This document shows, piece by piece, positions 1-43,343 of a DNA stretch of 43,343 nucleotides (positions are counted from its first letter, which is position 1; the number at the start of each line of letters is the position of its first letter). Source of the stretch: Alkalinema sp. RU_4_3 (GTDB taxonomy: Bacteria; Cyanobacteriota; Cyanobacteriia; Leptolyngbyales; Leptolyngbyaceae); the NCBI GenBank assembly GCA_012031975.1, contig JAAUSA010000014.1:1-43343 (forward strand), given 5' to 3'. Below the pieces are notes generated by a model, which had not been told where the DNA came from, did not search any database, and saw nothing but the letters and a program-made list of their open reading frames with translations. A program made the position numbers and the translations under genes.

Positions 1-589
1 CTGATTCCAATCCGCCACCACCAAGATTCCCCCCGGCTTCAACACCCGCATCAGTTCGCGCGCAAACAACGCCTTATCCGGCATATGCGGCCCCCGCCTC
101 CACGGACCAGACCACATCAAAACTGGCATCCGGGAACGACAGCGCCAGGGCATCATCCACTTGAAACTTCGCGTTCACACCATCGGGTGTCAGCTCCTGC
201 GCCCGCTTCACCTGCTGGGGGCTAATCGTCACCCCCGTCACCGCAAAACCATAGTCGCTTGCCAACACCCGGCTGCTGCCACCAATTCCGCAGCCCACAT
301 CCAGCACAGTAGTACCTTGGGGGAGTTTGTCCAGCCCGCCCCACTTGACCATCTCATGGACAAAATCAAACTTCGCCTTCAGAAAATCGCGCCGCTCTGG
401 CGGAGAACCATAGTGCCCCAAATGAATATGCTCCCCCCAGTAAAACTCCAGAATCCCATCCTCCGTCCATTCGTCATAGGACGTTGCGACAGAATCCGCC
501 GACTGATAGCGTCGGGGCGTCAGCAGATACAGCGCAACACCCAGCACAGAAAGGCCCAGGAGCAACTGAAGGAGGAAGATCAGATTCAT
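1..589 (-). CDS. MPBQ/MSBQ methyltransferase, partial and frameshifted
   Basis: SAM-dependent methyltransferase of the cyanobacterial MPBQ/MSBQ (tocopherol and plastoquinone precursor) type, like Synechocystis Sll0418. An N-terminal hydrophobic helix (about residues 3-23) is followed by the conserved block EDGILEFYWGEHIHLGHYG, SAM motif I (VLDVGCGIGGSS), and the motif FDVVWSVEAG. The frame then closes after AAYAG. Removing one base from the C-run at 91-95 restores PHMPDKALFARELMRVLKPG and an open frame to the window edge, so the break looks like a one-base insertion and the C-terminal part (about 150 residues by family length) lies outside the window. It lies downstream of the aminopeptidase gene on the same strand with a 65 bp gap. 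The family assignment rests on memory of the Sll0418 sequence; gamma-tocopherol methyltransferase is the main alternative. Confidence 0.85.
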
Positions 590-654
590 AAAGGCAGTAT
601 TTATTACATTCCTTAATAATTCTAGTCTATTCCACCGCCCCTGAATAGATCGCC

Positions 655-3227
655 CTAGACCGTCTTCACCTTCGCCTCCAGCGCCTCCAACCGACTCCGC
701 AGCAATCGATTCTCCTCCTTCATCTGGTCAAACTCCTGCCGCAGTTGATTCACCGCCACCGTCGAACCCGATCGAGACTGGACGATCGCTATTGCCTCCT
801 CGGCCATCCGCCGCGTTCGACCATCCGCCCCATCGCCCGTAAAGCCTTGCAGCAGGGCGATCGCCTTCGGGGTTTCCATGGATTCTAGGGCGACGATCGC
901 CGACACCTGGGACAGGAAGAAGCGTTCGCGGGACAGTTCCTTCAGGCGATTTAAGATCCGTTCTAGGTTGGGTTTCTCCTGGCCCGTGGAAATGCTCCCA
1001 AGCGATCGCACCGCCGCCAGTCGCAAAGGCTGCGCAACGCCGATTTCTGTATATTGCATCAGCAGATCCAACGCCGCCCTCGACGTTTTCATCCGACTCA
1101 GGGCACCGATCGCCCCGATGCGCAACACCTCATTCCAGCTCGATCGCTGCGCCAACGCCTCCGACAGAATACTCAAAACCTCTGACTCAGCCGGGGCTTC
1201 AGGCAAACCTGAGGCCGCAAATGTCCCGAGGTTTCGCAATGCTGCGGCTTCCACGAGATAGCTGGCGTCGCCGGACTGGGCGATCGATCGCACCGCTTCG
1301 TAACTCGCCTTGGTTTTGAAACTGGTGAGGGATTCTATGGTGACTCGACGGACCCGCGCCTCTGGATCTTTTAATCCCAACAGCAACGCATCAAAGGCTT
1401 GGTCGAGTTTGACCTGAGATAACGCCTGGGCCGCCTCTAGTCGAACGCCCCAGAATTTGTCGTTCTCCAAGGCCTCCTGCAATGCCTTAACCGCTTCCAA
1501 CCCACCCTTTTTGCCTAGGGCTCTGGCCGCATGAACCCGACTGACCGCCTCCGGATCGCCCAAGAGTTGTGCCTTCAGCTCTGGCACAGGATATTCCAGC
1601 GCCACTGATTTAAGGGTGTAGTTGCCGCGATCAAAACTAACAAACTCCGGTTTCTCAGCCAGCGGGAAGTAGAAAGATTGCTCCTTCTCATGGATGCGCA
1701 CAGTCAGGGTTTGAACAATTTCCTGATTGCGACCAAAGGCAATCGGTAGTTTCAAATCAAAGCAATCCGCATCCGATTCAGCCTGCGTTTGCGTCACCGT
1801 AACTTTGGCTAGCTTACTATCATATCCCAGCTATAAGCCACCTTATAATCGGGATGACCCCCCGATAGACATATTGATCGAACATCGGCGCAAGATTCTT
1901 ACCTGTCGCCTGCTCGATGGCCCGCAGCAGATCCACCGTCTCCACCACGCTATGGGCATGGTTGCGCAAAAACTGACCCATGGATTCCTGGAACAGATCA
2001 TCGCCCAATTCCGCCCGAACCATGTGATAGACACAGGAGCCCTTTTCGTAGATATGGCGATCGTACAGTTCGATCGCATCTCGGTAAACATTCGTCACCA
2101 AGGGCCGACGATAGCGCCCAGAATCCTCACTTTGGTATTCCTCCGCCTGACCCAACAAATAATAATGGGCCAAATCCTCGCCATACTCATGCTCCAGCCA
2201 GAGCACCTCCGCGTAGGAAGCCGCCCCCTCCTTCACCCAAGCATGGGACCAGTGCTTAATCACCGCCAAATCGCCAAACCACTGGTGGGCCAATTCATGG
2301 GCCACTAGGGTTTCGCTGCTGAGATTGTCGATCGCTGCCCGCTCATCTAACAAACAACGTGTCGTCAATAGCGTCGTGGAAGTATTCTCCATTCCACCAA
2401 AAATAAAATCATCCGCACAGACCTGCGCATACTTATCGTAGGCATAGTCATAGCGATAGGTCTTGCTGAAAAACTCCACCATTCTGGGGGTCTTGCCCAT
2501 GGTGAGTCTGGCCCGATCCTCCAGACCCGGCGTCACATAGTAGGTAATCGGCTTACCCCGCCATTCATCGCGCAGCTCCACATATTCCGCCACCGCCAGC
2601 GTCATTAGGTAGCTGGGATGCACCTGGTTTTGCTGCCAATGGTAGATCTTCCGATCGCCCAAGTCCTCCACACTCGCCAAGACCCCGTTGGAAACCGCGC
2701 TAAACGTTCCCGGCACCGTCACCCGAATTTCCGAGGTCGCCAACTGCCCTGGGTAGTCAAAACAAGGGAACCAATAGCGGGAATCCTCATCCTCGCCCTG
2801 GGTCCAGACCTGCACAGGCTTGTCGGGATAATGCTCCGTAGGTTTAATGAAATACATGCCGCGATCGGGCTGATTAATCCCATAATCAATGGCCACCTCC
2901 AGCCTGACCCCCTCGCTCGGTGGGCTGCAACAACTGCACCGTCAACCGATGGCCATCGTAGCTGTAGGGCTGGGGAACCGCCGCAATGGTCACCGCCTTA
3001 ATTTCCAGACTCACCGCATCCATCACAATGCTCGTAATTCCATCGCGCACGGGGCAAATTCTCGTGGTGCAGGTGCCCGAGGCGCGCTCATGGGGAATGT
3101 CTAGAACCAGATCCAGGGCAATATGCTCAACTTGACCTGGGCGATCGGGATTGTACTGCGGCTTTGCCCCCGGCAGTTCAAACGCTTTGTAACGACTATT
3201 CGACAGCACAGACCAGACCTGACTCAT
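655..3227 (-). CDS. pepN: M1 family aminopeptidase N with C-terminal HEAT-like repeats, frameshifted
   Basis: Zinc metallo-aminopeptidase removing N-terminal amino acids from peptides, cytoplasmic. Three overlapping frames together give one M1 protein of about 855 residues. The first (from 3227) has the N-terminal beta domain. The second has the substrate motif GGMEN, the zinc motif HELAH with the downstream Glu in WVKEGAASYAE, and ends at QYVYRG. The third (to 655) is an alpha-helical HEAT-repeat tail ending in a coiled coil. The breaks are a surplus base in the C-run at 2908-2912 (repair gives ERGVRLEVAIDYG), a missing base in the C-run at 1858-1863 (repair gives YRGGHPDYKVAYSWD), and one more missing base near 1820-1830. 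Start chosen at MSQVWSVLSN. Three lesions in one gene could mean a pseudogene, but two fall in homopolymers like the other breaks in this window. Upstream is a 320 bp gap with hairpins. Confidence 0.85.
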
Positions 3228-3438
3228 AAAAACAGCTACGGTATTTCAAAAGGTGACGATTCAATATGCGAAGGCGATGCTCAACCCAAAAAACAAACAC
3301 ACGGGTTTTCCTGATGCATAAAACTAGCGGCCTCCGAAGAAACCACCCCGATGAAAACGGTTCAATAACAACTCACGTCGTTATTACTAACTAAATCCCG
3401 CCGATGAGAAATGCCATAGCGCTAGAATTATCACCCAA

Positions 3439-3462
3439 AATCATCGATAAAAGTCGATGATT
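3439..3462. promoter_or_regulatory. Perfect 9-bp inverted repeat upstream of pepN
   Basis: AATCATCGA and TCGATGATT are separated by 6 bases. This could be a hairpin in the transcript or an operator for pepN. There is no T-run on either strand, so it is a poor intrinsic terminator. Confidence 0.35.
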
Positions 3463-3496
3463 TATCAGGATTTTCTGTGATCATTCATCGGAGGAA

Positions 3497-3524
3497 GGTA
3501 ATCGCCACTACTAAAACGATTACC
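3497..3524 (-). terminator. Hairpin downstream of argF
   Basis: An 8-bp perfect stem GGTAATCG/CGATTACC with a 12-base loop lies 24 bases after the argF stop codon. It lacks a clear T-run on the minus strand, so termination is only likely, not shown. Confidence 0.35.
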
Positions 3525-3547
3525 GCTCTAATCCTTAGCATGCCCAT

Positions 3548-4477
3548 TTAAATCATTCCCAGCACGCTGGCAAGTAGCGCTTTTTGAGCGTGGAGACGAT
3601 TCTCCGCCTGATCCCAGACGCGGGATTGGGGGCCTTCTATGACGCTGTTGGTGATCTCCTCTTCCCGGTGGGCGGGCAGACAATGCAGCACGATCGCCTC
3701 CCGATCGGCTTCCTTGAGCAGGGCATCATTGATCTGGTAGGGCTGAAAGAGCGGAATCCGGGAAGCCGCTTCATCTTCCTGGCCCATACTGGCCCAGACA
3801 TCGGTATAGAGCACCTGGGCGTTTTTCACAGCGGCGATCGGGTCGGTGGTGATCGTCACTTCAGACTGGCCGTTGGCGATCGCCTCCGCCTGTTTGACAA
3901 TGGCCGGATCCGGTTTGTAAGCTTCTGGGGTGGCGATGCGGACGTTCATCCCCACTAGGGCACAGCCGAGGAGAATAGAGTGGGCCACATTGTTGCCGTC
4001 CCCGAGGTAAGTCATGGTCAGGCCCGAGAGCTGACCGAAGTTTTCCTGGACCGTCTGAAGGTCAGCCAGCATCTGGCAGGGGTGCTCTAGGTCCGTCAGG
4101 GCGTTAATGATCGGCATCTTGGCATGTTTTGCATACAGCTCCACATCGGCCTGGGCAAAGGTACGGACGGCTAGGACATCGAGGTAGCGATCAAGCACCC
4201 GCGCCGTATCCACTAGGGGCTCCCCCCGGCTGACCTGGGTAGCATTCAGGGGCAGGTCGATCACATGGCCCCCCAGGTGCTGCATGGCCACGGAAAAACT
4301 CATGCGGGTCCGCGTCGAAGCTTTATAAAACAGCAGCCCTAGCACCGGGGGGCGACCCTGGGCCATGGGCATCAATTCCCCGGACTTCAGTTGACGGGCA
4401 TGGGTCAGCAGCAGCGCCAGCTCCTCCCGACTCAAATCCGCCATTCCCAACAGGTCCCTGCCCTTTAGCCCAGCCAT
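3548..4477 (-). CDS. argF: Ornithine carbamoyltransferase
   Basis: Transfers the carbamoyl group of carbamoyl phosphate to ornithine to make citrulline, in arginine biosynthesis in the cytoplasm. The protein of about 309 residues has the carbamoyl-phosphate site STRTRMSF, the motif HPCQMLAD, and the ornithine/catalytic motif HCLPAHR near the C-terminus, all intact. The frame is open upstream to 4579, but the start at 4477 (MAGLKGRDLL) is preferred because a GAGGG ribosome-binding site lies about 6 bases upstream and the length then fits the family. It stands 150 bp from the 3' end of the HtrA-type protease gene on the same strand. Confidence 0.95.
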   Translation of the reverse strand: MAGLKGRDLLGMADLSREELALLLTHARQLKSGELMPMAQGRPPVLGLLFYKASTRTRMSFSVAMQHLGGHVIDLPLNATQVSRGEPLVDTARVLDRYLDVLAVRTFAQADVELYAKHAKMPIINALTDLEHPCQMLADLQTVQENFGQLSGLTMTYLGDGNNVAHSILLGCALVGMNVRIATPEAYKPDPAIVKQAEAIANGQSEVTITTDPIAAVKNAQVLYTDVWASMGQEDEAASRIPLFQPYQINDALLKEADREAIVLHCLPAHREEEITNSVIEGPQSRVWDQAENRLHAQKALLASVLGMI

Positions 4478-4627
4478 ATAAATCCCTCGGTAGATTGAGT
4501 AATCGGTTTTAAACCTAAGAAACACACCCTCTAAACAGAACATCCCTGGACTGCGGAACCGCAAGCCAGGAATGGTCAATTTTGAAGCTTAGATTGTACC
4601 GACTTTTACAGCGATTTGGATAGGGCG

Positions 4628-5908
4628 CTAAGCTTCTTCGTCCTTCAGTTCAGCCGTGCGCACCGAGAGCTGCATGGATTGATCGCCTCGGCGCAGTTCC
4701 ACCTTGAGGGCCTTGCCCAGGCGACTGCGATCGACCACCTGCTGGAGCTGTTCGGCACTGTCAATGGACTGGCCATCGACGCTGGTGATCACGTCGTAGC
4801 GGCGGATGCCCGCCTTGGCGGCGGGGGTGTTTTCCAAGACGCGCAGGACGATGACGCCATTGACGGCGGGGAGCTGGAGTAGGGAGTTGGGATCGTCATT
4901 GTTGGCCTTGGCCATTTCCGGATCGAAGCTGCTCATCTGGATGCCCAGGTAGGGATGGCGGATCCGCTCGCCCCGCGAGAGCTGGTCCTTGAGTTCCTTG
5001 GCCTTGTTGATCGGAATGGCAAAGCCAATCCCCATGGCATCGGCCCGAATGGCTGTGTTGATGCCGATCACTTCACCGCGATCGTTGAGCAAAGGCCCCC
5101 CGGAGTTGCCAGGGTTGATCGCTGCGTCGGTCTGGATAAAGTCGAGGCGCTTGTTGCTCATGCCGATCTGGGAGCTGGCCCGGTTGAGGGTGCTGACGAT
5201 GCCCAGGGTGACGGTGTTGTCGAGGCCCAGGGGGTTGCCGACGGCGATCGCCCAGTCCCCTACTTGGGTGGCGTCGGAGTCGCCTAGGGCGGCGATCGGC
5301 AGGTTCTTCCCTTCGATTTTCACCACCGCTAGATCCGTGACCTCATCAATGCCACTCACTTTACCTTCAAATTTGCGGCCATCCTTGAGGGTGACGGTCA
5401 CCTTGTCGGCTCCGTTGACCACGTGGGAGTTGGTTAGCAGAATGCCACTTTGGTCGATCAGAAAGCCAGAGCCTTGGCCCCGCACCATTTCGTTGCGAGG
5501 GGGTGCCAGCATTTCACCGCCGCCGAAGAACTGGCGGAAGAAGGGATCATCCAGCATGGGATCGACCGTGGCCTTGCGGGAGATGGTCTTCTCCGTATCG
5601 ATGCGAACCACGGCATTGCCCATCTTTTGCACAGCCTCGGCAACAAAACTGCCGCGTTCGATCGGGCGGGGTGCAGCCACAGGCGTTGCTACAGGCGTTG
5701 CCACAGAGGGCGTTTTGGCAATCTCTGGTGTAACCTCTGGTTTAACAGCAGCTTTCAGAGGGGCCTGGGTGATAGGGGGTTTGGAAACGATGGGCGGTTT
5801 GGAAACGACGGGGGATTCGAGGGCGCGAGCGGGCGCGAGGTGGATGCCGAAGAAACTCATCACACTGAGGAGCGCCGTTAGGAGGATGGCTTTGAGACGA
5901 TCGGGCAT
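4628..5908 (-). CDS. HtrA/Deg-family trypsin-like serine protease with PDZ domain
   Basis: Periplasmic or thylakoid-lumen/envelope protein quality-control protease (HtrA/HhoA/HhoB group). From MPDRLKAILL it has 426 residues: a signal peptide (hydrophobic LLTALLSVMSFFGI, then APARA), a Pro/Val/Thr-rich linker with repeated VSKPP and VATPVA units, the protease domain with His in LLTNSHVVNG, Asp in VTDLAVVKI and Ser in NPGNSGGPLL, and one C-terminal PDZ domain (VLRVLENTPAAKAGIRRYDV). The frame is open further upstream to 5998, but the chosen ATG puts the signal peptide at the N-terminus. A single PDZ domain fits the cyanobacterial Hho/HtrA trio; which paralogue it is cannot be told here. Confidence 0.92.
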   Translation of the reverse strand: MPDRLKAILLTALLSVMSFFGIHLAPARALESPVVSKPPIVSKPPITQAPLKAAVKPEVTPEIAKTPSVATPVATPVAAPRPIERGSFVAEAVQKMGNAVVRIDTEKTISRKATVDPMLDDPFFRQFFGGGEMLAPPRNEMVRGQGSGFLIDQSGILLTNSHVVNGADKVTVTLKDGRKFEGKVSGIDEVTDLAVVKIEGKNLPIAALGDSDATQVGDWAIAVGNPLGLDNTVTLGIVSTLNRASSQIGMSNKRLDFIQTDAAINPGNSGGPLLNDRGEVIGINTAIRADAMGIGFAIPINKAKELKDQLSRGERIRHPYLGIQMSSFDPEMAKANNDDPNSLLQLPAVNGVIVLRVLENTPAAKAGIRRYDVITSVDGQSIDSAEQLQQVVDRSRLGKALKVELRRGDQSMQLSVRTAELKDEEA

Positions 5909-6030
5909 GGGTGCGACACCTCGATATTGCAAAACAAAGAGAGTACTTAGGTTCAATTCTGGCAGTTTCTTCCGGGGAATGGAAAGATCGAGGATCAATC
6001 CATTCCCTGGAGGTATGCCCTAGGACGGAG

Positions 6031-6689
6031 TTAGACCGTCACGGTGCTGAACAGCTCGGCTAGGGTGCGATCGGGCAGCTCCGGCTTGGCGACGATTTCC
6101 AGAATCTTGTTGCGGGCGTTGCTGTCCTGGGCGGCGGCGACACAGACCTGGGCCACCTTGGTGCGGGGAATGCTGCCTTCAAACAGGCTGTCGGCACGGG
6201 ACATCAGGATTTTGTCGTCATTGTCCACATTTTTCAAACCACCGGGGCGGACGATCGTATAGTTCAGCCCACTACGCTGGAGATGTTCCTCGGCCCACTT
6301 TTTCCAGGCGAGGACGCCCCAAAATAGGTTCAGGGGATGGAGGGGTTTTGACACGCACAGGGAGGAGACGAGGACAAACTGCTCGATGCCCTTAGCCTTG
6401 GCGGCATTGACCAGCTTTTTGGTGCCCTCGAAGTCCACCATATAGGGTCCGGTGGGATCGAAGCTGGGTTTGGCCCCGGTGGCGCAGAAGACCACGGTGG
6501 CATCGCCGATGGCGCCCTGCATATCGTCTTTCAGCACGTCGCCATAGACCAGTTCCACCGCACCGGGCAGGAGGGTTTTGCCCTTATCTAGGTCGCGCAC
6601 CAAGGCCCGCACGGGGATACCCTGCTCGACGAGCTGCTGGACAATTCTCCGTCCGGTCTCTCCGGTTGCCCTGCTACAAATGCTTTCAT
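6031..6689 (-). CDS. Atypical short-chain dehydrogenase/reductase (NAD(P)-binding), frameshifted near the start
   Basis: NAD(P)-binding Rossmann protein of the atypical SDR group found in cyanobacteria and plastids (SDR_a5/Ycf39-like). The current frame reads ...SRATGETGRRIVQQL and lacks a normal N-terminus. Adding one base to the C-run at 6669-6671 gives an ATG at 6689 and MKAFVAGATGETGRR, a textbook beta-alpha-beta dinucleotide site (GATGETG). Other visible family features are VFCATGAKPSFDPTGPY, FVLVSSLCVSKP and YTIVRPGGL. The corrected protein is about 219 residues. Substrate unknown. It is divergent from the DUF1997 gene. Confidence 0.85.
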
Positions 6690-7167
6690 GGCTTGGCCTC
6701 AATAATATGCTCGTGGGTTGTCATGCTTCCCACCATACAAGCTGTCTAAGTAAAACTTCGACCCCCATCAGGTGTGGAAACCTCGACTCCAGGCCGTACC
6801 CACTCGACGCTAGTCCCCCCATGAGGTGTGGAAACCTCGACTCCGGGATCGGTCAGGAAGATCGGTTATGCTAGTGAGCGATGTATTTCCCGGTGACCGA
6901 AGGAAAGATGTGCGGAGGTTCTGCCGCGCTTTCAATTTGGGTTTTGCGTGGAAATGCCAGTGTCGAACACCTCTGAAGTGGGGAATTCTGGAGTTTAGGG
7001 TGAGTCCTGACGTTTGGGGCTCTAACTTGCCGAGTGTGACCTGTTCGTTATCTCCGCCTGTGAATTCCAACACCATGCAGTTTTCTTCTACCGATCGACC
7101 CGCAGCCGCGCTGATTCCCACTTCCGAGGTGCCCATGTCCGATGTATTAGGTGCTCAGGAGGGCTCG
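6690..7167. other. Divergent intergenic region
   Basis: This spacer of almost 480 bp lies between the divergent SDR and DUF1997 genes. It contains the two 21-bp direct repeats and probably the promoters of both genes. An open frame in phase with DUF1997 runs through part of it, so the DUF1997 protein could begin earlier (ATG at 7075 or 7135). Confidence 0.5.
6770..6844. repeat. Two 21-bp direct repeats, 54-bp period
   Basis: The 21-mer starting AGGTGTGGAAACCTCGACTC occurs identically at 6770-6790 and 6824-6844, each preceded by a similar C-rich stretch. The core AGGT-GTGGAA-ACCT is a small palindrome. With two units and no cas genes it is not a CRISPR array. It may be an operator pair or a partial tandem duplication. 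Confidence 0.8.
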
Positions 7168-7785
7168 ATGTCCCAAATTGATGGGGACAGCAAATCGATG
7201 GCGATGTTTCGGAGCCAGTTTGTGGACAGCATGGAGATGTATGCCGATGCGGCGACCGTGGCGGCCTATCTTGATGCCCATCCCGAATGGTTTCGACGCT
7301 GTGCTGCGCCATTGATGACGGAGGCCCTGGGCGACAATGGCTATGTGGTGACGATCGGTCGCTACGGCAATTTCGGCTTTGAGCTGGAGCCGAAGGTGGG
7401 TCTACACCTGCTGCCCCAGGACCATGGGGTCTATCGGATTGAGACGCTGCCCGTACCGAGCTATGTGCCAGTGGGCTACGATGTGGACTTCAAGGCGGCC
7501 TTGGAGCTGGTGGAGCATGACCCGGATGCGGTGTCGGAGGCGATCGCGCCGGAAGCGAAGCATTTGACAAAGGTTGAGTGGACCTTGGATTTGACAGTGT
7601 CGATCCAGTTTCCGAAGTTTATTTTGGCTTTGCCCCAGGGATTGGTGGAGCGGACGGGGGAGGCGCTGCTGGAGAAGGTGGTGCGGCAGATTTCCCGGCG
7701 TCTGACCCGCAAGGTCCAGGAGGATTTCCATACGTCGCGTCAGTTGCCGACGCCGAAGCCGCCGAAGCGCTGGCTGTTTGGCTAG
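7168..7785 (+). CDS. DUF1997 family protein
   Basis: Cyanobacterial and plant-plastid DUF1997 protein of unknown function. About 205 residues from MSQIDGDSKS. Family-like features are FRSQFVDSMEMYADA at the N-terminus, YLDAHPEWFRRCAAPLM, IGRYGNFGFELEPKVGL and the basic tail PKPPKRWLFG. I chose the ATG at 7168 because AGGAGG lies 5 bases upstream. The frame stays open upstream and the ATGs at 7075 and 7135 are possible. It is followed after 118 bp by ndk on the same strand. Confidence 0.7.
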   Translation: MSQIDGDSKSMAMFRSQFVDSMEMYADAATVAAYLDAHPEWFRRCAAPLMTEALGDNGYVVTIGRYGNFGFELEPKVGLHLLPQDHGVYRIETLPVPSYVPVGYDVDFKAALELVEHDPDAVSEAIAPEAKHLTKVEWTLDLTVSIQFPKFILALPQGLVERTGEALLEKVVRQISRRLTRKVQEDFHTSRQLPTPKPPKRWLFG

Positions 7786-7903
7786 GGTTGGACCAGATGT
7801 AGAAACGCCCGCCCACAAACGTCAAATTTGTTTTACCCTGGTATCTGGAAAATTAGTTGTTCAGACTGAACACTAAACAGAAATTGCTTGGGAGCTAATT
7901 GCA

Positions 7904-8353
7904 GTGGAAAGAACTTTTGTGGCCATCAAGCCCGATGGCGTGCAGCGCAAGCTGGTGGGTGAGGTGATTCGTCGCTTTGAGGCGAAGGGATTTACGCTGG
8001 TTGGTTTGAAGCTGATCAATGTGTCTAAGGAATTGGCTGAGAAGCATTATGAAGCGCTGAACGACAAGCCTTTCTTCGGTGGCTTGATCGAGTTCATCAC
8101 CTCGGGTCCTGTGGTGGCCATGGTCTGGGAAGGCGACGGTGTGGTGGCCTCTGCCCGCAAGTTGATCGGTGCGACGAATCCTTTGGCTTCTGAGCCGGGG
8201 ACGATCCGGGGCGATCTGGCGGTGAATGTGGGCCGTAACGTGATCCATGGTTCGGATGCTGTGGATACGGCGAACCGGGAGATCGGGCTATGGTTTGCGG
8301 AGAGCGAACTGGCGGCTTGGACACCGACGAATATGAACTGGATCCACGAGTAA
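7904..8353 (+). CDS. ndk: Nucleoside diphosphate kinase
   Basis: Transfers the gamma phosphate between nucleoside tri- and diphosphates through a phospho-histidine; cytoplasmic. 149 residues, normal length, starting with GTG ([15 protein letters not shown]) after a GGGAG site. The active-site region [16 protein letters not shown] contains the catalytic His (His in IHGSD). The C-terminus NWIHE is typical. A strong intrinsic terminator follows 22 bases after the stop. Confidence 0.97.
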
Positions 8354-8375
8354 GCGATCGGTGGTTCGATATAGC

Positions 8376-8412
8376 AAAAAGGGGAGAGGCTTTGGGGTCT
8401 CTCCCCTTTTTG
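8376..8412. terminator. Bidirectional intrinsic terminator between ndk and the TerC-type gene
   Basis: GGGGAGAG (8381-8388) pairs with CTCTCCCC (8399-8406) around a 10-base loop, flanked by A5 on the left and T5 on the right, so it can stop ndk on the plus strand and the convergent membrane-protein gene on the minus strand. Confidence 0.85.
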
Positions 8413-8447
8413 ATGGGGTTGCTGGGGGGGTGTGGGTGGGGGATAGT

Positions 8448-8472
8448 GGGCGCGGAATACGCGCCCCTACCA
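8448..8472 (+). repeat. 25-bp GC-rich palindromic repeat, copy 1
   Basis: This copy begins GGGCGCGGAATACGCGCCCC and ends TACCA. Near-identical copies lie at 11841-11865 and, inverted, 11916-11940. Each contains an internal GGGCGCG/CGCGCCC palindrome. It sits just after the terminator and before the 3' end of the convergent TerC-type gene. Confidence 0.8.
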
Positions 8473-8486
8473 GAGGGTGGTTTGGG

Positions 8487-9227
8487 TTATTCCTCGATCG
8501 CCGCCAACTCTTGCTCTTCTTCCACCACTGCCAACATGACTTCTTCCTTACGTTTGGAGAAACCCCAGACAAACAACAGGCCGACGAGGACGATCGTTAC
8601 CCATTCGGGGGGAACCAGGGAATCGTTGAATACCCGAAGGAGGAGCTTGAACCCGACGATCGCCACGGTCATGTAGCCTGCATCTTCGAGGTGATCGTAC
8701 TCGGCCAGCCACTTGATGAACAGAGAGGCCATGAAGCGGAGGGCGATGATGCCGATGGTGCCGCCCAGCATGATTAGCCAGGTGTCTTGGGAGACGGCGA
8801 TCGCGGTGGTCACGCTATCGAGGGAAAAGGCTAGGTCCGTGAAGGCGATCACGGGGATCGCCTGCCAGAGGGAGTTGAAGCGGGGGCCATGGTGCTCGTC
8901 TGCGTCGCCTTCTTCTTGTTTGGAGCTGAAATACTGATAGACCAGCCATAGCAGGTACAAAGCCCCGGCCAGCTCAAACTGCCAATAGTTAATCACCCAG
9001 GAGGCCGCCAAGATCAGCCCCATGCGCAGTACGTAGGCAAAGACTAAACCCAAATCCAGGGCCTGTTTCTCCAACTTGGGATCTTGCAAACCTTTGGTTA
9101 GGGCAGCGAGCGCCACAGCATTATCCGCTGAGAGCACTGCCTCTAAAGTGATCAGCACCGGAAGAACAAGCAGTGCCTGGGGGGTGAAGTGGGACGGCAG
9201 ATCAAGGTCAATCATGGACTGGTTCAC
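8487..9227 (-). CDS. TerC family integral membrane protein
   Basis: Polytopic membrane protein of the TerC/YceF-like family, which in other bacteria is tied to metal-ion (notably manganese) export or tellurium resistance; substrate here unknown. 246 residues with about seven hydrophobic segments. The family's acidic membrane motifs are present: VLSADNAVALA near residues 33-42 and AFSLDSVTTA near the middle. An acidic, His-containing loop (EEGDADEHHG) lies between helices, and the tail is acidic. The start at 9227 is used; a second ATG lies four codons in. It converges with ndk across a shared terminator. Confidence 0.88.
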   Translation of the reverse strand: MNQSMIDLDLPSHFTPQALLVLPVLITLEAVLSADNAVALAALTKGLQDPKLEKQALDLGLVFAYVLRMGLILAASWVINYWQFELAGALYLLWLVYQYFSSKQEEGDADEHHGPRFNSLWQAIPVIAFTDLAFSLDSVTTAIAVSQDTWLIMLGGTIGIIALRFMASLFIKWLAEYDHLEDAGYMTVAIVGFKLLLRVFNDSLVPPEWVTIVLVGLLFVWGFSKRKEEVMLAVVEEEQELAAIEE

Positions 9228-9462
9228 TTATTAGAAAAGGGTGGCGCAAGCTGCGGTGGGCTTGAAAATCAACCGATCCCTAAGCTAACCCGGAACGATC
9301 GGCCAGCGGGATAGGGATTACCGTCAAGTGTTGCGACTTGTAACACCGTATCATCTCCAGGGGAGGATTTGCTGTTTAATCAGATCATTAAGGAATACTA
9401 GGTTCTATATAGGACTGATGTACATCCCAAGGAATCTAGCGACACCTAAGGAGAGATTACCC

Positions 9463-9561
9463 ATGCCTTTAACTGAAGCTCAAATTTTGATCGGCCTGTT
9501 CACCGCACTGTTCCCCGGCATGCTTGCCTACAAACTTTGCGTGGAGCTGTATCGCGCCTAA
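9463..9561 (+). CDS. psaM: Photosystem I reaction centre subunit XII (PsaM)
   Basis: A single-helix PSI subunit, 32 residues, at the trimer interface of the thylakoid photosystem I complex. The sequence begins MPLTEAQILIGLF and ends AYKLCVELYRA, which fits PsaM by length, the N-terminal S/T-(D/E)-x-Q motif, the central hydrophobic helix and the ending x-x-ELY-R/K. A GGAGA ribosome-binding site lies about 8 bases upstream. It is a stand-alone gene with more than 200 bp before it and about 440 bp after it. Confidence 0.9.
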   Translation: MPLTEAQILIGLFTALFPGMLAYKLCVELYRA

Positions 9562-10000
9562 ATCTCGGATATGCCCCATAGATCGCGCTATGGGCACCCT
9601 ACGATCGGACCAGCTCACCTACTCCGTAGAACTGCTGAACCACAATCGTAGCGGCATTAAGCAATAGCCTGTCCCATGCGAGTTTTGATCGTTTTTTCTG
9701 CAAAAAGTCCAGAATTGGACGTTCATTTTGGAGAGACTACGGTAGACTATCGGGACAGGTTTTTTGATGCTCCGCGCCAACCCAGATTTCAGTCTGAATC
9801 AGGGTTTTGAGGACATTGCAAAGGATCCTACGCGCGTTAACACTGAGTTATATTTATATTGAGTCCCCACCAGGGCCATTGTTTGCTTCTCAGTAGCTTT
9901 ACCGTTGCACTTATCCAGTAGTTTTGATTTCCTAGCAGCACAAAGACATGAACACGATTCGAGTACAGGCCTCTCACCTGTCACAAATCCTGAGATCATC
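9562..10000. other. Intergenic region after psaM
   Basis: No gene is seen. An imperfect hairpin (TGCCCCATAG at 9572-9581 with CTATGGGCA at 9588-9596) follows the psaM stop by 10 bases and may end or protect that transcript, although no T-run follows. The rest presumably carries the promoter of the next gene; I see no clear box. Confidence 0.5.
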
Positions 10001-10441
10001 ATGAGTGCACTACGTCAGTTATCTAGTTCTTCTCGTACGGGCCAAGGTCGGTCGATCGATCGCGCCGCCGATCGTCGCCGCCGCCATGCCGCCGCCCAAC
10101 CCGTCCGGCAGCAGGCCAAGAATCATCGATACCGCCTGCTGATGGCCGAATCAGTCGGTAAGATCACCGTTAGCGTTGCAGTCTGCTCGGTCTCGATCGC
10201 CACCCTTGCCAATATCGTCCCGGCCCGGCTCGGCCAGCAGGAAAAGCTCCAGGAACTCCAGTCCGAGGTGACGATGACCGAGGAGCGGGTGGCTAAGCTC
10301 AAGAGCGAGTTCTCCCGTAGCTTCGATCCCGCCCAGGCCAGGGAAATTGCCCAGGAGCAAACCCACTTCACGGATCCAAATCGGACGCCAGTGGTTTGGA
10401 TCGATAGGAAGGGTGCTGTCTCTGCCACGTTACCGGATTAG
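10001..10441 (+). CDS. Hypothetical protein with one membrane helix and a coiled coil
   Basis: 146 residues, not recognised by name. A basic, Arg-rich N-terminus (residues 1-45) precedes a single hydrophobic helix (about 54-73), then a short coiled-coil stretch (about 78-105) and a C-terminal PVVWIDRKGAVSATLPD. The layout (short basic cytoplasmic part, one helix, coiled coil) resembles FtsB/DivIC-like or other small bitopic proteins, but I see no decisive motif. The frame is open upstream to 9905; I use the ATG at 10001. A strong terminator follows. Confidence 0.6.
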   Translation: MSALRQLSSSSRTGQGRSIDRAADRRRRHAAAQPVRQQAKNHRYRLLMAESVGKITVSVAVCSVSIATLANIVPARLGQQEKLQELQSEVTMTEERVAKLKSEFSRSFDPAQAREIAQEQTHFTDPNRTPVVWIDRKGAVSATLPD

Positions 10442-10485
10442 TCCTCTGTACTGATACAGGTATACCATAAAACTTGCTATAGTTT

Positions 10486-10517
10486 AAGGGAGAGCCAGAA
10501 TTTGGCTTTCCCTTTTT
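10486..10517 (+). terminator. Intrinsic terminator
   Basis: AAGGGAGAGCCA (10486-10497) pairs with TGGCTTTCCCTT (10503-10514), a 12-bp stem with one G-U pair and a 5-base loop, followed by T residues. It lies 45 bases after the upstream stop codon. Confidence 0.85.
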
Positions 10518-10624
10518 GGTTTGTGTTGGGATCTGTCGTCAGAGATTACAGTGCCGATTCCCGGAACTGTGGCTAAAATGCACGAAATCCTAGGCTCCAC
10601 CCTTGACTGGCAAAGGTAAAGATT

Positions 10625-11392
10625 ATGGCGATTATTGCCCTGAAGGCTTGGTATTTACCCGAGTACGAACCGCTCAAACAAATCGAGAAGCGGCCCCATG
10701 ATCTGCGCCTGAGCAAAAATAGCCTGCTCAAGACGGCCATGCGGGCGGACTTCCTCGACGATCGCGAAGAGGTCAAGCAGGCCCTCTGGCTCCAGCGCTA
10801 CCTCGAAGGCGACTATGTGGAGTTTTACGTCGAGGGCAGTGGCACCTACGCGATCTCCAACATTGACCTGAGCAGCCATGAGATCTATTTCACCAAGGTA
10901 GATTCGCTCTCGAACCTGGAACCTGTGATCTTCCTCTGCTACCAGCAGGAGTACCCCGAGTCGAGCGAGCTGCTGCGGGAGGAGCTTAAATCGATCGTCG
11001 AGACCATCAATCGCAAGGCAAGGGTGCCCGTGACCCTCAAGGAGTCCAACCGCCTCTCCGACGGCCCCATTCGTCTGAACAGCTCCCTGATGCGCAGCAT
11101 TCGCCAGAGTTTGCTCTTCGTCGCCGATGGCACACCGATTCTGGAACTGCCCAATGTTAGTCCGCCCCAGTTGATTCCCAGTCCCAATGTCTGTGTCGAG
11201 GTGGGCTATGCCCTAGAAAGTAAGAGTCCAGAGCAGATTTTGCTGATGCAGATGGAGCGATCGGGCATGGCGGGTCAGTTCCCCTTCGATCTGCCCACCC
11301 AGAATCGACTGCTGTTTAAGGATGCCAACCAGTTGCACAAACTGTTGCCCAAGGCCGTTGAGGCCCAATTGAAGCGGTTCAATCTGGTGTAG
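10625..11392 (+). CDS. Conserved protein with C-terminal TIR/NDT-like nucleotide-binding signature
   Basis: 255 residues. No exact family recognised. The C-terminal half looks like the predicted nucleotide-binding TIR-like / nucleoside deoxyribosyltransferase-like fold: a beta strand SLLFVADGTPI (about 162-172), then PNVCVEVGYAL (187-197) matching the pattern N-x(3)-E-x-G with Glu192 in the place of the usual catalytic or nucleotide-contacting acid, then a strand QILLMQMERSG, then FPFDL (219-223), and a final Leu-rich helix. In known relatives this series reads PNV-x-x-ELG ... PFD. The N-terminal 120 residues match nothing I know. It is alone, with no defence-like neighbour, so a housekeeping role is as likely as an NAD-cleaving one. 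Starts at ATG 10625. Confidence 0.6.
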   Translation: MAIIALKAWYLPEYEPLKQIEKRPHDLRLSKNSLLKTAMRADFLDDREEVKQALWLQRYLEGDYVEFYVEGSGTYAISNIDLSSHEIYFTKVDSLSNLEPVIFLCYQQEYPESSELLREELKSIVETINRKARVPVTLKESNRLSDGPIRLNSSLMRSIRQSLLFVADGTPILELPNVSPPQLIPSPNVCVEVGYALESKSPEQILLMQMERSGMAGQFPFDLPTQNRLLFKDANQLHKLLPKAVEAQLKRFNLV

Positions 11393-11482
11393 TGACCCGC
11401 ACCCCCGTTCAAAAACTCGTGCCAATGGGCATTGTGTGAAGATAATTGGATCACCCGTGATTTATTTAGTGAGGTTGCGCCC

Positions 11483-11812
11483 ATGAGAAACTTTGTTCCA
11501 CCCCAGGAGACCGATTCGGGGGCGACGCCTACCGCTGGCGGCGCTGAGCGCCGCAGTCGCTACGCCAAGGTGCCGTCGGAATATGCGGTCCATCTGTTGA
11601 TTGAGGGGGGACACCGCGAGGAGGTGCGCTTCCAGAAGTTGGAGGAGTTTACCCAGTGGTACCAGACGGCGATCAAGCCGAAGGCGGAATCCAATGAGTT
11701 TGTCGGGGTGCCGATGAAGACGGCCCAGGGCGAGATGATGGTGGTGCGGCCCTCTAAAATCAATGGCATTCGGGTGGAACCGCTGTATACGACTAGCGTC
11801 GATCGGTATTAG
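11483..11812 (+). CDS. Small conserved cyanobacterial protein of unknown function
   Basis: 109 residues from MRNFVPPQET. A low-complexity start is followed by a compact domain: VPSEYAVHLLIEGGHREEV, LEEFTQWYQTAIKPKA, then EMMVVRPSKINGIRVEP and a C-terminal SVDRY. The pattern fits small cyanobacteria-only proteins I have seen described only as hypothetical. No membrane segment. It has its own start region 90 bp after the previous gene and is followed by two palindromic repeats. Confidence 0.6.
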   Translation: MRNFVPPQETDSGATPTAGGAERRSRYAKVPSEYAVHLLIEGGHREEVRFQKLEEFTQWYQTAIKPKAESNEFVGVPMKTAQGEMMVVRPSKINGIRVEPLYTTSVDRY

Positions 11813-11840
11813 CGTTTGATTTGTCCTGGGTTGAGATGGC

Positions 11841-11865
11841 GGGCGCGCTGCACGCGCCCCTACCA
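11841..11865 (+). repeat. 25-bp GC-rich palindromic repeat, copy 2
   Basis: This copy begins GGGCGCGCTGCACGCGCCCC and ends TACCA. It pairs in inverted orientation with copy 3 (11916-11940), so the two can fold into one long hairpin between the upstream gene and mltA. Confidence 0.8.
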
Positions 11866-11915
11866 ATTCGCCTGGGGGTTTGTGGGGTATTTCATCCATC
11901 CATCGTTGCATTCTC

Positions 11916-11940
11916 TGGTAGGGGCGCGTATCCTGCGCCC
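11916..11940 (-). repeat. 25-bp GC-rich palindromic repeat, copy 3 (inverted)
   Basis: On the minus strand this copy begins GGGCGCAGGATACGCGCCCC and ends TACCA. It belongs to the same family as 8448-8472 and 11841-11865 and lies 80 bp before the mltA start. Confidence 0.8.
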
Positions 11941-12020
11941 GCTAGATTCAAGCAGGGTTTTACGGCTGATGGTACCTCCAATCAATTCGCCAACAGCCCC
12001 CTTTCTGTATCTTCATCCCC

Positions 12021-13199
12021 ATGCTGAATCCCCTGATGCCCTTGATGATGGGTCTGTCCATCGCGATCGCCCAACCCACCATCACCCCCAGCCCTACGCC
12101 TACCCAAACGCCTGCCCCGACAAAACCCCGCTTCTCCCAAACCCTGACGGAGATCGAGGCTCCAGAAACAGCGGGATTGGATGACTTGCTGTACTCAGCC
12201 ACCGAGGGCGATCGCGCAGTCCTGGTCCGGGCGCTAGACAGCAGCCTCAAGTATTTGCAGAGCGATCGGGCGGCAAAAGTTTACCAGAGCTATCCGATTA
12301 AGGGCGTGACGCGATCGCGGGTTGAGAAGAGTCTGCGGCGGTTTCGGCAGTTAGTCCTGGCCTCCAAAACCCCAGAGGCGCTGCAAACAGCCGTACGCAA
12401 GGAGTTTAGCTTCTATCAGTCGGCGGGCAATGACGGCATGGGCACGGTGGGCTTCACGGGCTACTTTGAACCCGTACTCACCGCCAGTCGCAAGGCCACG
12501 GAGGACTATCGCTACCCCCTATACCGCCAACCCACCAGCTTCAACACCTGGAAAAAACCCCATCCGACTCGCCTAGAGCTAGAGGGGGCCAATGGATTGC
12601 AGGCCACCAAGGGGAAACTCAAGGGAGCGGAGTTGGTTTGGCTAAAAAGCCGCCTGGATGCTTTCTTGATCCAGGTGCAGGGATCCGCCCGGTTGCAGCT
12701 CACCGATGGGACGACGATGACCGTGGGGTTTGGGGGCAGTACGGACTATCCCTACGTCGGGATTGGCCGGGAGCTGGTGAAGGAGGGCAAGTTTAAGCTC
12801 GAAGAACTCACCCTGCCGAAGATCAAGCAGTATTTTGTCGAGAAACCCGAGGAACTCGATACTTACCTGCCCCGCAACAAGCGCTTCGTCTTTTTCCAAA
12901 ACACCAACAATCAGCCCCCCATCGGCAGCCTGGGCCAGCCTGTGCTGGCAAGGCGATCGATAGCCACCGACAAACGCCTCATGCCCCCCGGAGCAATCGC
13001 CTTGCTCCAAACGCAACTGCCCGATCGCAGTCTCACCCAACAATCCGTCAGCCGCTATGTGCTCGATCAGGACACGGGGAGCGCGATCATCGGGCCGGGC
13101 CGGGTGGATATTTTCATGGGATCCGGCGATCAGGCGGCGGCGGAAGCGGGCTTGGTCAATGCCACCGGGAATCTTTACTACCTGTTACTAAAACCCTAA
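12021..13199 (+). CDS. mltA: MltA family lytic murein transglycosylase
   Basis: Cleaves peptidoglycan glycan strands leaving 1,6-anhydromuramic ends; acts in the periplasm. 392 residues. A short hydrophobic N-terminus (MLNPLMPLMMGLSIAIAQ) is a likely signal peptide, followed by a Pro/Thr linker. MltA domain: GYFEPVLTASR, YRYPLYRQP, FLIQVQGSARL, TVGFGGSTDYPYVGIGREL. A C-terminal 3D domain has DKRLMPPGAIALL and the catalytic Asp region DTGSAIIGPGRVDIFMGSG. No lipobox Cys is present, unlike E. coli MltA. It precedes the copper amine oxidase-like cluster on the same strand with a 214 bp gap. Confidence 0.93.
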   Translation: MLNPLMPLMMGLSIAIAQPTITPSPTPTQTPAPTKPRFSQTLTEIEAPETAGLDDLLYSATEGDRAVLVRALDSSLKYLQSDRAAKVYQSYPIKGVTRSRVEKSLRRFRQLVLASKTPEALQTAVRKEFSFYQSAGNDGMGTVGFTGYFEPVLTASRKATEDYRYPLYRQPTSFNTWKKPHPTRLELEGANGLQATKGKLKGAELVWLKSRLDAFLIQVQGSARLQLTDGTTMTVGFGGSTDYPYVGIGRELVKEGKFKLEELTLPKIKQYFVEKPEELDTYLPRNKRFVFFQNTNNQPPIGSLGQPVLARRSIATDKRLMPPGAIALLQTQLPDRSLTQQSVSRYVLDQDTGSAIIGPGRVDIFMGSGDQAAAEAGLVNATGNLYYLLLKP

Positions 13200-13413
13200 C
13201 GAAATCTTGCAAAACCGCTCCTGAAAGGATTTTCAAGGCCTATTTCTCTAACTTCAGATAGATGCTAAGCGAGGTGGGGCTTAGCCATACTGGTGACATC
13301 TAGGCTTTTCAGGTTTGCATTTAACAAGGATTAGGGGTTTGCAAGCTGCTTGGGGGATTCTCCGGCTGGGAATTTAACGGTGATTATTTTTGAACAGATG
13401 GAGTGAGGGCCTT

Positions 13414-14137
13414 ATGTTCAGGCAGTTTGTGCTAGGCGGGATGACGTCTGGCAGATCCGTTGGAGGGTGGACAGGGGGCTTAGCGATCGCCCTGCTGATC
13501 AGTGGTTCTGGCGCGGTGGTGCAGCCCGCCTTGGCCCAGATGGAAACAGAAACCCAGGCGGAGACCCGAGTCGATGTTCCGGCGGAGCCCAGCGCCCCGG
13601 TGCAGGTGGCCCAGGTCGGTATGGCGGGGGTAGAGGGGATTGGGCACAGTGAGGGGAATCGGATTATCCGCCGCCTTTCTGACCCAGGCTGACAATCGGA
13701 TCGCCAATGGCAATCAGCGGCTACGCGTTTTGCGGGTGCAGCCGATCGCCATCACCAAGGACCCGATTACTGGCGGCCTCGCCCCCCAGACCACCGTCCT
13801 GCTTTTGGTCTTCAACTACACCACGGGCAAGGCCCTGCGCTATCAGGTGAATCCCCAGACGGGCAAGGCCCTGAGTTCTGAGGTGCTGTCCGGCCAGCCT
13901 GCGGCCTCCGAGGAGGAAATCCTCGCGGCGGCGGAGGTGCTCTACCGCCAGCCAGACCTGGCCAGGGTTGCCCAGCAGGGGATCTTGGAGGATGGGTTTG
14001 CGGTGACGCCCCCACCGGGCCAGCCGACCACAGATCGCTATATCCAACTGCGCATTTTAAATAACAACCGAACCCAACTGCTGCGGACTGTGACTGTCAA
14101 TTTGACTCAAATCGCGATCGTCCCGACCACCGACTAA
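13414..14137 (+). CDS. Secreted protein with copper amine oxidase N3-like domain, frameshifted
   Basis: The first half (from ATG 13414 after GAGGG) gives a signal peptide (GLAIALLISGSGAVVQPALAQ) and reads into RIIRRLSDPG then stop. The second half continues in another frame. Removing one T from 13676-13678 joins them as RRLLTQADNRIANGNQRLRVL. The mature part carries VFNYTTGKALRYQVNPQTGK, then LSGQPAASEEEILAAAEVL and GILEDGFAVTPPPGQP, resembling the N3 domain of copper amine oxidases (a strand-rich part with Gly-Lys turns, then P-x-T-x-EE helix). It is a paralogue of the next gene and lies two genes upstream of a catalytic-domain homologue. The N3 assignment is inference; the paralogy is direct. 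Confidence 0.65.
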
Positions 14138-14192
14138 TACCCCACAATCAGGGCCATTCAGTTTTCATAACCTTTCAATAAAGGATCGATCA

Positions 14193-14858
14193 ATGCGTAA
14201 CTATTTTCATCGGCTAGGGCGGATCGCCTTAGTCACGATCGCGTTCGCCGCGATGTTTTGGCTGGGGCTGGGCGATCTTGCCCTAGCCCAGGAACGCCCC
14301 GATCCGGTGGTGGTTCCCAATCCGCGCCCGCCCATCGATCGGCCCGTCGGTCGAATTCGTTCCACCATTTCCGACGGAGAGCGGGCGACTGTGGGCGATC
14401 GCCTGCGCCGAGATGCCTCAGAACGCAATGAGCGGATTCGAGTGCTGGCGGTTAAGCCGAGTGTGGATACGGATAAGGAAGGCAATGGCGATCCCTTGAG
14501 CCGCGCCACCTCTGTGGTCTTCAACTACACCACGAACCGGGCCACAAGGCTCCATGTGGATTCCAGGAGTGGTGCGGTGGTGCGCCAGGAAACGCTGTCC
14601 GGGGTGCCCCAGAGTTCTCGGGAGGAGCGCGATCAGGCCATGACCGTGGTGAAGAATTTACCGGAGCTATCCAGTCTAATTACCCAGGAAAATGCGGCCC
14701 TAGAAGGTGGGTTTGTGGTGTCGCCGCCTGAGGGACGACCGATCGATCACCGCTATTTGCAGATCAAAATTCTGTCGAGCGATCGCCGCCGTCTACTGCG
14801 GTTTGTCACGGTGGATATGACTAGTAATTCGGTGGCTAATACTTTCCAACGCTTTTAA
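14193..14858 (+). CDS. Secreted copper amine oxidase N3-like domain protein, intact paralogue
   Basis: 221 residues with a signal peptide (IALVTIAFAAMFWLGLGDLALAQ). After a Pro/Arg-rich linker the domain matches the previous gene element by element: RIRVLAVKP, SVVFNYTTNRATRLHVDSRS, ETLSGVPQSSREERDQAM, ALEGGFVVSPPEGRP, HRYLQIKILSSDRRRLLRFV. Together they resemble copper amine oxidase N3 domains, here not fused to a catalytic domain. The RBS AAGGA lies 9 bases before the ATG. It is 55 bp after its paralogue and 17 bp before the catalytic-domain gene, so the three probably form an operon. Confidence 0.65.
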   Translation: MRNYFHRLGRIALVTIAFAAMFWLGLGDLALAQERPDPVVVPNPRPPIDRPVGRIRSTISDGERATVGDRLRRDASERNERIRVLAVKPSVDTDKEGNGDPLSRATSVVFNYTTNRATRLHVDSRSGAVVRQETLSGVPQSSREERDQAMTVVKNLPELSSLITQENAALEGGFVVSPPEGRPIDHRYLQIKILSSDRRRLLRFVTVDMTSNSVANTFQRF

Positions 14859-14875
14859 ATAATAGGCCTTTTATC

Positions 14876-15937
14876 ATGATCGCAAGTATTCAATTAGTGA
14901 TTGTCAAATTCCGCTGGCTGTTGGTCAGTCTGGGTTTGATGCTGGGTTTGGGATCGGTGTTGTTTTTCCATTCCCCGGCCAATAGTCAATTGGCGAGTAG
15001 TTGCGCGGCACCTTACAGCACCAATTGGCCCGCCAATAATCCTGTCTGGCAGATGTGCTGGAAGACAGCGGAGAATAGTTCTGGGGTGGATGGTTCGGGG
15101 CTGGAGTTGTTGTCGGTGTCCTATAAGGGACGACGGGTGTTTGCGCGGGGTCACCTGCCGATTTTGAATGTGAAGTATGATCCGGGCGGCTGTGGGGGTT
15201 CTGACCTATCCTACCGGGATTGGCAGAATGTGACGGTTCCCTATGAGGCGAATAATGTGATCCAGGCGAACTATGCGGAACCGACGACTCCGCCTGTCAC
15301 GGTATGCGATCACCCTGGGTTTGACCGAGGCACTTTTAAGGGGGTGGCGGTGGAGAAGCGGGCCGATCGCCTAGTCCTCACCACCCAAATGCAGGCGGGT
15401 TGGTATCGCTATATCCAGAAGTGGATGTTCTATGCCGATGGTCGAATTCAGCCCCAGCTAGGCTTTTCAGCGGTTCAGGACCCCTGCGTGGAGCGGCCCC
15501 ACAATCACCATGCCTATTGGCGTCTAGATTTTGACATTGAGGGTGCGGCGTCGGATGGGGTGGATGAACTCAATGGCGGGACTTGGAGTGCCTTGAATAC
15601 GGAGACCAAGCGGCCTAAGGCTTCGGGGCGTCGTTGGCGGGTGCTCGATCGCAATACCAATCGCGGCTATGAAATTATCCCGGCAGCGGGGGAGTTGCCT
15701 GCGGATAGCTGGGGGATTGCGGACCTTTGGGCAGTGCGCTACAGGGGCAATGAGCTGGATGATGGGGGCCGGGTGAATGCGCCCAATGGCGACCAGGCTC
15801 AGCTCAATAAGTTCGTGAATGGGGAGAGTTTGAATCGTCAAGATGCGGTGATCTGGTATCGATCGCAGTTCCGCCATGCGGGCGGGTTGGATTGCCATTT
15901 GATTGGGCCGACGCTGAAGCTAGTAGGTAACTGGTAG
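14876..15937 (+). CDS. Copper amine oxidase catalytic-domain protein, truncated and divergent
   Basis: Quinoprotein amine oxidase family (oxidative deamination of primary amines with copper and topaquinone), here 353 residues instead of the usual 600-750, with a signal peptide or membrane anchor (LLVSLGLMLGLGSVLFF) and no N-domains. Landmarks follow the family in order: WYRYIQKWMFYADGRI (176-191), with Tyr177 at the topaquinone position but Asn-Tyr-Asp changed to Trp-Tyr-Arg; HNHHAYWRLDFDIEG (209-223), with copper ligands His209 and His211; GYEIIPAAGELP; LWAVRYRG; and DAVIWYRSQFRHAGG (323-337), with His334 at the third copper site. Homology is firm by eye. Whether topaquinone forms is open, because its consensus neighbours are replaced. 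Confidence 0.8.
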   Translation: MIASIQLVIVKFRWLLVSLGLMLGLGSVLFFHSPANSQLASSCAAPYSTNWPANNPVWQMCWKTAENSSGVDGSGLELLSVSYKGRRVFARGHLPILNVKYDPGGCGGSDLSYRDWQNVTVPYEANNVIQANYAEPTTPPVTVCDHPGFDRGTFKGVAVEKRADRLVLTTQMQAGWYRYIQKWMFYADGRIQPQLGFSAVQDPCVERPHNHHAYWRLDFDIEGAASDGVDELNGGTWSALNTETKRPKASGRRWRVLDRNTNRGYEIIPAAGELPADSWGIADLWAVRYRGNELDDGGRVNAPNGDQAQLNKFVNGESLNRQDAVIWYRSQFRHAGGLDCHLIGPTLKLVGNW

Positions 15938-16034
15938 ATCGCGGCTGAGATGAAATCCCTGGGCGATCGGTCTGGGGGTTTTGTCGGATCGTTTTGCTAT
16001 GATGGAGAGGGCTAGAGTAAGGAGTCATTGAGTT

Positions 16035-16622
16035 ATGACGGTTGCGATCGATAGGCCATCTCAAATCAAAACGGACCAAGTTGTCACGATTGAGGGCGAT
16101 TGGGCAAAGTTTAAGCTGATTCAACAGGGTTGTGCGCAAAGTCGTGGTGTGCGGCTGTTTTACTTTAATGGGACGATCGAGATTCTTATGCCAGCGTTCC
16201 GTCATGAATTATTTAAGAGTGTCGTCGGCTTTCTGATTGAGACTTTCCTGTTTCACTATGAAATTGAATTTACGCCTACAGGTTCTGCAACGCAAGAAGT
16301 AGAAGGGGTTGTGGCGGCGGAAGCTGATGAGTCCTACGAAATTCAAGGATATCGGCTAGCCATAGAAATTGATTTCACCAATGGTTCTGTATCAAAGCTG
16401 GAGCGGTATCGGGCGCTTGGGACTAATGAGGTTTGGATATGGGAAGATGGTGTGCTGGATATCTATTGGCTCAAAACTGATGGCTACCAAAAGGCCGATC
16501 GCAGTCAAATTCCGGCTTTAGCGGCGATCGATCGGGCTTTCATGGCCCAATGTATTCTGATGGGAGAAACCTCCCGCATCCAAGCTGGGAAGAGGCTTTT
16601 GGGTGCAGAGCTTGGGGATTAG
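16035..16622 (+). CDS. Uma2 family (DUF820) putative restriction-like endonuclease
   Basis: PD-(D/E)xK-fold protein of a family greatly expanded in cyanobacteria; biological role unknown. 195 residues. Visible family blocks are GVRLFYFNGTIEILMP, the Asp/Glu-rich strand EADESYEIQ, and YRLAIEIDFTNGS, where Glu-x-Asp-Phe stands for the usual catalytic E-x-K/D region, followed by KLERYRALGTNEVWIWEDG. It starts at ATG 16035 after an AAGGAG site. It leads a short plus-strand run with the FMN reductase (42 bp gap). Confidence 0.9.
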   Translation: MTVAIDRPSQIKTDQVVTIEGDWAKFKLIQQGCAQSRGVRLFYFNGTIEILMPAFRHELFKSVVGFLIETFLFHYEIEFTPTGSATQEVEGVVAAEADESYEIQGYRLAIEIDFTNGSVSKLERYRALGTNEVWIWEDGVLDIYWLKTDGYQKADRSQIPALAAIDRAFMAQCILMGETSRIQAGKRLLGAELGD

Positions 16623-16664
16623 AGTCGGAGACCGAATCGTTGAGCTTTCAGGAGTAGGATAACC

Positions 16665-17216
16665 TTGGAAAATACAGCAATGACATCTCAGCGAGTTAGA
16701 ATTTTAGCCATTTCAGGGAGCCTTAGGGAGGCTTCATCGAATACGGCATTGCTGCGGGCGGCGATCGCCCTATCCCCTGCCCATGTTGAGATGCAACTAT
16801 ATGGTGGTCTGAATGATCTGCCCCATTTTAATCCGGAGTTAGAACCCCTGGAGCCGCCTGCTGTGAAGGATTTGCAGGGACAGATTAAGTGGGCGGATGG
16901 ATTGATGATTTGCAGTCCGGAGTATGCCCATGGGGTGCCGGGGGTGTTGAAGAATGCCCTGGATTGGTTGGTTAGCAGCGAGGATTTTGCAGGTAAGCCG
17001 ATCGCCCTCTTAAATGCCTCGCCCCGTGCGGTTCACGCCCAGGCATCTCTGGTTGAAATCCTGACGACGATGGCGGGCAGGGTGATTCCTGGGGCTTCGA
17101 TTACGGTGGCGCTGATGGGTCGCAAGCTGGATGCGGCGGGGATTGTTGCTGATTCGGAGATTTCAGAGGCGGTTGTTGGTGCGATCGCAACCCTTGTTAC
17201 AGCAATTGAGGGGTGA
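16665..17216 (+). CDS. NADPH-dependent FMN reductase family protein
   Basis: Flavodoxin-like NAD(P)H:FMN or quinone reductase; cytoplasmic. About 178-183 residues. The N-terminal flavin phosphate loop ILAISGSLREASSNTALL and the motif SPEYAHGVPGVLKNALDWL are diagnostic of this family. A TTG at 16665 has GGAG 10 bases upstream and gives five extra residues; the ATG at 16680 is the alternative start. The stop overlaps the GTG start of the next gene by 4 bases, so they are translationally coupled. Confidence 0.9.
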   Translation: MENTAMTSQRVRILAISGSLREASSNTALLRAAIALSPAHVEMQLYGGLNDLPHFNPELEPLEPPAVKDLQGQIKWADGLMICSPEYAHGVPGVLKNALDWLVSSEDFAGKPIALLNASPRAVHAQASLVEILTTMAGRVIPGASITVALMGRKLDAAGIVADSEISEAVVGAIATLVTAIEG

Positions 17217-17725
17217 TTATGTTGAACCTTTTGCGCCGAGTTAAAACTGCTTGCACAACTGCCCCTAATCGAGGGGATTGGCAGTATGCGCTGGGTCTGT
17301 TGATTGCCTTTGCGATCGTTTATTTACCGATCGGGTTTTATTTAGAATTTCTGGCGATCGATGTTCAGCTTTCTGTATGGAAAATTCTGGGTGTATTGGT
17401 CAGTGCGTTTCTCATGCCGGGGGTGAATGAAGAGTTAATGTTTCGTGCGTTGTTGATTCCGCATCAAACTGAGGGGGGATCGATCGGGAAACGAAAATTC
17501 TATGCGCTGATGAGCTTGGTTTTGTTCATCTTCTATCACCTCCACCCCTTTGTCCCTAGCTTTTTCAGGACGCCTGCTTTCCTAATTGGAGCAGCGCTTG
17601 TTGGGGTTGTTTGCACGCTTTCCTATTGGAAGAGTGGATCGATTTGGCCATCGATCGTTTTACATTGGTTGATTGTAGTGGCTTGGCTGTTGGTATTCGG
17701 GGGACTTAAGCATTTTTCTGGGTAA
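17213..17725 (+). CDS. CPBP family intramembrane glutamic endopeptidase
   Basis: CAAX-protease and bacteriocin-processing (CPBP/Abi) membrane protease. 170 residues with about four membrane segments. The motifs are in order: EELMFR (73-78, E-E-x3-R), FYHLHPF (F-x3-H), and SIVLHWLIVV, where the final His is present but the usual Asn after it is not obvious. Starts at GTG 17213 inside the stop of the reductase gene; the ATG at 17219 is nearly as good. No bacteriocin-like gene lies nearby. Confidence 0.85.
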   Translation: MIMLNLLRRVKTACTTAPNRGDWQYALGLLIAFAIVYLPIGFYLEFLAIDVQLSVWKILGVLVSAFLMPGVNEELMFRALLIPHQTEGGSIGKRKFYALMSLVLFIFYHLHPFVPSFFRTPAFLIGAALVGVVCTLSYWKSGSIWPSIVLHWLIVVAWLLVFGGLKHFSG

Positions 17726-17763
17726 ATTTCAGCATTTAAGAAATCAAACTGTTTGTTTAGCCT

Positions 17764-17845
17764 GGCTTCGGCTGCGCTCAGCCATCATCTCTCCTTTTTG
17801 CTGGGTCCTCATCTTAGGATTAGTTGGCTGAGCGCAGCCGAAGCC
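17764..17845. repeat. 20-bp inverted repeat, GGCTTCGGCTGCGCTCAGCC type
   Basis: A perfect 20-bp arm at 17764-17783 is repeated in inverse orientation at 17826-17845, separated by 42 bases. Related degenerate copies (GGCTGAGCGAAGCC) occur at 18254 and 18340. It lies between the convergent CPBP and GIY-YIG genes and may act as a terminator-like hairpin. Similar GGCTGAGCG-type repeats are common in cyanobacteria. Confidence 0.85.
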
Positions 17846-17858
17846 AACGCCTGGGGCA

Positions 17859-18161
17859 TCAACCAGTAGCTTTATGGTGGGAATCATTCTGACATTCCGC
17901 CAAAATATGGAGCCGATCCCAGTCACCTTCTATCAGTGCAAGCTTCTTCGATCGCCCCCAGCCCTGTACTTGCTTCTCTCTATAGAAAGCATCAGCTACA
18001 TGGGCAAATGTCTCTGCATAGACCAACTTCACGGGCAATCGTTTTGCCGTATGGTTAGCCCCTAAGCCATTTTGATGTTGCCATAGACGGCGCGATAAGT
18101 TTTTTGTACTGCCCGTATAGAAAGAACCATCACAGCATTCCAGAATATACATATGGGGCAT
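17859..18161 (-). CDS. GIY-YIG nuclease family protein
   Basis: Small single-domain protein of about 100 residues in the UPF0213/YhbQ-like GIY-YIG group. The family motif is seen as MYILECCDGSFYTGSTKNL (Tyr...Tyr-Thr-Gly), followed by RRLWQHQNGLGANHTAKR, LVYAETFAHVADAFYREKQ (conserved Glu region) and GWGRSKKLALIEGD. The start at 18161 (MPHMYILE) is chosen because GGAG lies 8 bases upstream; the open frame extends to 18194. It is flanked on both sides by GGCTGAGCG-type repeats. Confidence 0.9.
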   Translation of the reverse strand: MPHMYILECCDGSFYTGSTKNLSRRLWQHQNGLGANHTAKRLPVKLVYAETFAHVADAFYREKQVQGWGRSKKLALIEGDWDRLHILAECQNDSHHKATG

Positions 18162-18230
18162 ATGCTTCTCCACGGTGTCATTGGACCACACCACAGAATT
18201 CCCAAAATCACGATCAAAATCCTGGACCCA

Positions 18231-18385
18231 TTTTGTCTATTCAAACAACCGAGGGCTGAGCGAAGCCGTGGCTTGCCTCCCGCAGGGTAGCCCGACTACG
18301 AGACAGGCGTGATCGCCTTTTGTCTATTCAAACAACCGAGGGCTGAGCGAAGCCGAAGCCCGGCTACGAAACAGGCGTGATCGCC
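18231..18385. repeat. Tandem duplication carrying the trpA 3' end
   Basis: Unit 1 (18231-18317) and unit 2 (18318-18385) share TTTTGTCTATTCAAACAACC, then GAGGGCTGAGCGAAGCCG, and end in ACAGGCGTGATCGCC. Unit 2 contains the real last codons and stop of trpA (minus strand), so unit 1 is a copied trpA tail. Unit 1 has about 19 extra bases in the middle. The duplication ends 70 bp downstream of the GIY-YIG gene start. Confidence 0.85.
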
Positions 18386-19170
18386 ACCTTCAACGTATGG
18401 CAAAACTCACTCAACGCCTTCAATCCTTCCTTAGGACTCCCCTCAGAAAGCCGCTTCACAAAGGCACTCCCCACAATCGTCCCATCGGCCCCCCACTCCA
18501 TCACCTGACGGGCATGCTCCGGCTGCGAAATCCCAAACCCTACCCCAATAGGCTTATCCGTCACCTGGCGCAACTGCTCGATCAACACCTTCACCCGGTC
18601 CTCCATTGTGTCGCGCACCCCCGTCACCCCCGTCGTACTGACCAGGTAGATAAACCCCTGGGACTTGGCGGCGATCGCCAAAATTCGCTCCGCCGGACTG
18701 GTCGGTGCCACCAGCAAAATCACCTCAATGCCAGCCTTCTCGGCGGGCTTCAATAGAATGTCGGCTTCCTCTAGGGGCAGATCGGGCACCACCAAACCCT
18801 TGACGCCTGCCGCCACGAGGTTCTGTAAAAATTGCTCAATCCCACGATTCAGGATGGGGTTGTAGTAGGTGAACAGGATGATGGGCGATCGCAACGTAGG
18901 AGCGACCTGCGTCACCATGGCCAAAACCTGATCTAACGTCGTCCCCTTGGCCAAAGCTCTCGTCGCCGCCGCCTGAATCACCGGACCATCGGCCAGCGGA
19001 TCCGAATAGGGTACACCCAGCTCGATCATATCGGCCCCCTGCTGGTCCAACAGCCGCAGTGCCTCTGCCGTCGTCTCCAAATCTGGATCGCCCGCTGTCA
19101 GGAAGGGGATCAGGGCGCATTGGGCGCGATCGCGCAGGGTCTCAAAGGTCTGGGAAATCGAAGAAGGCAT
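18364..19170 (-). CDS. trpA: Tryptophan synthase alpha subunit
   Basis: Converts indole-3-glycerol phosphate to indole and glyceraldehyde 3-phosphate; forms the alpha-beta complex with TrpB in the cytoplasm. 268 residues, full length. Conserved blocks include [32 protein letters not shown] (catalytic Glu in this block), [13 protein letters not shown] (catalytic Asp) and [27 protein letters not shown]. It is the last gene of the ndhL-DUF3007-trpA run, a gene order shared by many cyanobacteria, 37 bp after DUF3007. Its stop codon lies in the tandem duplication. Confidence 0.97.
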
Positions 19171-19207
19171 GGGTGGAAAGGGTGATTCAGTTGCTCCGGG
19201 GATTGTA

Positions 19208-19528
19208 TCAGGATTCCTCGGGGTTTTTGGGGCGATCGCGATCGATCTCTGCCTGGAGTTCCGCTAGCTGCTCCGGGGTCATCTCTTCGTAGCGCTGCTG
19301 GATCACAGCTTCTTCGTAGTCCTTAAGCTGCTGCACGTAGGACATCTTCTGGTTCAAGGCCCGGTAGACATAGGTCGAGACCCAGCCCAAAAGCCCCACG
19401 ACCAAGGCCACCTGACTCCAGATGCCCGCCTGCACTTCCTCCAGCCCCGCCACCTTCAGCAGCACATAGGCCAAGCCCCCGGCGCCAAAGACACCCAGGG
19501 TAATCAAAATCGCATCAATACGGCGCAT
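19208..19528 (-). CDS. DUF3007 family membrane protein
   Basis: 106 residues, cyanobacterial and plastid DUF3007. Two hydrophobic helices ([20 protein letters not shown] and [19 protein letters not shown]) precede a charged helical tail with [18 protein letters not shown] and the acidic ending. Its place between ndhL and trpA is conserved, and plant relatives have been discussed in connection with NDH or thylakoid proteins, but I claim no function. Start at MRRIDAILI (19528). It lies 23 bp downstream of ndhL. Confidence 0.9.
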
Positions 19529-19551
19529 GGGTCTTCTCTTTTGTACAGAAC

Positions 19552-19764
19552 TTAGGCCGCGATCTGACGCTTTTGGGGTCGGAAGTTGAGGAAGGGGGAG
19601 AGGACGATCATGCCGGGGAAGCTGAAGAACACGAAGAAGAACATGAACACCCGTTCGACAGAGCCTGCAAAGTTCCAGCGGGCCTTCAAGTACATGAACA
19701 CGCAGAAGGGCAGCACCACAAGGTACGCGCCGCCGAGGGCTAGATAGAGGAGGGCAACAAGCAT
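19552..19764 (-). CDS. ndhL: NAD(P)H-quinone oxidoreductase subunit L
   Basis: Small membrane subunit of the photosynthetic NDH-1 complex (ferredoxin-dependent plastoquinone reduction and cyclic electron flow in the thylakoid). 70 residues: helix 1 LVALLYLALGGAYLVVLPF, then KARWNFAGSVERVF, helix 2 FFFVFFSFPGMIVLSPF and the ending NFRPQKRQIAA. The SFPGM-LSPFLNFRP signature is typical. The frame is open upstream to 19803; I use the ATG at 19764 (MLVALLYL) because it gives the family's N-terminus. Confidence 0.95.
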   Translation of the reverse strand: MLVALLYLALGGAYLVVLPFCVFMYLKARWNFAGSVERVFMFFFVFFSFPGMIVLSPFLNFRPQKRQIAA

Positions 19765-19937
19765 GGGTGTAGACAAATTGAAGGTTTGCGATCGACATCT
19801 CAATCCATAGTATATTATGTCCTAGGCTTTCTAGCCCATAGGCTTCTCCTTGCCGTAGGCCCTTCTAGGGTCGATGCTAGGGTTCCTATCAAGTCCATAC
19901 CCTGGGGGCATGGCGGAATGGTAGACGCAACGGACTT

Positions 19938-20633
19938 AGACAATTTGAGCACCAAGGCCGAAATGCCCTGTGTGAATGGAGTCAAATTCGGTGAAAGCTT
20001 TAATCTGCTAACGCCGAGCTAAGTTCCGGGTTACGCCGTTTCTTCTTCCCACGATAGGTGGGGGTAAAACAGTGACAGTTGGGGCACAGCAGTCTTAGAT
20101 TGCTGAGGGAATTATCCTGGTTGTTGCCATTGATGTGGTCTAGTTCCAGTGGAATGGGTTTGCCCAGCCACTCCGTTAGATGGCAGCCTTCGCAGCGATG
20201 TTGTTTGATTCCAGCTCTGAGCAGCTTGAGCTTCAGTTTGTAGGACTGAATTGGATACTTGTTCGTCAAGTGGTCTGAAATATCTCTTCTGCTACCTAGT
20301 TGCTGATCCTTACTCCAACCCTGATGGGTGAAGTGAGAAACATCGAGGTTCAATGTGGTGATGCGCTTCTTGAGGGAATCGTAGTTGCCGCCCGCAGGCT
20401 TCAGTCCTAACTTGATTAGGACCTGTCGGTAGGAACAGGAGGTTGCGATCGCAAGCTTCAGTTCTGATTCTGTGTACTTGATCATCGGGCGTTCCGGAAA
20501 AAGTGTAGAGACTAGACGGCTCCTACCTGACTGACGAAGGGTTCGTTAAAAGGTAAAGGCATAGTCCAGACTACAAACATACTCAGATGGGCACATCTAT
20601 CTCAGGTATGGCAGTGAAAGCTGTAGTGGTAAG
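19938..20633 (+). ncRNA. Group I self-splicing intron in tRNA-Leu(UAA)
   Basis: 696 bases from just after the U of the anticodon to a terminal G (AAG before AAAATCC), which fits omega-G. The 5' exon end CUU can pair with GAG near 19947 to form P1 with a U-G at the splice site. Core-like elements are seen at the 3' end, for example CATAGTCCAGACTACA near 20560-20575 (P7/R-S region). Plain tRNA-Leu introns are usually 200-300 bases; the extra length here is an HNH gene on the opposite strand. No full secondary structure was computed. Confidence 0.9.
20000..20485 (-). CDS. HNH endonuclease encoded antisense inside the tRNA-Leu intron
   Basis: 161 residues, a likely homing endonuclease for the intron. 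The HNH domain reads PLELDHINGNNQDNSL (His117) to NLRLLCPNCH (Asn129 region, Cys134, Cys137, His138), with a second zinc pair CEGC at 98-101, so a zinc-ribbon-braced HNH nuclease. N-terminal residues 1-50 form a small helical basic region with CSYRQVLIKLGLKPAGGNY, a DNA-binding module frequently attached to phage HNH proteins. The gene is on the strand opposite to the tRNA, and its last codons overlap intron core sequence near 20000-20035. No strong RBS is seen before the ATG. Confidence 0.9.
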   Translation of the reverse strand: MIKYTESELKLAIATSCSYRQVLIKLGLKPAGGNYDSLKKRITTLNLDVSHFTHQGWSKDQQLGSRRDISDHLTNKYPIQSYKLKLKLLRAGIKQHRCEGCHLTEWLGKPIPLELDHINGNNQDNSLSNLRLLCPNCHCFTPTYRGKKKRRNPELSSALAD

Positions 20634-20880
20634 AAAATCCGTTGATCGCAAGGTCGTGAGGGTTCAAGTCCCTCTGCCCCCATCATAGGTTTGTCAAAAC
20701 CTATTCCTGAACGCGGTTTAGTGACAAATCGCACCAAGACGTTGTGATCTTCCATCGATCGGGCACCCTGAATTCGGTGCATGATGTAAGATAGCTAGGC
20801 TAGAAGCGAAGATTTCAGTCCAGACATTTCAGTGTCGTCACATGCTCGGGGACCCCTCATTCAGCGATCGCAAGAGTTCT

Positions 20881-22254
20881 ATGTCCAGTCGATATTCTCG
20901 GCAGTCACGGAATCTCCAAAGCGCCCAACAAGTCATCTACAGTTTTCTGCTGGATATTGTCAAAAAGTGGCCCCCAGAAGAGGTGCTGCTAGAATTCAAG
21001 CGACTATTTTTATGTCGGGTTGATTCAGCCACCTCCGATGCCATGGAATCGGTCTATGACCTAGTATTCAGCAACAACGAAGAAGAGTTTCGCAACACCC
21101 TCAAGCGAAGCTGCTACATCTTGGTCAACAACTGGGATGCCGCCCGCCGCGTCCAACCCATCCGCCAGCTCCTCAACGCCTTCTGGGACGACACCCTCCC
21201 CAAAGAAAGCATCTCCCCCACCCTTAACCGCCTACGCGCCTGGGTCGAACGCTTCAAAAACAGCGCCGACTTCCAAGACCTCAAACTCTTCACCAGCCGC
21301 TACGACAGCCAACAAAACCCCGAAGACCTCCATTGGGTCAAACGCTACACCTCCTACCTGCTCGTCCCCCAATACATCGACCAGAACAATCCGATCGAGC
21401 AGCGCGAAGCCGCCCGTGCCCTAGCCAAACAGCTCCGCGACCAGTTCAAATTCGACCTGGCCATGTACGTCGCCCGGTCCCAGACCATTCAAACCACCCA
21501 GGAACATCCCCCCCGCAACCCCACGGTCCTCGGCGAAGAAGTCCTGCGCCTAATCAAATCCGTCGTCGTCAAACGCGGCGCCTACAACTACACCAACCTG
21601 GCCAACATCTTCCTCCAGCAGAACGAAGGCATCCCCTACAAAGAATTCAAGCAAAACCTGATTACCTACCTGCTCAGCTTCACCCACGAAGGCTCCGACC
21701 ATGCCAGAACCCTCCGCAAACTGATCGTTGAACGCTTCGATACCCTCTACCAGGAATACGAAAACGACACCGTCACCGACGCCCTGATCCTGCGCACCAG
21801 CAACCGCGTCATCGACTTCCTGACCACCGAGAACCGCCAGCAGCCCTCCTCGATGTTTGTCCTCTTGCTGTCCCAGGGCAACCCCATGACCCTGGTGATC
21901 GCCCTCCTCAAACTGATCCTTGCCTCCCGCAACTCCCGCATCTACCTAGAAGCCCGCATTGCCGACTTGATCCGCTACTACGAAAACTACCCCGAAGACG
22001 AATGCCGCTGGGTCGTCAACTTCCTGGAAATCTTCAACGTCATCTTCACGATCCATGCCGAAAACGTCCAGTACAACCTAATCCGCATGGAAGACATCGA
22101 CCAAAACGACCTCCAAGACGACCTCGGCAACCTCGACGCCTATCGCATCTTCTCCCAGGCCAAACGCTACGTGATTGAAGAAACCGCCATAGAAGAGGCC
22201 GCAGGCGCCGAGCCCGATGATATGAGCACCGTGATCCAGACCACCGAGACCTAA
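20881..22254 (+). CDS. Large conserved-looking protein of unknown function
   Basis: 457 residues from MSSRYSRQSRNLQS; the frame is open upstream to ATG 20842. No motif recognised and no signal peptide or membrane segment. It appears wholly alpha-helical: VIYSFLLDIVKKWPPEEVLLEF, RRVQPIRQLLNAFWDDTL, GRNS-like Asn/Arg positions, then IYLEARIADLIRYYENYP, and an acidic C-terminus (EEAAGAEPDD). The all-helical, charged layout suggests a protein-interaction scaffold, but this is a guess. From about 21130 the codons are strikingly C-ending, unlike hetZ downstream. Its stop overlaps the end of the convergent flippase-like gene by three bases. Confidence 0.7.
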   Translation: MSSRYSRQSRNLQSAQQVIYSFLLDIVKKWPPEEVLLEFKRLFLCRVDSATSDAMESVYDLVFSNNEEEFRNTLKRSCYILVNNWDAARRVQPIRQLLNAFWDDTLPKESISPTLNRLRAWVERFKNSADFQDLKLFTSRYDSQQNPEDLHWVKRYTSYLLVPQYIDQNNPIEQREAARALAKQLRDQFKFDLAMYVARSQTIQTTQEHPPRNPTVLGEEVLRLIKSVVVKRGAYNYTNLANIFLQQNEGIPYKEFKQNLITYLLSFTHEGSDHARTLRKLIVERFDTLYQEYENDTVTDALILRTSNRVIDFLTTENRQQPSSMFVLLLSQGNPMTLVIALLKLILASRNSRIYLEARIADLIRYYENYPEDECRWVVNFLEIFNVIFTIHAENVQYNLIRMEDIDQNDLQDDLGNLDAYRIFSQAKRYVIEETAIEEAAGAEPDDMSTVIQTTET

Positions 22255-23157
22255 CGCCGCCGACTGAGATAGGCAATCCCCGCCCCCACCCCTTCTGCCA
22301 ACGTATTCACCAGTCGATAGGCCGCCAAAATCCACAGCAGCCGCTCGGGAGAGGTTTGGGCATTGAGCAGCCCCACGGCCACGGACTCAAACACCCCCAG
22401 TCCCCCCGGCATCCCCGGCACCACCAACCCCGCCAGCCAAGCCACACTAAAGCTACTCACCAGGGCCAAGGGTTGCTCTACCTTGCCGACGGCCCCCCAA
22501 CAGAGTAGAAAGCCGATCGATCGCAGCACCAAAAACAACCCTTCCCCCAGCAGGGGTTTCCAGGGATATTGCTGAAGGGCGATCGGGGTTTGGTCCAGGG
22601 CCTGGGCTTTTTGCGGCTGGAGATCGCCAGTAGGGGATTGAGAAACCGAGGATGAATACCCGCCAGCACCAGGAGCAACACCGCTGCCTGAGCGACTTGG
22701 AGTTGGGGAATATGGGGTTGGGAAGGTAAACCGATGACAGCTAATACCACCGCCGCCGCCAGCATCAGGAGGGGTTCGAGCAGCACACTGAGGAGGACTA
22801 GAGCCCCCGGCATCCCCCGTTGGCGACCCGCTTGGATACGCCCGTAAAAGTGCCAGATGTTGCCCGGCAGGTACTTGGCAATATTCGTCCTCAAATAGGT
22901 CGCCGCCCCCCACTTACCCGAAGCCCCCTGCCCCAACCCCCGCAAAATCATCGCCCAAACCACCCCGCCCAAACATGGGCCAGCAGCGTTACCCCAAAGG
23001 CCCAGGCCAGGTTGCTCCAAGCCTGGGCTGCGATCGGCAGCGATAGCACTGCCGCTCCATGCTTCCAGAGCATCCTGCCCAAGAAGAACAGAACCAAAGC
23101 AATAATGCCGTAGCGTAACAGGGGTTTGGCTATTTTCATTGAGCGTACCAGTTTCAT
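22251..23157 (-). CDS. LPG synthase-type flippase domain (UPF0104/YbhN-like) membrane protein, two frameshifts
   Basis: Polytopic membrane protein of about 300 residues in three frames. Frame 1 from 23157 ([17 protein letters not shown]) ends at HVWAGWFGR. Adding one base to the C-run at 22963-22966 joins it to AGVVWAMILRGLGQ. Frame 2 has the family hallmark LRTNIAKYLPGNIWHFYGR and ends after SSRKKPRPW. Adding one T at 22608-22612 joins it to KAQALDQTPIALQQ and frame 3, which has VPGMPGGLGVFESVAVGLL. Relatives include the membrane half of MprF and UPF0104 proteins; the lipid handled here is unknown. The ATG overlaps the larC2 stop as ATGA, so it belongs to the larC operon. Confidence 0.8.
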
Positions 23158-23169
23158 TGGGCGTACCAG
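23134..23169. repeat. 18-bp tandem duplication at the larC2/flippase junction
   Basis: TTTCATTGAGCGTACCAG (23134-23151) is followed directly by TTTCATTGGGCGTACCAG (23152-23169), with one difference. Read on the minus strand it doubles an ATGA stop-start junction, giving the flippase gene two in-frame ATGs six codons apart. Confidence 0.9.
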
Positions 23170-23597
23170 GCATCTATGGCCCTACGGTGGATTTCGCGCC
23201 AGGGGAGATTGTGCTGGCGGGCAATGGTGGCACAGTCTTCGTATTCGGGCTGGACATTCAGGAGTTCGCCATTGTGGTAGGCGAGTTTGATGGCGATCGG
23301 GCCTTGGGGCAGCGTGACCGTCTCAAAACGGCGATCGAGAACCGTACGCTCCTGCTGACTGCGGCGGATGCCGAGGGTGGTGGTTTCGGTAAAAATCAGG
23401 CGCTCGATGGGTGGGACTTGCTCAGGGAGGCAGATGACGGTGAGTAAGATCCCAGGGCGGGACTTCTTCATGCCGATCGCCTGGGTAAACACATCCAAGG
23501 CCCCCTGCTCAAACAGGCGATCGAACAGATAGCCGATCGCCTGGGGACTGAGATCGTCGATCTGGGTTTCGAGCACCGTGACGAGCGTGCTAGTCAT
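23154..23597 (-). CDS. larC2: LarC C-terminal part (LarC2), nickel insertion for nickel-pincer cofactor
   Basis: 147 residues matching the C-terminal domain of LarC (DUF111): [59 protein letters not shown] and the ending [19 protein letters not shown]. LarC inserts nickel into the pincer cofactor of lactate racemase and related enzymes. The start ATG overlaps the stop of the upstream part by 8 bases (ATGACTAG). In Lactobacillus plantarum LarC is made from larC1 and larC2 by a programmed frameshift; in many cyanobacteria it is one frame. See the paired entry. Confidence 0.88.
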
Positions 23598-24489
23598 GGC
23601 CGATCCAAAGGCGGAGGATGTTGGGAATCGGCAGGCTGATGGTGCCCGCCCCCAGGCCGATTTTTTCCAGGGTCATGGCCGGAGTCGGGCCGAAGTGGTG
23701 GGCGAGGGTGGTAACAATGGCGGCGCCCGTGGGGGTAACCAGTTCGCGATCGATGCCGTTGTGGTAGAGCTGCACCTGCCGCATCTCCAGGAGCTTGAGC
23801 ACCGCTGGCACAGGCACAGGCAACCGTCCATGCTGCGCCCAAACCGTTCCGCCGCCCGTGGGCAAAGGCCCGCAGTAGATCCGCTCAATCCCCAGCCATT
23901 CGAGGCCAAGACAGGTGCCCACAATATCGACGATCGCATCGATCGCCCCCACCTCATGGAAATGCACCTGCTCCGGCGCAATCCCATGGACTGCCCCCTC
24001 AGCCTTGGCCAGCGATCGAAATACTGCCAAACTCCAATCGGAGGCGCGATCGGGCAGGGCCGCACCCATGATCATCTGTTCAATTTCCGGCAGGTGGCGG
24101 GTGTGGCTGTGGGAATGGGGTTCGTGACCGTGGGAATGGGGTTCGTGGCTGTGGGAATGGGAATGGCTGTGGGAGTGAACTTCACTGTGGGAGTGGGTTT
24201 CACTGTGGGAATGCGCCTCGCTGTGGGAGTGGGTTTCACCGTGGGAGTGGCTGTGGGATTGGGTTTCGTGGCTGTGTTCATGGTCATGCAGGAGATCGAC
24301 ATGGACCTTGGTGGCCTGTTGGCCATTGTGCTGCATGGGTTCGGCCCGCAGGCTATATTCGCCTTTGATGCCGAGGCGATCGAGGTGGGTGACCAGATAG
24401 TCCAGGGGTAGCCCGATATCCACGAGGGCACCCAGACACATGTCCCCAGCAATTCCCGTCGGGCAGTCGAAATAGGCCACTTTTGCCAT
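23590..24489 (-). CDS. larC1: LarC N-terminal part (LarC1) with His-rich metal-binding stretch
   Basis: 299 residues with the LarC N-terminal domain: [65 protein letters not shown] and [12 protein letters not shown]. Between residues about 67 and 130 lies a His-Ser/Glu repeat tract with over 25 His (units [11 protein letters not shown]), fitting a nickel store or sensor; it is much longer than needed for catalysis. The frame ends at RLWIGHD after the start of the second part. No larA, larB or larE lies in the window, so the client enzyme is elsewhere. Confidence 0.9.
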
Positions 24490-24945
24490 GGATTCAGGTC
24501 CCTTAGTGTCATCTATAGATCAGCGCATTACCCCAGCCTACACCGATCGCGACGGAGACAACTGGGCGCTGAGGTAAAACCCTGGGAAAAATCTTTCCAA
24601 ATCTTCCGGATTCCTTCCATGCCAGGGGAAATGGAGGGAAAGTTCCTGCTCTCCCTCTTAAGGAGTACGTCTTGGGGCATAGGAGACAGGGGCTACCCGA
24701 CCCTTTCCCTATGCCTGTGGACAGATCGGTAATCGTCCACCCCAACTGTCACAGTCATCAATGTTTAGCTTCTCGTCGCCACCTGGTTCAAGTCCTTGGT
24801 GGAAGAGGTTTGCGCGATCGTGCAACCCATTTGTGACAGTTGTGTGACACCGACTGCAAAACCACCTTGAAAACTGCCACCTATTACCCGAAAGGGTAAG
24901 GGTCGGCTGCGTAGATACAGGTGTGCCTACCGAGAACAAACCACC
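24490..24945. other. Divergent regulatory region between larC and hetZ
   Basis: 456 bp with no convincing gene; a 78-codon minus-strand frame inside it has no RBS or family signal. It holds TGTGACA boxes (separate entry), a small hairpin ACCC-GAAA-GGGT near 24887, and must carry promoters for larC1 and hetZ. Confidence 0.55.
24744..24849 (+). promoter_or_regulatory. TGTGACA box cluster upstream of hetZ
   Basis: TGTGACA occurs at 24832-24838 and again at 24843-24849, 11 bp apart (one helical turn). Its inverse TGTCACA is at 24747-24753 in the 10-mer AACTGTCACA, which mirrors TGTGACAGTT at 24832-24841. Half-sites of this type resemble CRP-family boxes (TGTGA-N6-TCACA), but no full symmetric box is present. 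Confidence 0.45.
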
Positions 24946-26145
24946 ATGAACACCTATTTCGAAACCCCTACCACGCTCCTCTCCGACGACAACACCCTCA
25001 ACGGTCAATCCCTAGATATCGTCGGACTCACCCAAAAGCTGGCGGCTGAACTGGAAGCCACGCTCGATGTTAAAGGCCCCGTGGTTCAGACGCTCTGCCA
25101 AAGAATTGCCATCGAGGTCGATCGAATTTGCTCAAAGAGTCAGCGGATTCAAAGCTCCGGTCAGGTTTTGTCCTGGCAGATGACGTTGGCGCGCTATCGC
25201 TTGGAAAAATGTGTGACTTACTATCGTCTGGGTTCCCAGCGCGGTCGGGTGGAGTTGCATAGCATTTTGAGTACGATGGTTTATCGTCCGGTGGCGCCGG
25301 CCTATTTGCAGTTGAGTTTTCAGGCGCGGTGTCAGTTGATTGAAGATTTTTTGCAGGGTTTTTACACCGAGGCGCTGCGGGCTTTCCGGCGGGAAAATAG
25401 CTTGGCAGAAACCTATCAGCCGAAGACGAAACTGCAATTGGCTGAGTATATGGCGTTTACAGAACAATATGCGAAGCGGCGGATTAATCTACCGGGTCAT
25501 CAGAGTCAGCAGTTGGTGATTTTGCGGGCGGCGCGGTTCTCTAGCCGTCAGCCCCAGGAAATTGCGGTGGATATTGAGACGGCAATGGATTCGGCTCGCA
25601 GCGATGAGTCGGAGGCCTATGGTCGTTCTCCGGTGATGCAGATGATTCGGGAGCAGATGGTGACGACGGATAAGTCGGACCCGTCGGAGGGAGCGCTGCG
25701 CGATCGCGTGGTCCATGAATTAATTGCCTATTTGGAGGAGCAGGGTCAGCAGGAATGCGTTAATTATTTGACGTTGAAGTTGCAGGATTTGTCGGTGCCG
25801 GAAATCGATGAGATTCTGGGCCTGTCTACGCGCCAGCGGGATTATTTGCAGCAGCGCTTTAAGTACCATGTCGAAAAGTTTGCGATGTCCCATAACTGGA
25901 AGCTGGTGCATGAGTGGCTGGGGGCAGATTTGGAGCAAAATCTAGGGTTGGCGCCGCAGCTGTGGCAGGAGTTTATCTCTCGGCTGAGTGAGGACGATCG
26001 CCTGTTGCTGGAAATGAAGCAGGCGGGTCATGCAGATCAGGCGATCGCCAAGCAGGTGCGCTGTACGCCGAAGCAGGTGCAGAAGCGTTGGGCGAAGCTG
26101 TTGGATGCGGCTTGGCAGGTGCGCAATCAAGCGAAGGCGGCGTAG
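24946..26145 (+). CDS. hetZ: HetZ-like heterocyst-differentiation/DNA-binding regulator
   Basis: 399 residues. In Anabaena HetZ is needed early in heterocyst commitment and binds DNA, acting with HetR and PatU3; relatives also occur in filamentous cyanobacteria without heterocysts. Diagnostic stretches recalled from HetZ are RIAIEVDRICSKSQRIQSSG, LARYRLEKCVTYYRLGSQ, QLAEYMAFTEQYAKRRINLP, VNYLTLKLQDLSVPEIDEIL, LSTRQRDYLQQRFKYHVEKF and the C-terminal helix-turn-helix-like CTPKQVQKRWAKLLDAAWQ. No patU or other het gene follows. A strong terminator lies 46 bases after the stop. The start ATG 24946 gives a normal length. Confidence 0.88.
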   Translation: MNTYFETPTTLLSDDNTLNGQSLDIVGLTQKLAAELEATLDVKGPVVQTLCQRIAIEVDRICSKSQRIQSSGQVLSWQMTLARYRLEKCVTYYRLGSQRGRVELHSILSTMVYRPVAPAYLQLSFQARCQLIEDFLQGFYTEALRAFRRENSLAETYQPKTKLQLAEYMAFTEQYAKRRINLPGHQSQQLVILRAARFSSRQPQEIAVDIETAMDSARSDESEAYGRSPVMQMIREQMVTTDKSDPSEGALRDRVVHELIAYLEEQGQQECVNYLTLKLQDLSVPEIDEILGLSTRQRDYLQQRFKYHVEKFAMSHNWKLVHEWLGADLEQNLGLAPQLWQEFISRLSEDDRLLLEMKQAGHADQAIAKQVRCTPKQVQKRWAKLLDAAWQVRNQAKAA

Positions 26146-26190
26146 GCGGCGGTTTATTCTCGGTATGCACATTTTGGTAAGCACATTTTC

Positions 26191-26225
26191 AGACAGAGGG
26201 TTTTAGGACCTTCTGTCTTTTTTGT
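26191..26225 (+). terminator. Intrinsic terminator after hetZ
   Basis: AGACAGAGGG (26191-26200) pairs with CCTTCTGTCT (26209-26218), a 10-bp stem with one G-U pair and an 8-base loop, followed by a T-run. Confidence 0.85.
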
Positions 26226-26251
26226 TTAGAGTGCGATCGCTACGATAAATC

Positions 26252-27649
26252 TTAAGGAGCGTCACCACTAAAGGGTTTTGCTTCGACATGGAGTTTGGGA
26301 GCGATCGCTTCGTACAATTGATCGGCAATTGCTTTATTCCCAGCTTGATTTAAATGAATTGGATCGAGAAATACATCACCTTTAATGCGATCGATCCGTT
26401 CTTTGTTTTTAAGAATAATTAAATTGGAACTGTTTTTTTTCGCCTCTTCTGTGGCGGTTTGAAGTGCTTTGTAAGCTTTGTCAATGCGTTGACCATAGTC
26501 CGATCCAAGGGCATCTAAGGCAGATTTTTCAGATTGTGTGATGCTACTGGCACTGCGGTGGCTAAGTTCTGGCTGTAGGGTATAAATCACAGGAATCTTT
26601 GCGCCTGCGGCGATCCGGCTGATCATCTGGAGGTTAGATTGGTAGCGATCGCTGCGCAGTTTGAGTTCAGCGTCGTCCTTGGGGAGGCGATCTCTGAGGG
26701 GTCCCTGATTGAGTTCGCTAGGATCGACGACGGCTTCAACGCTGGGTTTGGGTTTGGTGAGGAAGAAGGCGGGCAGTTTGACCAGATAAAATTGGCCGAT
26801 GAATTGGCCCAGGCCCATGGTGAGGGTGGTGAGGAGATGGCCGGGGGCGTTGCTGGTGAGGCTAGAGAGATTGGGGATACTGGCGGCGGGCGTCGTACTG
26901 GGGAGGAGAAGGTCGCTGTAGCCGTCGAGGAGGACGATCGCGTCGGGCTGGTAGGGGAGGAGGGCGGTGAGTTGGGCCAGGGTGTTGCCGGAGGTGTAGC
27001 CGGGGACGGCGGCATTGATCACGCGGTACTGGGCGTCGCGGATTCTGGGTGGGAGTTTTAAAGCTTTTTCCTGTTCGTCGGCGAAGTAGGGGAGGATGTC
27101 CGGGCGGAAGTTTTTGCTGTTGGTGCGCTGGTCTTGGACCTGCTGGTTGAGTTGGGTTTCGAGCTGCTGGGCGAAGGTTGTGTCGTTGTTTTGGGCCAAG
27201 GTACCGAAGGCTGTGGAGCCGCCGAGGAGGAGGATGCGGACTTCGGTTTTGGGTTTGGCTGGGTCCAGGGGTTTGGTGGTGCGGAGGCCTTGATTGTTGA
27301 GGGTGAGGGCGGGGTTTTGCTGGTTGGGTTTGAGTTGGTAGCCGAGGAGGGGATGTTGTTGGGCGAGAAGTTGGCCGTTGGAGGGGAGGCCTTGGATGGG
27401 TTGGCCGGACTGGTTGTGGTAGGCGAGGTGATATTGGTTGTTCAGGGGTGGTTCGGCTTTGTATTGGTCTATTTCGCCACCTTTGCCGAGGAGGGCCATG
27501 AGGATGCGCAGGAGGAGTTCCAGGCCCAGTATCCCGAGGGGAATCGATGCGAGCAGCCAGGAGGTGGGGATGCTGGGTTTGCGGCGCGATCGATAGGAGG
27601 ATTTGCTGGAGAGGGACCAGTTGGATTTGGAACGACGTTTTGAGAACAT
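26252..27649 (-). CDS. SGNH/GDSL hydrolase family protein, membrane-anchored
   Basis: 465 residues. A basic, Ser/Arg-rich start and one membrane helix (LLASIPLGILGLELLLRILMA) precede an extracytoplasmic domain. SGNH blocks: VRILLLGGSTAFGTL (block I, nucleophile Ser in GGSTA), INAAVPGYTSGNTLAQL (block II Gly), IVLLDGYSDLLLPS (block III position, Asp/Ser instead of Gly-x-Asn) and VFLDPIHLNQAGNKAIA (block V, Asp-x-x-His). It may be an esterase or O-acetyl-sugar/polysaccharide-modifying enzyme; substrate unknown. Codon use is low in GCGATCGC sites here compared with its flanks. Start ATG 27649. Confidence 0.82.
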   Translation of the reverse strand: MFSKRRSKSNWSLSSKSSYRSRRKPSIPTSWLLASIPLGILGLELLLRILMALLGKGGEIDQYKAEPPLNNQYHLAYHNQSGQPIQGLPSNGQLLAQQHPLLGYQLKPNQQNPALTLNNQGLRTTKPLDPAKPKTEVRILLLGGSTAFGTLAQNNDTTFAQQLETQLNQQVQDQRTNSKNFRPDILPYFADEQEKALKLPPRIRDAQYRVINAAVPGYTSGNTLAQLTALLPYQPDAIVLLDGYSDLLLPSTTPAASIPNLSSLTSNAPGHLLTTLTMGLGQFIGQFYLVKLPAFFLTKPKPSVEAVVDPSELNQGPLRDRLPKDDAELKLRSDRYQSNLQMISRIAAGAKIPVIYTLQPELSHRSASSITQSEKSALDALGSDYGQRIDKAYKALQTATEEAKKNSSNLIILKNKERIDRIKGDVFLDPIHLNQAGNKAIADQLYEAIAPKLHVEAKPFSGDAP

Positions 27650-27757
27650 GCGGATCCTAGAGTGACGGGAAACTGGCTTAGGATCATACTACGGATCTGT
27701 TCCCCCAGGGACCTCTAGATTGCCGATGGATCGCGGCCTAATGCCTTCAGTTTTGCG

Positions 27758-28405
27758 TTAGATCTGGGCTGAGGGGAGGATCGCCAACTGAATCTGCTTC
27801 AAAATAGCAAACACATTCAGCAATTGATTGCGCCTCGGATGCAGCAGATAGAAAACATCCGATGAATCATAGATGGGTGGATCGCCCGCCTGCAATTTGA
27901 GAAACATAAACTCATCGCCACTGGTGATCAGACCATAGATCGGTGTGGGTTGATCGGGTTTGGCCAGCATGTAGGCCAAGGCCTGGGGCAAGGCTGTCGT
28001 AAATGAAATGGAATCCTTGGACTCCACGACCAATACCCACAATTGCCCTTGCAGGACCAAGGTATCAATCCGGCCCCGGAGTATTTCCCCATCCCGCTTC
28101 ACTTCCAGCATCACCGTTGGTTCACTGGTCACGAAAAAGGGAGGATCATACAGTCCAGCCAAGGTCAGGATCGGCGCAACAAGTAACTGATTGACGGTAC
28201 CTTCTGACAATGTGCCCCGGTCGCGATGTCGTCGAAACCGCTGATAGATTTCGGCGATCGCGGCCTCTTCTACCGCCGACAGTGACGGCAGATCGCTGCA
28301 CCACTCAGCAAAGAAGGCGTCACTCGATGCGGGGGACAGATTAAACCGCTCCTTGAGGTCATCAAGGCTGGTGATAGTCTTTGCGATGGGTTGGGTTGCG
28401 ACCAC
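27758..28405 (-). CDS. HsdR N-terminal-like PD-(D/E)xK nuclease domain protein
   Basis: 215 residues resembling the stand-alone restriction enzyme R N-terminal domain (HSDR_N_2-type) proteins common in cyanobacteria. Catalytic-type motifs are RGRIDTLVLQGQLWVLVVESK (Asp, then Glu-x-Lys; a single continuous stretch), preceded by LLVAPILTLAGLYDPPF and a Glu in TVMLEVKRDG. No methylase, specificity or helicase gene lies nearby, so it is not a restriction system by itself. Start ATG 28405. Confidence 0.8.
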   Translation of the reverse strand: MVATQPIAKTITSLDDLKERFNLSPASSDAFFAEWCSDLPSLSAVEEAAIAEIYQRFRRHRDRGTLSEGTVNQLLVAPILTLAGLYDPPFFVTSEPTVMLEVKRDGEILRGRIDTLVLQGQLWVLVVESKDSISFTTALPQALAYMLAKPDQPTPIYGLITSGDEFMFLKLQAGDPPIYDSSDVFYLLHPRRNQLLNVFAILKQIQLAILPSAQI

Positions 28406-28565
28406 AGGTTCACCTTCGGTTCGATCACGCTTAGCGGATACCGATAATTATAGCTCGGTAGATAGGTGGGCTGGCCTCTGGCTAGGGGTAGATCGATCGT
28501 ACTTCTATGGAACAGATCAGCACATTTGCCACGTCAGCCCCTGGCGAATAGACATGGAACGAACC

Positions 28566-29782
28566 CTAGGACACCAACAGACGATCGCGCGGCACCTGAT
28601 AGCGCCCCGAAATAAACCGATAGGATTGGAACCAATCGGCATTCTCCGGCGTACTCACCATCCAGCGCCGAATTAAGTCGCCCCACTTGACCGGAATCTG
28701 CAACCGCTGCCAGGCCTCCGCTGAGGACTGCGATAGCTTCTCGTAAAGGTCCGCATCGGTCAGCAATCGCTCAATATTCTCCGCCAGACTCGCCGCATCC
28801 CGCTCTCGGAATACCAGGGCATTTTCACCATGCAGCAAATTGCCCAAAAACATCGGATGGTCAGAGCCGATGACTGGCGTCCGCGCACAAAAGGCCTCAT
28901 AGATCGTCAGCGGCAGTCCCTCACCATACTGATGCCAACTGGGGACCACCACGATCGAACTCTCCCGCATCAATTCTGACACCCGACTGTGGGCCACGAC
29001 GCCCAAAAACGCCACCTGCGACGCTAAACCTAACTCCGCCACCTGCCGCTGAAACGGTGCCAGATCGCCGCCGCCCGCAATTTGCAGTTGGGGTTTAATT
29101 CCCTTTTCCTTTAGATGCCCTACCGCCTGAATTAGATCGCCCACTCCCTTATCCGGAATCACAGAACCCACATAGAGCAATGTGCCGGGGGTCCCAACCC
29201 GCAGTTGTTTGGGTGGATTTTTTCAGGATCGCGATCGTAGGGGTGATCCCAAGGAATGATCTTCTCGGCTCTAATCCCGAGGTCCTGGAGTCCAGCACAG
29301 GCATTGAGGCCATGGTTCGCTACCCATTCAACCTCGGATCGATTTAACTGTTGGGCCAGGCGCTTTTTGGACAGCCAGGGCCGCAATCCATGCAGGTTGA
29401 AGGAATCAGCCAGCAATCCCATGGTCCGTAGGCCTCGATTAGAAGCCCATTTAAAGAAATTCGTCAGGGGAACCTGCAACACAAAATGCGTAGGTTTCTG
29501 GGCTTCGATCAACTGCCAAACGGCCTTTTGATCACTGTAGGGATTCATCCCAGCACCGATAATTTCCAATCCTGGCACCACTTCTTCTTGGTAGGCTTCC
29601 GGAGAGGCGCAGCTAATAAATGAAATATGCTCTAATTCTGGAATCTCTTGCACCATAGCGATCAGTGACTTCAGCAGATACCGTTGACCATGGTAGGTTT
29701 CTAATCCAGTGTCGAACAGGGAACGGCTAACTGCGCGATAGTCTCCGCCGTATTGAACGATCGCCAAACGCATGGGTTTCAT
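28566..29782 (-). CDS. Glycosyltransferase family 4 protein, frameshifted
   Basis: GT-B glycosyltransferase transferring sugars to surface polysaccharides or lipids; about 406 residues. The N-terminal half (MKPMRLAIVQYGGDYRAV) ends out of frame after HPNNCGLG. Adding one base to the T-run at 29208-29210 gives HPKQLRVGTPGTLLYVGSVIPDKGVGD, the start of the GT4 catalytic domain. The domain continues with PQLQIAGGGDLAPF, SIVVVPSWHQYGEGLPLT and YEAFCARTPVIGSD, which include the E-x7-E motif. The acceptor is unknown and no polysaccharide cluster surrounds it. The start at 29782 is chosen; the frame is open to 29806. Confidence 0.85.
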
Positions 29783-30012
29783 GATTATAGAATCCGAGAA
29801 AGACATATCAGTGGTGTGGCCTTAAGTATGGCATAACCGTAAAAACCCTGACATCTGTCCTAGGTAGGAGTAGCTGAAAGTACCATCTGGTGCTGAATCG
29901 CCGTTGATCTATACCCTAGGGATTATCTCTGAGGGAGGATAGAGCGCACTCCTTCCATACTAAGGCTGCATTTTGGGCTTGCAATCCGTAGAACTTCCGA
30001 ACCTTGAGGGGG

Positions 30013-30507
30013 CTAGCTTGATAGTTGCTTCACCAAATGCACCATCTCTGGCAACACCAACTGCTCCATCGCCAGTTTCACCGCCTTAGAAGACCCCGGC
30101 ATGGAAAACAGCACCTGACGACCGATCGTTCCCGCCACTGCACGGGAAGCCATGGCCCGCGAGCCGACCTCGGCAAAACTCAACATCCGAAAGAGTTCTC
30201 CAAAGCCCGGCAGGGTTTTTTCTAGTAGGGAAGTGATCGCATCATAGGTGGTATCCCGAGGGGCAATGCCTGTGCCGCCGTTGAAGAGCAGAATATCGAT
30301 TGGTTGGCTGGATAGTTGGGCGATCGCCTGTCTAATCCGTTCTGGTTCGTCGGGCAGGATTTCGTAGTGGCTGACCTGATGGCCAGCGGTTGCAAGCAGC
30401 GATCGAATCAGTTGGCCGCTGGTATCGGTTTCCAGGGTGCGGCTGTCGCTGACGGTGACGATCGCGCAGGCTAGAGCTACAGGGGTTGGGTCGGGATGAG
30501 GTTGCAT
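30013..30507 (-). CDS. Molybdenum cofactor biosynthesis protein MogA/MoaB family
   Basis: Adenylates or handles molybdopterin in molybdenum cofactor synthesis; cytoplasmic. 164 residues. The family signature is seen in CAIVTVSDSRTLETDTSG, LLFNGGTGIAPRDTTYDAI (molybdopterin-binding GGTG motif) and VLFSMPGSSKAVKLAMEQL. Start at MQPHPDPTP (30507), giving the family length; it almost abuts the upstream DUF2079 gene (2 bp gap), so the two are probably co-transcribed, with no functional link that I can see. Confidence 0.93.
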   Translation of the reverse strand: MQPHPDPTPVALACAIVTVSDSRTLETDTSGQLIRSLLATAGHQVSHYEILPDEPERIRQAIAQLSSQPIDILLFNGGTGIAPRDTTYDAITSLLEKTLPGFGELFRMLSFAEVGSRAMASRAVAGTIGRQVLFSMPGSSKAVKLAMEQLVLPEMVHLVKQLSS

Positions 30508-30509
30508 GG

Positions 30510-32110
30510 CTAGGCACCCAGTTGTTTGCGAAAGTCCTGCCAGGCGGCTTGGGCTTGGGGGTTTGTCGGTAGGCCTTTGCCGAGTAAAACCACGCCATCT
30601 TGACAATCAACGATGCCATAGGTCGATCGATCGATCACAGGCAAAATCCTCGCCAAGGCCGTCCGTTCTTCTTTAAAGGCCACTTTGAATTTCTGGATTT
30701 GCCAAAAATCAGCAATGATAAAATCCACGGATTCGACAACGCCATTGTCCCCGCGAATCTCCGTTACAGGTAGCCGAACGATCGATCGCCGAGTCGAAAG
30801 CGGTGAGATTAAATAGGTCGTCGTTGCTACGCTGGCATCAGGGGGGATTTTCCCCATCACCGATCGCGCCGCCATACCATGGCTCCAACCCATGGGAAGA
30901 CTGATATAAACACGGGGACTAATAGAATCTGGAATTAGCCAAGAAAAAGCACGGTTTGGATTGGAAGTAATCGATAGAATGATCGACAGGGCAATGGCGA
31001 TCGCCCAGCGCTTGCGAAACTTCGGTGTGAACTGCGCTTCGTGGGCTGACCACCACAGAACCGCTCCGTAAAACAACCCCGGTACCACGACTAGACTGTA
31101 ACGCAAACTAATTGATAGGGCAGAAACACCGTTTTGCAAAAACAAAGACAGCAGTGGAAACGCCGTCAAAGCCCAAGTCGCTGGCGAAGTCGCAGAGATA
31201 AATGCTAGGGGTAACCACTGGCGCAATAGATAGAAAATACGGCGATCGATGGGCCACAGGAAACTTTTTAATAGCTCAATCGGGTGAGTTAACATCCCCC
31301 ACAGCACCTGCAACGTCGAGGGATTCGGCCCATCGACGAACTGCCGAAACCTTGTCGCCAAATACAGCCGCGAATTGTCACTGGAAAACTGCGGCATGAC
31401 GATATTGGTCGCGATCGCACATACCCAAACCCCGCCAAACAAAGCCCCAATCCAAACCACCTTGGCAGTCGTTTTGTGGCGAATAAATAGGCCCCGAGAC
31501 TAAATAGAATAATGCCACCCACCTCTTCGCGCACAGCCAGCAGCAATCCAGACCATAGTAAAAACCACGACCATCGACGTTTTTCCAGGGCGAGAAACAA
31601 CCCAAAGGCATAGAGCGGGATTTGGCAATGCTCATAGAAGTTTGCCACCGTCGGACCGATGACGGCATTGGCGGCGTAGTAGCTGGCTGTGATCCAAAGG
31701 GATAGTTTGACAGGCAAACGACAGCGGGCTAAGGCATAGAGCATCCAGCCACCAGCAGTCATCAGCAGGGTTTGCAGTACGATTAAAGTGATGGGGTGGC
31801 AGAAGATAGCCACCAAGGGCGTCAACACCGCAAAACTCAACACCAAATGCTGCCCCAAATGGAAAAATGATGTCCTTGGAATCACACCATCTTCCAAGGA
31901 TTCCACTGAATTAGAAGAAGTCAGGGAACTCTGGAACCAATCCCCACGAAGATTATTCCAAAATAGCTGCGTGAACAGTCCATGGTCGTAGGAAGAAAAC
32001 AGCGCAAAATAGCGGTTCAATCCCACCACCAACATGATGACAAAGAACAAAATCCCCAGCCAGAGGGCTATTCTTCCTCCGGCATACTTCACTTGAGCCG
32101 ATCGCGCCAT
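30510..32110 (-). CDS. DUF2079 domain polytopic membrane protein, frameshifted
   Basis: About 533 residues. The first part (MARSAQVKYAGGRIALWLG) has helices and the family-like stretch SYDHGLFTQLFWNNLRGDW and HFSSFFHLGQH-like FFHLGQHLVLSFAVL. Frame 1 ends in garbage after GFGYVRSRP. Adding one T in the run 31472-31475 gives ATKTTAKVVWIGALFGGVW, so the second frame (from 31460 to 30510) is the continuation, with SLRYSLVVVPGLFYGAVL and the soluble C-terminal part DASVATTTYLISPLSTRR. DUF2079 proteins resemble polyprenyl-phosphate glycosyltransferases (GT-C fold). Role here unknown. It lies 4 bp after speA. Confidence 0.82.
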
Positions 32111-32114
32111 GGTT

Positions 32115-34112
32115 TTACGTCGCCGATAGATAGGTGTAACCGCTCAGACAATTTTCGTAGCATTGCAGCAGCATTTGAGATTCCTGGAGGCTCATGGTTT
32201 TGGCTTCGATCGATTTCTCAGTTTTTTTCCGAATGCTCTCGATCAGATCGTCATAGCCATATTGCACATAGCTCAGGACCTCGCGCATCGTGTCCCCCCG
32301 GACCACATGCTCAATGGCATAGCCCTTAGGCGTCAGCGCAATATGCACCACGTTCGTGTCGCCAAACAGATTATGCAAATTCCCCATAATCTCCTGGTAG
32401 GCTCCATTGAGGAACATGCCCAAACAATAGGGCTCTCCCGGCTCGAAGGCATGGAGTTCTAGTACTGATTTGACATCGCGCAGATCAATGAATTGGTCGA
32501 TCTTGCCATCACTGTCACAGGTCAAATCCGCCAGGGTCGCCCGCTTGGTTGGCTCCTCATTTAAGCGGTGAATGGGCATAATTGGGAAGAGTTGATCGAT
32601 CGCCCAACTATCCGGCGCCGATTGAAACACAGAAAGGTTGACATAATACATCGCCGCCATAATCTTCTCTAATTCTTCAAGCTCCTCCGGCACTGCATCG
32701 AGGCCCATGGTAATCGTGCGGATCCTTTGACAGCAGGCCCAATAGATCTGTTCCGCCCTAGCCCGCTCCGGCAAACTTAAATAACCAAAGGTAAACAAAC
32801 TCAACGCTTCATCTTTAAATTGTGTTGCATCGTTATACATTTCCTGAATATTGTCCGGCCCGATCGATTCATAGGTCTCATGCAGATTGCGAATCACCGT
32901 GGGGGCATCGGACTCCAAGGGTTCGAGCGTGGGATTAGCCACTTCACTGGTGCCGAGGACATCAAAGATCAGCACCGACTGGTGGGAGGAAATGGCTCGA
33001 CCGCTTTCGCTCACCAGCGTCGGCACGTTGATTTTGGCCTTGGTGCAGGCATCCTTGACCGCCGCGACGACATCATTGGCGTAGTTTTGGGTGTTGTAAT
33101 TTTTCGAGGCGTGGAAATTACTGCGGGATCCGTCGTAGTCTACGCCTAGGCCACCCCCCACATCTAAGTAGTGCATATTGGCACCGAGACGGGCCAACTC
33201 CGTATAGATCTGCCCGGCCTCCCGCAGCGCATCCTTGAGTACGCTAATGGCAGAGATTTGGGATCCAATATGGAAATGCAAGAGTTGCACACAATCTAAA
33301 AGGTTGGCGGCCCGTAATTTCTCGACCCCCTGCAAAATCTCGGGGATAGTTAAGCCAAACTTGGCCCGATCGCCCGCCGAATCCCCCCAGCGCCCAATCC
33401 CCTTGGCACTGAGCTTGGCCCGTACCCCGACCACCGGACGGATCCCCAAGCGCTGGTGGGCCTCGATCACCAGATCAACTTCCTCGGGCTGCTCCAACAC
33501 AATGATCACTGTCTGACCCAATTGCTGGCCCAGCATCGCGGCCTCTATATATTCGCGATCTTTATAGCCGTTGCAGATCAGTAAGGCCCCTGGGGTCTGC
33601 AACGAGGCCATGGCGATCATCAGCTCTGGCTTCGAGCCCGCCTCCAGCCCAAACTGGTAGGGCTGGCCAAACCGGACTAGATTTTCCACCAGATGCCGCT
33701 GCTGGTTACACTTGACCGGAAAGACGCCTTTGTAACTGCCACCATAGCTATACCGCACGATCGCCTTGGCAAAGGCCGCATTCAGGCGTTCCATCCGATC
33801 CTCAAGAATGTCGGAGAAGCGGATTAATAGGGGCAACTCTAAATTTCTCTGCTGGAGACCTTGAACCAGTTCGTAGAGATCAATAGATCCGCCCCTCGGT
33901 CCCTTAGGCGAAACCGTCACCCGCCCCGCATCGTTAATGGCAAAATAGGGGTCCCCCCAGCCCTGGATCCGGTAGAGTTCCTCGCTCTGTTCGATCGACC
34001 AGGGCATTGGGGCCGGCGGTGCCGTTTTTTTGGATTGGGTAGCGGCTTCGGCTTGAGGGGTGATCTCAAGGGACAGCGCAGCTTCTAGATCGGCACTCTT
34101 TGTGGGGGACAT
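32115..34112 (-). CDS. speA: Biosynthetic arginine decarboxylase
   Basis: PLP enzyme converting arginine to agmatine, the first step of polyamine synthesis in cyanobacteria; cytoplasmic. 665 residues, full length. The PLP-binding Lys is in GVFPVKCNQQRHLVENLV. Other blocks are LICNGYKDREYIEAAM, HFHIGSQISAISVLKDAL, DVGGGLGVDYDGS and VSESGRAISSHQSVL. Both frame and length are intact. Start ATG 34112, giving MSPTKSADLE. Its own promoter lies in the 443 bp shared with pipX. The DUF2079 gene follows by 4 bp. Confidence 0.96.
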   Translation of the reverse strand: MSPTKSADLEAALSLEITPQAEAATQSKKTAPPAPMPWSIEQSEELYRIQGWGDPYFAINDAGRVTVSPKGPRGGSIDLYELVQGLQQRNLELPLLIRFSDILEDRMERLNAAFAKAIVRYSYGGSYKGVFPVKCNQQRHLVENLVRFGQPYQFGLEAGSKPELMIAMASLQTPGALLICNGYKDREYIEAAMLGQQLGQTVIIVLEQPEEVDLVIEAHQRLGIRPVVGVRAKLSAKGIGRWGDSAGDRAKFGLTIPEILQGVEKLRAANLLDCVQLLHFHIGSQISAISVLKDALREAGQIYTELARLGANMHYLDVGGGLGVDYDGSRSNFHASKNYNTQNYANDVVAAVKDACTKAKINVPTLVSESGRAISSHQSVLIFDVLGTSEVANPTLEPLESDAPTVIRNLHETYESIGPDNIQEMYNDATQFKDEALSLFTFGYLSLPERARAEQIYWACCQRIRTITMGLDAVPEELEELEKIMAAMYYVNLSVFQSAPDSWAIDQLFPIMPIHRLNEEPTKRATLADLTCDSDGKIDQFIDLRDVKSVLELHAFEPGEPYCLGMFLNGAYQEIMGNLHNLFGDTNVVHIALTPKGYAIEHVVRGDTMREVLSYVQYGYDDLIESIRKKTEKSIEAKTMSLQESQMLLQCYENCLSGYTYLSAT

Positions 34113-34555
34113 AGGACGACTCCAACCTCAATGACAAACATCTAAGACAGACAATCCAAAACAGGCAATCCAAAACAAGAGACACCTAGGCGCGCTTAAC
34201 ACCCTATCCCTTTGCTTCCAAGGAGATAAGTGTATCGTATTTTCCCGAGCGATCTCAGCTTCGGCCCATCAATCAAAGTCGATGGGAGTGAAGGCTCGCC
34301 CTAGCCCCCGGATCGGTTCTGCTATACTAGTTAAGTAAGGGTAACAATATCTGTGCGATGGCCCCCAAACAGATACCCCCAATCACCCCTGGGATTGAGC
34401 AATCGTCCTGAGCCGTTCCAATTTGCTGGAAGTATCGAGTAGGAGCTATCTCAATGGACCGATCAATATAAAGATCCGTCAACTATTGCTCCATCGACTA
34501 AAATCCGATCGCCGGGTTTTCTACTATCCCTTTGAATCGTTGGGGTCACCCTTTA
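34113..34555. other. Divergent promoter region speA-pipX
   Basis: 443 bp without a gene. A direct repeat CAATCCAAAACA occurs at 34152-34163 and 34166-34177, 14 bp apart, just upstream of speA. A TATACT box at 34323-34328 could be a -10 element toward pipX. I searched for the NtcA consensus GTA-N8-TAC and saw none convincing. Confidence 0.45.
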
Positions 34556-34822
34556 ATGAGCTCCGAAAACTACCTCAATCACCCTAACTTTGGCTTGCTG
34601 TACCGCCTTTGCGAGACCCACGATGGCCGCGAGCTCTTCTCGACGCTCTATGCCCAGCGCCTGTTCTTCATGGCTTCGGGCCGGGGTTCGACCCTGCAGT
34701 TTGAAGCGGTCAGCCGCACCGATGCCAGACTTGCCTTGGAAAATCGCCTCCGGATCCTCAGAAGAGATGGCAATATCGAGGCCTTCAATACCTTGCAAAC
34801 CACCTACAAACAAACTTTTTAA
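34556..34822 (+). CDS. pipX: PII-interacting protein X, NtcA coactivator
   Basis: 88 residues. PipX links nitrogen signalling to transcription by binding either PII (GlnB) or the activator NtcA-2-oxoglutarate complex, and it also contacts PipY functionally. The Tudor-like N-terminal domain reads NYLNHPNFGLLYRLCETHDG, LFSTLYAQRLFFMASGRG and TLQFEAVSRTDARLALE, followed by a helical tail RILRRDGNIEAF. The ATG at 34556 gives the standard N-terminus; an upstream in-frame ATG at 34532 is less likely. It is followed by pipY 55 bp later. Confidence 0.95.
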   Translation: MSSENYLNHPNFGLLYRLCETHDGRELFSTLYAQRLFFMASGRGSTLQFEAVSRTDARLALENRLRILRRDGNIEAFNTLQTTYKQTF

Positions 34823-34877
34823 TTTTTAAGATCCATGCAGTAATTCTTTACGCGGCCAATCTTAATCTCTACGTACC

Positions 34878-35585
34878 ATGTCCTCCGCTGCCCCTCAGCT
34901 GCCTAGTCCAGAAGCCTTCGATCGCCTAACAGAGCATATCCAGACCTTTCGAGCCGCAATCCCCCAGCATGTTCGAATTGTTGCCGTCACCAAAACCCTG
35001 CCCGCCTGGATGATCCGGGCCGCCTACGCCGTAGGGATTAGGGATGTGGGGGAAAATCGGATCCAGGAAGCGATCGCTAAGCGGGCAGAACTCCAAGATT
35101 TGCCCGACATCACCTGGCACTACATTGGTCATCTCCAGAGTAATAAGGCCCAGAAGGCCTTAGATTCCTTTGATTGGATTCAATCCGTGGATAGCTTGGC
35201 CCTGGCGCAGCGGCTTAATCGCCTGGCAATCGCCCGGTCAGCCAAGCCCAATATTTGCCTACAAGTGAAGCTGCTAGATGATCCCGCCAAATCGGGTTGG
35301 ACGGTCCCGGACCTCCAGCGCGATCTCGCCGCCCTAGGCTCGTTTAAAAATCTAAACATTCGGGGCCTGATGGTGATCGCCCCCTATGGGCTATCCACCG
35401 CAGACCTGACAAAACTGTTCTGTAGGGCACAGAAACTGCATCACCAACTCGCAGATAGTCTATTGCTGGGATCGGGCTTTACCGAACTTTCTATGGGTAT
35501 GTCAGGGGACTATGGTGTAGCGATCGCCCAAGGATCCACAATGATTCGTCCAGGGCAGGTCCTATTTGGAGAACGCCAGGGCTGA
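34878..35585 (+). CDS. pipY: PipY, YggS-family PLP-binding protein
   Basis: Pyridoxal phosphate homeostasis protein of the YggS/PROSC family. 235 residues. The PLP Lys is in VRIVAVTKTLPAWMIRAAY, followed by VGENRIQEAIAKR, WHYIGHLQSNKAQKAL (phosphate region), NIRGLMVIAPYG and TELSMGMSGDYGVAIAQGST, which binds the phosphate. The pipX-pipY pair is conserved in cyanobacteria. Start ATG 34878. No enzymatic activity is expected from the family. Confidence 0.95.
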   Translation: MSSAAPQLPSPEAFDRLTEHIQTFRAAIPQHVRIVAVTKTLPAWMIRAAYAVGIRDVGENRIQEAIAKRAELQDLPDITWHYIGHLQSNKAQKALDSFDWIQSVDSLALAQRLNRLAIARSAKPNICLQVKLLDDPAKSGWTVPDLQRDLAALGSFKNLNIRGLMVIAPYGLSTADLTKLFCRAQKLHHQLADSLLLGSGFTELSMGMSGDYGVAIAQGSTMIRPGQVLFGERQG

Positions 35586-36615
35586 GGGGTTTAGACCCCA
35601 TATGTGGGTATATCTGGGGGCGATTGGGGACATTTTCTCCACATCTAGTGACATCTTTGAAATGACTGTGCTAGATTATGGCCCAAGCAGGCAAACACCT
35701 GTTTTGTAAAAGGGTTGCTGAACAGGCAATTCGTAAACCTGACATTACTTCTGCCACCCAATCTGTGTTTCTCCGCATTAATACTGTTGCGTAGAAAAAA
35801 AGAGGTCAGAAATCCACCGATTTATGGCGGGTTTCCCTTCAGATGGCAGGTTTAGGCAGACTGGTCGTCACTTTCGCACTAAAAACAGGCTTCTTGCCAA
35901 ACTTCGTGAGATTTTAGTGACGTTACAGAGAAAAAATGGTAGGCTACCTCACACCGCTAAGGCTTCCCATTGTTCGGATCAAACCCGACAATGGTCCTCA
36001 CGAAAAATTTACCAATTTGACTTCGCCGATTTCTGGCAGTTGTGGTAAAAAATACGGGCGAGTGATTTTTACGAAATCCTTCGGATTTAGTAAAGATGAA
36101 GAGCAAATCTTTAGGGTGTGTTGTCTGTCATTGCCTTGAGCGGGATATAGCTTCAATATTTGTGGTGTTATCTGGTGCGAAAGGGTGAATTCAGGACATT
36201 CTGAGACGTTTGATCTAGTTGGTTTTTTAGATTCAAAAAAAAGAAACTGACGGGTTGATCGAATTGGACAAGGTGCGGTATAAATTAACCTGTCTTTCAG
36301 GTGAGATACTTAGGAAAGGTCCGAAAAGCTAAAGACACTGCCTGAAACGGTTTGGTCGTATTTAGAATCTTTTCATAAAATAGGCCGTTCAATTTTCAAA
36401 GTCTCGTTTATACTGACCCTTCACTTCCATCAGGCAAACGCATCTGGATTTTGGTTTAGAGGCTTCTACTGTTGAGTTGTTGAAATTCTGAGTTCGATTG
36501 GTCTGTATTTTTGTCAAGGTTGGCTGGTGTTGGAAAAGCTTGTCTTTTTACAGAGCCATTTTATTAAGCAGTGTTTTCCCTAAATCTTTTTGGTTGTAAT
36601 GGAGTGTGAACAAAC
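35586..36615. other. Long intergenic region between pipY and sepF
   Basis: 1030 bp without a supportable gene, more AT-rich than its flanks. One 74-codon frame at 35824-36048 has no RBS or recognisable sequence. Small hairpins seen are GGGGT-TTAG-ACCCC (35586-35599) just after pipY and AAATCC-TTC-GGATTT (36074-36088). It must contain the sepF promoter, perhaps with a long 5' leader or a small RNA. Confidence 0.5.
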
Positions 36616-37203
36616 ATGGGTATCTTCAGCAAGCTGCGTGATTTTGTTGGGTTTAATGAGCAGATGGACTACGACTACGAGTATGACGAGATGGATGGCC
36701 AGGAGTACCAGGACCTCTATCAAGATGAAGTTGCTGCTGCACCTGCCCAGGAAGAGCAGCCTGCTCGCCGTCGGTTCCGCGATCGCGCTCTGACTTCTGC
36801 AGAAACGGGTATCACTTCGACCGCTACTGCAATCAACAATGTCATTGGCATGCCTGGCTCCAGCAATGGAATTTCTGAGGTGGTTGTCCTTGAGCCTCGC
36901 TCCTTCGAGGAAATGCCCCAGGTGATTCAGGCGCTGCGGGAGCGTAAGTCCGTGGTTTTGAATCTGACGATTATGGATCCCGACCAAGCACAGCGTGCCG
37001 TTGACTTTGTCGCGGGTGGCACCTTCGCCATTGATGGTCACCAGGAACGGATTGGTGAAAGCATCTTCCTGTTCACACCGAGCTGTGTTCAGGTGAGCAA
37101 CGGCGCCGTGCCTGAGCTGAGCAATCAGCCCCTGGCCCGTCCGGCTCGCCCCGCTGCAACGGCTTGGAATGCTGAGCCTGCTGTCCGCGTGGCTGCTCAG
37201 TAG
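36616..37203 (+). CDS. sepF: Cell division protein SepF
   Basis: FtsZ-associated division protein that acts at the septum (called Cdv2 in Synechococcus). 195 residues. N-terminal amphipathic membrane helix ([15 protein letters not shown]), an acidic Tyr/Asp/Glu-rich linker, then the SepF core [40 protein letters not shown] and [20 protein letters not shown]. The C-terminal extension is Pro/Ala/Arg-rich. It precedes proC, an order common in cyanobacteria and Gram-positives. It is followed by a strong terminator that separates it from proC. Confidence 0.95.
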
Positions 37204-37246
37204 TAGGGATTGCCCCTATAAGGCGTTAGACTTACTAACAAGTTTT

Positions 37247-37289
37247 AATCGGGATGAATTCTTTAGGGTTCATCCCGATTTGCTGTTTT
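37247..37289 (+). terminator. Intrinsic terminator between sepF and proC
   Basis: AATCGGGATGAA (37247-37258) pairs perfectly with TTCATCCCGATT (37269-37280) around a 10-base loop, followed within a few bases by a T5 run. It sits 43 bases after the sepF stop and 24 bases before proC. Confidence 0.88.
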
Positions 37290-37312
37290 TGTATTGCATT
37301 GGGTGATGAATT

Positions 37313-38119
37313 ATGGCGGCGATCGCATTTGGGATGATTGGCGGCGGGGTCATGGGGGAGGCGCTGCTGTCGCGCTTGATTGAACAACAGGTCTATGCGC
37401 CCAGTAGCGTGATGGTCAGTGACCCCATGCCGGAGCGGCGGCAGTATTTAGAGGCCCAGTATGGGATCCAGGTGACGGATAACAATCTTGAAGCGGCGAC
37501 GGCCAGTGAAGTGTTGTTTTTGGCGATTAAACCTCAGGTGTTTGGGACAGTGGCGACGCAATTAAAGGGAGAGGGATCCACTAAGGCACTGGTATTGTCG
37601 ATTTTGGCAGGGACGACCCTGGAACAGTTAGAGGCTGGGTTTCCCGATCGGCCTGTGGTGCGGGTGATGCCGAATACGCCAGCGGCGGTGGGCGCGGGTG
37701 TCAGTGCCTTAAGTGGAGGTAAGTTGGCCACCGTCGAACATTTAGCTCAGGCAAGAAAAATTTTAGGCACGGTCGGGCAGGTGGTCGAGGTGCCGGAGCA
37801 TTTGATGGATGCGGTGACGGGGCTATCGGGATCCGGTCCTGGGTATGTGGCGATCGTCATTGAAGCCCTGGCCGATGGGGGCGTGCTGTCCGGATTGCCG
37901 AGGGGGGTGGCGATGGAGCTGGCCATTCAGACGGTGCTGGGGACGGCAACGTTGATTCGTGAGAAGGGAATGCATCCGGGGCAGTTGAAGGATCTGGTCA
38001 CGAGTCCTGGGGGGACAACGATCGCCGGGGTCGCAAAACTGGAATCCCTGGGATTGCGTACGGCTTTAATTGAGGCGGTGAAGGCGGCGACCGATCGATC
38101 GATGGAATTGGGGAAATAG
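37313..38119 (+). CDS. proC: Pyrroline-5-carboxylate reductase
   Basis: NAD(P)H-dependent last step of proline synthesis; cytoplasmic. 268 residues. The Rossmann loop is IAFGMIGGGVMGEALLSRL. Family blocks are VLFLAIKPQVFGTVA, RVMPNTPAAVGAGVSAL and AVTGLSGSGPGYVAIVIEAL, and the C-terminal region LKDLVTSPGGTTIAGVAKLE is the P5CR signature. Complete and intact. Start ATG 37313. Confidence 0.97.
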   Translation: MAAIAFGMIGGGVMGEALLSRLIEQQVYAPSSVMVSDPMPERRQYLEAQYGIQVTDNNLEAATASEVLFLAIKPQVFGTVATQLKGEGSTKALVLSILAGTTLEQLEAGFPDRPVVRVMPNTPAAVGAGVSALSGGKLATVEHLAQARKILGTVGQVVEVPEHLMDAVTGLSGSGPGYVAIVIEALADGGVLSGLPRGVAMELAIQTVLGTATLIREKGMHPGQLKDLVTSPGGTTIAGVAKLESLGLRTALIEAVKAATDRSMELGK

Positions 38120-38199
38120 AGGCGATCGTTTTTGCCAATTCTCGCTATCATATTGCTCGGCTCCCTAGCCGATCGATTTCTTTGAGGATTTATTTGGCT

Positions 38200-38793
38200 A
38201 TGAAACTGCGCTATTGCATTTTGATCCTATTGGCTGTACTGACGACGACGGCCTGTGGCCAGAATGCGCCTGCGCCCAAAGCTAACGAAACGCCTGCCGC
38301 CGCCAGTCCTGCCCCCCCGGAGGATGCGAATCGGGTATATATTCTCGATCGCAAAATTTCCTTTGTGCCGCCCGAGGGATTTAAGCAAATGACCGATGCG
38401 GAGATGGACAAGAAGTATCCGGATCAGGAAAATGCGCCGCAGTTGGCCTACCGCAGTAATGATGGTGAGGCGACGGTGGCCTTGCGGATTACGAACCAAC
38501 CCCTGGAAATTGCCCAATTGCCGGAACTGAAGGGCGTGCTGTCGAAGCATATGGAAACCACGGTGCCGGGACTGAAGTGGATTCGCAAGGACATGATCGC
38601 CATTAACGGTGGCTCCTGGTTAAAAATGGAGGCCACCAGTCAAGATAAAAAGGAAAAACTTTACAACGACATGTATTTCACGGCCTTCCAGGGCAGGATG
38701 CTGGGGATGAATTTTAATGCGACGGTCGATCGCTATCCCAAGTTGAAGGCGGCCCTGGAGGCCTGCCGTGATTCAGTGCAGGTTTTACCCTAG
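38200..38793 (+). CDS. Putative lipoprotein of unknown function
   Basis: 197 residues. Signal peptide MKLRYCILILLAVLTTTAC, with a lipobox-like LTTTAC ending at Cys19, so a likely lipoprotein, then a Pro/Ala-rich linker. The mature domain (DRKISFVPPEGFKQMTDAEM, NGGSWLKMEATSQDKKEKLY, RDSVQVLP) resembles periplasmic proteins with a DUF1795/PsbP-like fold that begins with an F-P-P-x-G-(F/W) turn, but I do not claim the family. ATG 38200 with GAGG about 12 bases upstream. It converges with DUF1824 and overlaps it by 4 bases. Confidence 0.75.
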   Translation: MKLRYCILILLAVLTTTACGQNAPAPKANETPAAASPAPPEDANRVYILDRKISFVPPEGFKQMTDAEMDKKYPDQENAPQLAYRSNDGEATVALRITNQPLEIAQLPELKGVLSKHMETTVPGLKWIRKDMIAINGGSWLKMEATSQDKKEKLYNDMYFTAFQGRMLGMNFNATVDRYPKLKAALEACRDSVQVLP

Positions 38794-39176
38794 TTAAACA
38801 AATCTAAGGGCAAATGGCCAAACATCTCATCGATGTCGTCGTCATACTGTGAGTTGCAAGCCACCAGCACACCGCGATGTTCTCCGGTGTAGCTTTCGCA
38901 GGTGCAGTTGCCAGTCTTGGGATTGAACTTGATATAGACCGGACCCGACTCCTGGGGAACCTGGGGTTTTTCCGGCGATCCAAAGGCCTTGAGATAGGCG
39001 TTTAGAACTTTTTGACCCTGATCGCGATTGTCCGCACAGATCCCCAGAATTTGAAAATCAGAATGATCGGCGGCCCAAAGAATGGCCGTCCTTGTCGCAT
39101 TGCGATTTAGCTTTAACGCCTGGGGTTTTACACAGGTGTATTTCCGCAGCAGGTCCAACATTTGTTCAGAATCCAT
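38790..39176 (-). CDS. DUF1824 family protein
   Basis: 128 residues, a cyanobacteria-specific family of unknown function. Features: a helical start MLDLLRKYTCVKPQALKLNR, then AILWAADHSDFQILGICADN, NPKTGNCTCESYTGEHRG and the acidic ending YDDDIDEMFGHLPLDLFN. Start ATG 39176. It overlaps the end of the upstream DUF92 gene by 11 bases, so the two are translationally coupled. Confidence 0.85.
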   Translation of the reverse strand: MDSEQMLDLLRKYTCVKPQALKLNRNATRTAILWAADHSDFQILGICADNRDQGQKVLNAYLKAFGSPEKPQVPQESGPVYIKFNPKTGNCTCESYTGEHRGVLVACNSQYDDDIDEMFGHLPLDLFN

Positions 39177-40008
39177 ATAAAAACCATCCTAGGAATGCGG
39201 CAACGATCGCGCCAATGAATGTATTAATTACATTAACCAGTTCATTCGTCAACCATTTGTATTTTTCCTGAATCGTCGCACCGATTACGCTTTCGATATT
39301 TGTCGCAACAAACGCGGCGATTACGCAGATAGGGATACCGATAGGAGTTTGATGGGGAATCATGCCGACGCCCCAACCGACGAGGGCAATAATCAGAGAG
39401 GCAAGGATTCCGGCTAAGGTTCCCTCTACACTAACAGCCCCTTCTGTCCCCCTCGGCACAGGTTTTAATGTGGTAATTAAAAACGTGCTTTTCCCGTAGG
39501 CTTTCCCCACTTCGCTGGCCGCTGTATCCGAAAGTTTAGTCGCCACGCTAGCCACGTAGGCGAGCAACAGCAGCGGCATGGCCTGGAAATACCAGGGCGA
39601 CACCGTGTTCGTCCGCAGGGCCTCCTGGGTTTCCAATACCTTAACAATCCAAAACCCCAGGGCACAGAGGGCACCCACAAAGGCGGACCCCCAGACATTT
39701 TCTGGGCCTCTAGCCCCCGATCGCTTCTCGGCGATCCCCGCCGCCTCTTTCTCGGCCATGCCGACCCTTGTGACCGCCGATCCGAGCAGGAAGTACACCA
39801 CCATGATCACATAGCCCCCCGGCAGCCAATACCAGGGAATCTGGGGCGACTGAAAGCTGCCCCAGAGGATGATTGCCAGGACCCAGGCGTGGGCGATCCC
39901 CAGGGGCGTGAGCAACTTCTTCTTGATGAAAAACAGCGGCAGTAGGGCGACGGCATTGAAGACGGCACCGATCAGCCAGGGGCGAAGGAAGGATTCAGGG
40001 ATTAGCAT
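39166..40008 (-). CDS. DUF92 family membrane protein, VTE6 (phytyl-phosphate kinase)-like
   Basis: Polytopic membrane protein of 280 residues with about seven segments. In Arabidopsis VTE6 (DUF92, related to cyanobacterial Sll0875) phosphorylates phytyl phosphate in the phytol salvage route to tocopherol. Diagnostic blocks are SDTAASEVGKAYGKSTFLIT, PRGTEGAVSVEGTLAG and NIESVIGATIQEKYKWL with NEXXN-like Asn/Glu positions, all in the right order. An MPBQ-type methyltransferase at the window start fits the same lipid theme. Start ATG 40008, divergent from the VOC gene at 40038. Confidence 0.88.
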   Translation of the reverse strand: MLIPESFLRPWLIGAVFNAVALLPLFFIKKKLLTPLGIAHAWVLAIILWGSFQSPQIPWYWLPGGYVIMVVYFLLGSAVTRVGMAEKEAAGIAEKRSGARGPENVWGSAFVGALCALGFWIVKVLETQEALRTNTVSPWYFQAMPLLLLAYVASVATKLSDTAASEVGKAYGKSTFLITTLKPVPRGTEGAVSVEGTLAGILASLIIALVGWGVGMIPHQTPIGIPICVIAAFVATNIESVIGATIQEKYKWLTNELVNVINTFIGAIVAAFLGWFLYGF

Positions 40009-40037
40009 GGGAAGACGTTGTCGATCTTTGTCTAACT

Positions 40038-40484
40038 ATGTCACTAATTCCTACTGCGAGTTCAACGGTTTTCCATTTGGCCTTCCCTGTGGGTAATCTG
40101 GAGGAGACGAAGGCCTTCTATATTGAGGGTTTGGGGGCGATCTCCGGGCGAGAGAGTCCGGGGGCCTTGATTCTCAATCTCTATGGCACCCAGTTGGTGG
40201 CCCATGTGACAAGGGAGATAGAAACGCCCCAGCGGGGGATTTATCCAAGGCACTTTGGGGTGGTGTTTGGGGCACTTCAGGACTGGCAGGATCTGTGCGA
40301 TCGTGCCCAGGCAAAACGGCTCACCTTCTACCAGGAGGCCAGGGTGAGGTTTGGGGGTGAGCCGTTGGAGCATCGGACGTTTTTTCTGGCGGATCCCTTT
40401 GGGAATCTGCTGGAGTTTAAGCATTATGCCCGACCGGAGGCCGTGTTTGGGATGGTGGGGGTGGGGAAGATTGGGGATGCCTGA
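40038..40484 (+). CDS. VOC superfamily (glyoxalase/dioxygenase-type) protein
   Basis: 148 residues of the vicinal-oxygen-chelate fold. First module FHLAFPVGNLEETKAFYIEG with the metal His in HLAFPV, second module YPRHFGVVFGALQDWQDLCD with FFLADPFGNLLEFKHYA, which contains the terminal Glu ligand. The reaction is unknown. Start ATG 40038. The last 68 bases overlap the convergent hydrolase gene. Confidence 0.88.
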   Translation: MSLIPTASSTVFHLAFPVGNLEETKAFYIEGLGAISGRESPGALILNLYGTQLVAHVTREIETPQRGIYPRHFGVVFGALQDWQDLCDRAQAKRLTFYQEARVRFGGEPLEHRTFFLADPFGNLLEFKHYARPEAVFGMVGVGKIGDA

Positions 40485-41079
40485 GGGGTTCGGCTAGGGC
40501 TCGCGTGATGGCGGCGAGGCTGCGGCGATCGCTGACCATGAATTTGTGCAGGGGGACGTTGAGGCGTTCTGTTTTGCCGACGGGCAGGATGGAGCTGGTG
40601 CTGGGCAGAATAATCGCGTCGTAGGGGGTCCAGAGGGAGGTGAATTGGACCTGTTCGAGCTGGTGGAGATCGCGGTTGAGATCCTGGATGAAGGGGTGCT
40701 TGGGGTGCATTTGTTGGCAGCCTTTGAAGCGGGAGAAGGTGGCGGCGAGGGTGCCTTTGTGGGGGGCGGAGAGAGTGATGAAGCGGGCGACGCGATCGAG
40801 GCCGCCTAAACGCTGGAGGTAATAACGGCTGACGAGGCCGCCCATGCTGTAGCCGACAATATCGAGGGTTTGGTCGGGGGCAAAGGTTTTGGCGATGTAA
40901 TGTTCGAGTTGGTGCGCCAGTACGTCTAACGGCGCAGAGCCATTACTGGGTAAGAGATCGAGGCTGTAGACGTCCCAGCCTTGGGTTTCGAGGTGCAATC
41001 GCATGGATTTGAACACATGGGCTGTGTCCCAGAGGCCGTGGACGAGGATGACGGGGTGGCGATCGGCGGTGGTGGGCAT
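40417..41079 (-). CDS. Alpha/beta hydrolase (lipase-like)
   Basis: 220 residues of the triacylglycerol lipase-type alpha/beta fold. VILVHGLWDTAHVF carries the oxyanion HG motif; nucleophile Ser is in IVGYSMGGLVSRYYLQ; Asp is likely near WTPYDAIILPSTS and His near LHKFMVSDRR. A Pro-rich tail follows. Start ATG 41079 (MPTTADRHP); the frame is open to 41166 but the N-terminal extra part looks non-coding. Substrate unknown. The 3' end overlaps the VOC gene by 68 bases. Confidence 0.85.
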   Translation of the reverse strand: MPTTADRHPVILVHGLWDTAHVFKSMRLHLETQGWDVYSLDLLPSNGSAPLDVLAHQLEHYIAKTFAPDQTLDIVGYSMGGLVSRYYLQRLGGLDRVARFITLSAPHKGTLAATFSRFKGCQQMHPKHPFIQDLNRDLHQLEQVQFTSLWTPYDAIILPSTSSILPVGKTERLNVPLHKFMVSDRRSLAAITRALAEPLRHPQSSPPPPSQTRPPVGHNA

Positions 41080-41166
41080 GGCAAAACCGGGGAGTCTAAT
41101 AGTCCTAACGTAGCTTACAGGAATTAGAGATGGGGTTTTACCATGGGCCAGATTAGGACGTGGCAC

Positions 41167-42861
41167 CTAAGGCATTAGACGTTTGAAGGCGGCTTTGCGA
41201 TCGACCACCCCCTCCCCTGTATTATTCCAAAGGGTTTCATAATAGAAGAAGGAGATGCCGGAGTAGCCGCGATCGCGCGTCAGTTTGACCTGTTGTTCGA
41301 TCTGGCTAAAGGGGATCTGTTTGCCCTTGAGTCCGGTCAGGATGCCGATGCCTGTGGGGATATGGGCTTGGGCCGCCAGGAGTTCTGGGGCGAGGAGCTC
41401 TTTGTCAAAGCCGCTGAGGCTGTCTTTGTAGATTTGGACGAAGAGTTCTTCGGTGATGCCTAGGCGTTCCCAGGTTTTCCAGTCCTGGAGAAACTTGTTG
41501 TAGGCGAAGCTGTAGGGGTTGGGGGAAAGGGAAACGATCGCCTTAGGTTTCAGCGTTTTAATTGACTGGAAGGTTTTGGTCATGAAGGTGGTGATGCGAT
41601 CGGCCCGCCATTTAATCCAGGCGGGATCCGTCGGCGTTGGAATTGCTGTGGTTTTGCTCTCTCGCTGGTAGGCTTGGAGCGTTGCGCTTTCGTAGCCAAA
41701 CTCCGCTGGCAATCCAAAATGGTCATCGAATTGAATGCCATCTATTTCATATTTACCAACAATTTCATTGACCAAATCCGTCACCAATTGCTGGCCCTCC
41801 GGCAGGAAGGGACTGAGCCAAACGCGACCGTGAATGCCTTCTTGCCAGGTGGTGCTGCCATCAGAACGGGTGGATAGCCAATCTGGATGCTCGATCGCCA
41901 ATTCCGAATCCTCCGGGGCCATAAAGCCAAACTCGAACCAAGGAATGACCCGCATGCCGTATTTTTTAGCTTCGGTGATGATTTCTTGGAGGGGATCGCG
42001 ATCCTTTAATCCTGGTTCTCTCGGGTCTATGGCAAACCCAATCGTCTGGTCCATAACTTGGCTGGGATAAAGCGTATAGCCCCAGTTCCAAACAACGGGG
42101 TAGATCGTGTTAAAACCCTGTTGATGTAGATCCTGGATTGCTGATTTGAGACGATCGCGATCGAACAACACATCACTGTCGATATTCGTCATCCAAACCC
42201 CACGAATCTCAGCTGTAGTGGTTTGCAGTTTTGGAATATATTGGGCGGCGATCAAACCCTGGGTGTCCGGCAGCGTTTGGCAAATCAACGCGGCGATCTC
42301 GGCACGGGTAGCGTTGGCGTTGGGGTTTAGCTGTTTGGCGTTGGGGAAGTTGACTAGGGTTTGTTTCTCAATTGCAGCGGCGATCGAAGCTTTTGCGTAG
42401 TTTGGGATGGTGGCGCGATCGGTGAGGAGATTGAGCAGGGGGTCGATCGCACCCGTAGGTTTCCAACTGAGTCCTCCAGCCAGGGCCGCATGGGCCTGGG
42501 CGCGACTGGTGGGGTCGAGGGGACGGAAGCTGCCGTCGGGGAACCCGTTGAGGAATCCGCCGCCGTAGGCCGTTTGGATCGCCTTGTAGGCCCAGAAGGT
42601 CTTGGGTAGGTCGGTGAAGGCTTTTTCGGGGCGGGCGGAGCCGGAGGGAGGAAAGGTGCCCGTAATCAGGGTAGCAAAGGCGGCGCGGTTGATCGGACTG
42701 TCGGGTTTAATCGTGCCGTCGGGGAAGCCGTTGAGGATACGTTTTTCCTTGAGTTTAATTAGGCATTTTTCGGCCCAGTGGCCTTGGATATCGGTGGGGG
42801 GTTGGGTTAGGGTGGGGGGTTGGATTAGGAGGAGGAGGGGGAGTAGATGCCAGGATTTCAT
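41167..42861 (-). CDS. SLH-domain glycosyl hydrolase of the GHL10 (DUF187) family
   Basis: 564 residues. A signal peptide (MKSWHLLPLLLLIQPPTLTQ) precedes three S-layer homology motifs: IQGHWAEKCLIKLKEKRILN with GFPDGTIKPDSPINRAAFAT, then FLNGFPDGSFRPLDPTSRAQ, then IAAAIEKQTLVNFPNAKQLN with ATRAEIAALI. The rest is the glycoside hydrolase-like domain beginning EIRGVWMTNIDSDVLFDRDR, with FNTIYPVVWNWGYTLYPS and IDGIQFDDHFGLPAEFG (the acid in DDH). Probably an envelope-bound glycosidase; substrate unknown. Frame upstream is open to 43083, but the metallothionein lies there, so ATG 42861 is chosen. Confidence 0.9.
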   Translation of the reverse strand: MKSWHLLPLLLLIQPPTLTQPPTDIQGHWAEKCLIKLKEKRILNGFPDGTIKPDSPINRAAFATLITGTFPPSGSARPEKAFTDLPKTFWAYKAIQTAYGGGFLNGFPDGSFRPLDPTSRAQAHAALAGGLSWKPTGAIDPLLNLLTDRATIPNYAKASIAAAIEKQTLVNFPNAKQLNPNANATRAEIAALICQTLPDTQGLIAAQYIPKLQTTTAEIRGVWMTNIDSDVLFDRDRLKSAIQDLHQQGFNTIYPVVWNWGYTLYPSQVMDQTIGFAIDPREPGLKDRDPLQEIITEAKKYGMRVIPWFEFGFMAPEDSELAIEHPDWLSTRSDGSTTWQEGIHGRVWLSPFLPEGQQLVTDLVNEIVGKYEIDGIQFDDHFGLPAEFGYESATLQAYQRESKTTAIPTPTDPAWIKWRADRITTFMTKTFQSIKTLKPKAIVSLSPNPYSFAYNKFLQDWKTWERLGITEELFVQIYKDSLSGFDKELLAPELLAAQAHIPTGIGILTGLKGKQIPFSQIEQQVKLTRDRGYSGISFFYYETLWNNTGEGVVDRKAAFKRLMP

Positions 42862-42885
42862 GGGATGGAAGGGTGTTACGAAGAA

Positions 42886-42910
42886 AGCAGCAGAATGGTT
42901 TTCTGCTGCT
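42886..42910 (-). terminator. Hairpin after the metallothionein gene
   Basis: AGCAGCAGAA (42886-42895) pairs with TTCTGCTGCT (42901-42910), a perfect 10-bp stem with a 5-base loop, 35 bases after the metallothionein stop on the minus strand and 25 bases before the glycosidase start. The minus-strand T-run is short, so it may be a weak terminator or an attenuating hairpin. Confidence 0.55.
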
Positions 42911-42944
42911 GAGAAGGGAGAAATTAAAGTGAAAAATTGAAGGG

Positions 42945-43108
42945 TTAGCAGCCGCAGTCTTTTTGCTGCAGTTGCCATGGCCGTTGGGGTGACCGTCGGC
43001 ACACTCGCGACTGCAATAGTATTTGTTTTCCTTCTCGATCGCTTTGCTAGTATCAACTTCGCAGGTGCAGCTAGGGCAGGCACATTTTGTGGCTGTGGCG
43101 GTTGTCAT
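42945..43108 (-). CDS. Bacterial metallothionein (SmtA/BmtA-type), one-base frameshift
   Basis: Cysteine-rich protein binding Zn/Cd. From ATG 43108 (GGAGG upstream) it reads MTTATATKCACPSCTCEVDT, then YYCSRECADGHPNGHGNC, the SmtA-like pattern CxCxxCxC and YCSxxC with GH. In the given sequence the frame runs on past the end without the final cysteines. Adding one base to the T-run at 42960-42964 gives SKKDCGC and a stop (TTA at 42945-42947), exactly the Cys-x-Cys tail of the family at 54 residues. I therefore call it one gene with a likely sequence error. No smtB-type repressor gene or clear operator is in the window. Confidence 0.85.
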
Positions 43109-43343
43109 AGGACGGTCCTCCAATGGGCTTACCTTCACGATCGTAATGGATTTGCCGAAGGGGAGGTGTTAAGTTCGGTATGCAATTTGTTGTGAAACTT
43201 TACAATCGAATTATCTGGGGTCTCAGCTTAAGGCGGGAAATACCCTCAGTGTAGGGACTTAAGCCAGTTGTGTTCGAGAAGACTTCCTAGACTTTCTAGG
43301 CAGGGGAAGTTCACCGACTTGAGTGAGAATCGATTCAAACAAA
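43109..43343. other. Terminal region with nested hairpins, upstream of the metallothionein gene
   Basis: No gene visible. A nested pair of stems, GCTTAAG (43226-43232) with CTTAAGC (43258-43264) and inside it CCCT (43243-43246) with AGGG (43253-43256), is followed by a second hairpin ACTTCC (43282-43287) with GGAAGT (43305-43310), with inner CCTAG/CTAGG. This could be the end of an IS200/IS605-type element, a structured RNA or control sequences of the metallothionein gene. Confidence 0.4.

What the first reader, a model, noticed from the sequence alone, without database searches (positions are those of the whole stretch)
13414..15937. A copper amine oxidase in pieces: two stand-alone N3-like proteins next to a bare catalytic domain
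Seen: three adjacent secreted proteins with gaps of 55 and 17 bp. The third aligns in order with the copper amine oxidase catalytic domain, with His209, His211 and His334 in the copper positions and Tyr177 in the topaquinone position, but the usual N-Y-D/E consensus is W-Y-R. The two preceding paralogues each show a short domain that looks like the family's N3 domain. Known: normal enzymes are single polypeptides with N2-N3-catalytic order. Inference: a split, possibly heteromeric amine oxidase, or an N3-only binding/chaperone pair serving a redox-inactive relative.
Basis: partly seen in the sequence, partly recalled or inferred. Interest (0 to 1): 0.72.

Follow-up and report, generated by a model that had tools for sequence, protein, structure and literature searches.

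The report
Copper amine oxidase split into subunits
A cyanobacterium carries a distant relative of copper amine oxidase, an enzyme otherwise made as one chain, cut into separate proteins, and the same cut (or its joined-up form) turns up in unrelated bacteria, so it looks like a real but untested multi-part version of the enzyme.

Summary
The observation largely holds. The third protein (14876-15937) is a bare copper amine oxidase (CAO) catalytic domain: Pfam PF01179, 51.5 bits against a cut-off of 27. Tyr177, His209, His211 and His334 align with the cofactor and copper positions; the flank is W-Y-R. The two preceding proteins are not N3 alone: model, fold search and profile comparison show a compact N2-N3 pair. 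One correction: the first paralogue is not one open frame; the frame changes between 13634 and 13692. Two conserved genes of this window are frame-broken as well, so an assembly indel is the likeliest cause. The trio was found in none of the other 385 cyanobacterial genomes sampled. Relatives elsewhere show the layout is real: N2-N3 and catalytic genes overlap in a Lysobacterales metagenome bin and in Microvirga, and the two parts are fused in Variovorax and Nonomuraea. All five cores form one clade apart from ordinary CAOs. Neighbours of two relatives (pentaheme cytochrome; tyrosinase plus galactose-oxidase-like) suggest redox function. Best reading: a CAO-like quinoenzyme whose N2-N3 subunit acts in trans. 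Assembly, cofactor and substrate are inferred. New variant of a known kind.

The parts
13414..13692 (+). 5' part of first paralogue: signal peptide and linker, ends in a stop in this frame
   Evidence: frame stops at 13692; codon usage favours this frame at 13474-13653; signal peptide (..PALAQ) by inspection
13634..13692 (+). interval that must hold the frame break of the first paralogue
   Evidence: stop of the downstream frame at 13631-13633, stop of the upstream frame at 13692, codon usage switch
13640..14137 (+). first N2-N3 module (P0009), frame shifted relative to its signal peptide
   Evidence: 40% identical to P0008 over 141 columns; found by the P0008 search of the genome
14193..14858 (+). 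second N2-N3 protein (P0008, 221 aa): signal peptide, linker, N2-N3 module
   Evidence: AlphaFold model pLDDT 77.5, Foldseek and VIA matches to CAO N2-N3, hhalign
14876..15937 (+). CAO-like catalytic (D4) protein, 353 aa, own signal-peptide-like N-terminus
   Evidence: PF01179 51.5 bits; hhalign 98.9%; profile search of PDB sequences E 7.2e-10
15404..15406 (+). Tyr177 codon, topaquinone position (flank Gly-Trp-Tyr-Arg)
   Evidence: alignments; numbering; codon read
15500..15508 (+). His209-Asn-His211, first two copper ligand positions
   Evidence: invariant in 5 of 5 members; numbering
15875..15877 (+). His334 codon, third copper ligand position
   Evidence: kept in 4 of 5 members, Asp in the Lysobacterales protein; numbering

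Best explanation
The trio encodes a divergent copper amine oxidase-like enzyme built from separate chains. A secreted D4-type catalytic subunit (353 aa) carries the copper triad His209/His211/His334 and a Tyr177 that would self-convert to topaquinone or a related quinone. One or two secreted N2-N3 subunits (tandem cystatin-like domains) bind it in trans and supply the part of the amine channel that N3 supplies in ordinary CAOs. Shown by computation: homology of both parts, separate genes, recurrence of split and fused forms. Inferred: export, complex formation, copper and quinone, amine oxidation in the periplasm or outside the cell.
For: PF01179 above cut-off and hhalign 98.9% of five divergent cores against 31 ordinary CAO catalytic domains (row count). 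N2-N3: the model folds as two helix-plus-four-strand units; of 50 VIA rows shown, 46 are CAOs and 45 of these align over model residues 1-164 to the N2-N3 stretch, e.g. 14-193 of Arthrobacter CAO, best Z 9.4 (1ekm_A, 161 residues, rmsd 11.9); 49 of 50 Foldseek rows shown are CAOs, best E 1.2e-5; hhalign 88%, E 2.8e-6, collinear over 118 columns, score 44.8 against a maximum of 17.8 in 60 column shuffles. Split and fused forms: Lysobacterales pair overlapping by TTGA, Microvirga pair overlapping by 29 bp if its ATG at 4527 is used, fused Variovorax and Nonomuraea. Tyr and first two His kept in 5 of 5 members; Tyr101, aligned with the strictly conserved TPQ-bonding Tyr, also in 5 of 5. The five cores are one clade, support 99/99.
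Against: The T-x-x-N-Y-D/E consensus is missing (Q-A-G-W-Y-R). The catalytic Asp cannot be placed surely: D115 is conserved but aligns three columns off the classical base. D4 is short: Tyr to first His 32 residues against 48-58 in the 19 usable rows of 25, second to third His 123 against 154-159 in 25 of 25 (25 of 31 ordinary CAOs could be placed), so the dimer arms may be gone. The Lysobacterales relative has Asp for the third His. The D4 model is poor (pLDDT 46.2) and galactose mutarotases come close (Z 9.4 against 11.2). The six N-modules match N2 alone at 53% and N3 alone at only 13%; the window pair matches the fused and the other split N-modules weakly (4.4% and 0.3%). The first paralogue is frame-broken.
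Confidence: 0.52

Rival explanations
1. A catalytically dead relative: the D4-like protein is a copper-binding or structural exported protein, and the N2-N3 proteins are its chaperones or partners.
For: Missing N and D/E around the Tyr; shortened D4; third His replaced by Asp in one of five members; a glycine-zipper-like insert, below Pfam's cut-off, in the Microvirga D4.
Against: Tyr and first two His kept in 5 of 5 members from three phyla, the four relatives being 26-42% identical to the window core; redox genes beside two relatives; an Asn-to-Ala mutant CAO still makes TPQ (PMC9491219, passages).
Confidence: 0.25
2. A quinoenzyme that is not an oxidase: electrons from the Tyr-derived cofactor pass to a cytochrome or other partner, as in amine dehydrogenases, or the substrate is not a free amine.
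For: In the Lysobacterales bin a protein with five CxxCH motifs overlaps the N2-N3 gene by ATGA, which overlaps the D4 gene by TTGA. In Variovorax the fused protein lies between a tyrosinase-domain protein and a galactose/glyoxal-oxidase-like protein.
Against: No cytochrome-like Pfam hit among the 20 window proteins scanned around the trio; the neighbours differ in every relative, so context may not transfer.
Confidence: 0.15
3. A decaying or artefactual locus: a once single-chain gene broken by mutation or assembly error.
For: The first paralogue has a frame break; two conserved genes of the window are broken too; no other cyanobacterium sampled has the trio.
Against: P0008 and the D4 gene are intact, each starting with its own signal-peptide-like stretch (by inspection), which a broken fusion would not give; the same division occurs in Lysobacterales and Microvirga.
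Confidence: 0.08

Closest known systems
Copper amine oxidase (primary-amine oxidase, PF01179 with PF02727 and PF02728; e.g. Arthrobacter globiformis and E. coli enzymes)
   Same: Catalytic D4 domain homology; Cu-binding His and precursor Tyr positions; N2-N3 domains in the same order upstream
   Different: Separate polypeptides; W-Y-R instead of N-Y-D/E; D4 about 80 residues shorter; two N2-N3 copies; no PF02727/PF02728 hit by sequence
Fused divergent CAO-like proteins of Variovorax sp. WDL1 (WP_162487223.1, annotated hypothetical) and Nonomuraea gerenzanensis
   Same: Same W-Y-R motif and HxHH-x-YWRLDFD motif; 42% and 35% identical to the window core
   Different: One chain; no signal peptide evident by inspection
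Split pairs in Lysobacterales bin Bin_3 (JABAQR010000056.1) and Microvirga ossetica plasmid NZ_CP016619.1
   Same: Separate N2-N3 gene directly before and overlapping a D4 gene
   Different: One N2-N3 gene directly upstream, not two; W-Y-F and A-Y-H flanks; Asp for the third His in Lysobacterales; glycine-zipper-like insert and C-terminal repeats in Microvirga

Membership tests
Copper amine oxidase (EC 1.4.3.21 type) | PF01179 catalytic domain above the curated cut-off | tested here: met
   51.5 bits against 27, E 9.4e-14
Copper amine oxidase (EC 1.4.3.21 type) | Three copper-ligand His and a precursor Tyr at the family positions | tested here: met
   Y177, H209, H211, H334 in alignments
[quoted passage not shown]
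   The window reads Gln-Ala-Gly-Trp-Tyr-Arg
Copper amine oxidase (EC 1.4.3.21 type) | N2, N3 and catalytic domain on one polypeptide | tested here: not met
   Separate genes 13640-14137, 14193-14858, 14876-15937
Copper amine oxidase (EC 1.4.3.21 type) | N2 and N3 domains recognised as PF02727 and PF02728 | tested here: not met
   No hit for any of the 6 N-modules; the same library finds both in an ordinary CAO (P0012); remote homology and fold do match N2-N3
Copper amine oxidase (EC 1.4.3.21 type) | Catalytic-base aspartate | tested here: inconclusive
   D115 conserved in the five members, but the alignments put it three columns from the classical base
Copper amine oxidase (EC 1.4.3.21 type) | Homodimer held by beta-hairpin arms | tested here: inconclusive
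   Both inter-motif stretches are shortened; D4 model too poor to tell
Copper amine oxidase (EC 1.4.3.21 type) | Topaquinone formation and amine oxidation with peroxide release | not testable with these tools
   Needs purified protein

The most novel reading that the evidence does not exclude
A new branch of copper quinoenzymes in which the substrate-channel module (N2-N3) is a separate, exchangeable subunit: the two window paralogues would give one catalytic subunit two specificities. In some lineages the branch hands electrons to a multiheme cytochrome rather than to oxygen, with a cofactor set by a Trp-Tyr-Arg motif.
Probability: 0.15. Interest if true: 0.85.

Novelty: new variant of a known kind. 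Interest (0 to 1): 0.6.

Why it matters
The structurally characterised CAOs in the review consulted here are homodimers whose subunit carries the N2-N3 (D2-D3) and D4 domains along one sequence (PMC3382800, passages). A natural split form with fused counterparts would let the role of N2-N3 be tested by simply leaving it out or swapping it, and the W-Y-R family asks directly how much of the consensus is needed to build a topaquinone. The Variovorax and Microvirga members are annotated only as hypothetical proteins.

Tried and rejected
N3-only reading: rejected; the model spans N2 and N3. Single units of this fold are common: YpmB gives Z 7.7 over 60 residues (rmsd 1.8) and YpeB Z 6.7 over 67 (rmsd 3.6). 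The tandem order, profile match and gene fusion carry the CAO claim. Whole-model rmsd of about 11 A means the relative placing of the two units is not matched.

Contamination: rejected; the adjacent mltA gene is in 42 of 42 genomes of the order, at 56-67% identity in the 41 others. Of 11 relative loci around mltA, 9 also hold the upstream gene 11432-11812 and 2 the gene 10625-11392; none shows the trio or the genes after it, but these loci reach only about 1.5 kb past mltA.

Pseudogene for the first paralogue: less likely than an assembly indel. The M1 peptidase of the closest relative aligns to this window in three consecutive frames and the nickel-insertion protein of another in two. Own open frames are 373 and 309 aa, against 846-928 aa in 34 of 39 and 434-582 aa in 35 of 39 matched other genomes. 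Not settled without reads.

No relatives in viral contigs or phages, and none for P0008 in plasmids. The genome-contig scan uses exact short peptides and found 1 relative among 18 candidates, so the family's true spread is unknown. Literature searches for a split, heteromeric or domain-only CAO showed capped listings of titles and abstract openings; none that I saw describes a naturally split CAO. Two listed items come near: an engineered Arthrobacter heterodimer (PMC4497604) and a shorter human splice variant (PMC3548902), both seen only in the listing. The library holds open-licence papers only. 'The tree of life of copper-containing amine oxidases' (PMC12058724) was seen only as term passages; it had no hit for cyanobacteria, truncated or prokaryote. 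PMC6345859 was seen as passages and gave nothing on split forms.

Promoter and terminator scan: one promoter-like site (inside the D4 gene; 1.5 expected), none upstream of the trio; 8 terminator-like sites against 2.6 expected, one just after the D4 gene (15949-15985). Consensus matches only.

Dropped rows: 6 of 25 spacing values of 79 are an artefact of my motif search, which stopped at an earlier HY(D/E)Y; L011 was dropped from the ordinary CAO set because the script took a wrong frame; 11 of 31 ordinary CAOs went into the tree.

Full report
What is there. On the + strand between an mltA gene (12021-13199) and a 195 aa protein gene (16035-16622) lie three genes. The third, 14876-15937, gives a 353 aa protein with a hydrophobic N-terminus of signal-peptide type (by inspection) and a catalytic domain of the copper amine oxidase (CAO) family: PF01179, E 9.4e-14, 51.5 bits against a curated cut-off of 27. 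Alone it barely matches solved CAO sequences (best E 0.15). A profile of it with four relatives matches them at E 7.2e-10 and puts the Tyr, the His pair and the last His on those of the E. coli enzyme. The genome has no other PF01179 match.

The first gene is not one frame. From ATG 13414 the frame stops at 13692; the domain frame opens after a stop at 13631-13633 and runs to 14137. Codon usage built from long frames of the window favours the first frame at 13474-13653 and the second from 13654 on. The same window holds other frame breaks. The M1 peptidase of one relative (L058) aligns to it in three consecutive frames, and the nickel-insertion protein of another (L060) in two. Their open frames here are 373 and 309 aa, against 846-928 aa in 34 of 39 and 434-582 aa in 35 of 39 matched other genomes of the order. 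An indel error in the assembly is therefore the likeliest cause in the first paralogue too, but a real frameshift is not excluded.

The two upstream proteins. P0008 and P0009 are 40% identical over 141 columns. None of the six N-modules (these two and four from relatives) reaches a Pfam CAO N2 or N3 model, and a profile of them finds no CAO in the PDB sequences. Profile-profile comparison against N2-N3 of 31 ordinary CAOs gives 88%, E 2.8e-6, score 44.8, aligned in order from late N2 through N3; against N2 alone 53%, against N3 alone 13%. Sixty column shuffles reach at most 17.8, the reversed profile 11.7, and 60 block shuffles, which keep real local pieces, at most 39.6. The window pair alone scores 31.7 (44%); column shuffles reach 19.8, and 2 of 60 block shuffles reach or pass it. 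Against the catalytic domain the six-member profile gives 0.07%. Direct comparison of the window pair with the fused and the other split N-modules is weak (4.4% and 0.3%), so the link runs through the CAO profile, the fold and the gene layout. A template-free model from three sequences (pLDDT 77.5) shows two units of helix plus four strands. Of the 50 Foldseek rows shown, 49 are CAOs, best E 1.2e-5. Of the 50 VIA rows shown, 46 are CAOs; the best is Z 9.4 to the Hansenula enzyme, residues 27-210 (161 residues, rmsd 11.9), and the Arthrobacter enzyme matches over 14-193. The high rmsd says that the hinge between the two units differs or is badly predicted.

Where else it occurs. By sequence the catalytic protein has no match in the other genomes of a phylum sample (1 of 386, its own) or of a set of relatives (1 of 58, its own). 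P0008 gives 1 of 386, its own. The wider core profile matches 41 of 386 and 3 of 42 in the order. Of the 40 others in the phylum sample 38 have their best match in open frames of 631-843 aa, the size of ordinary single-chain CAOs, and two in frames of 224 and 132 aa. The N-module profile gives 1 of 42, its own. Outside cyanobacteria, relatives came from one scan of bacterial genomes and from plasmid records (5 of 72,556 match). Two of those five are copies in one Variovorax strain, and one, in Rhodococcus, is annotated as a primary-amine oxidase. A Leisingera hit is an ordinary CAO with N2, N3 and catalytic domains.

Split and fused. In the Lysobacterales bin (L002) a lipoprotein-like N-module (7363-7953; lipobox by inspection) overlaps the catalytic gene (from TTG 7950) by TTGA and is itself overlapped (ATGA) by a frame with five CxxCH motifs. 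In Microvirga ossetica an N-module (ends 4555 in L006) overlaps the catalytic frame, whose likely ATG is at 4527. In Variovorax sp. WDL1 and Nonomuraea gerenzanensis N-module and core are one chain of 529 and 518 aa. PF01179 passes its cut-off in Variovorax (51.1 bits) and Microvirga (49.6), and falls below it in Nonomuraea (23.2) and Lysobacterales (20.7). A tree of 16 rows puts the five divergent cores in one clade (99/99) against 11 ordinary CAOs; Microvirga and Lysobacterales are long branches. The window has two N-modules; each relative shows one directly before or joined to the core. Because the window's catalytic protein begins with its own export-type stretch, the split does not look like an accident of a broken fusion.

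Active site. All five cores keep the Tyr, both His of the pair, and a Tyr aligned with the one that bonds TPQ O4 (Tyr101; compare Tyr284 of the Arthrobacter enzyme and Tyr305 of the Hansenula one, PMC9491219 and PMC3382800, passages). Four of five keep the last His. The flank is W-Y-R in three, W-Y-F and A-Y-H in the others. The Asn-to-Ala mutant of the Arthrobacter enzyme still makes TPQ, at about 1/180 of the rate, with kcat about 1/160 (PMC9491219, passages). So a changed flank weakens, but does not rule out, a quinone. An Asp at 115 is conserved, but its equivalence with the catalytic base is uncertain. Stretches between the motifs are shortened; the dimer arms (PMC3382800, passages) may be lost. 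Five of the six Cys are shared with the Lysobacterales protein, which fits disulfides outside the cytoplasm (inference). The D4 model itself is poor (pLDDT 46.2); its best match is still a CAO (Z 11.2, 251 residues, rmsd 4.4), with galactose mutarotases at Z 9.4.

How it probably works. In ordinary CAOs the amine channel includes residues 155 and 156 of the Hansenula enzyme (PMC3382800, passages), inside the stretch that the N2-N3 model matches (27-210). A separate N2-N3 subunit would therefore lie at the substrate entrance. I propose that the exported N2-N3 and D4 proteins assemble outside the cytoplasm, that Cu(II) and oxygen turn Tyr177 into a quinone, and that the complex oxidises an amine. 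Steps shown: gene layout, homology, recurrence. Steps inferred: export, assembly, cofactor, substrate. Contexts in two relatives are redox-rich but different: a pentaheme cytochrome in Lysobacterales, a tyrosinase-domain protein and a galactose-oxidase-like protein in Variovorax. The window's own neighbours (20 proteins scanned) tell nothing clear; an arginine decarboxylase gene lies about 16 kb away.

Verdict. Real, and more interesting than a lone oddity, because split and fused forms share one clade across three phyla. It is a divergent branch of the CAO superfamily, not filed as a canonical CAO, since the consensus motif and the single-chain layout were tested and not met.

Noticed in passing
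L002 5456-7366: Protein with five CxxCH motifs (Cytochrome_C7, 29 bits) overlapping the Lysobacterales N2-N3 gene by ATGA: a possible redox partner.
   Followed up: partly
L004 2359-4428 and 7317-9122: Variovorax WDL1: tyrosinase domain with FG-GAP repeats before, and galactose/glyoxal-oxidase-like protein after, the fused CAO-like gene: a cluster of three probable copper oxidases; a CusA/CzcA-type efflux system lies about 14 kb further on.
   Followed up: partly
L006 4527-6596: The Microvirga catalytic protein has a glycine-zipper-like insert inside the domain and C-terminal repeats; its annotated start (4776) cuts off the first strands of the domain.
   Followed up: partly
window 664-3203 and 23160-24489: M1 peptidase and nickel-insertion genes are broken by frame changes (three and two frames), while most relatives have them as one frame: indel errors in this assembly are likely.
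   Followed up: yes
window 32115-34112: Arginine decarboxylase (polyamine synthesis) about 16 kb from the trio; no link shown.
   Followed up: no
L010 4221-6137: Leisingera plasmid CAO with His in place of the Asn before the TPQ Tyr (A-H-Y-D), otherwise ordinary N2-N3-D4.
   Followed up: no
G097:C211:38481-38825 and G385:C1:4377334-4377513: Short open frames (224 and 132 aa) with CAO catalytic matches in two other cyanobacteria: fragments, pseudogenes or assembly breaks.
   Followed up: no
NZ_LT559118.1: The Nonomuraea 'plasmid' record is 11.85 Mb, so it is probably a chromosome mislabelled as a plasmid.
   Followed up: no

Follow-up and report, generated by a model that had tools for sequence, protein, structure and literature searches.

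The window, a 43,343-nt stretch of DNA from Alkalinema sp. RU_4_3, contains a tRNA-Leu(UAA) gene interrupted by a group I intron, within which an HNH endonuclease gene runs on the opposite strand. This arrangement raises the question of how the nuclease gene came to lie in the intron, and why it is antisense to the tRNA. According to the original prediction, recent invasion by a free HNH gene could have restored mobility to the old trnL intron of cyanobacteria, which is regarded as vertically inherited, and the antisense transcript could disturb or regulate splicing.

The features of the locus are summarized in Table 1. The insertion between U34 and A35 with a terminal G, as originally predicted, was confirmed by the sequence, by the parse of 40 relatives, and by ARAGORN, which called a tRNA-Leu(UAA) with a 696-nt intron at this position when introns were allowed and no tRNA at the locus when they were disallowed. 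The junctions (GGACTT/...G/AAAATCC) show an anticodon-loop insertion preceded by U and ending in G, as is characteristic of mobile group I introns of the tRNA type. The HNH gene forms an insert in the P6b loop, and the P6 strands UUCCGG and CCGGAA pair across the gene. This pairing was retained by other bases in eight relatives, with or without the HNH gene, at 6/6 pairs each; the variants among relatives included CUCUGG/CCAGAG, CUCUAG/CUAGAG, UUCCAA/UUGGAA, and CCUGAG/CUUAGG. The covariance-model check proposed with the original prediction gave a divided result. A search of the window at the Rfam gathering threshold returned nothing, and an E-value search against the Rfam group I model (RF00028) gave the window intron a sub-threshold 13.6 bits (E=1.1), whereas an HNH-less intron of the same type (L020) passed at 51.5 bits; the window intron thus falls below the cut-off probably because of its insert. 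The phage introns L057, L077, L079, and L092 independently passed RF00028. The compensatory changes in P6 and the RF00028 matches of HNH-less relatives of the type (L020, L057, L077, L079, and L092) are those expected of a conserved group I core. Elsewhere in the window, the minus strand at 23590-24489 encodes a protein with a long histidine-rich stretch, which we take to resemble LarC-type nickel insertion proteins.

Table 1 Features of the tRNA-Leu(UAA) locus in the window.
Feature	Position	Strand	Description	Basis
5' exon, tRNA-Leu(UAA)	19904-19937	+	terminus ...CGGACTT (last base U34)	sequence, parse across 40 relatives, ARAGORN with introns
Type B group I intron	19938-20633	+	696 nt, last base G	sequence, exon/intron parse, core tree, P6 covariation
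HNH endonuclease gene	20000-20485	-	161 aa, intact, antisense to tRNA	profile searches, purifying selection
Last 8 HNH codons and stop	20000-20026	-	antisense to conserved P4/P5 strand	
P6 stem 5' strand	20024-20029	+	UUCCGG	6/6 pairs in each of 9 introns
P6 stem 3' strand	20494-20499	+	CCGGAA, past the HNH gene	6/6 pairs, compensatory changes
Conserved core segment, P7 5' side	20503-20519	+	GTGTAGAGACTAGACGG	alignment of 42 introns
Conserved core segment, P7 3' side	20560-20572	+	CATAGTCCAGACT	alignment of 42 introns
3' exon, tRNA-Leu(UAA)	20634-20682	+	first base A35, start AAAATCCG	sequence, parse of relatives

The predicted 161-codon antisense frame was verified as an HNH gene by matches to Pfam HNH_3 (E=1e-5) and to PHROG HNH families (down to 2e-48). 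Its C-terminal domain carries two CxxC pairs (C98, C101, C134, and C137) and intact H117, N129, and H138, that is, the zinc- and metal-binding residues of the HNH motif. In the AlphaFold2 model (mean pLDDT 88, pTM 0.56), an N-terminal three-helix region resembles a helix-turn-helix and the C-terminal part has an HNH fold. Fold comparison returned common HNH and helix-turn-helix arrangements only, with a weak best Z of 5.5, and a PDB sequence search gave nothing significant. The same gene was found at the same spot in G017, a genome from another genus of the window's family, with a protein 80% identical, and the frame is therefore not a product of chance. The two copies agreed at 82% of first, 90% of second, and 44% of third codon positions (dN 0.145, dS saturated), and their intron cores agreed at 75/86 and 93/108 aligned positions. 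For the two gammaproteobacterial HNH copies, dN/dS was 0.12. The window HNH is a maintained gene under purifying selection.

The gene could still be a decaying passenger in this genome, in an intron that splices and no longer homes. Neither a clear Shine-Dalgarno sequence before the window copy nor a promoter-like site on the HNH strand of the window was found. Many antisense phage and gammaproteobacterial copies have a Shine-Dalgarno sequence, for example AAAGGAGG before ATG, and antisense-strand expression of these copies is plausible. The C-terminus enters the intron core, as had been predicted, and the final codons overlap the P4/P5 strand. The frame stops before the core in the gammaproteobacterial homologues and extends further in G017, so that the overlap seems to stem from loss of a stop and not from design; this is consistent with decay, as is the presence of HNH in only two of the 40 relatives. 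Nevertheless, the frame is full-length, the zinc and HNH residues are all intact, and the amino acid sequence is strongly constrained between the window and G017; we consider decay rather unlikely.

The trnL site was parsed into exons and intron in a set of 40 genomes from the family to which the window belongs, its own genome (G000) included. A canonical intron was present in 14 genomes and none in 18, whereas six carried the window's type of intron, type B, without HNH (one of them partial) and two carried type B with HNH. Because the trpA - DUF3007 - ndhL neighbourhood was kept in most loci whatever the intron state, these four states are alleles of one locus. On the flanking-gene tree, type B required six changes and all states ten, and within genus g11 alone one genome had type B with HNH, two had type B, and four were intronless. 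Among 388 cyanobacterial genomes sampled, type B was found in eight, all in the window's family, and HNH in two. Such patchy presence at an orthologous site is a mark of a mobile group I intron. Fixation of the antisense gene across a whole clade, which the original prediction had set against mobility, was not what these counts gave for either the family or the class.

The canonical core signature (GGCAATCCTGAGCCAAGCC, GTGCAGAGACTCGACGGG, and an ...ATG end) is absent from the window intron. A tree built from 42 intron cores placed the canonical introns in one clade (100/100), set off by a branch of about one change per site, and type B in another (100/99), whose sister was a pair of phage introns with antisense HNH (81/87). 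These comparisons suggest that the window's type B intron is most likely a mobile group I intron that came from outside. When both cyanobacterial intron types were forced into one clade, the tree was not rejected (AU p=0.15), so that a separate origin of the canonical and type B introns is favoured and not proven; an earlier claim that their polyphyly was proven was weakened for this reason. No close phage donor was found. That cyanobacterial trnL introns have more than one origin was argued before by Rudi and Jakobsen (1997, cited in PMC5733544).

The invasion of an ancient intron by a free HNH gene, on the other hand, would agree with the shared U34/A35 site, with the HNH-less type B introns of the near relatives G018 and G023, which imply gain or loss of HNH within type B, and with the AU result just given. 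It is difficult to reconcile with the canonical introns, a distant clade of their own, that 14 relatives carry at this orthologous site, with the affinity of type B to phage introns in the best tree, and with the lack of type B outside the window's family in the 388-genome sample. Synonymous sites are, moreover, saturated between the window and G017 copies, which makes a recent invasion doubtful, and the view of the window HNH as a recent arrival was dropped. We regard this origin as quite improbable. Of the mobility originally proposed, what stands is a mobile intron, plausible from its scattered presence; an old cyanobacterial intron made mobile again is not supported.

We examined the genes that neighbour HNH relatives elsewhere. 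The 80 closest relatives in viral contigs (sample 1) were inspected with ARAGORN and core motifs, and a second viral sample comprised 60 relatives from two other queries, from which anything at least 90% identical to sample 1 was excluded. In sample 1, the intron of tRNA-Leu(UAA) contained the HNH gene, or the tRNA gene was at most 200 bp away, in 78/80 cases, with another tRNA nearer in six of the 78; in sample 2, 54/60 were in or beside tRNA-Leu(UAA). At loci with several tRNAs, the nearest was Leu(UAA) in 14/17, compared with 4.7 expected. Bacterial genome contigs yielded six relatives. Four were from candidate-phylum bacteria (L004-L007), where HNH lay directly 5' of an intronless tRNA-Leu(UAA); the L007 contig ends inside that tRNA, and L004 and L005 have no other tRNA gene nearby. 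The remaining two, from gammaproteobacterial MAGs (L002 and L003), occupied the P6 region of a trnL(UAA) intron on the antisense strand, and the tRNAs there are ordered glycine-cysteine-leucine. Members of the window HNH family are mostly borne by phages and, with few exceptions, lie in or next to tRNA-Leu(UAA).

If the family had no target specificity and lodged in phage tRNA clusters, it might meet tRNA-Leu(UAA) by chance, and more distant HNH relatives do adjoin other tRNAs (Leu-UAG, Glu, Gly, and Ile). This is extremely unlikely in view of the nearest-tRNA test, the proportion at tRNA-Leu(UAA) out of sample, the lone tRNA-Leu(UAA) of L004 and L005, and the position of the HNH-carrying introns, all of which interrupt one tRNA at one nucleotide position.

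A sister HNH group of the Citrobacter phage Michonne type (L009, L177, L178, L180, L181, and L182) was located just 5' of tRNA-Leu(UAG), which suggests that HNH subfamilies have specialized, each on its own tRNA gene. Related HNH genes of Gordonia phage GodonK, cyanophage S-CRM01, and Rhodococcus phage Dorin (L010, L011, and L015, respectively) sit between tRNA genes and nearly abut the next one. Many phage genes called as tRNA-Leu(UAA) (L055, L070, L077, L079, L086, L101, L107, and L111) are only 73-77 nt and, with or without an intron, lack the long variable arm that is usual for tRNA-Leu.

Around this one gene, the nuclease was found in several lodgings: within P6, either antisense or, in L012, sense; in the P1 loop immediately past the 5' splice site, in sense orientation (L073, L081, L090, L093, and L103); and, in either orientation, beside intron-bearing or intronless genes. 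A free-standing nuclease beside an intron-bearing gene occurs in relatives such as L072, L077, L079, L101, and L108, and not at the window locus; in those relatives, the nuclease and the intron may share a cutting site in a way that resembles collaborative homing.

A tree was built from 63 HNH proteins, and its 26 antisense members all fell on one side of one branch (85/95), so that orientation changed once in 60 sequences, a number as low as which was reached in 0/500 shuffles. These 26 comprised 10 in P6, 7 beside intron-bearing genes, and 9 beside intronless genes. A single clade of the 10 in-P6 members was rejected (AU p=0.002), and so was a single clade of the intron cores from the antisense group (AU p=0.006), indicating that the histories of nuclease and intron are partly separate. 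After 60 more sequences were added, a quick tree required 8 orientation changes in 109, compared with 30 in shuffles, and 33 changes of lodging. The claim that orientation never changes was consequently dropped. Antisense orientation is thus inherited while location changes often; the window HNH belongs to a phage lineage that is mostly antisense, and its orientation is no oddity born in the cyanobacterium.

These results also bear on the predicted role of the antisense transcript in regulating tRNA-Leu splicing. The HNH gene is indeed antisense over P6 and part of P4/P5. Nonetheless, members of the same clade are antisense outside introns and beside intronless genes as well, and an orientation inherited in this way need not have evolved for splicing regulation; the P6 pairing is kept across the insert; and no regulatory signal or other feature bearing on splicing control was found. 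Such a role is very unlikely.

If the nuclease cuts this tRNA gene, neighbouring targets may carry traces of it. The exons of all the intron-bearing genes listed read GACTT/AAAATC, a sequence that splicing could also demand. We then considered intronless genes, on which splicing makes no such demand, taking GACTTAAAATC as the intron-site sequence of an intact arm; the intronless trnL form is GGACTTAAAATCC. In sample 1, intronless genes with a free-standing HNH within 130 bp kept GACTTAAAATC in 3/22 cases, as against 45/57 viral controls without HNH. In sample 2 it was kept in 12/29 (p=7e-4), a weaker effect, and in the pooled samples in 15/51 (p=3e-7 versus the controls). Depletion of the intact site is as expected if it is the footprint of resistant alleles at the insertion site of the intron. 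In statistical terms, the loci thus have the target side of a homing endonuclease, whose gene lies in or beside a target protected by interruption or sequence change.

The altered anticodon stems might instead reflect lineage history, given that several of the loci are related, that the effect was weaker in the second sample, and that the controls are viral, with none for the candidate-phylum bacteria. The depletion, however, held when one locus per supported clade was counted (3/15, p=4e-5) as well as in the pooled data, and different substitutions at 30:40, 31:39, and 32 recurred in separate clades; lineage history is accordingly a somewhat unlikely explanation. Resistance through these bases is not universal, because a free-standing HNH lies within 130 bp of an intact, uninterrupted GACTTAAAATC in L048 and L120 of sample 1 and in 12 loci of sample 2. 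The third sample 1 locus counted as keeping GACTTAAAATC, L063, has a tRNA-Leu(UAA) at 1316-1433 (minus strand) that is interrupted by 41 nt at the very position of the intron and adjoins a free-standing HNH; the insert is either a worn-down intron or unrelated.

A pattern search of the window genome found no uninterrupted tRNA-Leu(UAA) with a standard arm, nor did one of the HNH-bearing G017, while four intronless sister genomes do have such a site. Since G018, G023, and G030 carry the intron without HNH and, like any intron carrier, necessarily lack an uninterrupted site too, this comparison of HNH-bearing genomes is weak on its own. Contig C332 of the window genome carries an array of 29 tRNA genes with no ORF of at least 90 aa (L312:960-4051), and this array holds a second, 74-nt tRNA with a UAA anticodon, whose arm, CCAAACTTAAAATTTGG, is an A30:U40 variant.

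Taken together, these findings suggest that the window HNH is quite probably a site-specific homing nuclease of tRNA-Leu(UAA), housed in P6b of a mobile intron and belonging to a phage-dwelling family that introns have captured repeatedly. From the comparisons above we infer DNA cleavage and its position, homing, the direction from phage to cyanobacterium, and expression of the antisense transcript. The nuclease would recognise the anticodon arm around GACTT^AAAATC and cut or nick intronless tRNA-Leu(UAA) alleles, such as those of the window's relatives; repair by copying from an intron-bearing allele would then transfer the intron together with the HNH gene. The window's own allele would be protected by the interruption of its target site. 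The family, living mainly in phages, may have moved repeatedly among three lodgings at one target: the intron itself, the flank of an intron-bearing gene, and the flank of an intronless gene whose changed anticodon stem presumably cannot be cut. Free-standing versions would cut from beside a resistant gene, and the antisense orientation would have been inherited from the phage nuclease clade. Alternatively, phages may carry the nuclease and a protected tRNA-Leu(UAA) as a weapon, in which case the nuclease would destroy tRNA-Leu(UAA) genes that lack such protection, in the host or in co-infecting phages, the interrupted or mutated phage tRNA would replace them, and homing into bacterial chromosomes would be a by-product. 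We consider this alternative unlikely.

An antisense nuclease gene like that of the window is found in the S956-2 intron of Didymium, whose nuclease is of the His-Cys box type. That homing endonuclease gene is likewise antisense to its group I intron (Johansen 2006, cited in PMC3679873), which lies in nuclear rDNA, unlike the tRNA gene of the window; P6 is a known location of such genes in rDNA group I introns (PMC3679873). The canonical cyanobacterial and plastid trnL(UAA) intron (Xu 1990 and Kuhsel 1990, cited in PMC3984707; P6b variation, PMC4476775) shares with the window intron its tRNA, its U34/A35 site, and a variable P6b loop, whereas the window intron differs in core sequence and clade, in the HNH gene in P6b, and in its patchy distribution within the family. 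Nuclease-driven homing would offer a mechanism for patchy trnL introns in cyanobacteria, in which trnL is a marker common in identification (PMC4476775). A tRNA-anticodon-specific nuclease in cyanobacteria, I-Ssp6803I, is encoded in a tRNA-fMet intron (Bonocora and Shub 2001, cited in PMC1995217 and PMC3984707). It differs from the window nuclease, an HNH protein at tRNA-Leu(UAA), in its target and in its PD-(D/E)XK fold (PMC1995217), and these papers do not report it as a family that follows one tRNA through phages in several lodgings.

A search of the open literature returned no account of an HNH family dedicated to tRNA-Leu(UAA), of group I introns of this kind within the tRNA genes of phages, or of resistant alleles of the target next to such an HNH. 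According to a 2014 review, every phage intron observed lay in a protein-coding gene (PMC3984707), whereas group I introns were found here in many tRNA genes of phages. Homing by free-standing phage endonucleases and collaborative homing have both been described, the latter being the leading proposal for an intron and a nuclease that share one site, although its origin is said to be unclear (PMC2988022, PMC10448857). As in those systems, nucleases of the window family can lie beside the presumed target gene, and intron and nuclease may share one site. T4 SegB, a GIY-YIG enzyme, cuts in a phage tRNA intergenic region (PMC2988022); unlike SegB, a single HNH family here occupies all lodgings around one tRNA gene, with nuclease genes on either strand of the introns. 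One nuclease family thus displays the whole series of lodgings around a single, tiny target, which makes the shared-site question testable with short synthetic tRNA genes.
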